From the NCBI GenBank assembly GCA_014190275.1, contig BJGE01000009.1, forward strand, positions 1 through 43,136: DNA of 43,136 nt. Reading direction: 5' to 3'. The translations under genes and the position numbers were made by a program. This DNA comes from Actinomycetes bacterium. GTDB taxonomy: Bacteria; Actinomycetota; Actinomycetes; S36-B12. The first letter of the stretch is position 1, and every line of letters starts with the position of its first letter. Below, one piece after another: positions 1 through 43,136 of this stretch. The notes beneath the pieces were generated by a model. It did not search any database. It had not been told where the DNA came from and worked only from the letters and a program-made list of their open reading frames with translations.

Positions 1-765
1 AAGGTAGCGATCAAGGTCGATAGCTGCCGAGACAGTGTTGACGATCAGGTCAAGGGAGTTGCGAGCACTTTTCATTGCCTTTGAGTCACTCGACAAAATG
101 AAATTGTCGGCTCCCAAACGCCTAGCGTCTTCCTCTTTGCCGGGTGAGTGACTTATTAGGGTGACTTCAGCGCCCATGGCGTGCGCGATTTTTACCCCCA
201 TGTGCCCGAGGCCACCTAGACCCATAATGCCGACTCGTTTGCCGGGGCCGGCCTGCCAGTAGCGAAGGGGCGAATACAAGGTGATCCCCGCGCAAAGGAG
301 GGGCGCGGCAGTATCTAAATGTAGCCCGGGAGGGATAACTAACGCGTAGTTCTCGTCGATGACGATGTGGGTTGAGTAGCCGCCATAGGTGGGTGTCTGC
401 AAGTCGGCTTCAACACCGTTGTACGTCAACACTATGTGACCCAGGCAGTACTGCTCGAGCCCGGCCTTGCAGTTCTCGCACTCACGGCAGGTGTCAACAA
501 AGCAACCGACACCGGCGTGATCGCCGACCTTGAATTTTGTCACCGAACTGCCGATCTGGCTTACCACTCCTGCGATTTCATGCCCGGGCACCATCGGAAA
601 GATCGCCGACCCCCAATCCTCGCGGGCTTGATGGATATCGGAATGGCAGATGCCGGTGAACTTGATGTCAATCAGGATGTCGTTGGCACCAACATCACGC
701 TGACTAAATACAAATGGCTCCAGAGATGTATTTGGGGCTTTGGTGGCGTAGGCGGTGACATCCAT
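1..765 (-). CDS. Zinc-dependent alcohol dehydrogenase, cinnamyl/YahK type (3' end outside window)
   Basis: The ORF track missed this gene because it runs off the left edge. The minus strand reads open from an ATG at 765, preceded by a GAGG site, to base 1 (255 codons). Catalytic zinc ligands are visible as GICHSD (Cys40), GHE (61-63) and Cys158. Four Cys that bind structural zinc are at 93, 96, 99 and 107. The NADP-binding glycine motif GLGGLGHMG lies at 182-190. This order matches the cinnamyl alcohol dehydrogenase/YahK branch of medium-chain dehydrogenases, which reduce aldehydes with NADPH in the cytosol. The true substrate is unknown. The gene is divergent from the MocA-type oxidoreductase at 842. 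The last roughly 90 residues are outside the window. Confidence 0.9.
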   Translation of the reverse strand, partial: MDVTAYATKAPNTSLEPFVFSQRDVGANDILIDIKFTGICHSDIHQAREDWGSAIFPMVPGHEIAGVVSQIGSSVTKFKVGDHAGVGCFVDTCRECENCKAGLEQYCLGHIVLTYNGVEADLQTPTYGGYSTHIVIDENYALVIPPGLHLDTAAPLLCAGITLYSPLRYWQAGPGKRVGIMGLGGLGHMGVKIAHAMGAEVTLISHSPGKEEDARRLGADNFILSSDSKAMKSARNSLDLIVNTVSAAIDLDRYL

Positions 766-841
766 CTATTACCTCAATCAATAGCGACGCGAAAGTATCC
801 AATTGGGCGGCAGGCCGATTGTTACGTGCCAGACTCTACCT

Positions 842-1840
842 ATGACGCCACCCCTGCGCTGGGCACTGATCGGTGCCAGTGATATTGCCGCGACCCGCTT
901 GATCCCGGCCATCAACGAGGTGGGCGATACCATCACCGCTGTGCAATCTGGTTCGCCGGATTGGGCTGCTGCCTACGCGCTGACCCATGCAATTGATTTT
1001 TGGACCACCAGTGTTGACGAGCTACTAGGCCGTGCGGATGTCGACGCGGTATACGTGAGCTCGACGAATGAAAAGCACCACGCTCAGGTGTTGGCCGCGG
1101 CCGCGGCCGGCAAACATGTACTTGCCGAGAAACCCCTGGCGTTGACGGTCGCAGACGCCAGAGCGATGGTGGAGGCGTGCGAGCGGGCAGGTGTGGTGAT
1201 GGCCACCAACCATCACCTCCCTGCCTCACCGACCCATCGCGCCATGAAGGCGCTGGTGGCCGATGGGGCGGTCGGGCAGGTGCGCGCGATTCACATCAAC
1301 CACTCGGTGGGCCTGCCCCAGCACCTGCAGGGCTGGCGGGTTGATGATCCAGTAGGCGGCGGCGTGGCCTACGACGTATTCGTCCACGACATGGCCGCGG
1401 TCCGCGCCTTGATCGGGGGCCAAGCGTTGCGTGTTTATGCGGCCGAGCGCACCGGCGCGCTCGTCGCTCAGTCACTTATGACGGTGGTGAATTGGACCGG
1501 CGACGTCATCGTCCAGACCCATGATTCGTACGACAACTACCATCTGCCGACCTGGCTGGAAATTCTTGGTACGCAAGGGGCAATCCGCTCCACCGGGTGC
1601 ATGACGGGTGACCCGATCGGCGCAGTCCAACTCTTCAAGGACCATCAGTTAACCGAAATCGAAGTCGGTCCGCGCGATGATCTATATGTCACAACGGTGC
1701 GCGCATTTGACCGTGCAGTGCAGGAGGGGGCTACTCCGCTAGTCACCGGCTGGGATGGGGTGCGCTCCCTGGCGGCCGTTGAGGCGGTGCAAGCCTCCTT
1801 GAGTAGTGGCTGCAGCGCCGCCGTGCAGTTAGTTGGCTGA
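842..1840 (+). CDS. Gfo/Idh/MocA-family NAD(P)-dependent oxidoreductase
   Basis: A soluble dehydrogenase of about 332 residues. The N-terminal Rossmann fold is marked by ALIGASDIA, the family signature AEKPLAL is near residue 95, and the C-terminal substrate-binding domain includes GGGVAYDVFVHD. Family members oxidise sugars, sugar alcohols or inositols. I prefer the ATG at 842 over the upstream TTG at 803 because 842 begins right at the Rossmann strand and has a CAGACT box six bases before it, like other leaderless starts here. The 3' end overlaps the convergent ABC ATPase gene by 12 bp. Its place beside a sugar importer suggests it acts on the imported sugar or a derivative; that is inference. 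Confidence 0.85.
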   Translation: MTPPLRWALIGASDIAATRLIPAINEVGDTITAVQSGSPDWAAAYALTHAIDFWTTSVDELLGRADVDAVYVSSTNEKHHAQVLAAAAAGKHVLAEKPLALTVADARAMVEACERAGVVMATNHHLPASPTHRAMKALVADGAVGQVRAIHINHSVGLPQHLQGWRVDDPVGGGVAYDVFVHDMAAVRALIGGQALRVYAAERTGALVAQSLMTVVNWTGDVIVQTHDSYDNYHLPTWLEILGTQGAIRSTGCMTGDPIGAVQLFKDHQLTEIEVGPRDDLYVTTVRAFDRAVQEGATPLVTGWDGVRSLAAVEAVQASLSSGCSAAVQLVG

Positions 1841-2647
1841 CCGCACCGGGCCGAGAGCCTGATCCTTCTCGTCCACCGACATTGCGCCGGTCATGATCGC
1901 CACCACATCGTTCATGGTGTGAGTTTGCGGGGTGACAACAGCGGCGCGCCGGCCGAGGCGTTGCACGTGGATCCGGTCGGCAACCTCGAACACCTGGGGC
2001 ATGTTGTGACTGATCAAGATGACGGGCATTCCGCGATCGCGCAGGTCTTTGATCAATTGCAGAACGCGGGCGGATTCGCGAACCCCGAGCGCTGCGGTGG
2101 GTTCGTCAAGAATTATCAGCTTACTGCCGAAGACGGCGGCCCGGGCAACTGCGACCGCTTGGCGCTGACCACCTGAAAGGGTCTCGACCGTTTGGGTGAT
2201 GCTCTGGACGGTGCCGATCCCGAGATCTTGAAGATGCTGGCTGGCTTCGGTGCGCATGCGCTTCTTATCTAGCATGCGAAATACCTTGCCGGTTACCCCG
2301 GGCTTACGCAGCTCGCGGCCCAGATACAAGTTACTTGCGATATCAAGTGCCGGTGAAACCGCGAGGGTCTGGAAAACGGTCTCGATTCCCTGCAGGCGGG
2401 CGTCTTGGGTGCGCTTGAAATCCCGGCGCTCGCCATTTAGCGTGATGTCGCCGGTATCTGGAATCAAAGCCCCAGCGACGCACTTGATCAACGTGCTCTT
2501 GCCGGCACCGTTATCGCCGACCACCGCGAGTACCTCACCGGGGTAAAGATCCAGGTCAGCGCCATTTAGACCGATGACTCGACCGAAGGACTTTACGAGG
2601 CCGCGGCAACTAAGTAGTGGCTCCACGGTCAAGGTTTGAGTGCTCAT
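1829..2647 (-). CDS. Sugar ABC importer, ATP-binding protein (FrcA/RbsA-like, single domain)
   Basis: A 272-residue ATPase with Walker A GDNGAGKST, signature LSGGQRQ, Walker B LIILDEP and switch His in ILISHN. It has one nucleotide-binding domain, as in fructose-type FrcA, rather than the fused double domain of RbsA. It would energise the permease encoded upstream. The ORF track starts at 2668, but the ATG at 2647 overlaps the permease stop codon (ATGA) and gives the usual length, so I use it. It is third in the order binding protein, permease, ATPase. Confidence 0.92.
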   Translation of the reverse strand: MSTQTLTVEPLLSCRGLVKSFGRVIGLNGADLDLYPGEVLAVVGDNGAGKSTLIKCVAGALIPDTGDITLNGERRDFKRTQDARLQGIETVFQTLAVSPALDIASNLYLGRELRKPGVTGKVFRMLDKKRMRTEASQHLQDLGIGTVQSITQTVETLSGGQRQAVAVARAAVFGSKLIILDEPTAALGVRESARVLQLIKDLRDRGMPVILISHNMPQVFEVADRIHVQRLGRRAAVVTPQTHTMNDVVAIMTGAMSVDEKDQALGPVRSAN

Positions 2648-3693
2648 GCGCGCACCTTTCGAATCCATTGATCAAGGGCAACAGCCGCGATGACAAGGAT
2701 GCCGATGGCCAGGACGCGGTAAGCCTGGTCCAGCCCAGCCAGGGCTAATCCGTTTTCGACAACCACGACGATGAAGGCACCGAGGAGGGTGCCGATCAAG
2801 GTGCCGCGGCCACCAAAAAGCGAGGTGCCGCCGATTACGACGGCGGTGATGGTGTCGAGGTTGATGCTCGGGTCGGCATTTGGGCTGGCGGCCCCGGTGC
2901 GCCCGATATAGATCCACGCGCCGATCCCGGTGATGAAACCGGCAACCACGTAGACACTGAAGAGGACCCGCTTGGTCGAGATACCGGAGAGTTCGGCGGC
3001 TTGAGGGTCATCACCAACCGCGTAGATATGCGTGCCCCACGAAGTCATGCGCAATACATAAGTGAAAACCGCGAAGAGCACCAGCATCACGATCACGCCG
3101 ACCATAAGTTGGAAGGACCCGATCTTGATTGCTACGCCCATGACCTTGAGCAGATCCGGCATTTCGGGCCCCTGGATGGTGCGGGCCTTGAACAAGATGA
3201 GGGTTAATGCCGTGAACACACTTAAGGTGCCCAAGGTGACAATGAACGGCGGCAGACTTAATTTCACAATTAAGAAGCCGTTGATCGCCCCCGCCAGGAT
3301 AGAGGCACAGATACCTATCGTGATCGCCAGCCACGGGGGGAGCCCGAAGTTGGCTGCGTTTGAAGCCGCGGTGATAGCTAGGTTGGCCATCACCATCTGG
3401 CCGAAGACCATGATGGCACCGATCGACAGGTCGATCCCAGCGGTCAAGATGATCAGGGTTTGGGCAATGGCCAAGGTACCAATGACGACGGTCTGCTGGG
3501 TGATGAAGGACAGATTGCCCGGCAGGATGAACCTGGGATTGATCAACGCGAAAATGGCAATGGCGACGATAAGCACGATCAGCGGGCTGAGGTATGGGTA
3601 GCGATGCAGAGTGACCTGGATGCGTTGCATCGGGGTGCGGCGGCCGAGGAACTCCTCGGCTAGGTCAATGGTGCCGCTGTCGGGATTGCTCAC
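2644..3693 (-). CDS. Sugar ABC importer, permease (FrcC/RbsC-like)
   Basis: A 349-residue polytopic inner-membrane protein of the branched-chain/ribose permease superfamily. It has a cytoplasmic N-terminus of about 30 residues followed by roughly 8-10 hydrophobic segments. The family stretches LTAGIDLSIGA and VIGGTSLFGGRGTLIGTLLG are present. It forms the sugar channel with the ATPase gene that it overlaps by 4 bp. The GTG start at 3693 has a clear GGAGG site seven bases upstream. A strong RNA hairpin separates it from the binding-protein gene, so it may be expressed below that gene. Sugar specificity is inferred from the binding protein. Confidence 0.9.
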   Translation of the reverse strand: MSNPDSGTIDLAEEFLGRRTPMQRIQVTLHRYPYLSPLIVLIVAIAIFALINPRFILPGNLSFITQQTVVIGTLAIAQTLIILTAGIDLSIGAIMVFGQMVMANLAITAASNAANFGLPPWLAITIGICASILAGAINGFLIVKLSLPPFIVTLGTLSVFTALTLILFKARTIQGPEMPDLLKVMGVAIKIGSFQLMVGVIVMLVLFAVFTYVLRMTSWGTHIYAVGDDPQAAELSGISTKRVLFSVYVVAGFITGIGAWIYIGRTGAASPNADPSINLDTITAVVIGGTSLFGGRGTLIGTLLGAFIVVVVENGLALAGLDQAYRVLAIGILVIAAVALDQWIRKVRA

Positions 3694-3789
3694 CGTGGTA
3701 CCTCCGACATTTAAGCCTCCGGCTCAGCAGCCCGAGGGTGCTCAGTGTGATCGCTTTGTGTATAGGAGATTAGCTGGAAGTTGCGTAAC

Positions 3790-3821
3790 GGGGGGCAGCA
3801 ATCCGAAGATTGCCGCCCCCC
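3790..3821 (-). terminator. Strong intercistronic hairpin between binding-protein and permease genes
   Basis: The minus-strand RNA forms a 14-bp stem closed by a UUCG tetraloop. The arms start GGGGGGC and end GCCCCCC, and the only non-Watson-Crick pair becomes a G-U wobble on this strand (an A-C mismatch on the other). No U-run follows, so it is more likely a partial terminator or 3'-end stabiliser of the binding-protein mRNA than a full terminator. Such structures are common after binding-protein genes. Confidence 0.7.
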
Positions 3822-3857
3822 GCGTCAACGCTGATCCGCTCGCGCGGACCGAGGGGT

Positions 3858-5009
3858 TTAGCCCCAGGCGTTGTCGATGCAGTACTGCGCGTTCTCCTGA
3901 GGAGCCGAGGTAACGGTGTCCTGAGGATCTTCGGTGCAAAGGGTCACACCCGTGTCGAAGAACTGGCCATTTGCTGACGTGTTCGCCGGGGGAGCCCCAC
4001 CATCTGCAATTGCCTTGATGGCTTCGACACCAAGGGATGCCATCCGCAGCGGGTACTGCTGCGAGGTGGCCTGGATGCTGCCGGCCTTGACAGCCTCGAC
4101 ACCTGCGAGACCACCGTCAACCGAGACAACGAAGACATCCTTGCCGACCGTCTTGCCAGCTGCCTTAAGTGCCGCATCGGCACCGAATGCTGTTGGCTCG
4201 TTGATCGTGTAGACGACGTTGATGTCTGGGTTCTTCGACAGGCAGGTCTCCATGCCCTTGCGGCCGCCTTCTTCATTGGCGCCCGTTGCTTCGAGGCAGA
4301 CGATTTCGTAGTCGCCACCGGCACCGGTGGTGTACTTGCCCGTGAGGGCTTCGTCACCCATGATCGTCGGGTCAACGATGTCGACGCCAAGGCCCTTGAG
4401 GAAGCCATTGTCGCGGCAGTAGTCGACCGACACCATGCGATCGTTGAAGATCACGAGGCGAGCGATGATGGCCTTTGCGCCATTGAGCTTGCCTGCGGTC
4501 CACTGGCCGATTGCCTCACCCGCGAGGCAGTTGTCCGTTGCGAAAGTGATGTCAACGACGTCCGGTGGATCGGTTGGGGTGTCAAGAGCAATCACATAGA
4601 GGCCGGCGTCGCGAGCCTTCTTGATGGCTTCGTTGACGTTCACCGACATCGGGGTGATCAGGATTCCGGCCTGGCCTTGGGCGATGGCGTTCTCAATGAG
4701 GGCGATCTGGCCCGCATCGTCGCCCTCTTCCTTGCCTGAGCCGACGGTCAGTTCAACACCGGCTGCTGCAGCCGCGGCCTTGGCGCCTTCTTGCATGGCG
4801 ACGAAGAACGGGTTGGTTGAGTCCTTGGTGATGAGCGAGACAGCGACGGTTGCCGCGGGTGCAGCAGCCTCTGAAGCCGCCGGAGCTGCGGCCGCTGCGG
4901 ATTCGGTGGTGGCCGTGGTGCCCGAACTACAGGCGGCCAAAGTCACGGAAAGTGCGCCTACGGCAGCGATTGCCGCAAACGTACGCCCGCGTGTGATGCG
5001 GTTAGTCAT
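3858..5009 (-). CDS. Sugar-binding lipoprotein of ABC importer (FrcB-like, periplasmic-binding-protein type 1 fold)
   Basis: A 383-residue exported lipoprotein. The signal peptide ends in a lipobox-like LAACSSG, followed by a low-complexity Ala/Ser/Thr linker typical of actinobacterial lipoproteins. The mature part has the type 1 sugar-binding fold, with ITKDSTNPFFVAMQ at the start and VVSVDGGLAGVEAV plus ATSQQYPLRMA near the end. The latter resemble the fructose-binding FrcB. I use the ATG at 5009, which follows GAAGGG and begins directly with the signal peptide; the longer ORF from 5078 adds 23 unsuitable residues. It is the first gene of the importer operon, about 200 bp from a LacI-type operator. 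Fructose is the best guess for ligand; ribose or another sugar is possible. Confidence 0.9.
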   Translation of the reverse strand: MTNRITRGRTFAAIAAVGALSVTLAACSSGTTATTESAAAAAPAASEAAAPAATVAVSLITKDSTNPFFVAMQEGAKAAAAAAGVELTVGSGKEEGDDAGQIALIENAIAQGQAGILITPMSVNVNEAIKKARDAGLYVIALDTPTDPPDVVDITFATDNCLAGEAIGQWTAGKLNGAKAIIARLVIFNDRMVSVDYCRDNGFLKGLGVDIVDPTIMGDEALTGKYTTGAGGDYEIVCLEATGANEEGGRKGMETCLSKNPDINVVYTINEPTAFGADAALKAAGKTVGKDVFVVSVDGGLAGVEAVKAGSIQATSQQYPLRMASLGVEAIKAIADGGAPPANTSANGQFFDTGVTLCTEDPQDTVTSAPQENAQYCIDNAWG

Positions 5010-5209
5010 TTGTTTCCCTTCGAAGGGGGATAGAGGTGGACATGGCACTAGGCCACGAACCCTGTTTAGCGGTCGCACTGCGCTACCGCTAGTGATAGGA
5101 ACCGTACTGATGTCTAACCATTACGGCATCTTCACCGAAGGTAGTCACCGGCCGGGTCAAAATCCAGGTCGTGATCAAGTGTCTTTCAGATAGCTGCCAC
5201 CGACCTAGG

Positions 5210-5223
5210 TGACAACGTTGTCT
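5210..5223. promoter_or_regulatory. LacI-type operator O1 between importer operon and regulator gene
   Basis: A perfect 12-bp palindrome GACAACGTTGTC with the central CG typical of LacI-family operators. It lies between the divergent binding-protein and lacI-type genes. On the minus strand its TTGTCA is 17 bp from TATCTG, a plausible promoter for the importer operon, so a bound repressor would block transcription. Confidence 0.7.
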
Positions 5224-5249
5224 TATATTTCTAGTACCTGAGGTATTCC

Positions 5250-6350
5250 ATGTCAAGAGGATATCTGCCATACTCCCGTTTCGTAATGACAACGTTATCT
5301 AGTCCCCAGCTATCGCCCGACGGGCCAATCGGCCACCGGCCGCGGTCGACCATGCGCGAAGTGGCGGCCCTAGCGGGGGTCAGCCTGAAAACGGTCTCCC
5401 GGGTGGTCAACCGGGAGGTCGGCGTCTCCCCTGAGTTGGTTCGCAAAGTTGAGCGGGCGGCCGTCCAATTGGACTTTCGTCCGAACCTGACCGCGGCGAA
5501 TCTGCGTCGATCCGGGCAGCGCACCGCCACCATCGGGCTGGTCCTCGAGGATGTTTCGAACCCGTTCTTCGCGGCGATCTTGCGCGGGGTTGAAGAGGTG
5601 GCCGTGCAGCGCGGGGTCGCGGTTTTCGCGGCGAGCCTTGGCGAGGATCAAAATCAAGAGCAGCAAATTGTTGAGGCACTGTCATCGAGGCGGGTTGACG
5701 GATTGATTCTCGCACCTACCGCTCTGGAGCAGGGCTACCTCGCCAATGAAATGCGCTCGGGCCTGGCGATGGCGTTTGTCGACCGGGCACCGCGCGGTGT
5801 TGACGGCGACGTCATCGTCACCGACAACCGCGGTGCCGCCGAGAATGCGGTTCGGGGCCTAATCGAATTAGGTCATCGCCACATCGCGTTCATCGGAGGT
5901 GTGGCAGCGCTACCGACCGCTGAAGATCGTTATGACGGCTACCTCGCCGCGATGATAGCGGCGCGGGTCAAGGTGCTCGCTGATTACGTCATTCGTGATG
6001 TGCGAACAGTTCAGCAGGCCGAAAGCATCGTGACTGCGCTGCTACAGAGCCCCAACCCACCCACCGCGATCTTCACCGCGCAAAACTTGATCAGCATGGG
6101 GGCGGTGAGGGCGCTACGCTCACTGGGTGTCGAGCGATTCGTTGCGCAAATAGGTTATGACGATTTCGAATTAGCGGATGTGCTAAGCCCGGGTGTCACT
6201 GTTGTTGCGCAAGATCCGCGGCGCATTGGTCGGTTGGCTGCCGAAGCGCTATTTGCCCGCCTTGCTGATGTGGCCCGCGCTACCGCAACGACAGTGGTGC
6301 CCTCTGAACTGATTAAACGGGGCTCGGGAGAGATCGAGCCTCCTCGCTAG
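5250..6350 (+). CDS. LacI-family transcriptional regulator
   Basis: A 366-residue repressor. The N-terminal helix-turn-helix reads MREVAALAGVSLKTVSRVVN, with the hinge helix in NLRRSGQRTATIGLV, followed by a type 1 periplasmic-binding-protein effector domain (NPFFAAILRGVEE, IAFIGG, IGYDDFE). The ATG at 5250 has GAGG six bases upstream; ATGs at 5286 and 5352 are alternatives, and 5352 would give the usual family size of about 332. It is divergent from the sugar importer and two matching palindromes flank its start, which points to control of the importer and of itself, with the imported sugar or its phosphate as inducer. The 3' end overlaps the convergent EamA gene by 38 bp. Confidence 0.92.
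   Translation: MSRGYLPYSRFVMTTLSSPQLSPDGPIGHRPRSTMREVAALAGVSLKTVSRVVNREVGVSPELVRKVERAAVQLDFRPNLTAANLRRSGQRTATIGLVLEDVSNPFFAAILRGVEEVAVQRGVAVFAASLGEDQNQEQQIVEALSSRRVDGLILAPTALEQGYLANEMRSGLAMAFVDRAPRGVDGDVIVTDNRGAAENAVRGLIELGHRHIAFIGGVAALPTAEDRYDGYLAAMIAARVKVLADYVIRDVRTVQQAESIVTALLQSPNPPTAIFTAQNLISMGAVRALRSLGVERFVAQIGYDDFELADVLSPGVTVVAQDPRRIGRLAAEALFARLADVARATATTVVPSELIKRGSGEIEPPR
5287..5300. promoter_or_regulatory. LacI-type operator O2 inside the start of the regulator gene
   Basis: TGACAACGTTATCT matches operator O1 at 12 of 14 positions (one change, plus the same outer bases) and is centred 77 bp away. It overlaps the alternative ATG at 5286. It may allow autorepression or DNA looping with O1. 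Confidence 0.55.
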
Positions 6351-7290
6351 CGCTGACGCGTCGCGAAGTCTCGGCGAGCACCACCCCGGAGACCACCACG
6401 CAGCCACCGAGGGCCTGCACCCAAGTGAGCATCTCGCCGAGGACAAAAATTGCAATCAACCCGGCCCATAGCGGTTCGGTTGTTGCCACGATGCCGGCCC
6501 GCTGGGCACCTATTCGCCGCAATGAACCAAGTACCAGCAGGAACGGGACCACGGTTCCCAGTAGCACCCCCCAAAGCATGATGCCCCAGATCGGCAGCGC
6601 TGGGACTTGGGTGGTTTCGGAGGTCGACATTTCACCCAGCACCGCCCACGGGAAGCTCCACCACGGCAGCACAATCGTCCAAGTTGCAGTGGCAAATATG
6701 AAGCCCCACATGGTTAATGAGACCCCGTCACGCTTTGCTTGGCCGGCTTCGCCGAGGAGCCAATACAGTGCCAGTACGACGGCGAGTGATAACCCGGCGA
6801 GCACGCCGAGGATGTCAAATGCGAAGCCCCGCCAGATTTGCGAAACCAATGCAAGCCCGATGAGGGTGAGTGCGATAGCGAGCCAGAGTCGATTGCTCAC
6901 CGGTTGCTTCTTGCCAAAGCGCACCCACAGTGCGACAACCACCGGGGCGAGGAAGGCAAGTAGGGTGCCAAGGCCCAGTGGCAAACGTGAGATGGTGAAG
7001 AAATACAAGAACTGCACTAAGACGAACGCGATGACCCCGTAGGCCAATAGGAACGGGAGTTCGCCACGCCTAATGCGAAATCCACTTCGGTTAGTGAAAA
7101 GCACGACGATAACCAGCACCACCATTGCTCCGCCATTTCGAAGCTGGGTTAGGTGCGCAGGATCAAGGCCCGCGGCGATTGCGAGTTTTGCGATGGAGCC
7201 GTTTAGTGCGAAGAGAAACCCCGCGCACAAATACATGATGACACCGATGGCGTCGACTTTGCGTCCGGTCGGCGCGCTGCGCGTTGTCAC
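6313..7290 (-). CDS. EamA/DMT-superfamily membrane transporter
   Basis: A 325-residue protein with about ten hydrophobic segments arranged as two five-helix EamA repeats, the layout of drug/metabolite exporters such as RhaT or YdcZ-like proteins. It would export or import a small metabolite across the cytoplasmic membrane; the substrate cannot be read from sequence. The ORF track starts at a TTG at 7311, but the GTG at 7290 overlaps the kinase stop codon as GTGA, the normal coupling in this window. It forms a two-gene operon with the ROK-type kinase, so its substrate may relate to a sugar. Confidence 0.85.
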   Translation of the reverse strand: MTTRSAPTGRKVDAIGVIMYLCAGFLFALNGSIAKLAIAAGLDPAHLTQLRNGGAMVVLVIVVLFTNRSGFRIRRGELPFLLAYGVIAFVLVQFLYFFTISRLPLGLGTLLAFLAPVVVALWVRFGKKQPVSNRLWLAIALTLIGLALVSQIWRGFAFDILGVLAGLSLAVVLALYWLLGEAGQAKRDGVSLTMWGFIFATATWTIVLPWWSFPWAVLGEMSTSETTQVPALPIWGIMLWGVLLGTVVPFLLVLGSLRRIGAQRAGIVATTEPLWAGLIAIFVLGEMLTWVQALGGCVVVSGVVLAETSRRVSASEEARSLPSPV

Positions 7291-8042
7291 GATTCGGTTT
7301 GAAGCAGCCAAGCGCGGGCACCACCGACGAGGGCTGCAGCGTTCGGCACGATAACGACATCATCTCCGATGCGTTTAAGGATCACCGGCGTTATGTGCCG
7401 ACTGTTGCCGCCACCGAGATAGAGCCTGTCCCACATGAACACCGGGCGCAGACCTTCGATCATGCGCCCGATGCGCCGCGACCAAAGGGCATCACCCAGT
7501 CGGCGGCGTTCATGCTCACCGATATAGGTGTCGTACGACAGGCCCCAACGTACGGGTGCTTGAGATAGCTCCAGGTGCGGTGCAAGGCGGCCGCCGTCAT
7601 AAACGGCTGAACCCAATCCGGTGCCCAAAGTCAGCACCACCTCGAGCCCTTGCCCTGCGACCACGCCCGCGCCGTGCACCTCTGCGTCGTTCAATACGAG
7701 CGTGGGGCAGCCGAGGGCTTCGGTCAACGCGGTTTTGGCGTCAAAACCCTCCCACTCCAAAACCAGCTCGGGCAGCACCCGGGTGCGCGGCCCGGAGCGG
7801 GTGACGTAGTGGGGAGTGGTGACGACCACCCCGTGGCGGATCATGCCGGGCAGGCCCACGGTGGCCCGGTCCGCGGTAGGCAAGCTCGCCGCGAGGTCAA
7901 CCAAAGTCTTGACAAATAGTGCTGTTGGAAGTGGGTACGGGGTCGGCACCCGGATCGGGTGGGCCCGCATGGTGCCGGATTCATCAAGGACCGAGCCCTT
8001 GATACCCCCACCCCCACAGTCGATTGCCAAGGTGGTGGTCAC
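7287..8042 (-). CDS. ROK-family kinase, polyphosphate-glucokinase-like
   Basis: A 251-residue protein with the ASKHA ATPase fold. It has phosphate-1 motif AIDCGGGGIKGSVLDE at the N-terminus, VGLPGMI, and LTLGTGLGSAVYDGG as phosphate-2. Size and motif spacing fit polyphosphate/ATP glucokinases (PpgK). However, the ROK Glu-x-Gly-His motif after phosphate-2 is replaced by ELSQAP and no zinc-binding Cys cluster is present, so substrate or activity may differ. The GTG start at 8042 has a CACACT box eight bases upstream. It is translationally coupled to the EamA transporter downstream. Two tandem palindromes cover its likely -35 region. Confidence 0.8.
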   Translation of the reverse strand: MTTTLAIDCGGGGIKGSVLDESGTMRAHPIRVPTPYPLPTALFVKTLVDLAASLPTADRATVGLPGMIRHGVVVTTPHYVTRSGPRTRVLPELVLEWEGFDAKTALTEALGCPTLVLNDAEVHGAGVVAGQGLEVVLTLGTGLGSAVYDGGRLAPHLELSQAPVRWGLSYDTYIGEHERRRLGDALWSRRIGRMIEGLRPVFMWDRLYLGGGNSRHITPVILKRIGDDVVIVPNAAALVGGARAWLLQTES

Positions 8043-8050
8043 AAGCCCTA

Positions 8051-8056
8051 AGTGTG
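8051..8056 (-). promoter_or_regulatory. -10-like box for leaderless start of ROK-type kinase
   Basis: CACACT on the minus strand, eight bases before the GTG at 8042. The string CACACTTAGGGC also precedes other starts in this window in near-identical form (23961, 30658, 21705). Confidence 0.5.
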
Positions 8057-8116
8057 CCCGATGCCTGCCGGGGTGCGTTACCGCACCCGATGCCTGCCGG
8101 GGTGCGTTACCGCACC
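8057..8116. repeat. Two tandem 29-bp repeats, each holding a palindrome
   Basis: Two identical 29-bp units (8057-8085 and 8086-8114) lie head to tail. Each contains GGTGCG-TTAC-CGCACC, a 16-bp inverted repeat; the first extends to 18 bp. They sit directly upstream of the -10-like box of the kinase/transporter operon and before tRNA-Ser, where a pair of operator sites would be expected. Confidence 0.75.
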
Positions 8117-8153
8117 AGATACTCTTAGCGCGCTACGCCACCGGCGTCAGCAT

Positions 8154-8246
8154 GGAGGCGTCGCCTAGTCCGGTCTATGGCGCCGCACTGCTAATGCGGT
8201 TTGGGTTTATCGCCCATCGGGAGTTCAAATCTCCCCGCCTCCGCCA
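8154..8246 (+). tRNA. tRNA-Ser (anticodon GCU)
   Basis: Acceptor arms GGAGGCG/CGCCTCC pair perfectly and CCA is encoded. Anticodon stem CCGCA/TGCGG encloses loop CTGCTAA, giving anticodon GCU. A long variable arm (TGGG/CCCA) marks a serine tRNA, and the T arm is GGGAG-TTCAAAT-CTCCC. It decodes AGC/AGU. Confidence 0.95.
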
Positions 8247-8269
8247 TTTTCGGCCCAAGGCAGTGGGGC

Positions 8270-8692
8270 CTAGCCGACTGTTATTACCCCATTGGCGAAT
8301 CGGCTACGCACCGGCGCGAGGGCACGACCCGCTGGGCCACTGATGAATGCCCCGTCAAGGGCAAACTGGGATCCATGTGCGGGGCATAGCCACTGCGTAC
8401 CCGTGTCGAGAACGGTAACTCCGACATGGGGGCATCTTAGGTTCAAGGCGGCGTAGGTCGAGGCGCCGGTGCGCACCACCGCGGTGGGAATCCCTTTTAC
8501 GGTGCCTAGGTTCACCACGCCATTTACCTGCTGGAGGCCAGGGATTTGTGCGACGGTGACTTCAACCTGGCCGTTCTTCTTGCGCTTGATGCCGGTGGCA
8601 GCATCGGCTGAGTCGGCCAGCAGGGCGGCACCAAGGCCGGCCCCCAACAAGGCGCAGGCGCCGGTCAGGAACTGTCGGCGATTTGGCTCCAT
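8270..8692 (-). CDS. Tat-exported Rieske [2Fe-2S] protein
   Basis: A 140-residue protein. It starts with a twin-arginine signal (NRRQFLTGACALLGAG) followed by an Ala-rich hydrophobic stretch. The Rieske cluster ligands are in CPHVGVTV and CPAHGSQF, two Cys-x-x/His pairs about 19 residues apart, and GPAGRALAP follows as in other Rieske folds. It is a small stand-alone electron-transfer protein, exported folded; no partner oxidase or cytochrome b gene is adjacent. A CACAAT box lies five bases before its ATG. Its role is unknown. Confidence 0.92.
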   Translation of the reverse strand: MEPNRRQFLTGACALLGAGLGAALLADSADAATGIKRKKNGQVEVTVAQIPGLQQVNGVVNLGTVKGIPTAVVRTGASTYAALNLRCPHVGVTVLDTGTQWLCPAHGSQFALDGAFISGPAGRALAPVRSRFANGVITVG

Positions 8693-8733
8693 GAGTCATT
8701 GTGACACACCGGCCAGCAGCAGGTGGGCCGTGT

Positions 8734-8739
8734 TAGATT
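8734..8739 (+). promoter_or_regulatory. -10 box for leaderless start at 8746
   Basis: TAGATT ends six bases before the ATG, with no Shine-Dalgarno site between, matching the leaderless pattern seen through the window. Confidence 0.5.
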
Positions 8740-8745
8740 GCGATT

Positions 8746-9111
8746 ATGACAACTGTAGCCGGTGGCAGCATTACCACGAATCTAAGTGTTGACGACGCTA
8801 AGGCGTTGGTGCACTCCAACTTGATGGCAGCCGGACTCACGGTTGACTCCGACAGCGGTGATGCAATTGCCGGCTCGGGCGGCAAGTTACTCAAGTACCG
8901 CCTCCTGGGGATTTGGTTGACCTCAACCGACCAACTGCCGATCAGCATCGATGTCGAATTCACTCAAGGGGACGCCGGCACCCTGGTAGCCGCTGAGGTG
9001 TCCGATCGCCAAGGGGTCGGGATCCCGGTTGGGCAGGCATTGGATCCGAACAAGTATCAAGCGGCCGGCCAAGAGGCGATTGCAGCGGCTTTCAAGGGGT
9101 TGACCAGCTAG
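8746..9111 (+). CDS. Hypothetical protein, 121 residues
   Basis: I do not recognise this family. It is a small acidic soluble protein with no signal peptide or membrane segment. It looks like an alpha/beta fold: an N-terminal helix region (SVDDAKALVHSNLMAAG), then alternating strands with KYRLLGIWL and ISIDVEF, and a C-terminal helix. It is divergent from the Rieske gene by 53 bp and has a clean TAGATT box six bases before its ATG, which supports it being a real gene. The large membrane protein gene converges from the other side. Confidence 0.7.
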   Translation: MTTVAGGSITTNLSVDDAKALVHSNLMAAGLTVDSDSGDAIAGSGGKLLKYRLLGIWLTSTDQLPISIDVEFTQGDAGTLVAAEVSDRQGVGIPVGQALDPNKYQAAGQEAIAAAFKGLTS

Positions 9112-9141
9112 TCAATTGGCCAGGGCGCGGTCCTTGAAGTG

Positions 9142-11343
9142 TTAAAGCATTTGCGTGATGTAGATAGCGGCGACGAGTAGCAAGATGCCACCGGCGCGAT
9201 ACCAGGTGCGCATGCTCGGCCGCAGATACCATCGGGTGTCACCCTCGGTGGGCTCCCGCCCGAACATGCCAAGCGCCGCGAGCGCGAGGCCGGGCAACAT
9301 CAAGAAGACGAAGGAATAACGGGCGAGATCGGCGTTGGCCCCAAGCACCAAAGTCAGCAAAGTGCTAAGCCCGAGTGAGACCAGCAAGATCAGCACCAGC
9401 TTTGGGATCCCCACCGGCACTGCGTGAAAAAGTTTTGGATTATTGGGCATACGGGCAGCGAATACCTCACAAAGTTGAGCGGCGAGAAAAATCAGCGCAC
9501 CCACCCACAACTGCCAGACATTGCCGATGAACGCAACGGCGATGAATAAGAAGATCCCGGTGCGGACTACCGAGACAATGCTGCGTTGGATTGTCCCGGG
9601 CTTTGGAATCTCGTCCGGGGCGATCTCGGTAATGCGTGCCGGGTAGGCCCGGGCGGCGAGTTCCTCTAGGCTCACGCGCAAGAGCAATCCAAGTAAGGCG
9701 ATCAATGCGATGAGGTCGGCGTATTGGGTGATCGGCATTTCATAGCCGGACAAACCCGAGAGCGCCGAGACCATGCTCTGCACGGTGAAAGCACCGAGCA
9801 GCGGGATGATCACGAAGTCGGTCAGTCGCTCCCAAAGATCAAACTCGTGGCCGGCGCGGCGTAATGGTCGAGCAGCCCCGGCGATGAGTGCCGGGCCGAA
9901 ACCGATAACCGCAAGTCCTAAGAGTGTGCGGATGCTGTCGACTCCGGTGATGCCGCCGGAGACAGCGATACCAGCCGTGAAGACTACGAACGCGGCTAGC
10001 CCGGCGAAGGCATCCAAGGTGCCGATGAAAGCAATTACGCTAAGGAGCACCACGCTCGGTGCGAGCGCGAGACCATTTACATTGACGACCCCAAGAACAC
10101 CGAGCACCACCGCTAGTATTGGTAGCAGCAAGGCGCCCGAGCCGAACATCGCTCGCAAATAGGTGCCATCGGCGATGAACCGGGCACTAAGGGGCGAGAA
10201 GCGAGCGAGCGCCAAGATGCTGTGCCGGGCACCGCGATCAACATCGGGGGTCAGTGGCAGTCGCCAGGTTTTGGATCGATCACCAATGCCCTGCGTACCA
10301 ACTACGGCCGCCACCCCGGCGAAGGAAACATCGATACCGGCCAGTGAGGTGCTGGCACGTTCGGTTGCATAATGCGAGGCGTCCTCGCGATCGGCCGCCT
10401 CGGCCCTACGTGCGGCGCTACTTGATGGACCGCCGCTGCTACCACCACCGCTACCGCTGCTGCTACCACCACCAGCCGGTGCACCACCGGCACCACCGGC
10501 CATGGCGCCGGCAGAAACACCGACCACTGCAATCACGGCAACTGCGGCAACCGTGGTGCCGACCACCACCTTGGGTTCGTCAATGGCTTCGTACTTCGGC
10601 AGGTCAATTGCCGCGCGCGTTTGGATAGCCGGTGCCGCTGCCGTGGCGGCCGGGATGTCGGCGGCAGCACTTGGTGCTGGCGCTACCACTTCGGTGGGTG
10701 TGGGAGTTGGCGTCGGGGTTGGGCTGGGAGTAGGGGTAGGCGCCCCCACCGCCGCCAGGTCGCGGGATGCGGTGACGGCCTCATTGGGCTTGCCCACTTC
10801 GTACCCTCGAACACTGATGGTGACCGCGCCTTCTTGGGCGGCGGTGATCATGGTCTGGGTGAGGTTGCCCTTGATTGATTCAAAGGGTCCGCGGATGGTG
10901 GCGGTGCTGCCGCTAGAACCACCCGGGATGGACGCGGTGCCACCGGTAACGGTGACCACGATCTCGACATTCGTGGATTGATTACCGTCACCGCCCACGA
11001 AGTTGATTGGCACATTGACGGCCTGACCTAGTACTAGTGACACGTCGCTGATGTTGACCGTCGGTGCGTCGCCTCCGGTGTTGTTGGTCCCGGTGTTGTT
11101 GTCACCCACCGGTGGTGGCCCTTCGGGTGGATTACCCGAGACACCGGGTACGGGAGCCACGGGGTTATCACCCTGGCAGGGCTGGCCGGTGTTACCGCAC
11201 GGCGGTGGCTCGGTGGGGGTGTCGGCGGCGAGTGCAATGCCGCCGGCAAGTAGCACGATCCAGCAGAGGATCGGGGGCACAATCAGCAGGGGTGCGACGA
11301 GCCGCGCGTGCCGGCGTCGGTGCTTGGCCGGCTGAGAGCCCAC
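9142..11343 (-). CDS. Large Pro/Thr-rich extracellular and polytopic membrane protein, unknown function
   Basis: A 733-residue protein of no family I recognise. Its order is: Arg/His-rich N-terminus; a signal or anchor segment (about 17-40) ending in ALAADT; a Pro/Gly/Asn-rich stretch; a domain of about 95 residues that looks like a beta-sandwich (INFVGGDG, VVTVTGG); a run of repeated PT/SP dipeptides; a second hydrophobic segment near 265-290; a Gly/Ser linker; a short charged region; then about ten hydrophobic segments to the C-terminus. The extracellular part could contact the wall and the membrane part may transport something, but that is inference. The GTG at 11343 has TATCCT six bases upstream, which supports that start. 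Confidence 0.8.
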   Translation of the reverse strand: MGSQPAKHRRRHARLVAPLLIVPPILCWIVLLAGGIALAADTPTEPPPCGNTGQPCQGDNPVAPVPGVSGNPPEGPPPVGDNNTGTNNTGGDAPTVNISDVSLVLGQAVNVPINFVGGDGNQSTNVEIVVTVTGGTASIPGGSSGSTATIRGPFESIKGNLTQTMITAAQEGAVTISVRGYEVGKPNEAVTASRDLAAVGAPTPTPSPTPTPTPTPTEVVAPAPSAAADIPAATAAAPAIQTRAAIDLPKYEAIDEPKVVVGTTVAAVAVIAVVGVSAGAMAGGAGGAPAGGGSSSGSGGGSSGGPSSSAARRAEAADREDASHYATERASTSLAGIDVSFAGVAAVVGTQGIGDRSKTWRLPLTPDVDRGARHSILALARFSPLSARFIADGTYLRAMFGSGALLLPILAVVLGVLGVVNVNGLALAPSVVLLSVIAFIGTLDAFAGLAAFVVFTAGIAVSGGITGVDSIRTLLGLAVIGFGPALIAGAARPLRRAGHEFDLWERLTDFVIIPLLGAFTVQSMVSALSGLSGYEMPITQYADLIALIALLGLLLRVSLEELAARAYPARITEIAPDEIPKPGTIQRSIVSVVRTGIFLFIAVAFIGNVWQLWVGALIFLAAQLCEVFAARMPNNPKLFHAVPVGIPKLVLILLVSLGLSTLLTLVLGANADLARYSFVFLMLPGLALAALGMFGREPTEGDTRWYLRPSMRTWYRAGGILLLVAAIYITQML

Positions 11344-11387
11344 GGGCGCAGGATACTAGGCCCGCCATCCAATATCGTCAGAACGGC

Positions 11388-11393
11388 TATACT
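11388..11393 (+). promoter_or_regulatory. -10 box of the tRNA-Arg promoter
   Basis: TATACT lies 14 bases before the tRNA-Arg 5' end, an appropriate distance. I see no clear -35. Confidence 0.5.
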
Positions 11394-11407
11394 CCGTACG
11401 TTACAAA

Positions 11408-11480
11408 GCGCCCGTAGCTCAACGGATAGAGCATCTGACTACGGATCAGAAGGTTAGGAGTTCGAATCTCTTCGGGCGCA
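11408..11480 (+). tRNA. tRNA-Arg (anticodon ACG)
   Basis: Acceptor arms GCGCCCG/CGGGCGC pair perfectly, with discriminator A and no encoded CCA. Anticodon stem TCTGA/TCAGA encloses CTACGGA, giving ACG. The A34 of this tRNA is the known substrate of TadA, also encoded in this window. An AT-rich gene block begins shortly after its 3' end. Confidence 0.96.
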
Positions 11481-11498
11481 CTCGTTTGAAGTCCCGGG

Positions 11499-11624
11499 AT
11501 GTCGTTAACCCCTGTCCCGGGGCCGATGCGCGGGTTGACGGCCGACGAGGCGGCGAGTGTCTTGACCGGTGGCCAGGTGAACATCTGGAACCCCCACCGG
11601 GGCCACTACGAACTGGGAGTCTAG
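11499..11624 (+). CDS. Possible small ORF, 41 residues, unknown
   Basis: It reads from an ATG 18 bases after tRNA-Arg to a TAG. The phrase LTADEAASVLTGG resembles part of a helical protein, but there is no clear ribosome site and I recognise no family. It could be a gene remnant left by integration or a chance frame. Confidence 0.2.
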   Translation: MSLTPVPGPMRGLTADEAASVLTGGQVNIWNPHRGHYELGV

Positions 11625-11827
11625 GACGCGCCATCGCTCCGGCTGGCGAGCTGATTTGACGAGCTCCAGCTCGCGATCTGATGGATCCCACCTCCGCAAA
11701 CGATCGCGCACGCCGTGCGTACGCCCAAAGCAACACCACCTTGGATACAATTCGGATGGATGCTGTCCATAGTTTTGACGCAAAGCCTTGAAATAGTCAA
11801 AGCCCAGCAAGGAATCTCGGCAAGAAG

Positions 11828-11835
11828 TATACAAT
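11828..11835 (+). promoter_or_regulatory. Likely -10 of the island operon
   Basis: TATACAAT lies about 30 bases before the first island gene, leaving a short leader that contains a GGAGGG ribosome site. This differs from the leaderless starts of the surrounding chromosome. No good -35 is visible. Confidence 0.45.
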
Positions 11836-11864
11836 AAAGCGGGGCTTTGACATTTGGAGGGCAC

Positions 11865-12491
11865 GTGTCAGATTCATTCGAAAACGCTGGTTACGGACAG
11901 GGCGAAGTGGGTTGGGGTAACCGCCCCGCCATTATCGCGGTGGATTTTCAAATGTCATTTTGTGATCCGAAGTTTGCTCTGGGCCGCAGCCAGCATGCCC
12001 AACGAGCAATTAAAAATGCGGCTCGCCTATTTCCGGCTGCTCGCGCAGTCGGCATCCCAATTATCCACACAGCAGTTGCTTGGGCCCACGACACGGAGTT
12101 TGCTCGCTGGAAAGTACCAGCATTGAGAGATATTCATCCAGGTTCGTACGAGGCTCAGATTCACCCAGATCTGTGGGATGACAATGATGTTTATATTTTG
12201 AAGCGGTTCCCTTCCGCATTCTTTGGCACCGACATGAGCAGTATTCTCACGACTAATGGAATTGACACGGTGCTCGTAACTGGGGTGACTTCTTCGGGTT
12301 GTGTTCGGGCGACCATAGTCGATTCCTTCTCGTACGGTTTCCGCACCATTGCAATTGACGACGCCTGTGGTGATCAAGATGCCGGACCACACGAAGCCAA
12401 CATGCAGGATGTGGGCCGTCGATACGCAGATGTGATTCAAACAGATGAAGCGATATCAAAACTCAAGACGCTGAATGCAATCGACTGCTAA
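11865..12491 (+). CDS. Isochorismatase-fold amidohydrolase (N-carbamoylsarcosine/maleamate amidase-like)
   Basis: A 208-residue cysteine hydrolase. The catalytic triad of the family is visible as Asp27 (IIAVDFQ), Lys113 (YILKRFPSAFFGTDM) and Cys146 (TSSGCVRATIVDS). The SAFFGTD and DACGDQDAGPHEANM segments match the N-carbamoylsarcosine/maleamate amidase branch rather than isochorismatase or nicotinamidase. It would release ammonia from a small amide. I start at the GTG at 11865, which has GGAGGG just upstream; the track's start at 11847 would precede the ribosome site. First gene of the island operon; its TAA overlaps the next ATG (TAATG). The real substrate is unknown. Confidence 0.88.
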   Translation: MSDSFENAGYGQGEVGWGNRPAIIAVDFQMSFCDPKFALGRSQHAQRAIKNAARLFPAARAVGIPIIHTAVAWAHDTEFARWKVPALRDIHPGSYEAQIHPDLWDDNDVYILKRFPSAFFGTDMSSILTTNGIDTVLVTGVTSSGCVRATIVDSFSYGFRTIAIDDACGDQDAGPHEANMQDVGRRYADVIQTDEAISKLKTLNAIDC

Positions 12492-13030
12492 TGAATCCGC
12501 GAGTGGCTTGTTTCACTGGTAGATTCCAGCCCTTCCATAACCAACACTTGGAAGTAGTAGAAGCTCTCAGTCACACATTTAAACGAATTATCATTGGCGT
12601 CACGAATCCAGATATATCGAAGTTACAAGCGCATAACGCAAGTCTGCATAGGCACACTGATGAAGCAAATCCTTTTACTTTTGAATCTAGAGTCAGAATA
12701 ATTAGAAAATCCCTTACTAAAATTAAAAAAGTAAGAATTGATATTTTTCCATTTTGTTTGGATTCTCCTAGCACTTGGAATGTCCCAGCAGAAACCGTTT
12801 TTGCGCTACGGATTTTTAGTCCATGGGAAGAGAACAAATTGGCACTCTTTGAGGCCGAAGGCTACAAGACCCTTTCCCTTACAGCACCAACTCAAAAGTT
12901 GTCAGCATCAGACATTCGTCAGTCATTAACTTCCAACGACGGTGACTGGAAGTCACTCGTTGCACTTCACGCAGTTGAGACCATATCCAACGAGTGGTCT
13001 GTTACCAACTCCTCAAAAGTGGGTACCTGA
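12491..13030 (+). CDS. NMN-adenylyltransferase-like nucleotidyltransferase
   Basis: A 179-residue cytosolic protein of the HxGH-type nucleotidyltransferase superfamily. It has GRFQPFHNQHLEVV at 10-23 (HxxH nucleotide-binding motif), NPFTFESRVRII as in archaeal-type NadM, and SASDIRQSL near the end, the family's ISxTxIR-like motif. NadM enzymes join NMN and ATP. Island location, rather than an NAD salvage locus, suggests a different acceptor; nucleotidylation of a phosphate or phosphonate-like intermediate is one possibility. Start and stop are tightly coupled to both neighbours. Confidence 0.85.
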   Translation: MNPRVACFTGRFQPFHNQHLEVVEALSHTFKRIIIGVTNPDISKLQAHNASLHRHTDEANPFTFESRVRIIRKSLTKIKKVRIDIFPFCLDSPSTWNVPAETVFALRIFSPWEENKLALFEAEGYKTLSLTAPTQKLSASDIRQSLTSNDGDWKSLVALHAVETISNEWSVTNSSKVGT

Positions 13031-13046
13031 ATTGAAGCCGGTACCA

Positions 13047-14408
13047 ATGTGGGATGACAGAGCTCCCTTGATCCTGATAACTTTTGATGGTCTTGGTGAT
13101 CGCCCAAGTGCGGAATTAGGTAATCGAACACCGCTCGAAGCGGCCAATACTCCGAATCTGGATGAACTGACTCGAATCGGAGTTTCGGGAATCCATCAAC
13201 CGTTTGGCCCTGGACGAGCCACGTCAAGTGAACGTAGCCACTGGGCGATGTTTGGCCAATCCCAGCCATTTCCGGGCCGAGCGCTTCTTGAGGCTATCGG
13301 AATGGGAATTGATATTCCCGCAGAGCGTCCACATTTTCACCTATCACTTCGTCCAGCAGTTCTTAAGAATGGGCAACTTCACGCGCTCGGAAGAGTAGGT
13401 ACTGACGATGCAAATGATTGCGTAGGTTTATTTGACGCACTTCGCGTCATGCCACACGAGTTGAATCCAGTGCTTCATCCGCTTCGTGTCGGTGAATGCA
13501 TTCTTGAGTCAGACGTACTTTCGTCGCACGATATAAGTGACAGCGATCCACTATTCGGTCATCTGCATCCCGTATTGCGACCGTTACCCCTGGAGTCAGC
13601 ACTTGACCAAGAATCGGCGCTTTTCTCAGCAGAGCTTATGACCAGTTGGATTAATTCAGCGGTTGAATTGCTACTCTCCCACCCAATCAATAAATCTCGA
13701 ATGGCTGATGAAAAGCCACAGCTCATTGCTCCGGTAACAAAGTGGGCCAGCAAAAAAACAGGGCTCAAGACTTTTGAACAATCAACCGGACTAAGCGGAG
13801 CAGCAGTCACAAGCTCCGCTCTTTATCGAGGACTGGCAGAAATCCTAGGTATGGCGCAGATTCATATCCCAAGTGACCTAGAAAATGTTGAAGCAGACTT
13901 TGAGGCTCGAATCAAGGCAGGACTGGAGTTAAGTAAAACCCATTCCTTTGTTCATATTCATACCAAGGTCACCGATGAAGCTGGCCACACTAAGCAGCCA
14001 AAGCTTAAGCAAGTGGTAATTGAAGGTCTGGATAGGGCCTGCAATCTACTGCCGGAATTATCAAAAAAAATAACCGTCGTACTCACTGGCGATCATGCGA
14101 CACCATCGACTGGAGGCGTTATGCATTCAGCCCATCCTACCTCTTTGATCTTGGCTGGGCCTCACGTTTATCCCGATGACGTTTCAACTTGCAGTGAGCG
14201 CTCACATAAATCTGGAGATCTTGGAACGATCACGGCGAGTGAAATATTGCCGATAATGTCGCATTACTCACATCGGGCTAGCTTTATCGGGCACGCGACG
14301 GGATGTTCCGAAACAATTTCACTACCAGATAATCCCGTCGCTCTAGATTTCTCTAAAACGAGAAACGATAATCAAGTAGACCGAAAAAGCAGAACAGGAA
14401 TGATATGA
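13047..14408 (+). CDS. Archaeal-type phosphoglycerate mutase (ApgM)-like, alkaline phosphatase superfamily
   Basis: About 453 residues. ApgM landmarks are ITFDGLGDRPSAE, TPLEAANTPNLDEL, GRALLEAIGMGI, TDEAGHTKQPK, LTGDHATPSTGG and HSAHPTSLILAGP, so the metal-binding Asp/His residues are kept. The segment that reads PGSDTxH in true ApgM is altered here to ATSSERSHWAMFG, so phosphoryl chemistry on another substrate is likely. It is somewhat longer than ApgM (about 400-410). The track's ORF starts at 12942 inside the previous gene; I chose the ATG at 13047, with TTG 13032 as alternative. The stop overlaps the next ATG. Homologues occur in phosphonate/phosphinate clusters (recalled, not searched). 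Confidence 0.82.
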   Translation: MWDDRAPLILITFDGLGDRPSAELGNRTPLEAANTPNLDELTRIGVSGIHQPFGPGRATSSERSHWAMFGQSQPFPGRALLEAIGMGIDIPAERPHFHLSLRPAVLKNGQLHALGRVGTDDANDCVGLFDALRVMPHELNPVLHPLRVGECILESDVLSSHDISDSDPLFGHLHPVLRPLPLESALDQESALFSAELMTSWINSAVELLLSHPINKSRMADEKPQLIAPVTKWASKKTGLKTFEQSTGLSGAAVTSSALYRGLAEILGMAQIHIPSDLENVEADFEARIKAGLELSKTHSFVHIHTKVTDEAGHTKQPKLKQVVIEGLDRACNLLPELSKKITVVLTGDHATPSTGGVMHSAHPTSLILAGPHVYPDDVSTCSERSHKSGDLGTITASEILPIMSHYSHRASFIGHATGCSETISLPDNPVALDFSKTRNDNQVDRKSRTGMI

Positions 14409-15667
14409 CTAGCAATGTCACGTCCCCGCTCGATATAGAACTACACACGCCGGCACATCTAAATGGCGTGATTTCCGAAGTTTCAGAACTCTATGAAAAT
14501 GAAGTGTTTCCGCGCGAACAGTTACTCGATCACCGATTGAGCGATCAGTCGAAGTACCTTGATGAAGATGGTCGTCTGCATCCTGACATCATCGCTGCCC
14601 GCCGGGAAATTATGGCTGCGGCCGGCGCAAAGAACATTTACAGCGCGCATCTGCCCGAGTCATTAGGCGGCAGGGGACTTGGGCGGGAAGACATGATCTA
14701 TGTCGAGGAAAAAGTCTACGGATATGGCGTGGGCTTGAACCCTGCCCTACTTTCATGGTCGGAAGGCGCAACGCCACGTTTGCTACATGCCCATGCGCAC
14801 CAAAAGGAGCAATTCACTGACCCATTAGTCAAAGGTCTAAAGACAAGTCTGCATGGCGTTACCGAAACTGGTGCCGGTTCAAATCTGTATGACATGAAAA
14901 CCAACGCGGTGCGCAAAGGCTCAGACTGGGTACTAAACGGCACTAAGGCCTACATCACAAATTATTTTGATGCCGATGTTGCCCAGGTTCTCGCGATCAC
15001 AAATCCTGAAGGCGGCCGCAAGTCCTTCACGTACTTCATGTTTGATACCAAAGAATATGGAGCAAGAGGCTACAAGATTGGAAAACTTTACCAAACCATG
15101 TTCGGTGACGGTTACACTGGCGAGATTCATTTCGAGGACATGGTGCTCCCGGATAGCGCGGTTCTTGGCGAAGTTAATGGTGGCTTCGACATCGCAGTCA
15201 TGTCGTTTAACTACACCCGAATGCGTCGGGCTGGCATGTGCTCGGGTTGGAATAAGTACCTGATTGAGAAGACACTTGAGCGTGTGAAGAATCGCATCGT
15301 CGGCGGTGAACCCCTTGGGGCAAAGCAAGGTATCCAGTGGATGATCGCGGACATGTATCTTGATTGGCAACAAACTCGTTCGCTGTCCCTTGATGTAGCG
15401 CGTGCGATCGATACGCCAGGACCTTGGTGGAATCTACCCCGTCCAAGTGATGAGGTGCGGCGGATTTGTGCGCTCAAACTAAGCAACGATGAATCTTTCT
15501 ACCGAGTAGCAGATCGCGCACTACAGATCCACGGTGGCTCTGGAGTCCTCCGAGACACTGACATAAACAAGTTGTTCCAAATCGCTCGAAACCTCCGGAT
15601 TCCTGGGGGTACCGATGAAGTACAACGCACTACCATCGCTGAGACCCTAGGCCTACGTTTCAATTAG
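14405..15667 (+). CDS. Acyl-CoA dehydrogenase homologue
   Basis: A 420-residue flavoprotein with the usual helical N-domain (HLPESLGGRGLG), mid beta-domain (GVTETGAGSN, WVLNGTKAYITN) and helical C-domain (ALQIHGGSGVLRD, IPGGTDEVQRTTIAETLGL). Normal family members desaturate an acyl-CoA and pass electrons to ETF. The Glu base of MCAD (YEGT motif) is PGGT here, and the alternative helix-G Glu seen in isovaleryl-CoA dehydrogenase also appears absent, so the reaction may differ. Start ATG overlaps the previous stop (ATGA). It is likely to act with the CoA-transferase in the same operon. Confidence 0.9.
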   Translation: MTSNVTSPLDIELHTPAHLNGVISEVSELYENEVFPREQLLDHRLSDQSKYLDEDGRLHPDIIAARREIMAAAGAKNIYSAHLPESLGGRGLGREDMIYVEEKVYGYGVGLNPALLSWSEGATPRLLHAHAHQKEQFTDPLVKGLKTSLHGVTETGAGSNLYDMKTNAVRKGSDWVLNGTKAYITNYFDADVAQVLAITNPEGGRKSFTYFMFDTKEYGARGYKIGKLYQTMFGDGYTGEIHFEDMVLPDSAVLGEVNGGFDIAVMSFNYTRMRRAGMCSGWNKYLIEKTLERVKNRIVGGEPLGAKQGIQWMIADMYLDWQQTRSLSLDVARAIDTPGPWWNLPRPSDEVRRICALKLSNDESFYRVADRALQIHGGSGVLRDTDINKLFQIARNLRIPGGTDEVQRTTIAETLGLRFN

Positions 15668-15675
15668 GAGTCACT

Positions 15676-17061
15676 ATGTCGGATCCAAAAACTTTGTCAC
15701 TCGAAATTGGAACTTGGGCAGAGTCGCTCGCAATAGTCGATGTGCCAAAGCATGTCCAAGACCAAGCACTGCTAAACATCCTTGATGCAGTTGGTATTGC
15801 GTTTGCGTCTACTAATTATGAATTTGCAACTCGTTCTATCGCTGCATCCGTTGCTTTGGGGTCAGGCCAGCGCGGTGCGATTGCTTGTTCTGAGCGGTTC
15901 ACTGTGCGCGATCAGGCAATGCTCAATGGGATCTTGATCCACGGTTTGGATTTTGATGACACCCACGTACCAGGCGTAATTCACGGAACCGCCAGCGCTC
16001 TACCTACGGCGATTGCTATCGCGGATGACCGTGAACTAAGTGGTAACGACTTGATCTTGGGTTTTCTAATCGCAGTAGAAATTGGGGCCCGAGTAGGTAC
16101 CGCTGCTAACGGCGGCTTCCATGCCCAAGGGTTCCACCCAACAGGTCTAGCTGGCGCATTTGGTGCGGCAACGGCAGCGGCAAAAATGTTGGGGCTGGAG
16201 GCGCATGGCATTTCCAGCGCACAAGGCATAGTTGGGTCCCTTGCATCAGGTTCAATGGAATTCCTCGAAACTGGAGCGTGGACTAAACGCCTTCACCCAG
16301 GATGGGCTGCCGTTGCGGGCATAACTGCGGCGGAACTCGCCAAAGCAAAGTTCGAGGCACCACCGGCCATCTACGAGGGTCGCTTTGGACTTTTTGCAGC
16401 CCACACCCCAGCGGCCCATGACCTAAAAATGGCTGCTGTCGCGGGAGACCTAGGAACATCGTGGGAATTACTGCGAGTTGCCATCAAGCCTTATGCCGCC
16501 TGCCACTTCACGCATGCCTGCATTGATATTGCGATTGCACTTGTAACTGAGAACAATTTAATGGCCTCGGACATCGAATCGGTTACTACCATCGTGCCGC
16601 CGCAAGTTGTGCCAGTTGTCTGTGAGCCAGCTCAGGCGAAATTAACCCCACGAAGCGATTATGATGCCAAATTCTCCTTACCATTCATTGTCGCAACTGC
16701 GATCTCAAAACGTCGATTTACCTTGGCTGATCTAGAAGATGATTGCTTGGTTGATCCGGAACTATTGGAATTAGCCGCAAAAGTTTCATACCAAAACGAC
16801 CCAAATCCAACATTCCCTAAGTACTTCCATGGTGAAGTAATTATTCAAACAAAAGACGGGCGCACGCTGCGCAAACGAGAAGACGTAAATCGGGGCGCTG
16901 ACACGCGTCCACTTGCTGCAAGTGAAGTCGAGACTAAGTTCCGAGACAATGTCGCTTTGGTGGGCGGGTCTGATGTTGCTGATCGAGTTCTTAATGCAGT
17001 TATGTCATTGCCAGGCACAAAGAACTCCCGTGATTTCGTCGAGGCACTAAGAGTCAGATGA
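15676..17061 (+). CDS. MmgE/PrpD-family protein
   Basis: A 461-residue protein of the family that includes 2-methylcitrate dehydratase, cis-aconitate decarboxylase and iminodisuccinate epimerase. Landmarks are GLDFDDTHVPGVIHGTASALPTAIA, FHAQGFHPTGLAGAFGAATAAA, KRLHPGWAAVAGITAAELA and KPYAACHFTHACID. Members handle small di- or tricarboxylic acids and need no metal. An AGGAG site lies before the ATG. Its stop overlaps the selD start. No citrate synthase or methylisocitrate lyase is nearby, so this is not a methylcitrate operon; the substrate is unknown. Confidence 0.9.
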   Translation: MSDPKTLSLEIGTWAESLAIVDVPKHVQDQALLNILDAVGIAFASTNYEFATRSIAASVALGSGQRGAIACSERFTVRDQAMLNGILIHGLDFDDTHVPGVIHGTASALPTAIAIADDRELSGNDLILGFLIAVEIGARVGTAANGGFHAQGFHPTGLAGAFGAATAAAKMLGLEAHGISSAQGIVGSLASGSMEFLETGAWTKRLHPGWAAVAGITAAELAKAKFEAPPAIYEGRFGLFAAHTPAAHDLKMAAVAGDLGTSWELLRVAIKPYAACHFTHACIDIAIALVTENNLMASDIESVTTIVPPQVVPVVCEPAQAKLTPRSDYDAKFSLPFIVATAISKRRFTLADLEDDCLVDPELLELAAKVSYQNDPNPTFPKYFHGEVIIQTKDGRTLRKREDVNRGADTRPLAASEVETKFRDNVALVGGSDVADRVLNAVMSLPGTKNSRDFVEALRVR

Positions 17062-18077
17062 AACGTGGGGTATCGACGGTGAGCCTGCGGGACTTTACTT
17101 CATGTGGTGGATGCGCAGCTAAAGCTGATGCATCCCTACTGTGGGCGCTTCGTTTCGCAGCAAGTAATCACCAAAATAGCGAGACTCTTATTGGCCTAGC
17201 TGAGCCAGATGATGCCGCAATTACTTTGCTCAATGAAACGACATCACTTATAACAACCGTCGATTTCTTTCCACCTGTGGTCAGTGATCCATATGAATAC
17301 GGTTATGTAAGTGCCCTAAATTCCCTGTCCGATATCTTCGCGATGGGAGGTTTGGCAAAGACAGCTTTGCTAATTTGTGGATTTCCAAAAGAAATTGATG
17401 ATTCGGAAATTGTTGCTTGCGTTTCCGGAGCGGCCCAAGCCTGTAAGGAGTCCGGAGTTGAAATCCTGGGTGGGCACACGGTACGTATCAGCGAACCCAT
17501 TTTTGGTTTGGCGGCAACCGGTTATGTGGATCCAAAACTCATCTGGCGCAAGACCGGAATGCAAAGTGAGGATCTACTTATGCTTTCTAAGCCACTTGGT
17601 GTTGGAGTGCTTCTATCGACCCGCACGGAAAACGATGAGGTAATTGCACTTGCTCAAATGAAAATCTCAAACCAAGTAGCCAGAAATTCGTTAGCCGCAC
17701 ATGGGACTGCAGTGCATGCAGTGACTGACATAACTGGATTTGGATTAATTGGGCATCTCAGCGAGATGCTAGGCGCGAGTGCGCTGGATGCAAAAGTTCA
17801 ATTGCCATCCCAAGCCGTCATTGCCCGAGCCCAAGAGCTATTCGACGCAGGGGTAAGAACCTCAGCAGATGGCCGTAATCGTGAGGTCTTAAACCGAGAA
17901 GTTTTAGGCGTAGATAGTAGCAACCTACAAGCGGCGCTTTTTGATCCACAAACAAATGGTGGTCTGTTGGCCGCTGTTGGTCCTTCCTCGGAGATTGAAC
18001 TCATTGAAGTTGGATTTATCACTGTAGGTAAAGTTGTAGCTGGCTCAGGGAAAATCGAAATCTTAAGTAACCAATAG
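17058..18077 (+). CDS. selD: Selenide, water dikinase (selenophosphate synthase) homologue
   Basis: A 339-residue ATPase of the PurM/SelD fold. Catalytic Cys19 and Lys22 sit in SCGGCAAKAD. Further SelD motifs are PDDAA, TTVDFFPPVVSDPYEYG, LSDIFAMGG, GGHTVRISEPIFGLAATG, KPLGVGVLL, TDITGFGLIGHLSEM and DPQTNGGLL. The usual GGTxRN segment is changed (RTSADGRN). SelD makes selenophosphate from selenide and ATP for selenocysteine, 2-selenouridine or selenosugars. No SelA, SelB, tRNA-Sec or SelU is seen. The start overlaps the previous stop (ATGA), so it belongs to this operon. A role in a selenium-containing metabolite is possible; another thiol or acid substrate is the alternative. Confidence 0.88.
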   Translation: MKRGVSTVSLRDFTSCGGCAAKADASLLWALRFAASNHQNSETLIGLAEPDDAAITLLNETTSLITTVDFFPPVVSDPYEYGYVSALNSLSDIFAMGGLAKTALLICGFPKEIDDSEIVACVSGAAQACKESGVEILGGHTVRISEPIFGLAATGYVDPKLIWRKTGMQSEDLLMLSKPLGVGVLLSTRTENDEVIALAQMKISNQVARNSLAAHGTAVHAVTDITGFGLIGHLSEMLGASALDAKVQLPSQAVIARAQELFDAGVRTSADGRNREVLNREVLGVDSSNLQAALFDPQTNGGLLAAVGPSSEIELIEVGFITVGKVVAGSGKIEILSNQ

Positions 18078-18092
18078 CAAACTAAAGGATAA

Positions 18093-19301
18093 ATGATGCT
18101 ACGCCCCTTAGAAGGAATCACCGTCCTCTCGCTTGAACAATTTGGGGCGGGGCCGTTTGGCACAGTGCACTTGGCTGACTTAGGTGCCCGAATAATAAAG
18201 ATCGAAGATCCAAGTTCAGGCGGTGACGTTGGCCGGTATGTTCCACCCTACGCACACGGAGAAGACTCATTATTTTTTGAGGCATTTAATCGGAATAAAG
18301 AATCAATTTCATTAGATCTGTCAAAGCCGACTGGAAGAGCAACTTTCGACGACCTAGTCAAGCAAAGTGATGCAGTTTATTCAAATTTACGAGGCGATGT
18401 CCCCGGGAAGTTAAAGATTACTTATGAAGACTTAAAGCACTTGAATCCGGCGATCGTTTGCTGCTCGCTGAGTGGTTTTGGAATGAGTGGTCCGCGCTCC
18501 AAGGAACCCGGATATGACTACATGTTGCAGGGTTTAGCCGGTTGGATGTCACTAACCGGGGAGCCTGATGGTCCACCCACAAAGACCGGCCTCTCCTTAG
18601 TTGACTTCTCTGGTGGATTCGTGGCGGCTTTGGCGCTTTTAAGCGGGATTCATGCAGCACGTCGAGATGGCGTTGGGATGGATTGTGATGTCTCGCTATA
18701 TGACACTGCACTGTCGATGACAAGCTACATTGGTGCTTGGCATCTATCGGGTGACCACGAGCCAATCAGATATTCTCACTCCGCTCATCCATCACTGGTT
18801 CCGTTTCAGGTATTCAAGACGAAGGATGATTGGATTGTTATCGGGTGCGCAAAAGAAAAATTCTACGAACGCTTATGTGAAGTAATTAAGCGCCCAGATT
18901 TAGTTACCAATCTTGAATTTTCCAACTTCACGGTCCGGTACGAAAACCGTAATGCTTTAGTTTCTCAACTTGATGAAATCTTTAAGACTAGAACTACAGC
19001 AGAATGGCTATCTGATTTGGTCCCAGCTGGGGTTCCAAGTGCTCCCGTAAACACCATCGAGCAAGCCTTCAAGGAAGAACACACTATTGCGCGGCAGATG
19101 ATTGCCCATAGTGAGCATGAGTATTTTGGAAAACTTCGAACCCCGGCCTCGCCAGTTAACGTGGGCCCCAAACGACAAACTTACCAGCGCGCGCCAAAGC
19201 GTGGCGAGCACACGATTTCAGTTCTTAAGGAACTTCTGGATTTGAGTGATGAGCAAATTGAGGCTCTTGAGGCATCCGGAGCATTTGGGAAACCCAAGTG
19301 A
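18093..19301 (+). CDS. Class III CoA-transferase (CaiB/BaiF family)
   Basis: A 402-residue protein with the family's N-terminal VLSLEQFGAGPFGTVHLADLGA (split in two by the fold), EAFNRNKESISLDL, and the catalytic Asp about residue 142 in PGYDYMLQGLAGWMSLTG. It moves CoA from a donor thioester to a carboxylic acid without ATP. AAAGG lies just before two adjacent ATGs (18093 and 18096). Last gene of the tight seven-gene run. It probably makes the CoA ester used by the acyl-CoA dehydrogenase homologue, which is inference. Confidence 0.92.
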   Translation: MMLRPLEGITVLSLEQFGAGPFGTVHLADLGARIIKIEDPSSGGDVGRYVPPYAHGEDSLFFEAFNRNKESISLDLSKPTGRATFDDLVKQSDAVYSNLRGDVPGKLKITYEDLKHLNPAIVCCSLSGFGMSGPRSKEPGYDYMLQGLAGWMSLTGEPDGPPTKTGLSLVDFSGGFVAALALLSGIHAARRDGVGMDCDVSLYDTALSMTSYIGAWHLSGDHEPIRYSHSAHPSLVPFQVFKTKDDWIVIGCAKEKFYERLCEVIKRPDLVTNLEFSNFTVRYENRNALVSQLDEIFKTRTTAEWLSDLVPAGVPSAPVNTIEQAFKEEHTIARQMIAHSEHEYFGKLRTPASPVNVGPKRQTYQRAPKRGEHTISVLKELLDLSDEQIEALEASGAFGKPK

Positions 19302-19502
19302 AAGCCTGGGACGGCGTCGCTTGCGACCCACCTCCGCCACCCCACAAACAAAGGGGCCGAAGAACCAGTGCTGCAGTAGATCGACAACCCAATAGTTTGC
19401 GAGTTCGCGGTGCTCAAAGGGGCACCATGCTTGATCAATGCCGAAGTCGATTTGGGCATAGGCCAAGAGCACGTCCCATCGAGAATAATTTAGATCAGGC
19501 AC
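19218..19502 (-). CDS. Possible antisense or remnant ORF, unknown
   Basis: The minus strand is open from a stop near 19571 to 19218, with GTG at 19502. The part outside the CoA-transferase gene reads like a protein (NYSRWDVLLAYAQ, FGIDQAWCPFEHREL). The part inside that gene is a shadow. I know no matching family and see no ribosome site. It may be the remnant of a gene interrupted when the island was assembled, or chance. Confidence 0.2.
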   Translation of the reverse strand: MPDLNYSRWDVLLAYAQIDFGIDQAWCPFEHRELANYWVVDLLQHWFFGPFVCGVAEVGRKRRRPRLSLGFPKCSGCLKSLNLLITQIQKFLKN

Positions 19503-19533
19503 GCCCTGTTGAGTTAAAAGTATCGATGCGACA

Positions 19534-19947
19534 ATGTTGATGGCCGTACTCCGCCGGTTAGCGGATCACCGCAAGGTTCGGCGACAGGTTTACACTGCCC
19601 TAGAGCCTGCGGGTTGGATCGCAATAGAAATACGCGGCAGTGGAAGCGTAGCCAAGACCTCGGGGTTATTACCCAAAACTGATCAAAACATTAAATCCCC
19701 AGACTGTTATTACGCAAACCTCACCACAAGAAGAGATCTTCAAAAAGTGGCTGGATTAATTGATATTGAAGTGAGTCGTCGCCCCCACCTAACTCTCCTA
19801 AGTAGTAAGGACACGCCTCCAACTCATTCGCGGACACTCGTCTTCCGCGAGTGGGACGCTGATCAGATCCGCAAGAAGTCCTATTTACTGACCGGTCATA
19901 CTCTTGATTTTGTCCGGCTTGAGGTAGGGCCATCAAGGCCTCAATGA
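19534..19947 (+). CDS. Hypothetical protein upstream of GT20 gene, 137 residues
   Basis: I recognise no family. It is a basic soluble protein without signal peptide or hydrophobic segment. Composition is AT-rich like the island. It begins after a 232-bp gap from the CoA-transferase and ends four bases before the GTG of the GT20 gene, which suggests co-transcription with it. There is no strong ribosome site, and start codons (ATG at 19534 or 19540) are uncertain. Confidence that it is translated is moderate. Confidence 0.5.
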   Translation: MLMAVLRRLADHRKVRRQVYTALEPAGWIAIEIRGSGSVAKTSGLLPKTDQNIKSPDCYYANLTTRRDLQKVAGLIDIEVSRRPHLTLLSSKDTPPTHSRTLVFREWDADQIRKKSYLLTGHTLDFVRLEVGPSRPQ

Positions 19948-19951
19948 TCCG

Positions 19952-21328
19952 GTGACCAAAAGTGACCTAAGGATTAGCGTTCTATCAAGACGGGCGCCGA
20001 TTCGTTTTGGAAGCGGATCGGCGCCGTCAGTTGAACACGTTGGGGGACTAACTCGGGTTTTACCTGCCCTTGCTGAATTCGCCCACATCAATTGGTTTGC
20101 TTTTGCCTCAGATGGTCAAGGATCAATCCCCGGTAATTATTCGTACTCGGAGATAGCGCACCAAGTGCTTCGAAACGAAATAAACATCTCTTTAGTTAAG
20201 GTGAATGACGAATCTTTAAATCTAGGTGATTGGCTGTGTGCGACGATTTTTTGGCCACTACTCCATGACCTAGAGATTCCAAAGATAGGTGCCGCAAAAC
20301 TTGATAGCAGCCTTGCAGCCATCGCGGAGTCGAGCTCTGCCCTTGCCCATGCCTCTGTAGAGTCTGAGGCTTCAGGTTTTTTTGTTAATGACTTCCAACT
20401 CTCCCAAGTGCCTTTGGCTCTGCGGGCCAGCGGAAAGCGTGAACCTATAACCTTCTTTTTGCACACCCCCTGGCCAAAAACCATGCCGAGCAACCCAACC
20501 ACGTTGAAATTACTGAAGTTTCTAGCAACCGGAATGCTGGCAGCAAACGTTATTGAATTCCAAACGAAGCATGATTTGTTGGGGTTTCAGGAATTCACAG
20601 CTCGGTATTTTTCACTCGAGGCAACCGGGGCTCTATTACGAGTTAATCCTGTGTCGGTTGATTACTCAAGATTGCAGAATCTAGCGCAGGGAAAAGATTT
20701 GGTAACGAGCCTTGAGCGGAATGATATTAGTTTTGTGCATATTGCACGCAGCGATCCAGTAAAGAACACCGCGGCGGTCATCGACGCTTTCACGCAGGTC
20801 TTTCAGGCTCGGATTCAATCTGGATATCGCATATATTTAGATTTATTCATTGTCCCCTCCAGACAGCAATGGCCGGAGTATCAGCACTTATTTAATGAGA
20901 TCCTCCGACAGGTCGAAGTCGCTAATGAAGAACTGAGCATCCATCAAAAGGATGCCATCAGATTGCGTATCGGAAACGATCACCAAAATGCAGTTAGGGC
21001 GCTAACTCGATATGACTACTTACTGGTTTGCTCAGTTGCTGACGGGCTGAATCTAGTTGTTAAGGAAGGCGCTATTTTGAATCAACGTAATGGCGTAATT
21101 ATAAGTACGCCTAAAGTCGGCGCAATGGCAGAGTTGGGTGATTTCTGTGTAATTGCAAGGGACTCCAGTGAAGCTAATATTGTGGCGGCAATAAAGTGTG
21201 CGATGAATTTAGATCCTGCAATTCGGGTCTCCATGTCACAAAAGCTTAGAAATCAAGTGAAGGAATACGACTTAAGTCACTGGGCAAGGTCCGTGGTTGC
21301 TAATTTTGACCTCAAGGGACAGGCCTAA
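19952..21328 (+). CDS. GT20-family glycosyltransferase (trehalose-6-phosphate-synthase-like)
   Basis: A 458-residue protein with the GT-B fold of OtsA. Counterparts of OtsA motifs are GGLTRVLPAL, VNDFQLSQVPLALR, ITFFLHTPWP (about 167), IEFQTKHDLLGFQ, HIARSDPVKN (about 262; Arg and Lys at the OtsA spacing) and SVADGLNLVVKEG (about 362). These bind the nucleotide sugar donor. The acceptor side is less conserved, so trehalose-6-phosphate need not be the product; glucosylglycerol-phosphate, valienol-type or sulfur/selenium glycosides are alternatives. No trehalose phosphatase is present. A GTG start is used. It is the last gene of the AT-rich island. Confidence 0.85.
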   Translation: MTKSDLRISVLSRRAPIRFGSGSAPSVEHVGGLTRVLPALAEFAHINWFAFASDGQGSIPGNYSYSEIAHQVLRNEINISLVKVNDESLNLGDWLCATIFWPLLHDLEIPKIGAAKLDSSLAAIAESSSALAHASVESEASGFFVNDFQLSQVPLALRASGKREPITFFLHTPWPKTMPSNPTTLKLLKFLATGMLAANVIEFQTKHDLLGFQEFTARYFSLEATGALLRVNPVSVDYSRLQNLAQGKDLVTSLERNDISFVHIARSDPVKNTAAVIDAFTQVFQARIQSGYRIYLDLFIVPSRQQWPEYQHLFNEILRQVEVANEELSIHQKDAIRLRIGNDHQNAVRALTRYDYLLVCSVADGLNLVVKEGAILNQRNGVIISTPKVGAMAELGDFCVIARDSSEANIVAAIKCAMNLDPAIRVSMSQKLRNQVKEYDLSHWARSVVANFDLKGQA

Positions 21329-21514
21329 AAATTTCCCCCGCCCGTGCGCACCGATACAAGATTACTTGGCAATTCTCGCGCCATTTAAACGCACCAAGTT
21401 TTGATTGAAGTGAAAACGTGCGAACTTTAAACGGTAAATGTCAGTTACATTATTGGTTTTTTTGATTTCGCACACCAAGCTCGAATGTGACTTACTGGGC
21501 TTGGGTCTTGTCTT

Positions 21515-21588
21515 AGGGTGCGCCCGCAATCTGCAGGCGCACGAGGGAAAGCCCTGGCCGTTTGAGAATCGCCAAGAGGGCGCACCCT
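21515..21588 (+). ncRNA. Possible structured RNA (11-bp closing stem with inner hairpins)
   Basis: AGGGTGCGCCC at 21515-21525 pairs perfectly with GGGCGCACCCT at 21578-21588. Within the 52-nt interior, TGC-AGGC-GCA, AGGG-AAAG-CCCT and TGGC...GCCA can each form, giving a multibranch fold. It lies 117 bases before the serine hydrolase start. I match it to no known riboswitch. Strand is unproven since both strands can fold; a recombination site is an alternative. Confidence 0.35.
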
Positions 21589-21692
21589 GCTGTAGGGGCG
21601 CCACTTGGCCAAACCAGTTTTATGTTCTAGTTGACAAGGTCGAGGTGATTGGCGTGGGCGGCGAATTCCGCGGTTCCCCTTGCGTGACAGAG

Positions 21693-21698
21693 CATACT
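21693..21698 (+). promoter_or_regulatory. -10-like box for leaderless serine hydrolase gene
   Basis: CATACT followed by TAGGGC and then the GTG start at 21705, spacer six. It is nearly identical to the start regions at 23961 and 30658. Confidence 0.5.
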
Positions 21699-21704
21699 TA
21701 GGGC

Positions 21705-22829
21705 GTGACGCGGCCAACCCTTGCCAACTGGATGGCACCTGACCACGCCTTTTGGTCGTTTCGACATGTGCGTGAACTGATCCCGACGGCGCAAGTAGAC
21801 CCCGCTGCAACACCGCGCGCGCTACCCCGGGACATAAAGTCTGAAATCGGTGGGTTAGTCGTCGACTTCCATGAAGGCCCGCAAGCTGTAGTTGACTTCC
21901 TAGGTTCGACGAACACCGACTCGTTCACGGTTGTTTGCGGTGAAGATCTCGTTTTCGAATGGTTGGCACCGGGTGTAGTTGATGTCGAGCCGCACCTGAT
22001 ATTCAGCGTGACAAAGTCGGTCACCGGCATGTTGGTCGGCGCGCTGGTGCAAGAGGGCTTAATTGATGTTGATGCACCGGTCACAAAATATGTGCCTGAG
22101 GTTGCGGGCAGTGGATTCGGTGATGCAAGTGTTCGAAACTTGCTGGATATGGCGGTGAGTTACCAGTTCGTGGAGGACTACTCACCGGGGCCCGACATCA
22201 TTGCGTACCGACATTCGGTCGGCTGGTATCCGGCGCCTTTGGGGGCTCTTGACTTGCATGACTTCATCGCATCACGCGAGAAGCAGGGTGAACACGGCAA
22301 GGCATTTCGTTATCTGTCGCCCACCACGGATCTTGTTGGCTGGGTAATAGAAGGGGCCAGCGGTTTGCCGTATGCGACGGCACTGTCGAAGTACATCTGG
22401 TCGAAAATCGGGACCGAGGCCCCGGCGCACATCACCGTTGATCGCCAAGGGTCACCGCGCGCTGCGGGAGGGCTATCGGTAATCCCGCGCGATATGGCGC
22501 GCTTCGGCATGATGATTCGTGATGGCGGGATGGGTGTTATCGACCCGGCGTTCCTCGCGGATGTCTACGACAACGGCAACAGGGCGCAGTGGGCGGCGGG
22601 TGACTTCAAAGATCTCTTTCCGAAAGGTGGCTATCGATCATTTTGCTACAAACCCGGTGATGACCCGGATGTGGTCATGGGCATCGGGATTCATGGTCAA
22701 TTCCTTTATGTTGATCGACCGCGCGGGGTGGTGGTGGCAAAGCAGTCATCCTGGCCGATGCCCGATGACGATGACATGCATTTGGATTCGTACCGCGCCT
22801 GCCGCGGGGTCGCTCGCGCCCTAGGTTAG
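21705..22829 (+). CDS. Serine hydrolase, class C beta-lactamase family
   Basis: A 374-residue soluble protein of the penicillin-binding/beta-lactamase fold. The nucleophile motif SxxK is SVTK in HLIFSVTKSVTGMLVGAL. The second motif region is YLSPTTDLVGWVIE, and the sequence GIGIHGQFLYVDRPRGVVVAKQS fits the third conserved strand. Relatives include esterases and 6-aminohexanoate-dimer hydrolase (NylB). It lacks a signal peptide, so it acts in the cytoplasm; substrate unknown. The GTG start follows a CATACT box. Base composition is back to chromosomal GC, so it is outside the island. Confidence 0.88.
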   Translation: MTRPTLANWMAPDHAFWSFRHVRELIPTAQVDPAATPRALPRDIKSEIGGLVVDFHEGPQAVVDFLGSTNTDSFTVVCGEDLVFEWLAPGVVDVEPHLIFSVTKSVTGMLVGALVQEGLIDVDAPVTKYVPEVAGSGFGDASVRNLLDMAVSYQFVEDYSPGPDIIAYRHSVGWYPAPLGALDLHDFIASREKQGEHGKAFRYLSPTTDLVGWVIEGASGLPYATALSKYIWSKIGTEAPAHITVDRQGSPRAAGGLSVIPRDMARFGMMIRDGGMGVIDPAFLADVYDNGNRAQWAAGDFKDLFPKGGYRSFCYKPGDDPDVVMGIGIHGQFLYVDRPRGVVVAKQSSWPMPDDDDMHLDSYRACRGVARALG

Positions 22830-22858
22830 CCAGTACCTTTTTGTTGGGAGCGGTTTTA

Positions 22859-23935
22859 CTAGGAGCGGTCGCGGTAGATGACCGGGGGCGTGTCACGAAA
22901 TCTCGAGTTCGCCCACAGCTGGTTGCCGTCTTGGGTGGTGAACCCGGTGAGAGTCGGGCGCACTCCGTCGAAGAATGCCGTTGATGGCGACTCCATGAGC
23001 AGGGCCCACTCGCGCTTGAGCAAGTGCTCCTGCAATTGCCCTTCAACGTATCGATTATGAGTACCAACCGCCATGAAGCGCACCTTTGACTCAATCAAAT
23101 CGGTGCCCGGCAAGATAACTTCTAACTCCATGCCCTGTAGGTCAACATGGAGCAGGTCGGTTGACTCGTCGCTTCCAAGGAGTGACCCCAGGGTCACGGT
23201 GGGGACGTCAAAGTGCTCAAGATGGGCGCCGCGATAGTCCATCTCCGGTGTCACTTCTTCATTGACGGCGCCGCCCATATCTCCGTCATCAAGTACGGGG
23301 AAGCGCAAAGTGGTAAGTGTTGCCCAGCCGGCGGCCTGAACCACCTGCAACTCCGCCGTGCTTGTTGCGAGTGCAGCCGCAATTTCAACCGAACTCCCGC
23401 TGATGAGTTCGGCCTGCACGCCGTTATCGGCAGCGTGCTGCAGGCACCAGGTCGCGCGCAGTGGGTCGGCTTCGACCGCTATCCCCGATGCGCGCTTACC
23501 TTGTCGTCGCGCCACCACGATGCCCATCACAGCCCAAGGCGCCCACCCGGCACCAACCTCAACAACTCGGTAGGTCTCCTTTTCGCTGCTAAGTGAGATT
23601 GCTAAACCGACGTACTCCTCGGCCTCGGACCGGTAACCATCACTTGGCACCGGGATGCGGCTCCTAGTGGTGCCCGCGAATCGAGCGGGCGCCCACGGCA
23701 ACATCGCAATGCGGGTCCGGATCCCGGCCCAATCAACGCAAAAGACGCCTTCATTGTCGGGAAGACCGGCATTCCCTGGCAGCATAGGTGCGCGTAGCGT
23801 TTCTAGGATTTCCGGTACCTGGGCCGGGTAGACGGGTAGGTGCAGTCCATTGCCATACATCACGGGCGTAGCTGTAGCTGGGGCAGCGGTCGCGACTTGA
23901 TCGGTCGTTGCCGCCTTGGCCCACGGCTTGCGCAT
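22859..23935 (-). CDS. FkbM-family methyltransferase
   Basis: A 358-residue protein. After an N-terminal region of about 100 residues it has a SAM-binding motif (VVEVGAGWAPWAVMG), then the FkbM signature DLLHVDLQGMELEVILPG and VGTHNRYVEGQLQEHL. Family members O-methylate sugars or small hydroxyl acceptors. The track's ORF from 24154 reads antisense into the ABC-F gene; the ATG at 23935, with a TACGGT box seven bases upstream, is the sensible start. It is divergent from the ABC-F gene with only 25 bp between start codons. The acceptor is unknown. Confidence 0.85.
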   Translation of the reverse strand: MRKPWAKAATTDQVATAAPATATPVMYGNGLHLPVYPAQVPEILETLRAPMLPGNAGLPDNEGVFCVDWAGIRTRIAMLPWAPARFAGTTRSRIPVPSDGYRSEAEEYVGLAISLSSEKETYRVVEVGAGWAPWAVMGIVVARRQGKRASGIAVEADPLRATWCLQHAADNGVQAELISGSSVEIAAALATSTAELQVVQAAGWATLTTLRFPVLDDGDMGGAVNEEVTPEMDYRGAHLEHFDVPTVTLGSLLGSDESTDLLHVDLQGMELEVILPGTDLIESKVRFMAVGTHNRYVEGQLQEHLLKREWALLMESPSTAFFDGVRPTLTGFTTQDGNQLWANSRFRDTPPVIYRDRS

Positions 23936-23942
23936 GGGCAAA

Positions 23943-23952
23943 ACCGTACACT
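23943..23952. promoter_or_regulatory. Overlapping divergent -10 boxes
   Basis: TACACT on the plus strand (23947-23952, eight bases from the ABC-F ATG) and TACGGT on the minus strand (23948-23943, seven bases from the FkbM ATG) share the central TA. Only one of the two polymerases could open this DNA at a time. Confidence 0.5.
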
Positions 23953-23960
23953 TAGGGCAT

Positions 23961-25745
23961 ATGGCTATCCGAAATCTCATCAGTGTCGAGAATGCGTCGA
24001 AGTCATTTGGTGAGCGACCACTACTCGCTGGGGTATCGCTAGGGGTTGGCGCCGGCGAGCGCATCGCGGTCGTTGGCCGCAATGGGGCTGGCAAGACCAC
24101 CCTGCTGCATGCCCTCGCGGGTTTGGAGCCACCTGATTCGGGCCGGGTGACCATCGGTGCAGATGTCGCCCTCGGGTTGGTCTCACAGGCCGAGGTGGTC
24201 GACCCCGATCAAACCGTGGGCCACTACATAGTGCCCGGACAAGATGTGCACGAGTGGGCAACGAGTGCGCGGATTCGGGAAGTGCTCACCGGATTACTAG
24301 GCGGGTTCGACGAGGCATTGCTGCTGCGGACTTTTGCTCGGCTATCTGGCGGTGAGCGCCGGCGTGTGCAGTTAGCACGGGCCTTAATCGCCGATCTTGA
24401 TGTGCTACTACTTGATGAACCGACCAACCACCTCGATGTTGAGGTGGTCGCCTGGCTTGCGGAGTACCTAAAGGCCCAGTCAAAGTTGGCGGTGGTAATC
24501 GTCACCCATGATCGCTGGTTCCTCGACGCACTATGTGATCGCACGTGGGAGGTGGTCGGGGGTGCGGTTGAGGAGTATGAGGGTGGCTACTCGGCCTTCG
24601 TGCTCGCCAAGGCGGAGCGCTTCCGGCAGGCATCGGCCAGTGAGGCGCGGCGCCAGAATCTAATGCGCAAGGAGCTTGCTTGGCTGCGCCGGGGTGCGCC
24701 GGCACGAACCACCAAGCCGAAGTTCCGCATCGAAGCCGCGAATGAGCTGATCAGCAATGAGCCGCCCCCGCGGGACAGTGTGGAGCTCTTGTCCTTCGCC
24801 GGATCAAGACTCGGCAAGACGGTTTATGAACTAAATGACGCGACCCTCACAGTTGGCCAGGGCAATGCCGATGGCCCGATCGAGCTACTTGATCACTGCA
24901 CCTGGAATATCGGCCCGGGGGATCGCATCGGCATCATCGGTTCCAATGGTGCCGGCAAGACTTCATTGATTCGGATGCTGATTGGTGAAGTGACTCCCGC
25001 GGCCGGTTCCTTGAAGACCGGTGTCACGGTGAAGGTGGCCTATCTATCTCAGCATCTTGAGGAGTTGAATCCGAAATGGCGGGTACTGGAAGCCGTCGAG
25101 CACATCGCCTCCCGGGTCGATCTCGGCAAGGGCCGGGAGTTATCGGCCTCGCAGCTCTGTGAGAGCCTCGGCTTCAACTCCGATGCCCAGTGGACCCAGG
25201 TTGGTGACCTATCAGGTGGTGAGCGCCGCCGATTGCAGTTGACGCGGCTGTTGATGAACGGGCCCAACGTCCTGATCCTCGACGAACCAACCAATGATTT
25301 CGATGTTGAGACTTTGACCGCGTTGGAAGACCTGCTTGACGGTTTCGCCGGCACGCTATTGGTGATCTCGCATGATCGCTACTTCCTTGAGCGGGTGTGT
25401 GACGATTTTGTGGCGCTATACGGTGATAACAGCCTGTCCTCGTTAACCGGCGGTATCGATGAGTATCTAGAGCAGCGTCGCTCCCGTGGTGCGACGGCTA
25501 AATCGGTTGCCGTCAAGCCGGCGTCGTCGTCGGCTGACCAGCGGGCGGCAGCAAAAGCCATCACGCGAACCGAGCGCCAGATCGAAAAGCTAGATAAGCG
25601 TGAGCACGAGATTCATGCCCAGTTGGTTGAGCAGACCTCTAACTTCGAGCTGGTAGCAGCCTTAAACTCCGAACTCCTAGAACTGCAGGCGGCCAGGGTC
25701 GAGTTGGAGAATCTGTGGCTGGCCCTAACCGATGCCAAAGTGTGA
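23961..25745 (+). CDS. ABC-F family ATPase (Uup/EttA-like)
   Basis: A 594-residue soluble protein with two ATPase domains and no membrane segments. Domain 1 has GRNGAGKTT, LSGGERRRV and LLLDEPTNHLD. Domain 2 has GSNGAGKTS, LSGGERRRL and LILDEPTNDFD. An inter-domain linker and a C-terminal charged coiled coil (about 520-594) resemble Uup. ABC-F proteins act on ribosomes, either rescuing stalled translation or protecting from antibiotics; the C-terminal coiled coil favours a Uup-like housekeeping role. The ATG at 23961 is preferred to the upstream in-frame start at 23916 because a TACACT box fits it and it begins at the domain. Confidence 0.92.
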   Translation: MAIRNLISVENASKSFGERPLLAGVSLGVGAGERIAVVGRNGAGKTTLLHALAGLEPPDSGRVTIGADVALGLVSQAEVVDPDQTVGHYIVPGQDVHEWATSARIREVLTGLLGGFDEALLLRTFARLSGGERRRVQLARALIADLDVLLLDEPTNHLDVEVVAWLAEYLKAQSKLAVVIVTHDRWFLDALCDRTWEVVGGAVEEYEGGYSAFVLAKAERFRQASASEARRQNLMRKELAWLRRGAPARTTKPKFRIEAANELISNEPPPRDSVELLSFAGSRLGKTVYELNDATLTVGQGNADGPIELLDHCTWNIGPGDRIGIIGSNGAGKTSLIRMLIGEVTPAAGSLKTGVTVKVAYLSQHLEELNPKWRVLEAVEHIASRVDLGKGRELSASQLCESLGFNSDAQWTQVGDLSGGERRRLQLTRLLMNGPNVLILDEPTNDFDVETLTALEDLLDGFAGTLLVISHDRYFLERVCDDFVALYGDNSLSSLTGGIDEYLEQRRSRGATAKSVAVKPASSSADQRAAAKAITRTERQIEKLDKREHEIHAQLVEQTSNFELVAALNSELLELQAARVELENLWLALTDAKV

Positions 25746-25762
25746 ACTGGGGCCAAAGCCAA

Positions 25763-25768
25763 TAGGTT
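25763..25768 (+). promoter_or_regulatory. -10 box for leaderless ndh start
   Basis: TAGGTT ends six bases before the ATG at 25775; no ribosome site lies between them. It is 18 bp past the ABC-F stop, so ndh can be transcribed separately. Confidence 0.45.
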
Positions 25769-25774
25769 TAGCCC

Positions 25775-26995
25775 ATGTCAAACTCTCATCAAGTGGTAGT
25801 AGTCGGGGCGGGTTTCGCCGGTCTGACCTGCGCCCGTGAGCTGGCAAAGAACCCCGGCGTTCATGTCACGGTGATTGACCGAAACCCGTATCAGACTTTC
25901 TCCCCGCTGCTCTACCAGGTGGCAACCGGCGGTTTGCCCGAGGACGACATCGCGTACCCGGTGCGGGCGGCGATCCCAGGTGTTGATTTTCGCCGCGGCG
26001 AAGTGGTGCGGATCGACCCGCTCGCGAAGAACATCCGACTCGATGATGCATCGGTGATCCAATGGGATGAACTCGTACTGGCCACCGGCAGTGTCGGCAC
26101 CACCTACGGGGTGCCCGGGGTTGCCGAGAATGCGCTTCAGATGAAGAACATCCAGGAGGCCAAGGATATTCGCCGCCGGCTACTCATCACCTACGAGGAT
26201 GTTGACGTGGGCAAAAAACCCAAGGAAGCCCTGCGAGTCGTGGTGGTTGGTGGTGGCCCGACGGGGGTCGAGGTCACCGGCGCGGTCGCCGAGCTCCAGC
26301 GCAGCATGAAGCATGAGTTCCCCCGCGTAGCGGAGTTCGGGCACGTCACCTTGGTGGAGGGTGGGCCGCGGCTACTGCCGTCCTTCAAGGAGAAGTCCAG
26401 CGCCCACGCCAAATCCGAATTGGAGGAACTCGGCGCCGAGGTGCTCGTCAATGCTGAGGTGGACCGCATGTATGAATCAGATGTCCACCTGAAATCCGGC
26501 GAGGTGTTAACTGCGGGCACGATCATCTGGGCGGCGGGTGTTGCCGCACCTGAAACTTGGACTTCACTCGGTGTTGCTGATCGTGCGAATCGTCTACGCG
26601 TGCAGCCGACTCTGGAACTAGCCGGCGGCCTGTGGGTAATTGGTGATACCGCGAGCCTGGACGGGGTAGACGGCCGGCCGTTACCGATGGTCGCCCCGGT
26701 TGCCTTGCAGATGGGTCGTCACGTGGCCAAGCAGATCAGCGCCCGCCTTTCGGGCCAGCCACTTACCGACTTCGTCTATAAGGACAAAGGCCAGATGGCG
26801 ACCATCGGGCGCCGCCGTGCGGTGGTTGAAATGCCTGGCGGCATGAAGATCCATGGCACCCCCGCTTGGCTAACCTGGTTGGCGTTGCATGTTGCGTATC
26901 TTGCGGGTGGACGAAACCGGGTCAGCGTGATGGCCGACTGGATGTGGAACTACGTGGTCTGGGGTATCGGCCCGCGCCGCACCATCATTGATTAG
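25775..26995 (+). CDS. ndh: Type II NADH dehydrogenase (NDH-2)
   Basis: A 406-residue FAD enzyme that passes electrons from NADH to quinone at the inner face of the membrane without pumping protons. FAD-binding GAGFAGLTCARELAK is at the N-terminus, with FSPLLYQVATGGL as in NDH-2. The NADH-binding motif is VVVGGGPTGVEVTGAVAEL at mid-length, and WVIGDTAS is the second FAD contact. The quinone-site AQ-like region (PVALQMGRHVAKQI) is present. A hydrophobic C-terminal segment (WLTWLALHVAYLAGG) fits membrane attachment. Its stop codon lies inside a short tandem repeat. Confidence 0.92.
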   Translation: MSNSHQVVVVGAGFAGLTCARELAKNPGVHVTVIDRNPYQTFSPLLYQVATGGLPEDDIAYPVRAAIPGVDFRRGEVVRIDPLAKNIRLDDASVIQWDELVLATGSVGTTYGVPGVAENALQMKNIQEAKDIRRRLLITYEDVDVGKKPKEALRVVVVGGGPTGVEVTGAVAELQRSMKHEFPRVAEFGHVTLVEGGPRLLPSFKEKSSAHAKSELEELGAEVLVNAEVDRMYESDVHLKSGEVLTAGTIIWAAGVAAPETWTSLGVADRANRLRVQPTLELAGGLWVIGDTASLDGVDGRPLPMVAPVALQMGRHVAKQISARLSGQPLTDFVYKDKGQMATIGRRRAVVEMPGGMKIHGTPAWLTWLALHVAYLAGGRNRVSVMADWMWNYVVWGIGPRRTIID

Positions 26996-27042
26996 TTAGG
27001 TATTCATTAGTTAGGTATTCATTAGCAGGTATTCATTAGCAG
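26991..27042 (+). repeat. Tandem repeat overlapping the ndh stop codon (about 3.5 units)
   Basis: Two exact 15-bp units ATTAGTTAGGTATTC are followed by a 14-bp variant ATTAGCAGGTATTC and a partial unit. The first unit contains the ndh TAG, so the repeat begins inside the gene. The remaining 177 bases to the next gene hold no hairpin I trust. Confidence 0.8.
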
Positions 27043-27206
27043 CTCCGCGTCGGATCCGGGAAGCCTGGGCCGAGAGCACCCAGCACCTGACGCCGAGTTC
27101 GTCGACGTCGATCTCGTTCAACGGTGACGTTACGCCTGCGTCTGGACCGGTGATTGCGGGCCCCGGAAGAGTGAAATCCTATTGATGGACTGCACAAAGT
27201 AAGCGT

Positions 27207-27212
27207 TAGGAT
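27207..27212 (+). promoter_or_regulatory. -10 box for leaderless lipase start
   Basis: TAGGAT ends six bases before the ATG at 27219, with TTGATG 19 bases upstream as a weak -35. Confidence 0.5.
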
Positions 27213-27218
27213 TCGCAG

Positions 27219-28454
27219 ATGTCCGTTCTGCTAAAGACATTGATTGCTGTTGTGGCCATCATTGCAGCAGTTATGCTGCTGATTAGTGCTTTTCTTGCAT
27301 TCACCGCATGGACAACTAACGCCCGCCAATCGAACTTGGCCGCGTTTTACACCGCACCCGAAGAGTTCAGTCAGATCCCCGGGACACTCCTGCGCTGGGA
27401 GCCACTCGGTGTTGAGGTCGCCGGTGCCCATGCATATCGATTGCTTTATGTGACTGAAGACCTGCAGGGTAAGCCCGCCGTGGCCGCGGGCATGGCTTTT
27501 ATACCAAAGAAGAGGCCTGACACTCCTCGGCCCATGGTCGCATATCTTGCTGGAACCACGGGTCAAGGTGATGCCTGTGCTCCCTCGCGCTCAAATGATC
27601 CGATATATGGGTTGCACAGTTTTATTCCTGAGGCAATGGGCCAAGGCTGGGCCGTGGTCGCTCCCGACGAATACGGTGTGGGAACACCGGGGGTTCAGCT
27701 GTATCTGATCAAGGATCAGGAAGTTCGTGACACCGTCAATAGCATTCGCGCCCTTCGATCTCTTCCTGACTCCTTGACGGGCAATGACTTTGCTGTATAT
27801 GGGTATTCCCAAGGAGGGCACTCCGCTTTGTGGACGGGCCACCTCAGCAAGCAGTTTGCTCCCGAATTGGATCTCGTGGGAGTTGCCGTTGCAGCCCCCG
27901 CTGCAGACTTGACGTCAATTATCGATCGTCAATGGGATTCGGTCGTGGGCTGGGGCATCGGAGCCGATGTCTCGCGATCGTGGTCGATTGCATATCCGGA
28001 TCTCCCGGTCAATCCCTTGCTCACTGACGCGGCGCGAGACAACTATGAGCGGATAGCCGAAATTTGTGTCTTCGGTACTTTCGTCGAGGGCACTATTCGC
28101 CACGACATATTTAAGCAAAATTTTTTCGCTGACAACCCTGTGAACAATTCACTGTGGGCGCAAGTACTGATTGATCAGACACCACCGCCGTATTCGGCAG
28201 AGTTGCCGCTCATGCTGGTTCAAGGAACGGCTGATCAAATAGTTTTAGCTGGCACCAATGCCAACCTGCAGGAATCATGGTGCGCCGCTGGCTCCACCAT
28301 CAATGCCCTTTGGCTCGAGGGGGTGGATCACCTTAATGTCGCTGACATGGCTGGTCCCCCCGTGGCGGAATGGATTGCGGATCGATTTGCCGGGCTAACC
28401 GCACCCAATACCTGCAGTGTTCGGCCACCGTGGAGTTTGATAACCGTGGAGTGA
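27219..28454 (+). CDS. Secretory-lipase-family alpha/beta hydrolase
   Basis: A 411-residue protein with an N-terminal hydrophobic segment (about 5-30) that is a signal peptide or membrane anchor. The nucleophile elbow GYSQGGHSALW, an oxyanion region (YLAGTTGQGDACAPS), acidic residue in LVQGTADQIV and His in VDHLNVAD complete a Ser-Asp-His triad. This pattern fits the secreted lipase (LIP) family of fungi and actinobacteria, which hydrolyse triglycerides or other esters outside the cell. Several Cys suggest extracellular disulphides. It stands alone between ndh and an amine oxidase gene. Confidence 0.88.
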   Translation: MSVLLKTLIAVVAIIAAVMLLISAFLAFTAWTTNARQSNLAAFYTAPEEFSQIPGTLLRWEPLGVEVAGAHAYRLLYVTEDLQGKPAVAAGMAFIPKKRPDTPRPMVAYLAGTTGQGDACAPSRSNDPIYGLHSFIPEAMGQGWAVVAPDEYGVGTPGVQLYLIKDQEVRDTVNSIRALRSLPDSLTGNDFAVYGYSQGGHSALWTGHLSKQFAPELDLVGVAVAAPAADLTSIIDRQWDSVVGWGIGADVSRSWSIAYPDLPVNPLLTDAARDNYERIAEICVFGTFVEGTIRHDIFKQNFFADNPVNNSLWAQVLIDQTPPPYSAELPLMLVQGTADQIVLAGTNANLQESWCAAGSTINALWLEGVDHLNVADMAGPPVAEWIADRFAGLTAPNTCSVRPPWSLITVE

Positions 28455-28562
28455 ACCCAAACATCGGGTTGACGGTAATTCGGGCGGGGACAGCGCCAGC
28501 GAGGAAATCGCGCTCTCCGGCCCATAAACGTTGTCCATGCCACACTTCTGACATGGAAGGCC

Positions 28563-29645
28563 ATGAATGATGCGAGATGCGACTCCGTGCACGAATCCGT
28601 GAATACGAATGAGTTGCGTTGCGTCGATGTTGCTGTCATTGGCGCAGGCATAAGTGGACTGGCAGTTGCCGACCAATTGATCCGTGCAGGCCTCTCGGTC
28701 AGTGTGCTGGAAGCGCGTGCTCGCCTAGGTGGGCGACTACTTGGCTCACCCCTTGATCTAGGTGCCTCGTGGTTTTGGCCCGGGGAGCATCGCGTTATGG
28801 CACTGACCCAGCGACTCGCAGTCGACATATTTGAGCAGTATCGAACCGGTGACGCACTTATTGACGATATTGCCGGCGTGCAGCGTTATCCGGGGAATCC
28901 GATCGATGTTCCTGCGCACCGGATCGCCGGTGGTACGTCTGCGTTGGCGGCTGCCCTCACCGCACAGTTACCTTCCGGAACCCTTCATCTACAGCAACCG
29001 GTGCATGAAATCACTTCCGATCGGCATATTGCAACTCGCGATTACGTTTGGCAAGCGCATCATGTGGTCATTGCGCTACCACCCGCATTAGCCGTTCACG
29101 CAATAACGCTGCCGCCGGAACTGCCGCCGGAACTGATTGATGTTGCAGCGCGAACTCCGGTGTGGATGGGTGATTCGGTCAAAGTAGTCGCGCACTTTAA
29201 TGAACCCTTCTGGCGCCGCGATGGATTAGCGGGCGCTGCCATGAGTAGGCGCGGTCCACTCACTGAAGTGCATGACATGTCGGGTCCAGGTGGTGAGCCT
29301 GCCGCTTTGTTCGGCTTCGCACCTGCTGCGTCCATGCATGCCGACATCGAGAAAGATATTCGCAAACAACTTATTCGAATGTTCGGAACGAGGGCATCGG
29401 ACCCCATCGGGGTACTAATCCAGGATTGGAGCAGGGAGCAGTGGACCATGCCACCTGGCACTCAGGGGCTTCCTGATTACGCGATGTTCGGCCATCCGAG
29501 GTATCAGCAACCCGCGTTGGAAGGCCGACTGCACTGGTCATCTACTGAGACAGCACGTACCTATGCCGGCCATATTGAGGGAGCCTTAGAAGCAGCTGAG
29601 CGAACCGTGGCTTCGATAGCCGGCAGTTCATTCATCACGACTTAG
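28563..29645 (+). CDS. Flavin-containing amine oxidase family protein
   Basis: A 360-residue FAD protein. The dinucleotide-binding motif VAVIGAGISGLAVADQLI is followed by VLEARARLGGRL, the amine-oxidase pattern, and the C-terminal FAD contact HWSSTETARTYAGHIEGALEA (split by the fold) is present. It would oxidise an amine or related substrate with oxygen. It is shorter than typical monoamine oxidases (about 450), lacking part of the substrate domain. A CACACT box and a five-codon frame (MEGHE) lie just before the ATG. No signal peptide, so cytosolic. Confidence 0.88.
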   Translation: MNDARCDSVHESVNTNELRCVDVAVIGAGISGLAVADQLIRAGLSVSVLEARARLGGRLLGSPLDLGASWFWPGEHRVMALTQRLAVDIFEQYRTGDALIDDIAGVQRYPGNPIDVPAHRIAGGTSALAAALTAQLPSGTLHLQQPVHEITSDRHIATRDYVWQAHHVVIALPPALAVHAITLPPELPPELIDVAARTPVWMGDSVKVVAHFNEPFWRRDGLAGAAMSRRGPLTEVHDMSGPGGEPAALFGFAPAASMHADIEKDIRKQLIRMFGTRASDPIGVLIQDWSREQWTMPPGTQGLPDYAMFGHPRYQQPALEGRLHWSSTETARTYAGHIEGALEAAERTVASIAGSSFITT

Positions 29646-29715
29646 CTGAGCCTTGGGTCAGGGCACTGAAGCCCCGCGATCACTACGGGCTGGGCGTCGA
29701 GGCCGCTCCTTTGCG

Positions 29716-30558
29716 CTACGCCGCTGGCGGGCCCGGGGCGACTTCCTTGTTGTATTGCGACAGTGGAACCAGGCACTGGGCTTCGCGCCGGCCTTCCTTC
29801 CAACCGCGTTCGGTCGGCCAGATCCCCCACCAACTAGGGAAACTGGATCCGCCGTTGTAGCGCTTTCCTAATTTCGCGCAGAGCGATCTCGTTCGTTTCT
29901 CGACGTTGCTGGTTCCGGGGAACCGGGTACCCGGGCCACCTAGGTCCCGGGCTTCGACCATGATCCAGTTCTTCTTCGGGTCAGTGCACGGGTAGCTTTC
30001 GGTGTTGCGGGCATTGGGTTGCGCAGGTGTGCAGAAATTGAAGTAGTCGACACCGCTGGTGGTGACAAAATCCGCGGCCTTGGTAGTCAGGTCAGTGAGT
30101 TTCAAACCGGTTTTCAGCACCGCATCGCAGCGCACCCAGCGCTCCCCGGCGGCCCACCCCGCATCGGTAGGGAACAGGGCAAAGGAGAGCCAGCGACTCG
30201 GCAGGGTGCGATCAGGCAGCACGGCAGAAGTCAGTGCGAGATAGGCATTGAGGGATTTGGTGTCGCACGCGGTGGTGGCAGCCAGGCGCGCGCCGGGGGT
30301 GGCTTTCGAGGGTGGACCGAAACCGGGCTTGAGGCTGCCGGTCCAATAGGTCTCGGCGGTATGCGCGGTGGTGCAGGGCACGGCACCGGCCGCGGCAGAA
30401 ACTTCATCGCGCACCGCGATCGGATAGTTGTAGCACTCACCGAGCACGGGTGCGGCCACCGCGGGGGTGGCCAGCCCGAAGGTGAGCAAAGTGCTGGCGA
30501 CCGCGGTAAAACCGGCGGCCAGAGCCCGCCAATAGTGACTGTGATGCGTGTGGCGCAT
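29716..30558 (-). CDS. Septum-formation-family secreted protein
   Basis: A 280-residue exported protein. A basic N-terminus and hydrophobic stretch end in ATPAVAAPV, a signal peptidase site. The mature part has two similar halves, each with a GxCYNYP-like start, paired Cys, and a cysteine-to-His context (VPCTTAHTAETYW; YPCTDPKKNWIMVE). This fits the actinobacterial Septum_form domain, whose function is poorly known. Even Cys number suggests disulphide bonds. AGGAG lies before the ATG. It converges with the amine oxidase gene. Confidence 0.75.
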   Translation of the reverse strand: MRHTHHSHYWRALAAGFTAVASTLLTFGLATPAVAAPVLGECYNYPIAVRDEVSAAAGAVPCTTAHTAETYWTGSLKPGFGPPSKATPGARLAATTACDTKSLNAYLALTSAVLPDRTLPSRWLSFALFPTDAGWAAGERWVRCDAVLKTGLKLTDLTTKAADFVTTSGVDYFNFCTPAQPNARNTESYPCTDPKKNWIMVEARDLGGPGTRFPGTSNVEKRTRSLCAKLGKRYNGGSSFPSWWGIWPTERGWKEGRREAQCLVPLSQYNKEVAPGPPAA

Positions 30559-30645
30559 GTGACTCCTGCGATTAGCATTCGGGGGTTAGACCCACTGTAA
30601 TGACCCGCTCATCACGTTTGGGTTGTCCGCAGCCTTGCGCCACGG

Positions 30646-30651
30646 CACACT
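30646..30651 (+). promoter_or_regulatory. Promoter of leaderless ParA-like gene
   Basis: CACACT six bases before the ATG at 30658, with TTGTCC 17 bases upstream as a good -35. This is the best complete promoter of the leaderless set. Confidence 0.6.
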
Positions 30652-30657
30652 TAGGCC

Positions 30658-31428
30658 ATGCCAACTATCAGTGTCATCGCCCTGAAGGGCGGCGTCGGGA
30701 AAACATCAGTGGTGCTCGGCCTGGCAAGTGCTGCCACCGTGCGTGGCTTGGCGACTTTGGTAGTTGACCTTGACCCGCAGGGCAACGCCACCTCCTTACT
30801 TTCAACACATGCCCGCAAGACCACGGTGGCCGATGTGCTCGCCCACCCAACCAAGGAGACCGTCGAATCGGCCTTGACCGCCTGCGACTGGGAACTGGCC
30901 CCCGGTGAAGTAGATGTGCTGCCCAGCCACCCGAACATCATCCGCTTTGATTCTTGGAGTGGTGGCACCTTGCGACCGAAATTGGCGCGCGCGCTATCGC
31001 ACTTGGCCGGCTACGACCTCACCCTCATCGACTGCCCGCCCTCCCTAGGTGCGTTAACGCGCGAGGCACTGGCAGCTTCTGATTTCGCATTGATCGTCAC
31101 CACGCCAACCTTCTTCGGGTCCCAAGGTGTTGAACGCGCCGTCGCCGAGGTTGAAGAAATCCGCAAGAGCGTCAACCCAAATCTGAAGTTGGCCGGCATT
31201 GTGGTTAACCGCGTGCGCTCGACAGCCGAGGAGCATGAGTACCGCAAGCAGGAGCTGACCGACATCTACGGCCGCGTCACCTTGATGAAGCCGGTTATCC
31301 CTGAGCGCATCGCGGTGCAGCAGGCGGAGGGCACCGGGTTGCCGGTGCATCGCATCCGAACCGCCGGTGGCCGTGAAGTTGCCGATATTTTTGACGGTTA
31401 CCTAAACACGTTAATGCGCAAGAGTTAG
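30658..31428 (+). CDS. ParA/Soj-family ATPase
   Basis: A 256-residue protein with the deviant Walker A KGGVGKTS, Walker A' VVDLDPQGNATS and Walker B LTLIDCPPSLGALT. ParA ATPases segregate or position DNA and other cargo by cycling on the nucleoid. There is no parB, parS or chromosome-origin gene next to it, so it is an orphan ParA that may position another cargo rather than the origin. Its 3' end is three bases from that of the convergent tocopherol-cyclase-like gene. Confidence 0.9.
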   Translation: MPTISVIALKGGVGKTSVVLGLASAATVRGLATLVVDLDPQGNATSLLSTHARKTTVADVLAHPTKETVESALTACDWELAPGEVDVLPSHPNIIRFDSWSGGTLRPKLARALSHLAGYDLTLIDCPPSLGALTREALAASDFALIVTTPTFFGSQGVERAVAEVEEIRKSVNPNLKLAGIVVNRVRSTAEEHEYRKQELTDIYGRVTLMKPVIPERIAVQQAEGTGLPVHRIRTAGGREVADIFDGYLNTLMRKS

Positions 31429-31431
31429 CGA

Positions 31432-32523
31432 TTACTTCGTCTTAACCGCTAGCAGGCGGTCGGTGTCGCCGAAGACCTCCATCCCTGCGCAATCGCCAAC
31501 ACCACTAAGTAGGACCCGACCGCTCGCATCCTCGTGTCGAATATTGATGATGGCATCTAGGGTTTCTTCGACGCGCTGGTGCATTGCGGTTCGAAGGGGC
31601 GCATGTAGCAGACCGCCGCGAACACGCTCGGCCGACAAGATCAGGCGCCCATCCGGCCCGTCCAGAGCCCAGTGCACCTGAGTGTCGTCAATGCGCAAGT
31701 GGGTCTCCCGCGAGCGGTTATAAGTTGCCCACTTGTATAGCTGACCGTGGTGCTTTAGCCCAACGATGAAGCCGCGGAATGAACTTCGCAGCCAAGGGAT
31801 CAGTGCTACCGAGGCAATAAGTGACGCCGATGCGTCCGCATCAATGTGATTGCTGTGCATCCAGACGTAGCCCGCGGGAAAGCCCTTACCCCAATCCTTT
31901 TCCAGATAGCCGCGGCCATCGTCAAATGACTTCTGGCTGCCTTCGACTTCGAGGCTGCCACATAATCCGTGGCCGAAGGAGACGATGCCGTGATAGCACT
32001 CCATGAACGGCACCAACCCGTACCAACCCATGATGCCGGGGCTGCGCCAGGTCACGGGCCACGGGTCCAAGCCACCGGTGAATTCGAGGTCGCCCCGCAG
32101 TTGGGGTAACTCAAGGTGCACCCCGGAAATCGAAAACCGGTTCGGCCCGACGCTGACCTGAAACTCATCTACCGATGCCTGGAACTGCGCGGTTGGGTAG
32201 CGGTGGTACCAGGAGCGGCCGGTTGCGCCGTCTAGAACTTGGACGAAAGCCTCATCGGTCGAGGTTGCTGATGGGCCGCCGATCCCGCGGAACACTCCGG
32301 GGATAACCGCCCACCGCGCTGACCGATCGGCCGACACCAGCTTCACGTACCAGCCCTCGAAGAACCCGGTGGTGACCCCGTGGCCGTGAAAGGCCTCGGG
32401 CCGGCGTAACCCGCGCACCGCCGCGATCGGTCCTTTCACGGATTCGCCTTTCTGGGGACGCTGGCCAATTGAGTCAAGTGTCACATCCTGATGGGGCTCT
32501 TGTTGAGCAGTCCGAAGGGACAT
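31432..32523 (-). CDS. Tocopherol-cyclase-like protein
   Basis: A 363-residue protein. FFEGWYVKLV at the start, YHGIVSFGHGL in the middle and YLEKDWGKGFPAGYVWMHSNHI later are signatures of the tocopherol cyclase family. The bacterial members mostly have unknown roles, and no other tocopherol genes are visible, so vitamin E synthesis is unlikely. There is no signal peptide. I use the ATG at 32523, which has TAGCCT seven bases upstream; the track's start at 32739 reads antisense through pntAA. It is divergent from pntAA with 30 bp between starts. Confidence 0.85.
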   Translation of the reverse strand: MSLRTAQQEPHQDVTLDSIGQRPQKGESVKGPIAAVRGLRRPEAFHGHGVTTGFFEGWYVKLVSADRSARWAVIPGVFRGIGGPSATSTDEAFVQVLDGATGRSWYHRYPTAQFQASVDEFQVSVGPNRFSISGVHLELPQLRGDLEFTGGLDPWPVTWRSPGIMGWYGLVPFMECYHGIVSFGHGLCGSLEVEGSQKSFDDGRGYLEKDWGKGFPAGYVWMHSNHIDADASASLIASVALIPWLRSSFRGFIVGLKHHGQLYKWATYNRSRETHLRIDDTQVHWALDGPDGRLILSAERVRGGLLHAPLRTAMHQRVEETLDAIINIRHEDASGRVLLSGVGDCAGMEVFGDTDRLLAVKTK

Positions 32524-32530
32524 TAGGGGC

Positions 32531-32546
32531 AGGCTAGCCCTAGGGT
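32531..32546. promoter_or_regulatory. Back-to-back divergent -10 boxes (tocopherol-cyclase-like / pntAA)
   Basis: TAGCCT on the minus strand (32536-32531) and TAGGGT on the plus strand (32541-32546) are four bases apart, each seven bases from its start codon. The arrangement is nearly mirror-symmetric. Confidence 0.5.
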
Positions 32547-32553
32547 GGCCACC

Positions 32554-33693
<1,140 letters not shown>

Positions 33694-33695
33694 GC

Positions 33696-34007
33696 ATGGA
33701 TGGCGTTGCACTCCTCACCATTTTCATCCTGAGCATTTTCGTCGGGTTTGAGGTCGTCTCCAAAGTCTCGACGGTGCTCCACACCCCGTTGATGTCGGGC
33801 GCGAACGCCATTCACGGCATCGTGCTCATCGGTGGCATCACGGTCACCGGATCGGCCACCCACCCTCTTGAGATCACCCTAGGTGTCATTGCAACCTTGC
33901 TGGGCGCGATCAACCTGGTCGGCGGCTTCGTTGTCACCGACCGCATGCTGGAGATGTTCAAGCCGAAGAAACCCGTTGCCCGATCCGATGATGGCGGTGG
34001 GGAATGA
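33696..34007 (+). CDS. pntAB: NAD(P) transhydrogenase subunit alpha part 2 (PntAB)
   Basis: A 103-residue membrane protein with three or four hydrophobic segments, including VLHTPLMSGANAIHGIVLIG, which is a strongly conserved PntAB stretch. It contributes to the proton channel with PntB. Two bases separate it from pntAA, and its stop overlaps the pntB start (ATGA). Confidence 0.95.
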   Translation: MDGVALLTIFILSIFVGFEVVSKVSTVLHTPLMSGANAIHGIVLIGGITVTGSATHPLEITLGVIATLLGAINLVGGFVVTDRMLEMFKPKKPVARSDDGGGE

Positions 34008-35377
34008 CACCAACCTGGGTGCAGTTGGCGAACCTACTCGCCGCGGTGCTGTTCATCTTCGCGCTCAAGGGTTTGTCGTCGCCGAAGAGTGCGCGCAACG
34101 GCAACCTGCTCGGGGCGGCAGGCGCCCTGCTAGCGACAGTTGTGCTTTTCATCAGCGGAATCCCGCTGGCGAACATTTTGCTGATCCTCGCGGCGGTGTT
34201 AATCGGTAGCGCAATCGGCTGGATCTCGGCCCGCAAAGTCCAGATGACCCAGATGCCGCAACTGGTGGCGCTATTTAACGGAGTCGGCGGCGGTGCGGCG
34301 GCGCTCGTGGCCGTCATTGAATACCTCGAAGTCGGTGGCGAGAACAAGATCTCGCTCGCGGCAACCGTATTTACGGTGGTCATCGGCTCGGTCTCGTTCA
34401 GCGGATCGATCATCACCTTCTTGAAGTTGCAAGAGCTGATGACCTCACGCCCGGTGATCATTCCCGCGGGCAAGTGGGTAACGATGCTAGTTGCCGCCCT
34501 CACCGTGATCGGCGCCGTCTGGCTGGTTATCAGCCCGCAGGTCTGGCTGCTGGCTGCGCTGCTGGTGCTCTCCTTAATCTTCGGGATGCTCTTCGTGCTA
34601 CCGGTTGGTGGCGCCGATGTGCCGATCGTCATCTCACTGCTGAACGCCTTCACCGGCCTGTCCGTCGCGGCATCTGGGTATGTGCTCGGCAACGTGCTGC
34701 TGATCATCGCCGGCACCTTGGTTGGCGCCTCGGGCACCCTCTTGACCAAGGAGATGGCCAAGGCCATGGGTCGCCCTATCACGTCAACCCTGTTCGGGGC
34801 GTTCAATGGCACCACCGCGGGCAATACCTCGACCGGTGGCGATCGTCCGGTGCGCTCGGGTGGCCCAAATGACGTCGCGATCATGCTTGGCTTTGCGAAC
34901 AAGGTGATCTTGGTGCCCGGTTACGGCCTGGCCGTGGCCCAAGCGCAGGGCACCCTACGCGAACTTGCCGATCTGCTCACCGCGCGTGGGGTCGAAGTTG
35001 ATTACGCAATTCACCCCGTCGCCGGTCGCATGCCGGGGCATATGAATGTGCTGCTCGCCGAGGCGAGTGTTCCATATGAGCAGCTCAAGGAAATGGACGA
35101 AATAAATCCGGAGTTCGCCTCAACCGATGTCGTGCTCGTAGTCGGAGCCAATGATGTCGTGAACCCGGCCGCGCGCACCGATAAGTCGGCGCCGATCTAT
35201 GGCATGCCGATCCTCAACGTGGATCAAGCCCAGCAGGTGGTGTTCTTGAAGCGGTCGATGCGTCCGGGCTTCGCCGGCATTGAGAACGAGATTCTCTATG
35301 ACCAAAAGACAATGTTGCTCTTTGGTGATGCCAAGGATTCATTGAACAAGGTGGTTTCGTCGCTGAAGAACCTTTAG
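34004..35377 (+). CDS. pntB: NAD(P) transhydrogenase subunit beta
   Basis: A 457-residue protein with about nine membrane segments (proton channel) and a C-terminal NADP(H)-binding domain III. Key motifs are GAFNGTTAGNTSTGGDRPV in the connecting part, VPGYGLAVAQAQG (the inverted Rossmann loop), HPVAGRMPGHMNVLLAEA and VVGANDVVNPAA. All three pnt genes are present and uninterrupted, so the enzyme should be functional. It converges with upp, 49 bp away. Confidence 0.96.
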   Translation: MTPTWVQLANLLAAVLFIFALKGLSSPKSARNGNLLGAAGALLATVVLFISGIPLANILLILAAVLIGSAIGWISARKVQMTQMPQLVALFNGVGGGAAALVAVIEYLEVGGENKISLAATVFTVVIGSVSFSGSIITFLKLQELMTSRPVIIPAGKWVTMLVAALTVIGAVWLVISPQVWLLAALLVLSLIFGMLFVLPVGGADVPIVISLLNAFTGLSVAASGYVLGNVLLIIAGTLVGASGTLLTKEMAKAMGRPITSTLFGAFNGTTAGNTSTGGDRPVRSGGPNDVAIMLGFANKVILVPGYGLAVAQAQGTLRELADLLTARGVEVDYAIHPVAGRMPGHMNVLLAEASVPYEQLKEMDEINPEFASTDVVLVVGANDVVNPAARTDKSAPIYGMPILNVDQAQQVVFLKRSMRPGFAGIENEILYDQKTMLLFGDAKDSLNKVVSSLKNL

Positions 35378-35426
35378 GGCAAGCCAAGTTGATCCGCAAT
35401 TACGTGTTGCATCTGCCTGGTGGGTA

Positions 35427-36065
35427 TTAGACGACGCCGTAAAGGCGGTCACCGGCATCCCCGAGCCCGGGCACGATGTAGCCCTTCTCATTTAGATGTG
35501 AATCTAGGGCGGCAGTTACGACGGTGACTTCGACATCTCGATCGTTGTACGCATCCTCGAGGCGTTTGACGCCTTCGGGCGCCGCGAGTAGGCAGATAGC
35601 CGTGACGTCACGGGCACCGCGCTCGAGCAGAATATCGATGGCCGCCACCAAGGTGCCGCCGGTTGCCAGCATCGGATCAAGGACGAACACCTGGCGGTTG
35701 GCGAGGTTCTGCGGCAGGCGATCGGCGTAGGTGGTGGCGAGCAGTGAATCCTCGTCTCGGACCATGCCCAAGAATCCGACTTCGGCGGTGGGCATCAACT
35801 TGACCATTCCATTGAGCATGCCCAGGCCGGCCCGCAGGATGGGCACCACGAGGGGCCGCGGATCGGCCATCTCGACACCCAGGCAATCGGCCACCGGCGT
35901 GGAGATGGCGACCGGCTGGACACGCAGGGTCTCGGTGGCCTCGTAGGCCAATAAAGTCACCAATTCCTCGGCCAGTAAGCGGAAGGTGGCCGACGAAGTC
36001 TCCGACCGGCGCAGCCGGGTGAGCTTGTGGGCCACGAGGGGGTGGTCGATCACCAGGGTGCGCAT
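35427..36065 (-). CDS. upp: Uracil phosphoribosyltransferase
   Basis: A 212-residue enzyme that makes UMP from uracil and PRPP in pyrimidine salvage. The PRPP-binding loop is [28 protein letters not shown] and GDAGDRLYG at the C-terminus (uracil site) are also diagnostic. The ORF track extends it to 36479, but the ATG at 36065 gives the normal length and has TACTCT seven bases upstream. It is divergent from the TadA-companion gene. Confidence 0.96.
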
Positions 36066-36072
36066 AGCGCCG

Positions 36073-36078
36073 AGAGTA
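36073..36078 (-). promoter_or_regulatory. -10 box for leaderless upp start
   Basis: TACTCT on the minus strand ends seven bases before the upp ATG. Confidence 0.45.
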
Positions 36079-36123
36079 GTGGTCGACCGGCGGAGAAGGT
36101 ACCCGACGTGCCACCATCTACCC

Positions 36124-36615
36124 ATGGAAACGCAGCAGATGGACGCCGACTCGATTGACTTCGCGGTCGCGGTCTGGCGTGAGGAGGGCCAGTGGCTGGC
36201 TTCAGCCTTGCCGGCGCGCGTGGCAACCTCGATGGATGAACTCACCAAAGCGCTGCGGCAACTGCCGGGCGAAGGTGGGGTTTTTGGCCTTGTAGGCATC
36301 GTTGATGAGTACTTCATTGTGGTACGCGAGGTTGCGGGCTCCGCTCGCGCGATGATCAGCGATGGTGCAGCGATTTTGGACTGGGCGCTTGCCGAAGAGG
36401 CCGCCGATGTAATAGGCCTCGATATTGACGACGATGATCTTGAGGATTTCGAGCCCGTTGGCGACATGAACATCTTCACTGATTTCGGACTCGATGCTGA
36501 TGAGCTTGGCCTGCTTTGCCGCGATGAAGACCTTTATCCGGATCAACAGATCAAGGCCATTGCCAAGCGGCTCGGTTTCAGCCAGCAATTGAAATCAGTG
36601 CTGCGCGCGAACTAA
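36124..36615 (+). CDS. tRNA adenosine deaminase-associated protein
   Basis: A 163-residue acidic protein of an actinobacterial family that regularly precedes tadA. Visible are [35 protein letters not shown], and a run of Asp/Glu ([12 protein letters not shown]) near the middle. The start is the ATG at 36124; the track's 35986 would run into upp. Its TAA overlaps the tadA ATG. The biochemical role is unknown; a partner role for TadA is inferred from constant neighbourhood. Confidence 0.85.
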
Positions 36616-37091
36616 TGCACTCCAAAGATTCAGATCTCGAACTGATGCAGGTAGCCATGGCCTGCGCCCGCGTAGCAGGTGAAGCCGGCGATATTCCGAT
36701 CGGCGCGGTGGTCGTCGATTCGACCGGTCGAGTCATCGCCAGCGCGCACAACAGTCGAGAGGCTCTAACCGACCCGACGGCGCACGCGGAGATACTTGCG
36801 TTGCGCGCAGCGGCCCTTGCGCTTGGGGGTTGGCGTCTTACCGGCTGCACCCTCGTGGTTACCTTGGAGCCGTGCCCGATGTGCGCGGGGGCGGTCGTCA
36901 TGTCGCGGGTGGACCGGCTGGTATTCGGTGCCTGGAACCTTGAGTACGGAGCCGCCGGTTCCAACTGGGATTTAGTCCGCGACCGAAGGCTAAACCACCG
37001 ACCCGAGGTCGTCGGTGGAGTAATGGCCGAGGAGTGTGGCACGCTAGTGCGAGGGTTCCTAGCCACCCACCGCGCCACGCAGGAGGCCTGA
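36615..37091 (+). CDS. tadA: tRNA-specific adenosine deaminase
   Basis: A 158-residue zinc deaminase. The active site is visible as HAE (in DPTAHAEILALR) and the zinc-binding PCPMCAGAVVMSRV. It converts A34 to inosine in tRNA-Arg(ACG), a tRNA that is itself encoded at 11408. The C-terminal tail is typical of TadA. TAATG overlap upstream and TGATG overlap downstream show a three-gene operon. Confidence 0.95.
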   Translation: MHSKDSDLELMQVAMACARVAGEAGDIPIGAVVVDSTGRVIASAHNSREALTDPTAHAEILALRAAALALGGWRLTGCTLVVTLEPCPMCAGAVVMSRVDRLVFGAWNLEYGAAGSNWDLVRDRRLNHRPEVVGGVMAEECGTLVRGFLATHRATQEA

Positions 37092-37711
37092 TGAGCTATC
37101 GCGAGAGCTCCATCACCCGTCGCCCGTCCCCGCGCCGCCGGCCGTCAACCTGGCGCCTGCTGATATTCATTTTGGTTGGCATTTTCGTGCTGTTCGCTAT
37201 CGGGTTTGGTATCTCGCTTATCTTCCGAGGTGGTGATGCCCCACAGGCTGACCCAGCGCAAAGCGTGATGGCACAGCCGCTGCCGTGTGAAACCACGATG
37301 GTCAATCCGGCCGAGGTGCTGCCGATCAGCAGCAAGGTCAAGGTTTCGGTCTATAACTCTACGAACAAAATCGGGTTGGCGGGCGACACTGCCAAAGTGC
37401 TCAAGGCCCGCGGATTTCTCATCAATGAGGTTGGTAACGACCCGATGAGCAAGAACGTTCAAGGTGTTGCTGAAATTCGCTACGGCCCCAAAGGTGCTGC
37501 CCGCGCGCAGTTGCTCGCCTTCCACCTTCCGGGCGCGGTCCTAGTGCAGGACAACCGATCGGGCAAGATCGTTGACGTAGCGATCGGCGCGGCCTTCATC
37601 AAACTGGAGGGTGAAGCCCAGATCGCGGCCGCGATGGCGTCACCATCGCCATCAACTTCTGGCCCCGGCTGCTCTGGTGCCGAAATCTCGCCCTCGCCCA
37701 GCGCCCCGTGA
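37091..37711 (+). CDS. LytR C-terminal-domain protein (membrane-anchored)
   Basis: A 206-residue protein: basic N-terminus with many Arg/Ser, one membrane segment (LLIFILVGIFVLFAIGFGISLIF, about 24-46), then an extracytoplasmic LytR_C domain with VSVYNSTNKIGLAGDTAKVLKARG and AEIRYGPKG, and a Pro/Ser tail. Stand-alone LytR_C proteins are found in actinobacteria; their role in envelope biology is unclear. The AGGAGG site four bases before the ATG decides the start over the track's 37034, and the start overlaps the tadA stop. Confidence 0.85.
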   Translation: MSYRESSITRRPSPRRRPSTWRLLIFILVGIFVLFAIGFGISLIFRGGDAPQADPAQSVMAQPLPCETTMVNPAEVLPISSKVKVSVYNSTNKIGLAGDTAKVLKARGFLINEVGNDPMSKNVQGVAEIRYGPKGAARAQLLAFHLPGAVLVQDNRSGKIVDVAIGAAFIKLEGEAQIAAAMASPSPSTSGPGCSGAEISPSPSAP

Positions 37712-37742
37712 TTTAACCTGAAGTCTGCGAAGCGGGCGGGCT

Positions 37743-37832
37743 TGGCGGTGGCGGTGGGATTTGAACCCACGGTGGAGTTTCCCCCACACACGCTTTCGAG
37801 GCGTGCTCCTTTGGCCGCTCGGACACGCCACC
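37743..37832 (-). tRNA. tRNA-Ser (anticodon CGA)
   Basis: Acceptor arms GGTGGCG/CGCCACC pair and CCA is encoded. The anticodon stem CACGC/GCGTG encloses CTCGAAA, giving CGA. A long variable arm and T arm GTGGG-TTCAAAT-CCCAC are present. It reads UCG. Confidence 0.95.
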
Positions 37833-37916
37833 GCGGAGCACTTTACAAGCGTCGCGCATCCGAGGTGATCAGGACCGGGGGTAGCAGGTATTTGCCGGCT
37901 GCCCTATTCGAAGGAG

Positions 37917-38001
37917 CGGAGGATAGGGGATTTGAACCCCTGAGGGGTTTCCCCCAACCCGCTTTCCAAGCGAGCGCCATAGGCCACTAGGCGAATCCTC
38001 C
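37917..38001 (-). tRNA. tRNA-Ser (anticodon GGA)
   Basis: Acceptor arms GGAGGAT/ATCCTCC pair; discriminator G; CCA is not encoded. Anticodon loop TTGGAAA gives GGA. Long variable arm (GGGGG/CCCC type) and T arm GGGG-TTCAAAT-CCCC fit serine. It reads UCC/UCU. The ORF at 37742 over these tRNAs is spurious. Confidence 0.95.
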
Positions 38002-38088
38002 GCTCCGGAGATTACAAGTGCTCACCACTGCCGGTGCACATGGCTACCGCTATTCCCAGTACCGGTGCGGCGGCGTTACCCTTGTAGT

Positions 38089-38176
38089 GACCCCTCGTGC
38101 GGTGTCACCTCGCTGAACCCCCCCAGGGCCGGAAGGCAGCAAGGGCAGGCGGGCTCTGATGGGTGCGCGGGGGGTC
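38089..38176 (+). ncRNA. ffs: Small signal recognition particle RNA (4.5S type)
   Basis: The conserved apical loop region CAGGGCCGGAAGGCAGCAAG (SRP54/Ffh-binding asymmetric loop and GGAA tetraloop) is unmistakable. Outer arms GACCCC and GGGGTC close the helix. The RNA would be about 88-95 nt, with ends accurate to a few bases. It guides ribosomes making membrane proteins to the membrane with Ffh. Location just before dnaX is common in actinobacteria. Confidence 0.93.
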
Positions 38177-38251
38177 CCTGTATCGGCCCGCAACTTATCT
38201 AGCCGGCAACTTTTCTACCCTGCAACCGCGAGCCTGGTCACAGTGGGCAGT

Positions 38252-38257
38252 TAAGGT
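38252..38257 (+). promoter_or_regulatory. -10 box deciding the dnaX start
   Basis: TAAGGT ends seven bases before the GTG at 38265, supporting this GTG over the ATG at 38271 (13 bases away). Confidence 0.45.
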
Positions 38258-38264
38258 GGCGCAT

Positions 38265-40022
38265 GTGTCCATGGCTTTGTATCGCACCTATCGCCCTGCG
38301 ACCTTGGATGAAGTCGTCGGTCAAGAGCATGTCACCGGGCCGCTGCGCCGAGCCTTAGCCAATGACCGCGTCCACCACGCGTATTTGTTCTCCGGACCCC
38401 GCGGCTGCGGCAAGACCTCAACCGCCCGCATCATGGCCCGCTCCCTTAACTGCGAGCAGGGTCCAACTCCGGATCCGTGCGGAGTCTGCCAAAGTTGCAC
38501 CGACCTTGCGGCCAACGGCCCGGGATCACTTGATGTGATCGAACTTGATGCGGCCAGCCACGGTGGTGTCGACGACACCCGTGATCTGCGCGAGCGCGCG
38601 ATGTTTGCCCCGGCTTCATCGCGTTACAAGATTTACATCATCGATGAGGCCCATATGGTCTCATCGGCGGGCTTCAACGCCCTGCTCAAACTGGTTGAGG
38701 AGCCGCCGGAGCACGTGCGGTTCATCTTTGCGACCACCGAGGCCGAGAAAGTGCTGCCGACCATCCGGTCTCGCACCCACAACTACACCTTCCGGCTGCT
38801 GCCGGTGAAATTACTGCAGGAGCACCTGGCCACCGTCTGCGCGGCCGAAGGCATCTCGGCCGAGCCGGCGGCATTGGCCTTGATCGCGCGTGCCGGTGCG
38901 GGCAGTGTGCGCGACAGTCTCTCGGTGCTCGGCCAAGTAATTTCTGGCAGTGGCCCCGATGGCGTGACCTACGCCGAGGCGGTGTTGCAGTTGGGCATGA
39001 CCGACGCCACCTTGCTAGATGAAACCATTGATTCCCTCGCCACGCATGACGGTGCGGCCCTTTTCATCGTCATCGATCGCGTGATGGAGGCCGGACATGA
39101 GCCGCGCCGGTTCGTCACAGACCTGCTTGAACGCCTACGCGACCTCATCGTTTTGCAGAATGTGCCAGGGGCCGTCGAAACCGGCTTGATCGATGCGCCA
39201 GATGATCAGGTCGCCCGCGAGATCGAGCAGGCCCGACTCTTCGGCGCCGCTGAACTGGCGCGGGCAGCCGATGTGGTGAGCGAAACCCTGAGCGCACTAA
39301 AGGGTGCCACCGCTCCTAGGTTGCAACTTGAGCTGATGGTGGCGCGCTTACTCCTGCCCGCGGCCGATGCTGATGAGCGCGGATTTATGGCACGCCTTGA
39401 TCAACTCGAACGGCGCCTGTCGACCGGTGGGATCCAGCAGGCAGTTGCTGCACAGACCTCTATGCAGTCTTCTGCAATTGCACCGGCACCGACAGCTCGC
39501 CCCCGCAAGTTGTCAGAAGTCGCACCCTCTACCGGTAAGGCAGCGGCTGGTGCAGAACCGGTGGTAGTCGAGTCGGCGGCAGCCGAACCCGTGGTAGCCG
39601 CCGCGGCAAGTGGCTCGGGCCTGACCGAGCTGAAGTCGATGTGGCCGGCGATCCTTGATGCGGTTAAGTCTTATTCGCGGGTGGCATGGGTGCTCTTCAG
39701 CGTCTCGGCACCGCTGTCGCTCGAAAATGGGGTGCTGGCCGTTGGCCTTGATAACGCGAACAAGATCAACAATGCACGCGCGAGCGGCCACGATGAACGC
39801 CTGCGGCAGGCAATCCTTGACGTGATGCACCTTGACGTCCAGATTGATGTAGTGCTCGCACCCGATGCCGCTTCGACCGCAATTGCAACCGGCGCCAAAC
39901 GCGCGGGCTCTCCGGTTGACGATACGCCGAGCTTGGATGATGAAAACCTGGATGACGCTTCCGGAGTCGACCTAGCTTTGCGCGAACTCGGTGCCACGCA
40001 AATCGGCGAGATCGAGCACTGA
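38265..40022 (+). CDS. dnaX: DNA polymerase III subunit gamma/tau
   Basis: A 585-residue clamp-loader ATPase. [21 protein letters not shown] at the start (shown in part), Walker [15 protein letters not shown], zinc-binding Cys ([10 protein letters not shown]), Walker [12 protein letters not shown] and sensor region [11 protein letters not shown] are all present. An Ala/Val-rich linker leads to a short C-terminal tau-like domain. It loads the sliding clamp and ties the replisome. The track's ORF from 38163 runs into the SRP RNA, so I start at GTG 38265. One base separates its stop from the recR start. Confidence 0.95.
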
Positions 40023-40023
40023 C

Positions 40024-40617
40024 GTGTATGAGGGCGTAGTCCAAGACCTTATTGATGAGTTGGGCCGGCTCCCTGGGGTTGGCCCCAAGAGTGCGCAGCG
40101 GATCGCCTTCCACATTCTCGCGAGCGATCCAATCGACGTCGAGCGCTTGGCTCATGCGCTCCGCGAAGTAAAAGACAAGGTTCAGTTCTGCGTTGTCTGC
40201 GGTAATGTGGCCGAAGAAGATCACTGCCGCATCTGCCGTGACCCAAAGCGTGATCTAACGATCTTGTGCGTAGTCGAAGAATCTAAGGATGTAGTCGCGA
40301 TCGAGAAGACCCGTGAGTTCCGCGGGCGTTATCACGTACTAGGCGGTGCCATCAGCCCGATCGAAGGTATCGGCCCAGATGCCTTGCGGATTCGCGAGTT
40401 GATAGCGAGGTTGGCCGACGGCGCGATCACCGAAGTTATTTTGGCAACGGATCCGAACCTAGAAGGTGAAGCCACCGCAACTTACCTAGCGCGGTTGATC
40501 ACGCCACTTGGGATCGCGGTGTCACGGCTGGCAAGTGGCCTGCCGGTTGGCGGAGACCTAGAGTATGCCGATGAAGTCACCCTAGGTAGGGCTTTTGAAG
40601 GTCGGCGCCTCGTGTAA
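40024..40617 (+). CDS. recR: Recombination mediator RecR
   Basis: A 197-residue protein of RecFOR repair, loading RecA at gaps. It starts [20 protein letters not shown] with the helix-hairpin-helix, followed by the four-Cys zinc finger ([19 protein letters not shown]) and a Toprim domain ([29 protein letters not shown]). The GTG at 40024 gives the standard RecR length; the track's 39991 start lies inside dnaX. Operon with dnaX. Confidence 0.96.
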
Positions 40618-40680
40618 AGGTGTCGCCGAGATTGACCTCGATAACCGGCCACGAAGCCGCAGTTATTAGAATTACGCATT

Positions 40681-43013
<2,333 letters not shown>

Positions 43014-43100
43014 CCGGGCCAGCACCATTAGTTACTCGTCGTTGCTTTCGAAGCAGGCCGCATACTGTGAGCAGCACATCGAATTTACGTGCGCTGGGCT

Positions 43101-43130
43101 CGCGGTGCCGCTGATTCCGGCGGCACCGCG
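43101..43130. terminator. Strong hairpin after asd
   Basis: An 11-bp perfect stem CGCGGTGCCGC/GCGGCACCGCG with an 8-base loop lies 87 bp after asd. No T-run is seen before the window ends, so it may be a terminator, a structured leader of the next gene, or just GC-rich coding DNA. Confidence 0.35.
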
Positions 43131-43136
43131 GCGGGC

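Follow-up and report, generated by a model that had tools for sequence, protein, structure and literature searches.

The window, i.e., the whole stretch of DNA that was analysed, comprises 43,136 nt from the genome of an uncultured S36-B12 actinobacterium (Actinomycetota; GCA_014190275.1, contig BJGE01000009.1, positions 1-43,136, forward strand) and contains a gene for selenide, water dikinase (SelD) within the following gene cluster:

11408-11481, + strand: tRNA-Arg, left edge of the low-GC island that bears the cluster
11847-12491, + strand: isochorismatase-fold (amidohydrolase-like) protein (PF00857), a frequent partner
12491-13030, + strand: NMNAT-like nucleotidyltransferase (PF01467), a core partner
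12942-14408, + strand: phosphoglycerate-mutase/PhpG-like enzyme of the alkaline-phosphatase superfamily (apgM and PhpG matches, motifs), a core partner
14405-15667, + strand: ACAD-fold flavoprotein (both usual catalytic glutamates missing, Cys279 invariant), a core partner
15676-17061, + strand: MmgE/PrpD-family protein (PF03972/PF19305), accessory to the lineage of the window and kept in related loci
17058-18077, + strand: orphan SelD (TIGR00476, active-site columns, the sole genomic SelD over the cut-off)
18093-19301, + strand: family III CoA-transferase (PF02515), accessory, conserved in the clade of the window
19298-19947, + strand: disrupted SAM methyltransferase gene (frame change in tblastn)
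19952-21328, + strand: GT20 (trehalose-phosphate-synthase-like) glycosyltransferase (PF00982), accessory, also found in genome G002 and in Burkholderiaceae loci

Regarding the PhpG-like frame, a comparison of start codons has shown better agreement with the homologues for a start at 13032 than at 12942. The original prediction had described SelD as translationally coupled to both of its neighbours, which has held on the MmgE/PrpD side, where the genes overlap by 4 nt, but not on the side of the CoA-transferase, which follows after a gap of 15 nt. The methyltransferase gene matches residues 1-95 of its homologues in one frame and 98-237 in another, with the shift located by tblastn near 19514-19519, and intact homologues of 238-242 aa are present in related loci; a sequencing error and real decay would look the same here. 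The cluster starts 366 nt past the tRNA-Arg gene and has a GC content of 48.9%, compared with 60.7% and 60.2% in its flanks. A 20-nt near-repeat (11472-11491, overlapping the tRNA-Arg 3' end, and 22954-22973; 85% identity, 12 nt exact) brackets this island, a weak sign of possible att sites. Since the window SelD shares 75-79% identity with SelDs of another family and ∼40% with those of two genus mates, a transfer of the cluster would fit, mis-binning of the window contig being the alternative.

The SelD gene encodes 339 aa and matches TIGR00476 over its full length (E = 1.4e-82, 277.4 bits vs a cut-off of 125). In a profile alignment with E. coli SelD (PDB 3u0o), the protein is covered over its whole length, and its Cys19 and Lys22, the retention of which had been predicted, correspond to Cys17 and Lys20 of E. 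coli and are both kept together with the other active-site columns that were checked. At the E. coli columns 17, 20, 51, 68, 87, 91, and 227 the window protein carries C, K, D, D, N, D, and D, and the residues D51, D68, N87, D91, and D227 have been found conserved in all 65 SelD sequences compared. By these columns and the score, the gene at 17058-18077 encodes a genuine SelD whose active site is intact. Position 17 (E. coli numbering) is occupied by Cys or, in a few of the 65 sequences, by a stop codon; the in-frame stop, observed in the SelD genes of loci L122, L145, L146, L171, and L178, probably stands for Sec. In IMG/VR, a scan with the window SelD has found no relatives.

The genome of the window (129 contigs, 2.25 Mb, 96.8% complete) holds no second SelD over the cut-off, and genome-wide family searches have found no selA, no selU/ybbB, no selB over its cut-off, and no tRNA-Sec over its cut-off. 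Neither the selenocysteine trait (selA, selB, and tRNA-Sec) nor the selenouridine trait, which is judged on selU/ybbB, has thus been found in this genome. Candidates that scored best have been rejected: the top selB match (197 bits over residues 1-262 of a 422-aa frame) has been read as EF-Tu, and the two best tRNA-Sec candidates, both inside the window, are tRNA-Ser genes. What had been stated for the window, namely that selA, selB, tRNA-Sec, and a 2-selenouridine synthase are not visible, thus extends to the whole genome, in which neither a complete Sec or SeU system nor another selD that could feed one has been found. In nine carriers, the genome of the window included, YqeB, on which the YqeB/YqeC trait was judged, does not occur over its cut-off, and the same holds for SenB (TIGR04348; best score in the genome of the window 33 bits vs 300). 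With no selA or selU, and with no selB, tRNA-Sec, YqeB, or SenB over the cut-offs, the orphan status of the window SelD is real within the limits of a genome that is ∼97% complete.

SelD without SelA or SelU has been described as the hallmark of the selenium-dependent molybdenum hydroxylase trait (PMC2276186), with which an orphan SelD beside nucleotide-handling partners has features in common. As a variant of this trait, the cluster could provide an enzyme with a selenium cofactor or with labile selenium and make no free metabolite, but this is improbable in view of the missing YqeB in the nine carriers and of the annotated cluster genes, among which no molybdenum hydroxylase gene is found. 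Genomes with an orphan SelD have been noticed before, and an unknown trait has been suspected (Lin et al., PMC5322559) or predicted to be SelD-based (Peng et al. 2016, PMC5029168), where three neighbour families have been flagged, i.e., isochorismatase-like, ABC ATPase, and cysteine-desulfurase-like genes.

Within the order, SelD relatives (E of 1e-37 or better) occur in 22 of the 166 genomes searched, and SelA is absent in 21 of these, i.e., in the genome of the window and 20 others. Only G004 has selA, which lies ∼5 kb away from selD within one contig; no module genes are nearby, and this genome is of the usual Sec type. Across the neighbourhoods examined, loci of two families share the gene order isochorismatase, NMNAT-like, PhpG-like, ACAD, PrpD, SelD, (CoA-transferase), methyltransferase, (GT20), and the distant G002 shows isochorismatase, NMNAT, PhpG-like, ACAD, SelD, and GT20 genes in a rearranged form without PrpD. 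Sugar-type ABC transporter genes, an MFS transporter, and a second ACAD border the related loci, joined in some of them by a carbon-nitrogen hydrolase or a PDH-E1-like gene.

In a reverse test, named bacterial and archaeal genomes were scanned with the alignment of the PhpG-like protein alone, so that SelD was not part of the query. From 80 PhpG-like loci obtained, 57 carry the module type of the protein, and these have an NMNAT-like gene within 3 kb in 55 cases, the core ACAD within 6 kb in 53, an isochorismatase-fold relative within 8 kb in 34, and SelD within 8 kb in 27; of the four module loci that lack ACAD, two are cut by contig ends, as is one of the two that lack NMNAT. The carriers include Pseudonocardia, among them P. 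dioxanivorans, Actinomycetospora, Saccharopolyspora, Methylobacterium, a Burkholderiaceae MAG, and a Chloroflexi MAG. The PhpG-like gene is also located on five Rhodococcus plasmids, four of which have been inspected and show TetR, ACAD, selD, NMNAT, and an alkaline-phosphatase-family protein (AP), with 4-nt overlaps at all three junctions of ACAD-SelD-NMNAT-AP. Fusions of core genes were looked for in single ORFs of the loci examined, and none has been seen. The MmgE/PrpD and CoA-transferase genes next to SelD were considered as the functional key and rejected, since the Rhodococcus core has neither and G002 likewise lacks PrpD. By gene content, the system is defined by its NMNAT-like, PhpG-like, and ACAD-like partners, and MmgE/PrpD and CoA-transferase belong to the lineage of the window; pathway-linked SelD homologues, as had been envisaged, do exist and are conserved across phyla together with these three partners.

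SelD is present in all 30 module genomes tested, and each of the eight examined with an in-module SelD has a second SelD elsewhere. In the family of P. dioxanivorans (250 genomes), SelD has been found in 173 genomes and the module in 24, all 24 among the 173, which corresponds to a hypergeometric probability of 8.5e-5 with kinship ignored, though the genomes are not independent. In a tree of 65 SelD sequences, the module SelDs fall into two supported clades, as the proposed tree test had called for, apart from the further SelDs that these genomes carry: the clade of the window (17 rows, support 100/99), and a second one (13 rows, 100/99) with Pseudonocardia, Saccharopolyspora, Methylobacterium, the Rhodococcus plasmids, and G002, for which the mixture of classes implies transfer. 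Three SelDs of Desulfobacteraceae and Oleimmundimicrobium, as well as the separate SelDs of the module genomes, are placed outside both clades. The alteration of the GGTxRN-equivalent segment, from which a changed acceptor had been suggested, is real and tracks these clades, with RTSADxRN and kin in that of the window and APDGSxRT in the second, the separate actinobacterial SelDs having mostly PGG[ST]xRN; the segment is a clade mark and does not, taken alone, establish a changed acceptor. One may still regard SelD as an ordinary passenger that serves selenocysteine or selenouridine synthesis and lies in the cluster by coincidence, given how common it is in actinobacteria (173 carriers among the 250 genomes from a single family). 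The lack of selA, selU, and tRNA-Sec, the conservation of the neighbours across phyla, and the dedicated SelD clades make this highly improbable.

At the two positions which we take to hold the catalytic glutamate of ACADs (the IYEGT site and the isovaleryl-CoA-dehydrogenase site), the core ACADs carry IPGGT or IPAGT and T or R, respectively, and thus neither glutamate, and the second ACAD that flanks related loci has IYEGT. Because both usual glutamates are missing, the core ACAD is probably not an ordinary acyl-CoA dehydrogenase. Its Cys279 is invariant within GMC[AS]GW, and a fold model (pLDDT 71, nine sequences) has confirmed the ACAD fold and nothing beyond. The NMNAT-like protein keeps the GRFQPFHxxH and SxxxIR motifs and shows an invariant TNPD...S.HRH...NP segment; its closest solved structures are archaeal NMN adenylyltransferases, which profile comparison marks as fold-level kin, and its scores lie below both NMN adenylyltransferase cut-offs (52.9 bits vs 127 and 51.2 vs 181.2). 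NAD salvage by a nicotinamidase and an NMNAT has been considered and rejected, as both proteins score well below the cut-offs of the NAD pathway and SelD would be left unexplained. The PhpG-like enzyme reaches 232.7 bits with apgM (TIGR00306), a member of the same superfamily with a cut-off of 320, and 152.7 bits with PhpG (NF038358; cut-off 545). It keeps the Ser, Asp, and His motifs for the nucleophile and metal site of archaeal-type phosphoglycerate mutase, with SDTAHL replaced by SERSHW, and its SSERSHW and TKW segments are invariant.

Taking into account that the SelD operon recurs in distant bacteria, with a related archaeal form, and that no known selenium-using system is found in the genome, an undescribed route of selenium into a small molecule is probable. 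We propose that the window SelD serves, with good probability, a dedicated pathway towards a small selenometabolite or cofactor and not towards selenocysteine or selenouridine, and a dedicated selenometabolite pathway as such appears quite likely; the intact SelD, the missing known selenium user, and the conserved core, all read from sequence, support this. In a first step, SelD would convert selenide and ATP to selenophosphate, which its sequence strongly supports. The NMNAT-like protein may then use an NTP to activate selenophosphate or a derived acid as a nucleotidyl anhydride, modelled on its superfamily relative PhpF acting on phosphonoformate. The PhpG-like enzyme, via its serine nucleophile and two-metal site, could pass the activated group to an acceptor or, alternatively, free selenium from a P-Se bond. 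The ACAD-fold flavoprotein, devoid of the usual catalytic base, might finally perform a redox or C-Se bond step other than standard dehydrogenation. Amidohydrolase, PrpD, CoA-transferase, methyltransferase, and GT20 in the lineage of the window, and the ABC and MFS transporters of its relatives, would tailor or move the product. That the chemistry follows exactly this order is rather doubtful.

Several observations run counter to the proposed selenium pathway. SelD lies outside the module in about half of the module loci, which would consequently have to share the other SelD of the cell; the PhpG-like protein scores higher on the general apgM model than on PhpG; a catabolic operon would likewise be compatible with the ACAD-like and CoA-transferase genes; and the window's own methyltransferase gene is broken. 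A further reading assigns the cluster to selenium detoxification, in which excess selenide is methylated or glycosylated and then exported, and draws on a methyltransferase with arsenite methyltransferases among its matches, on the GT20, ABC, and MFS genes of related loci, and on the mobile setting on plasmids and in an island. With a minimal four-gene Rhodococcus core that has neither methyltransferase nor transporter, and with the disrupted methyltransferase of the window, this reading is very improbable.

The proposed selenium pathway shares single features with several known systems. Selenoneine and ovoselenol have been reviewed as newly characterised bacterial selenometabolites (May 2026, PMC13188914), and in their pathways SelD likewise feeds a biosynthetic operon outside selenoprotein synthesis; unlike these, the nine carriers have no SenB over the cut-off, and the core of the module consists of NMNAT-like, PhpG-like, and ACAD-like proteins. 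The PhpF/PhpG step of phosphinothricin biosynthesis similarly pairs a PF01467 nucleotidyltransferase, which in PhpF handles unusual phosphorus chemistry (PMC6697681), with a phosphoglycerate-mutase-like enzyme, whereas the PhpG-like protein stays at 153 bits vs the PhpG cut-off of 545 and has SelD and an ACAD-like protein as partners; for the chemistry of PhpG, no primary paper has been found in the literature outside subscription. Recruitment of a phosphoglycerate-mutase-family enzyme to unusual element chemistry in actinomycetes is also seen with BsnM/BsnN of bisenarsan (BsnN being the family member, PMC12159101), although there the element is arsenic, an EPSP-synthase homologue takes part, and the comparison with the module is by description and not by sequence. 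Another close system is the trait of Peng et al. (2016, PMC5029168), which likewise concerns orphan SelDs, including those of a Methylobacterium and of actinobacteria. As in the relatives of the window, these have neighbours of the isochorismatase-like and ABC ATPase families, in agreement with the window-type clusters, whereas the ACAD, NMNAT, and PhpG-like genes and a conserved operon are not named in the accessible text. The four-gene core of ACAD, SelD, NMNAT-like, and PhpG-like proteins is probably the core of this trait.

On Halobaculum plasmids, ACAD, AP, a 472-aa 'hypothetical' protein, and NMNAT have been found in one row, and the 472-aa protein is related to SelD (NF038049, E = 1.4e-36; selD, E = 1.1e-6), with a CGCAGK motif that resembles the SelD active site. 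On a Halorussus plasmid, another NF038049 relative adjoins an NMNAT-like gene. In the Halobaculum module, NF038049 (archaeal, PMC4210487) thus fills the SelD slot, yet the bacterial module proteins are true SelDs by score, and the haloarchaeal ones reach 126 and 173 bits, below the NF038049 cut-off of 250. The two haloarchaeal genes are annotated as 'hypothetical' (L186:7538-8956 and L189:5659-6996), and outside these cases the link of NF038049 is with Crenarchaeota. In three MAGs, two of Desulfobacteraceae and one of Oleimmundimicrobium, a more remote PhpG-like relative (32-36%) has been found in the vicinity of SelD, and one such locus examined also holds YedE, YedF, and an Se/S carrier protein.

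Because of this archaeal SelD-related protein, the strongest rival to a selenium pathway is a switch of element, in which selenium would not be the real substrate and the module would both make thiophosphate (or some other activated phosphate) and use it in a sulfur pathway. NF038049 is named 'SelD-related putative sulfur metabolism protein', a SelD-like family linked to sulfur metabolism has been proposed for Crenarchaeota (PMC4210487), and the acceptor-side GGTxRN motif is altered in both module clades; as the Halobaculum operon uses an NF038049 member, the core chemistry might be used for sulfur in addition to selenium. A sulfur pathway is nevertheless unlikely, as the SelDs of the bacterial module score far above the SelD cut-off with all of the checked active-site columns retained, all module genomes tested contain SelD, and a PhpG-like relative is grouped with the selenium genes YedE and YedF. 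It is conceivable, if tentative, that both forms belong to one cross-domain chalcogen pathway. Selenophosphate, or thiophosphate in the case of haloarchaea, would there be activated by nucleotidyl transfer and passed on by a phosphatase-fold enzyme to yield a new selenium product or cofactor. Such a route would be unlike selenocysteine, selenouridine, the molybdenum-hydroxylase cofactor, and Se-glycosyl transfer.

Orphan SelDs have hinted at an unknown selenium use since at least 2015-2016 (PMC5322559, PMC5029168), with the enzyme set left undefined, and in the literature outside subscription no description of the ACAD/SelD/NMNAT/PhpG-like core has been found. Since this core recurs in hosts that are in culture, namely on Rhodococcus plasmids and in Pseudonocardia dioxanivorans and Methylobacterium, and has its SelD-related form in Halobaculum, this selenium use is directly testable. 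If the selenium reading is right, one more selenium metabolite would be added, along with an enzymatic means of dealing with selenophosphate.

Some minor features have been observed around the distant loci. An unannotated family of ∼270 aa (EIAGRDS...GTE.G...GCHLYLH; L145:3318-4145, L146:8187-9020, L122:9149-9967) adjoins the PhpG-like relative in six loci, three of which contain SelD, and occupies the NMNAT slot in the Desulfobacteraceae and Oleimmundimicrobium loci; its GRDS segment reads like a PP-loop, so that it may be a PP-loop enzyme. A double-cubane-cluster reductase family and an activator-like ATPase lie near the PhpG-like relative in L124, L131, and L146, the reductase call applying to L146 only. 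Three cluster-bearing MAG records (L080, L120, L128) are titled Bifidobacterium breve and probably mislabelled. In L187 and L188 (plasmids of Rhodococcus opacus and Enterococcus gilvus), the NMNAT-like gene stands, in a stretch without SelD, beside one for a PEP/pyruvate-binding (PPDK-like) protein.
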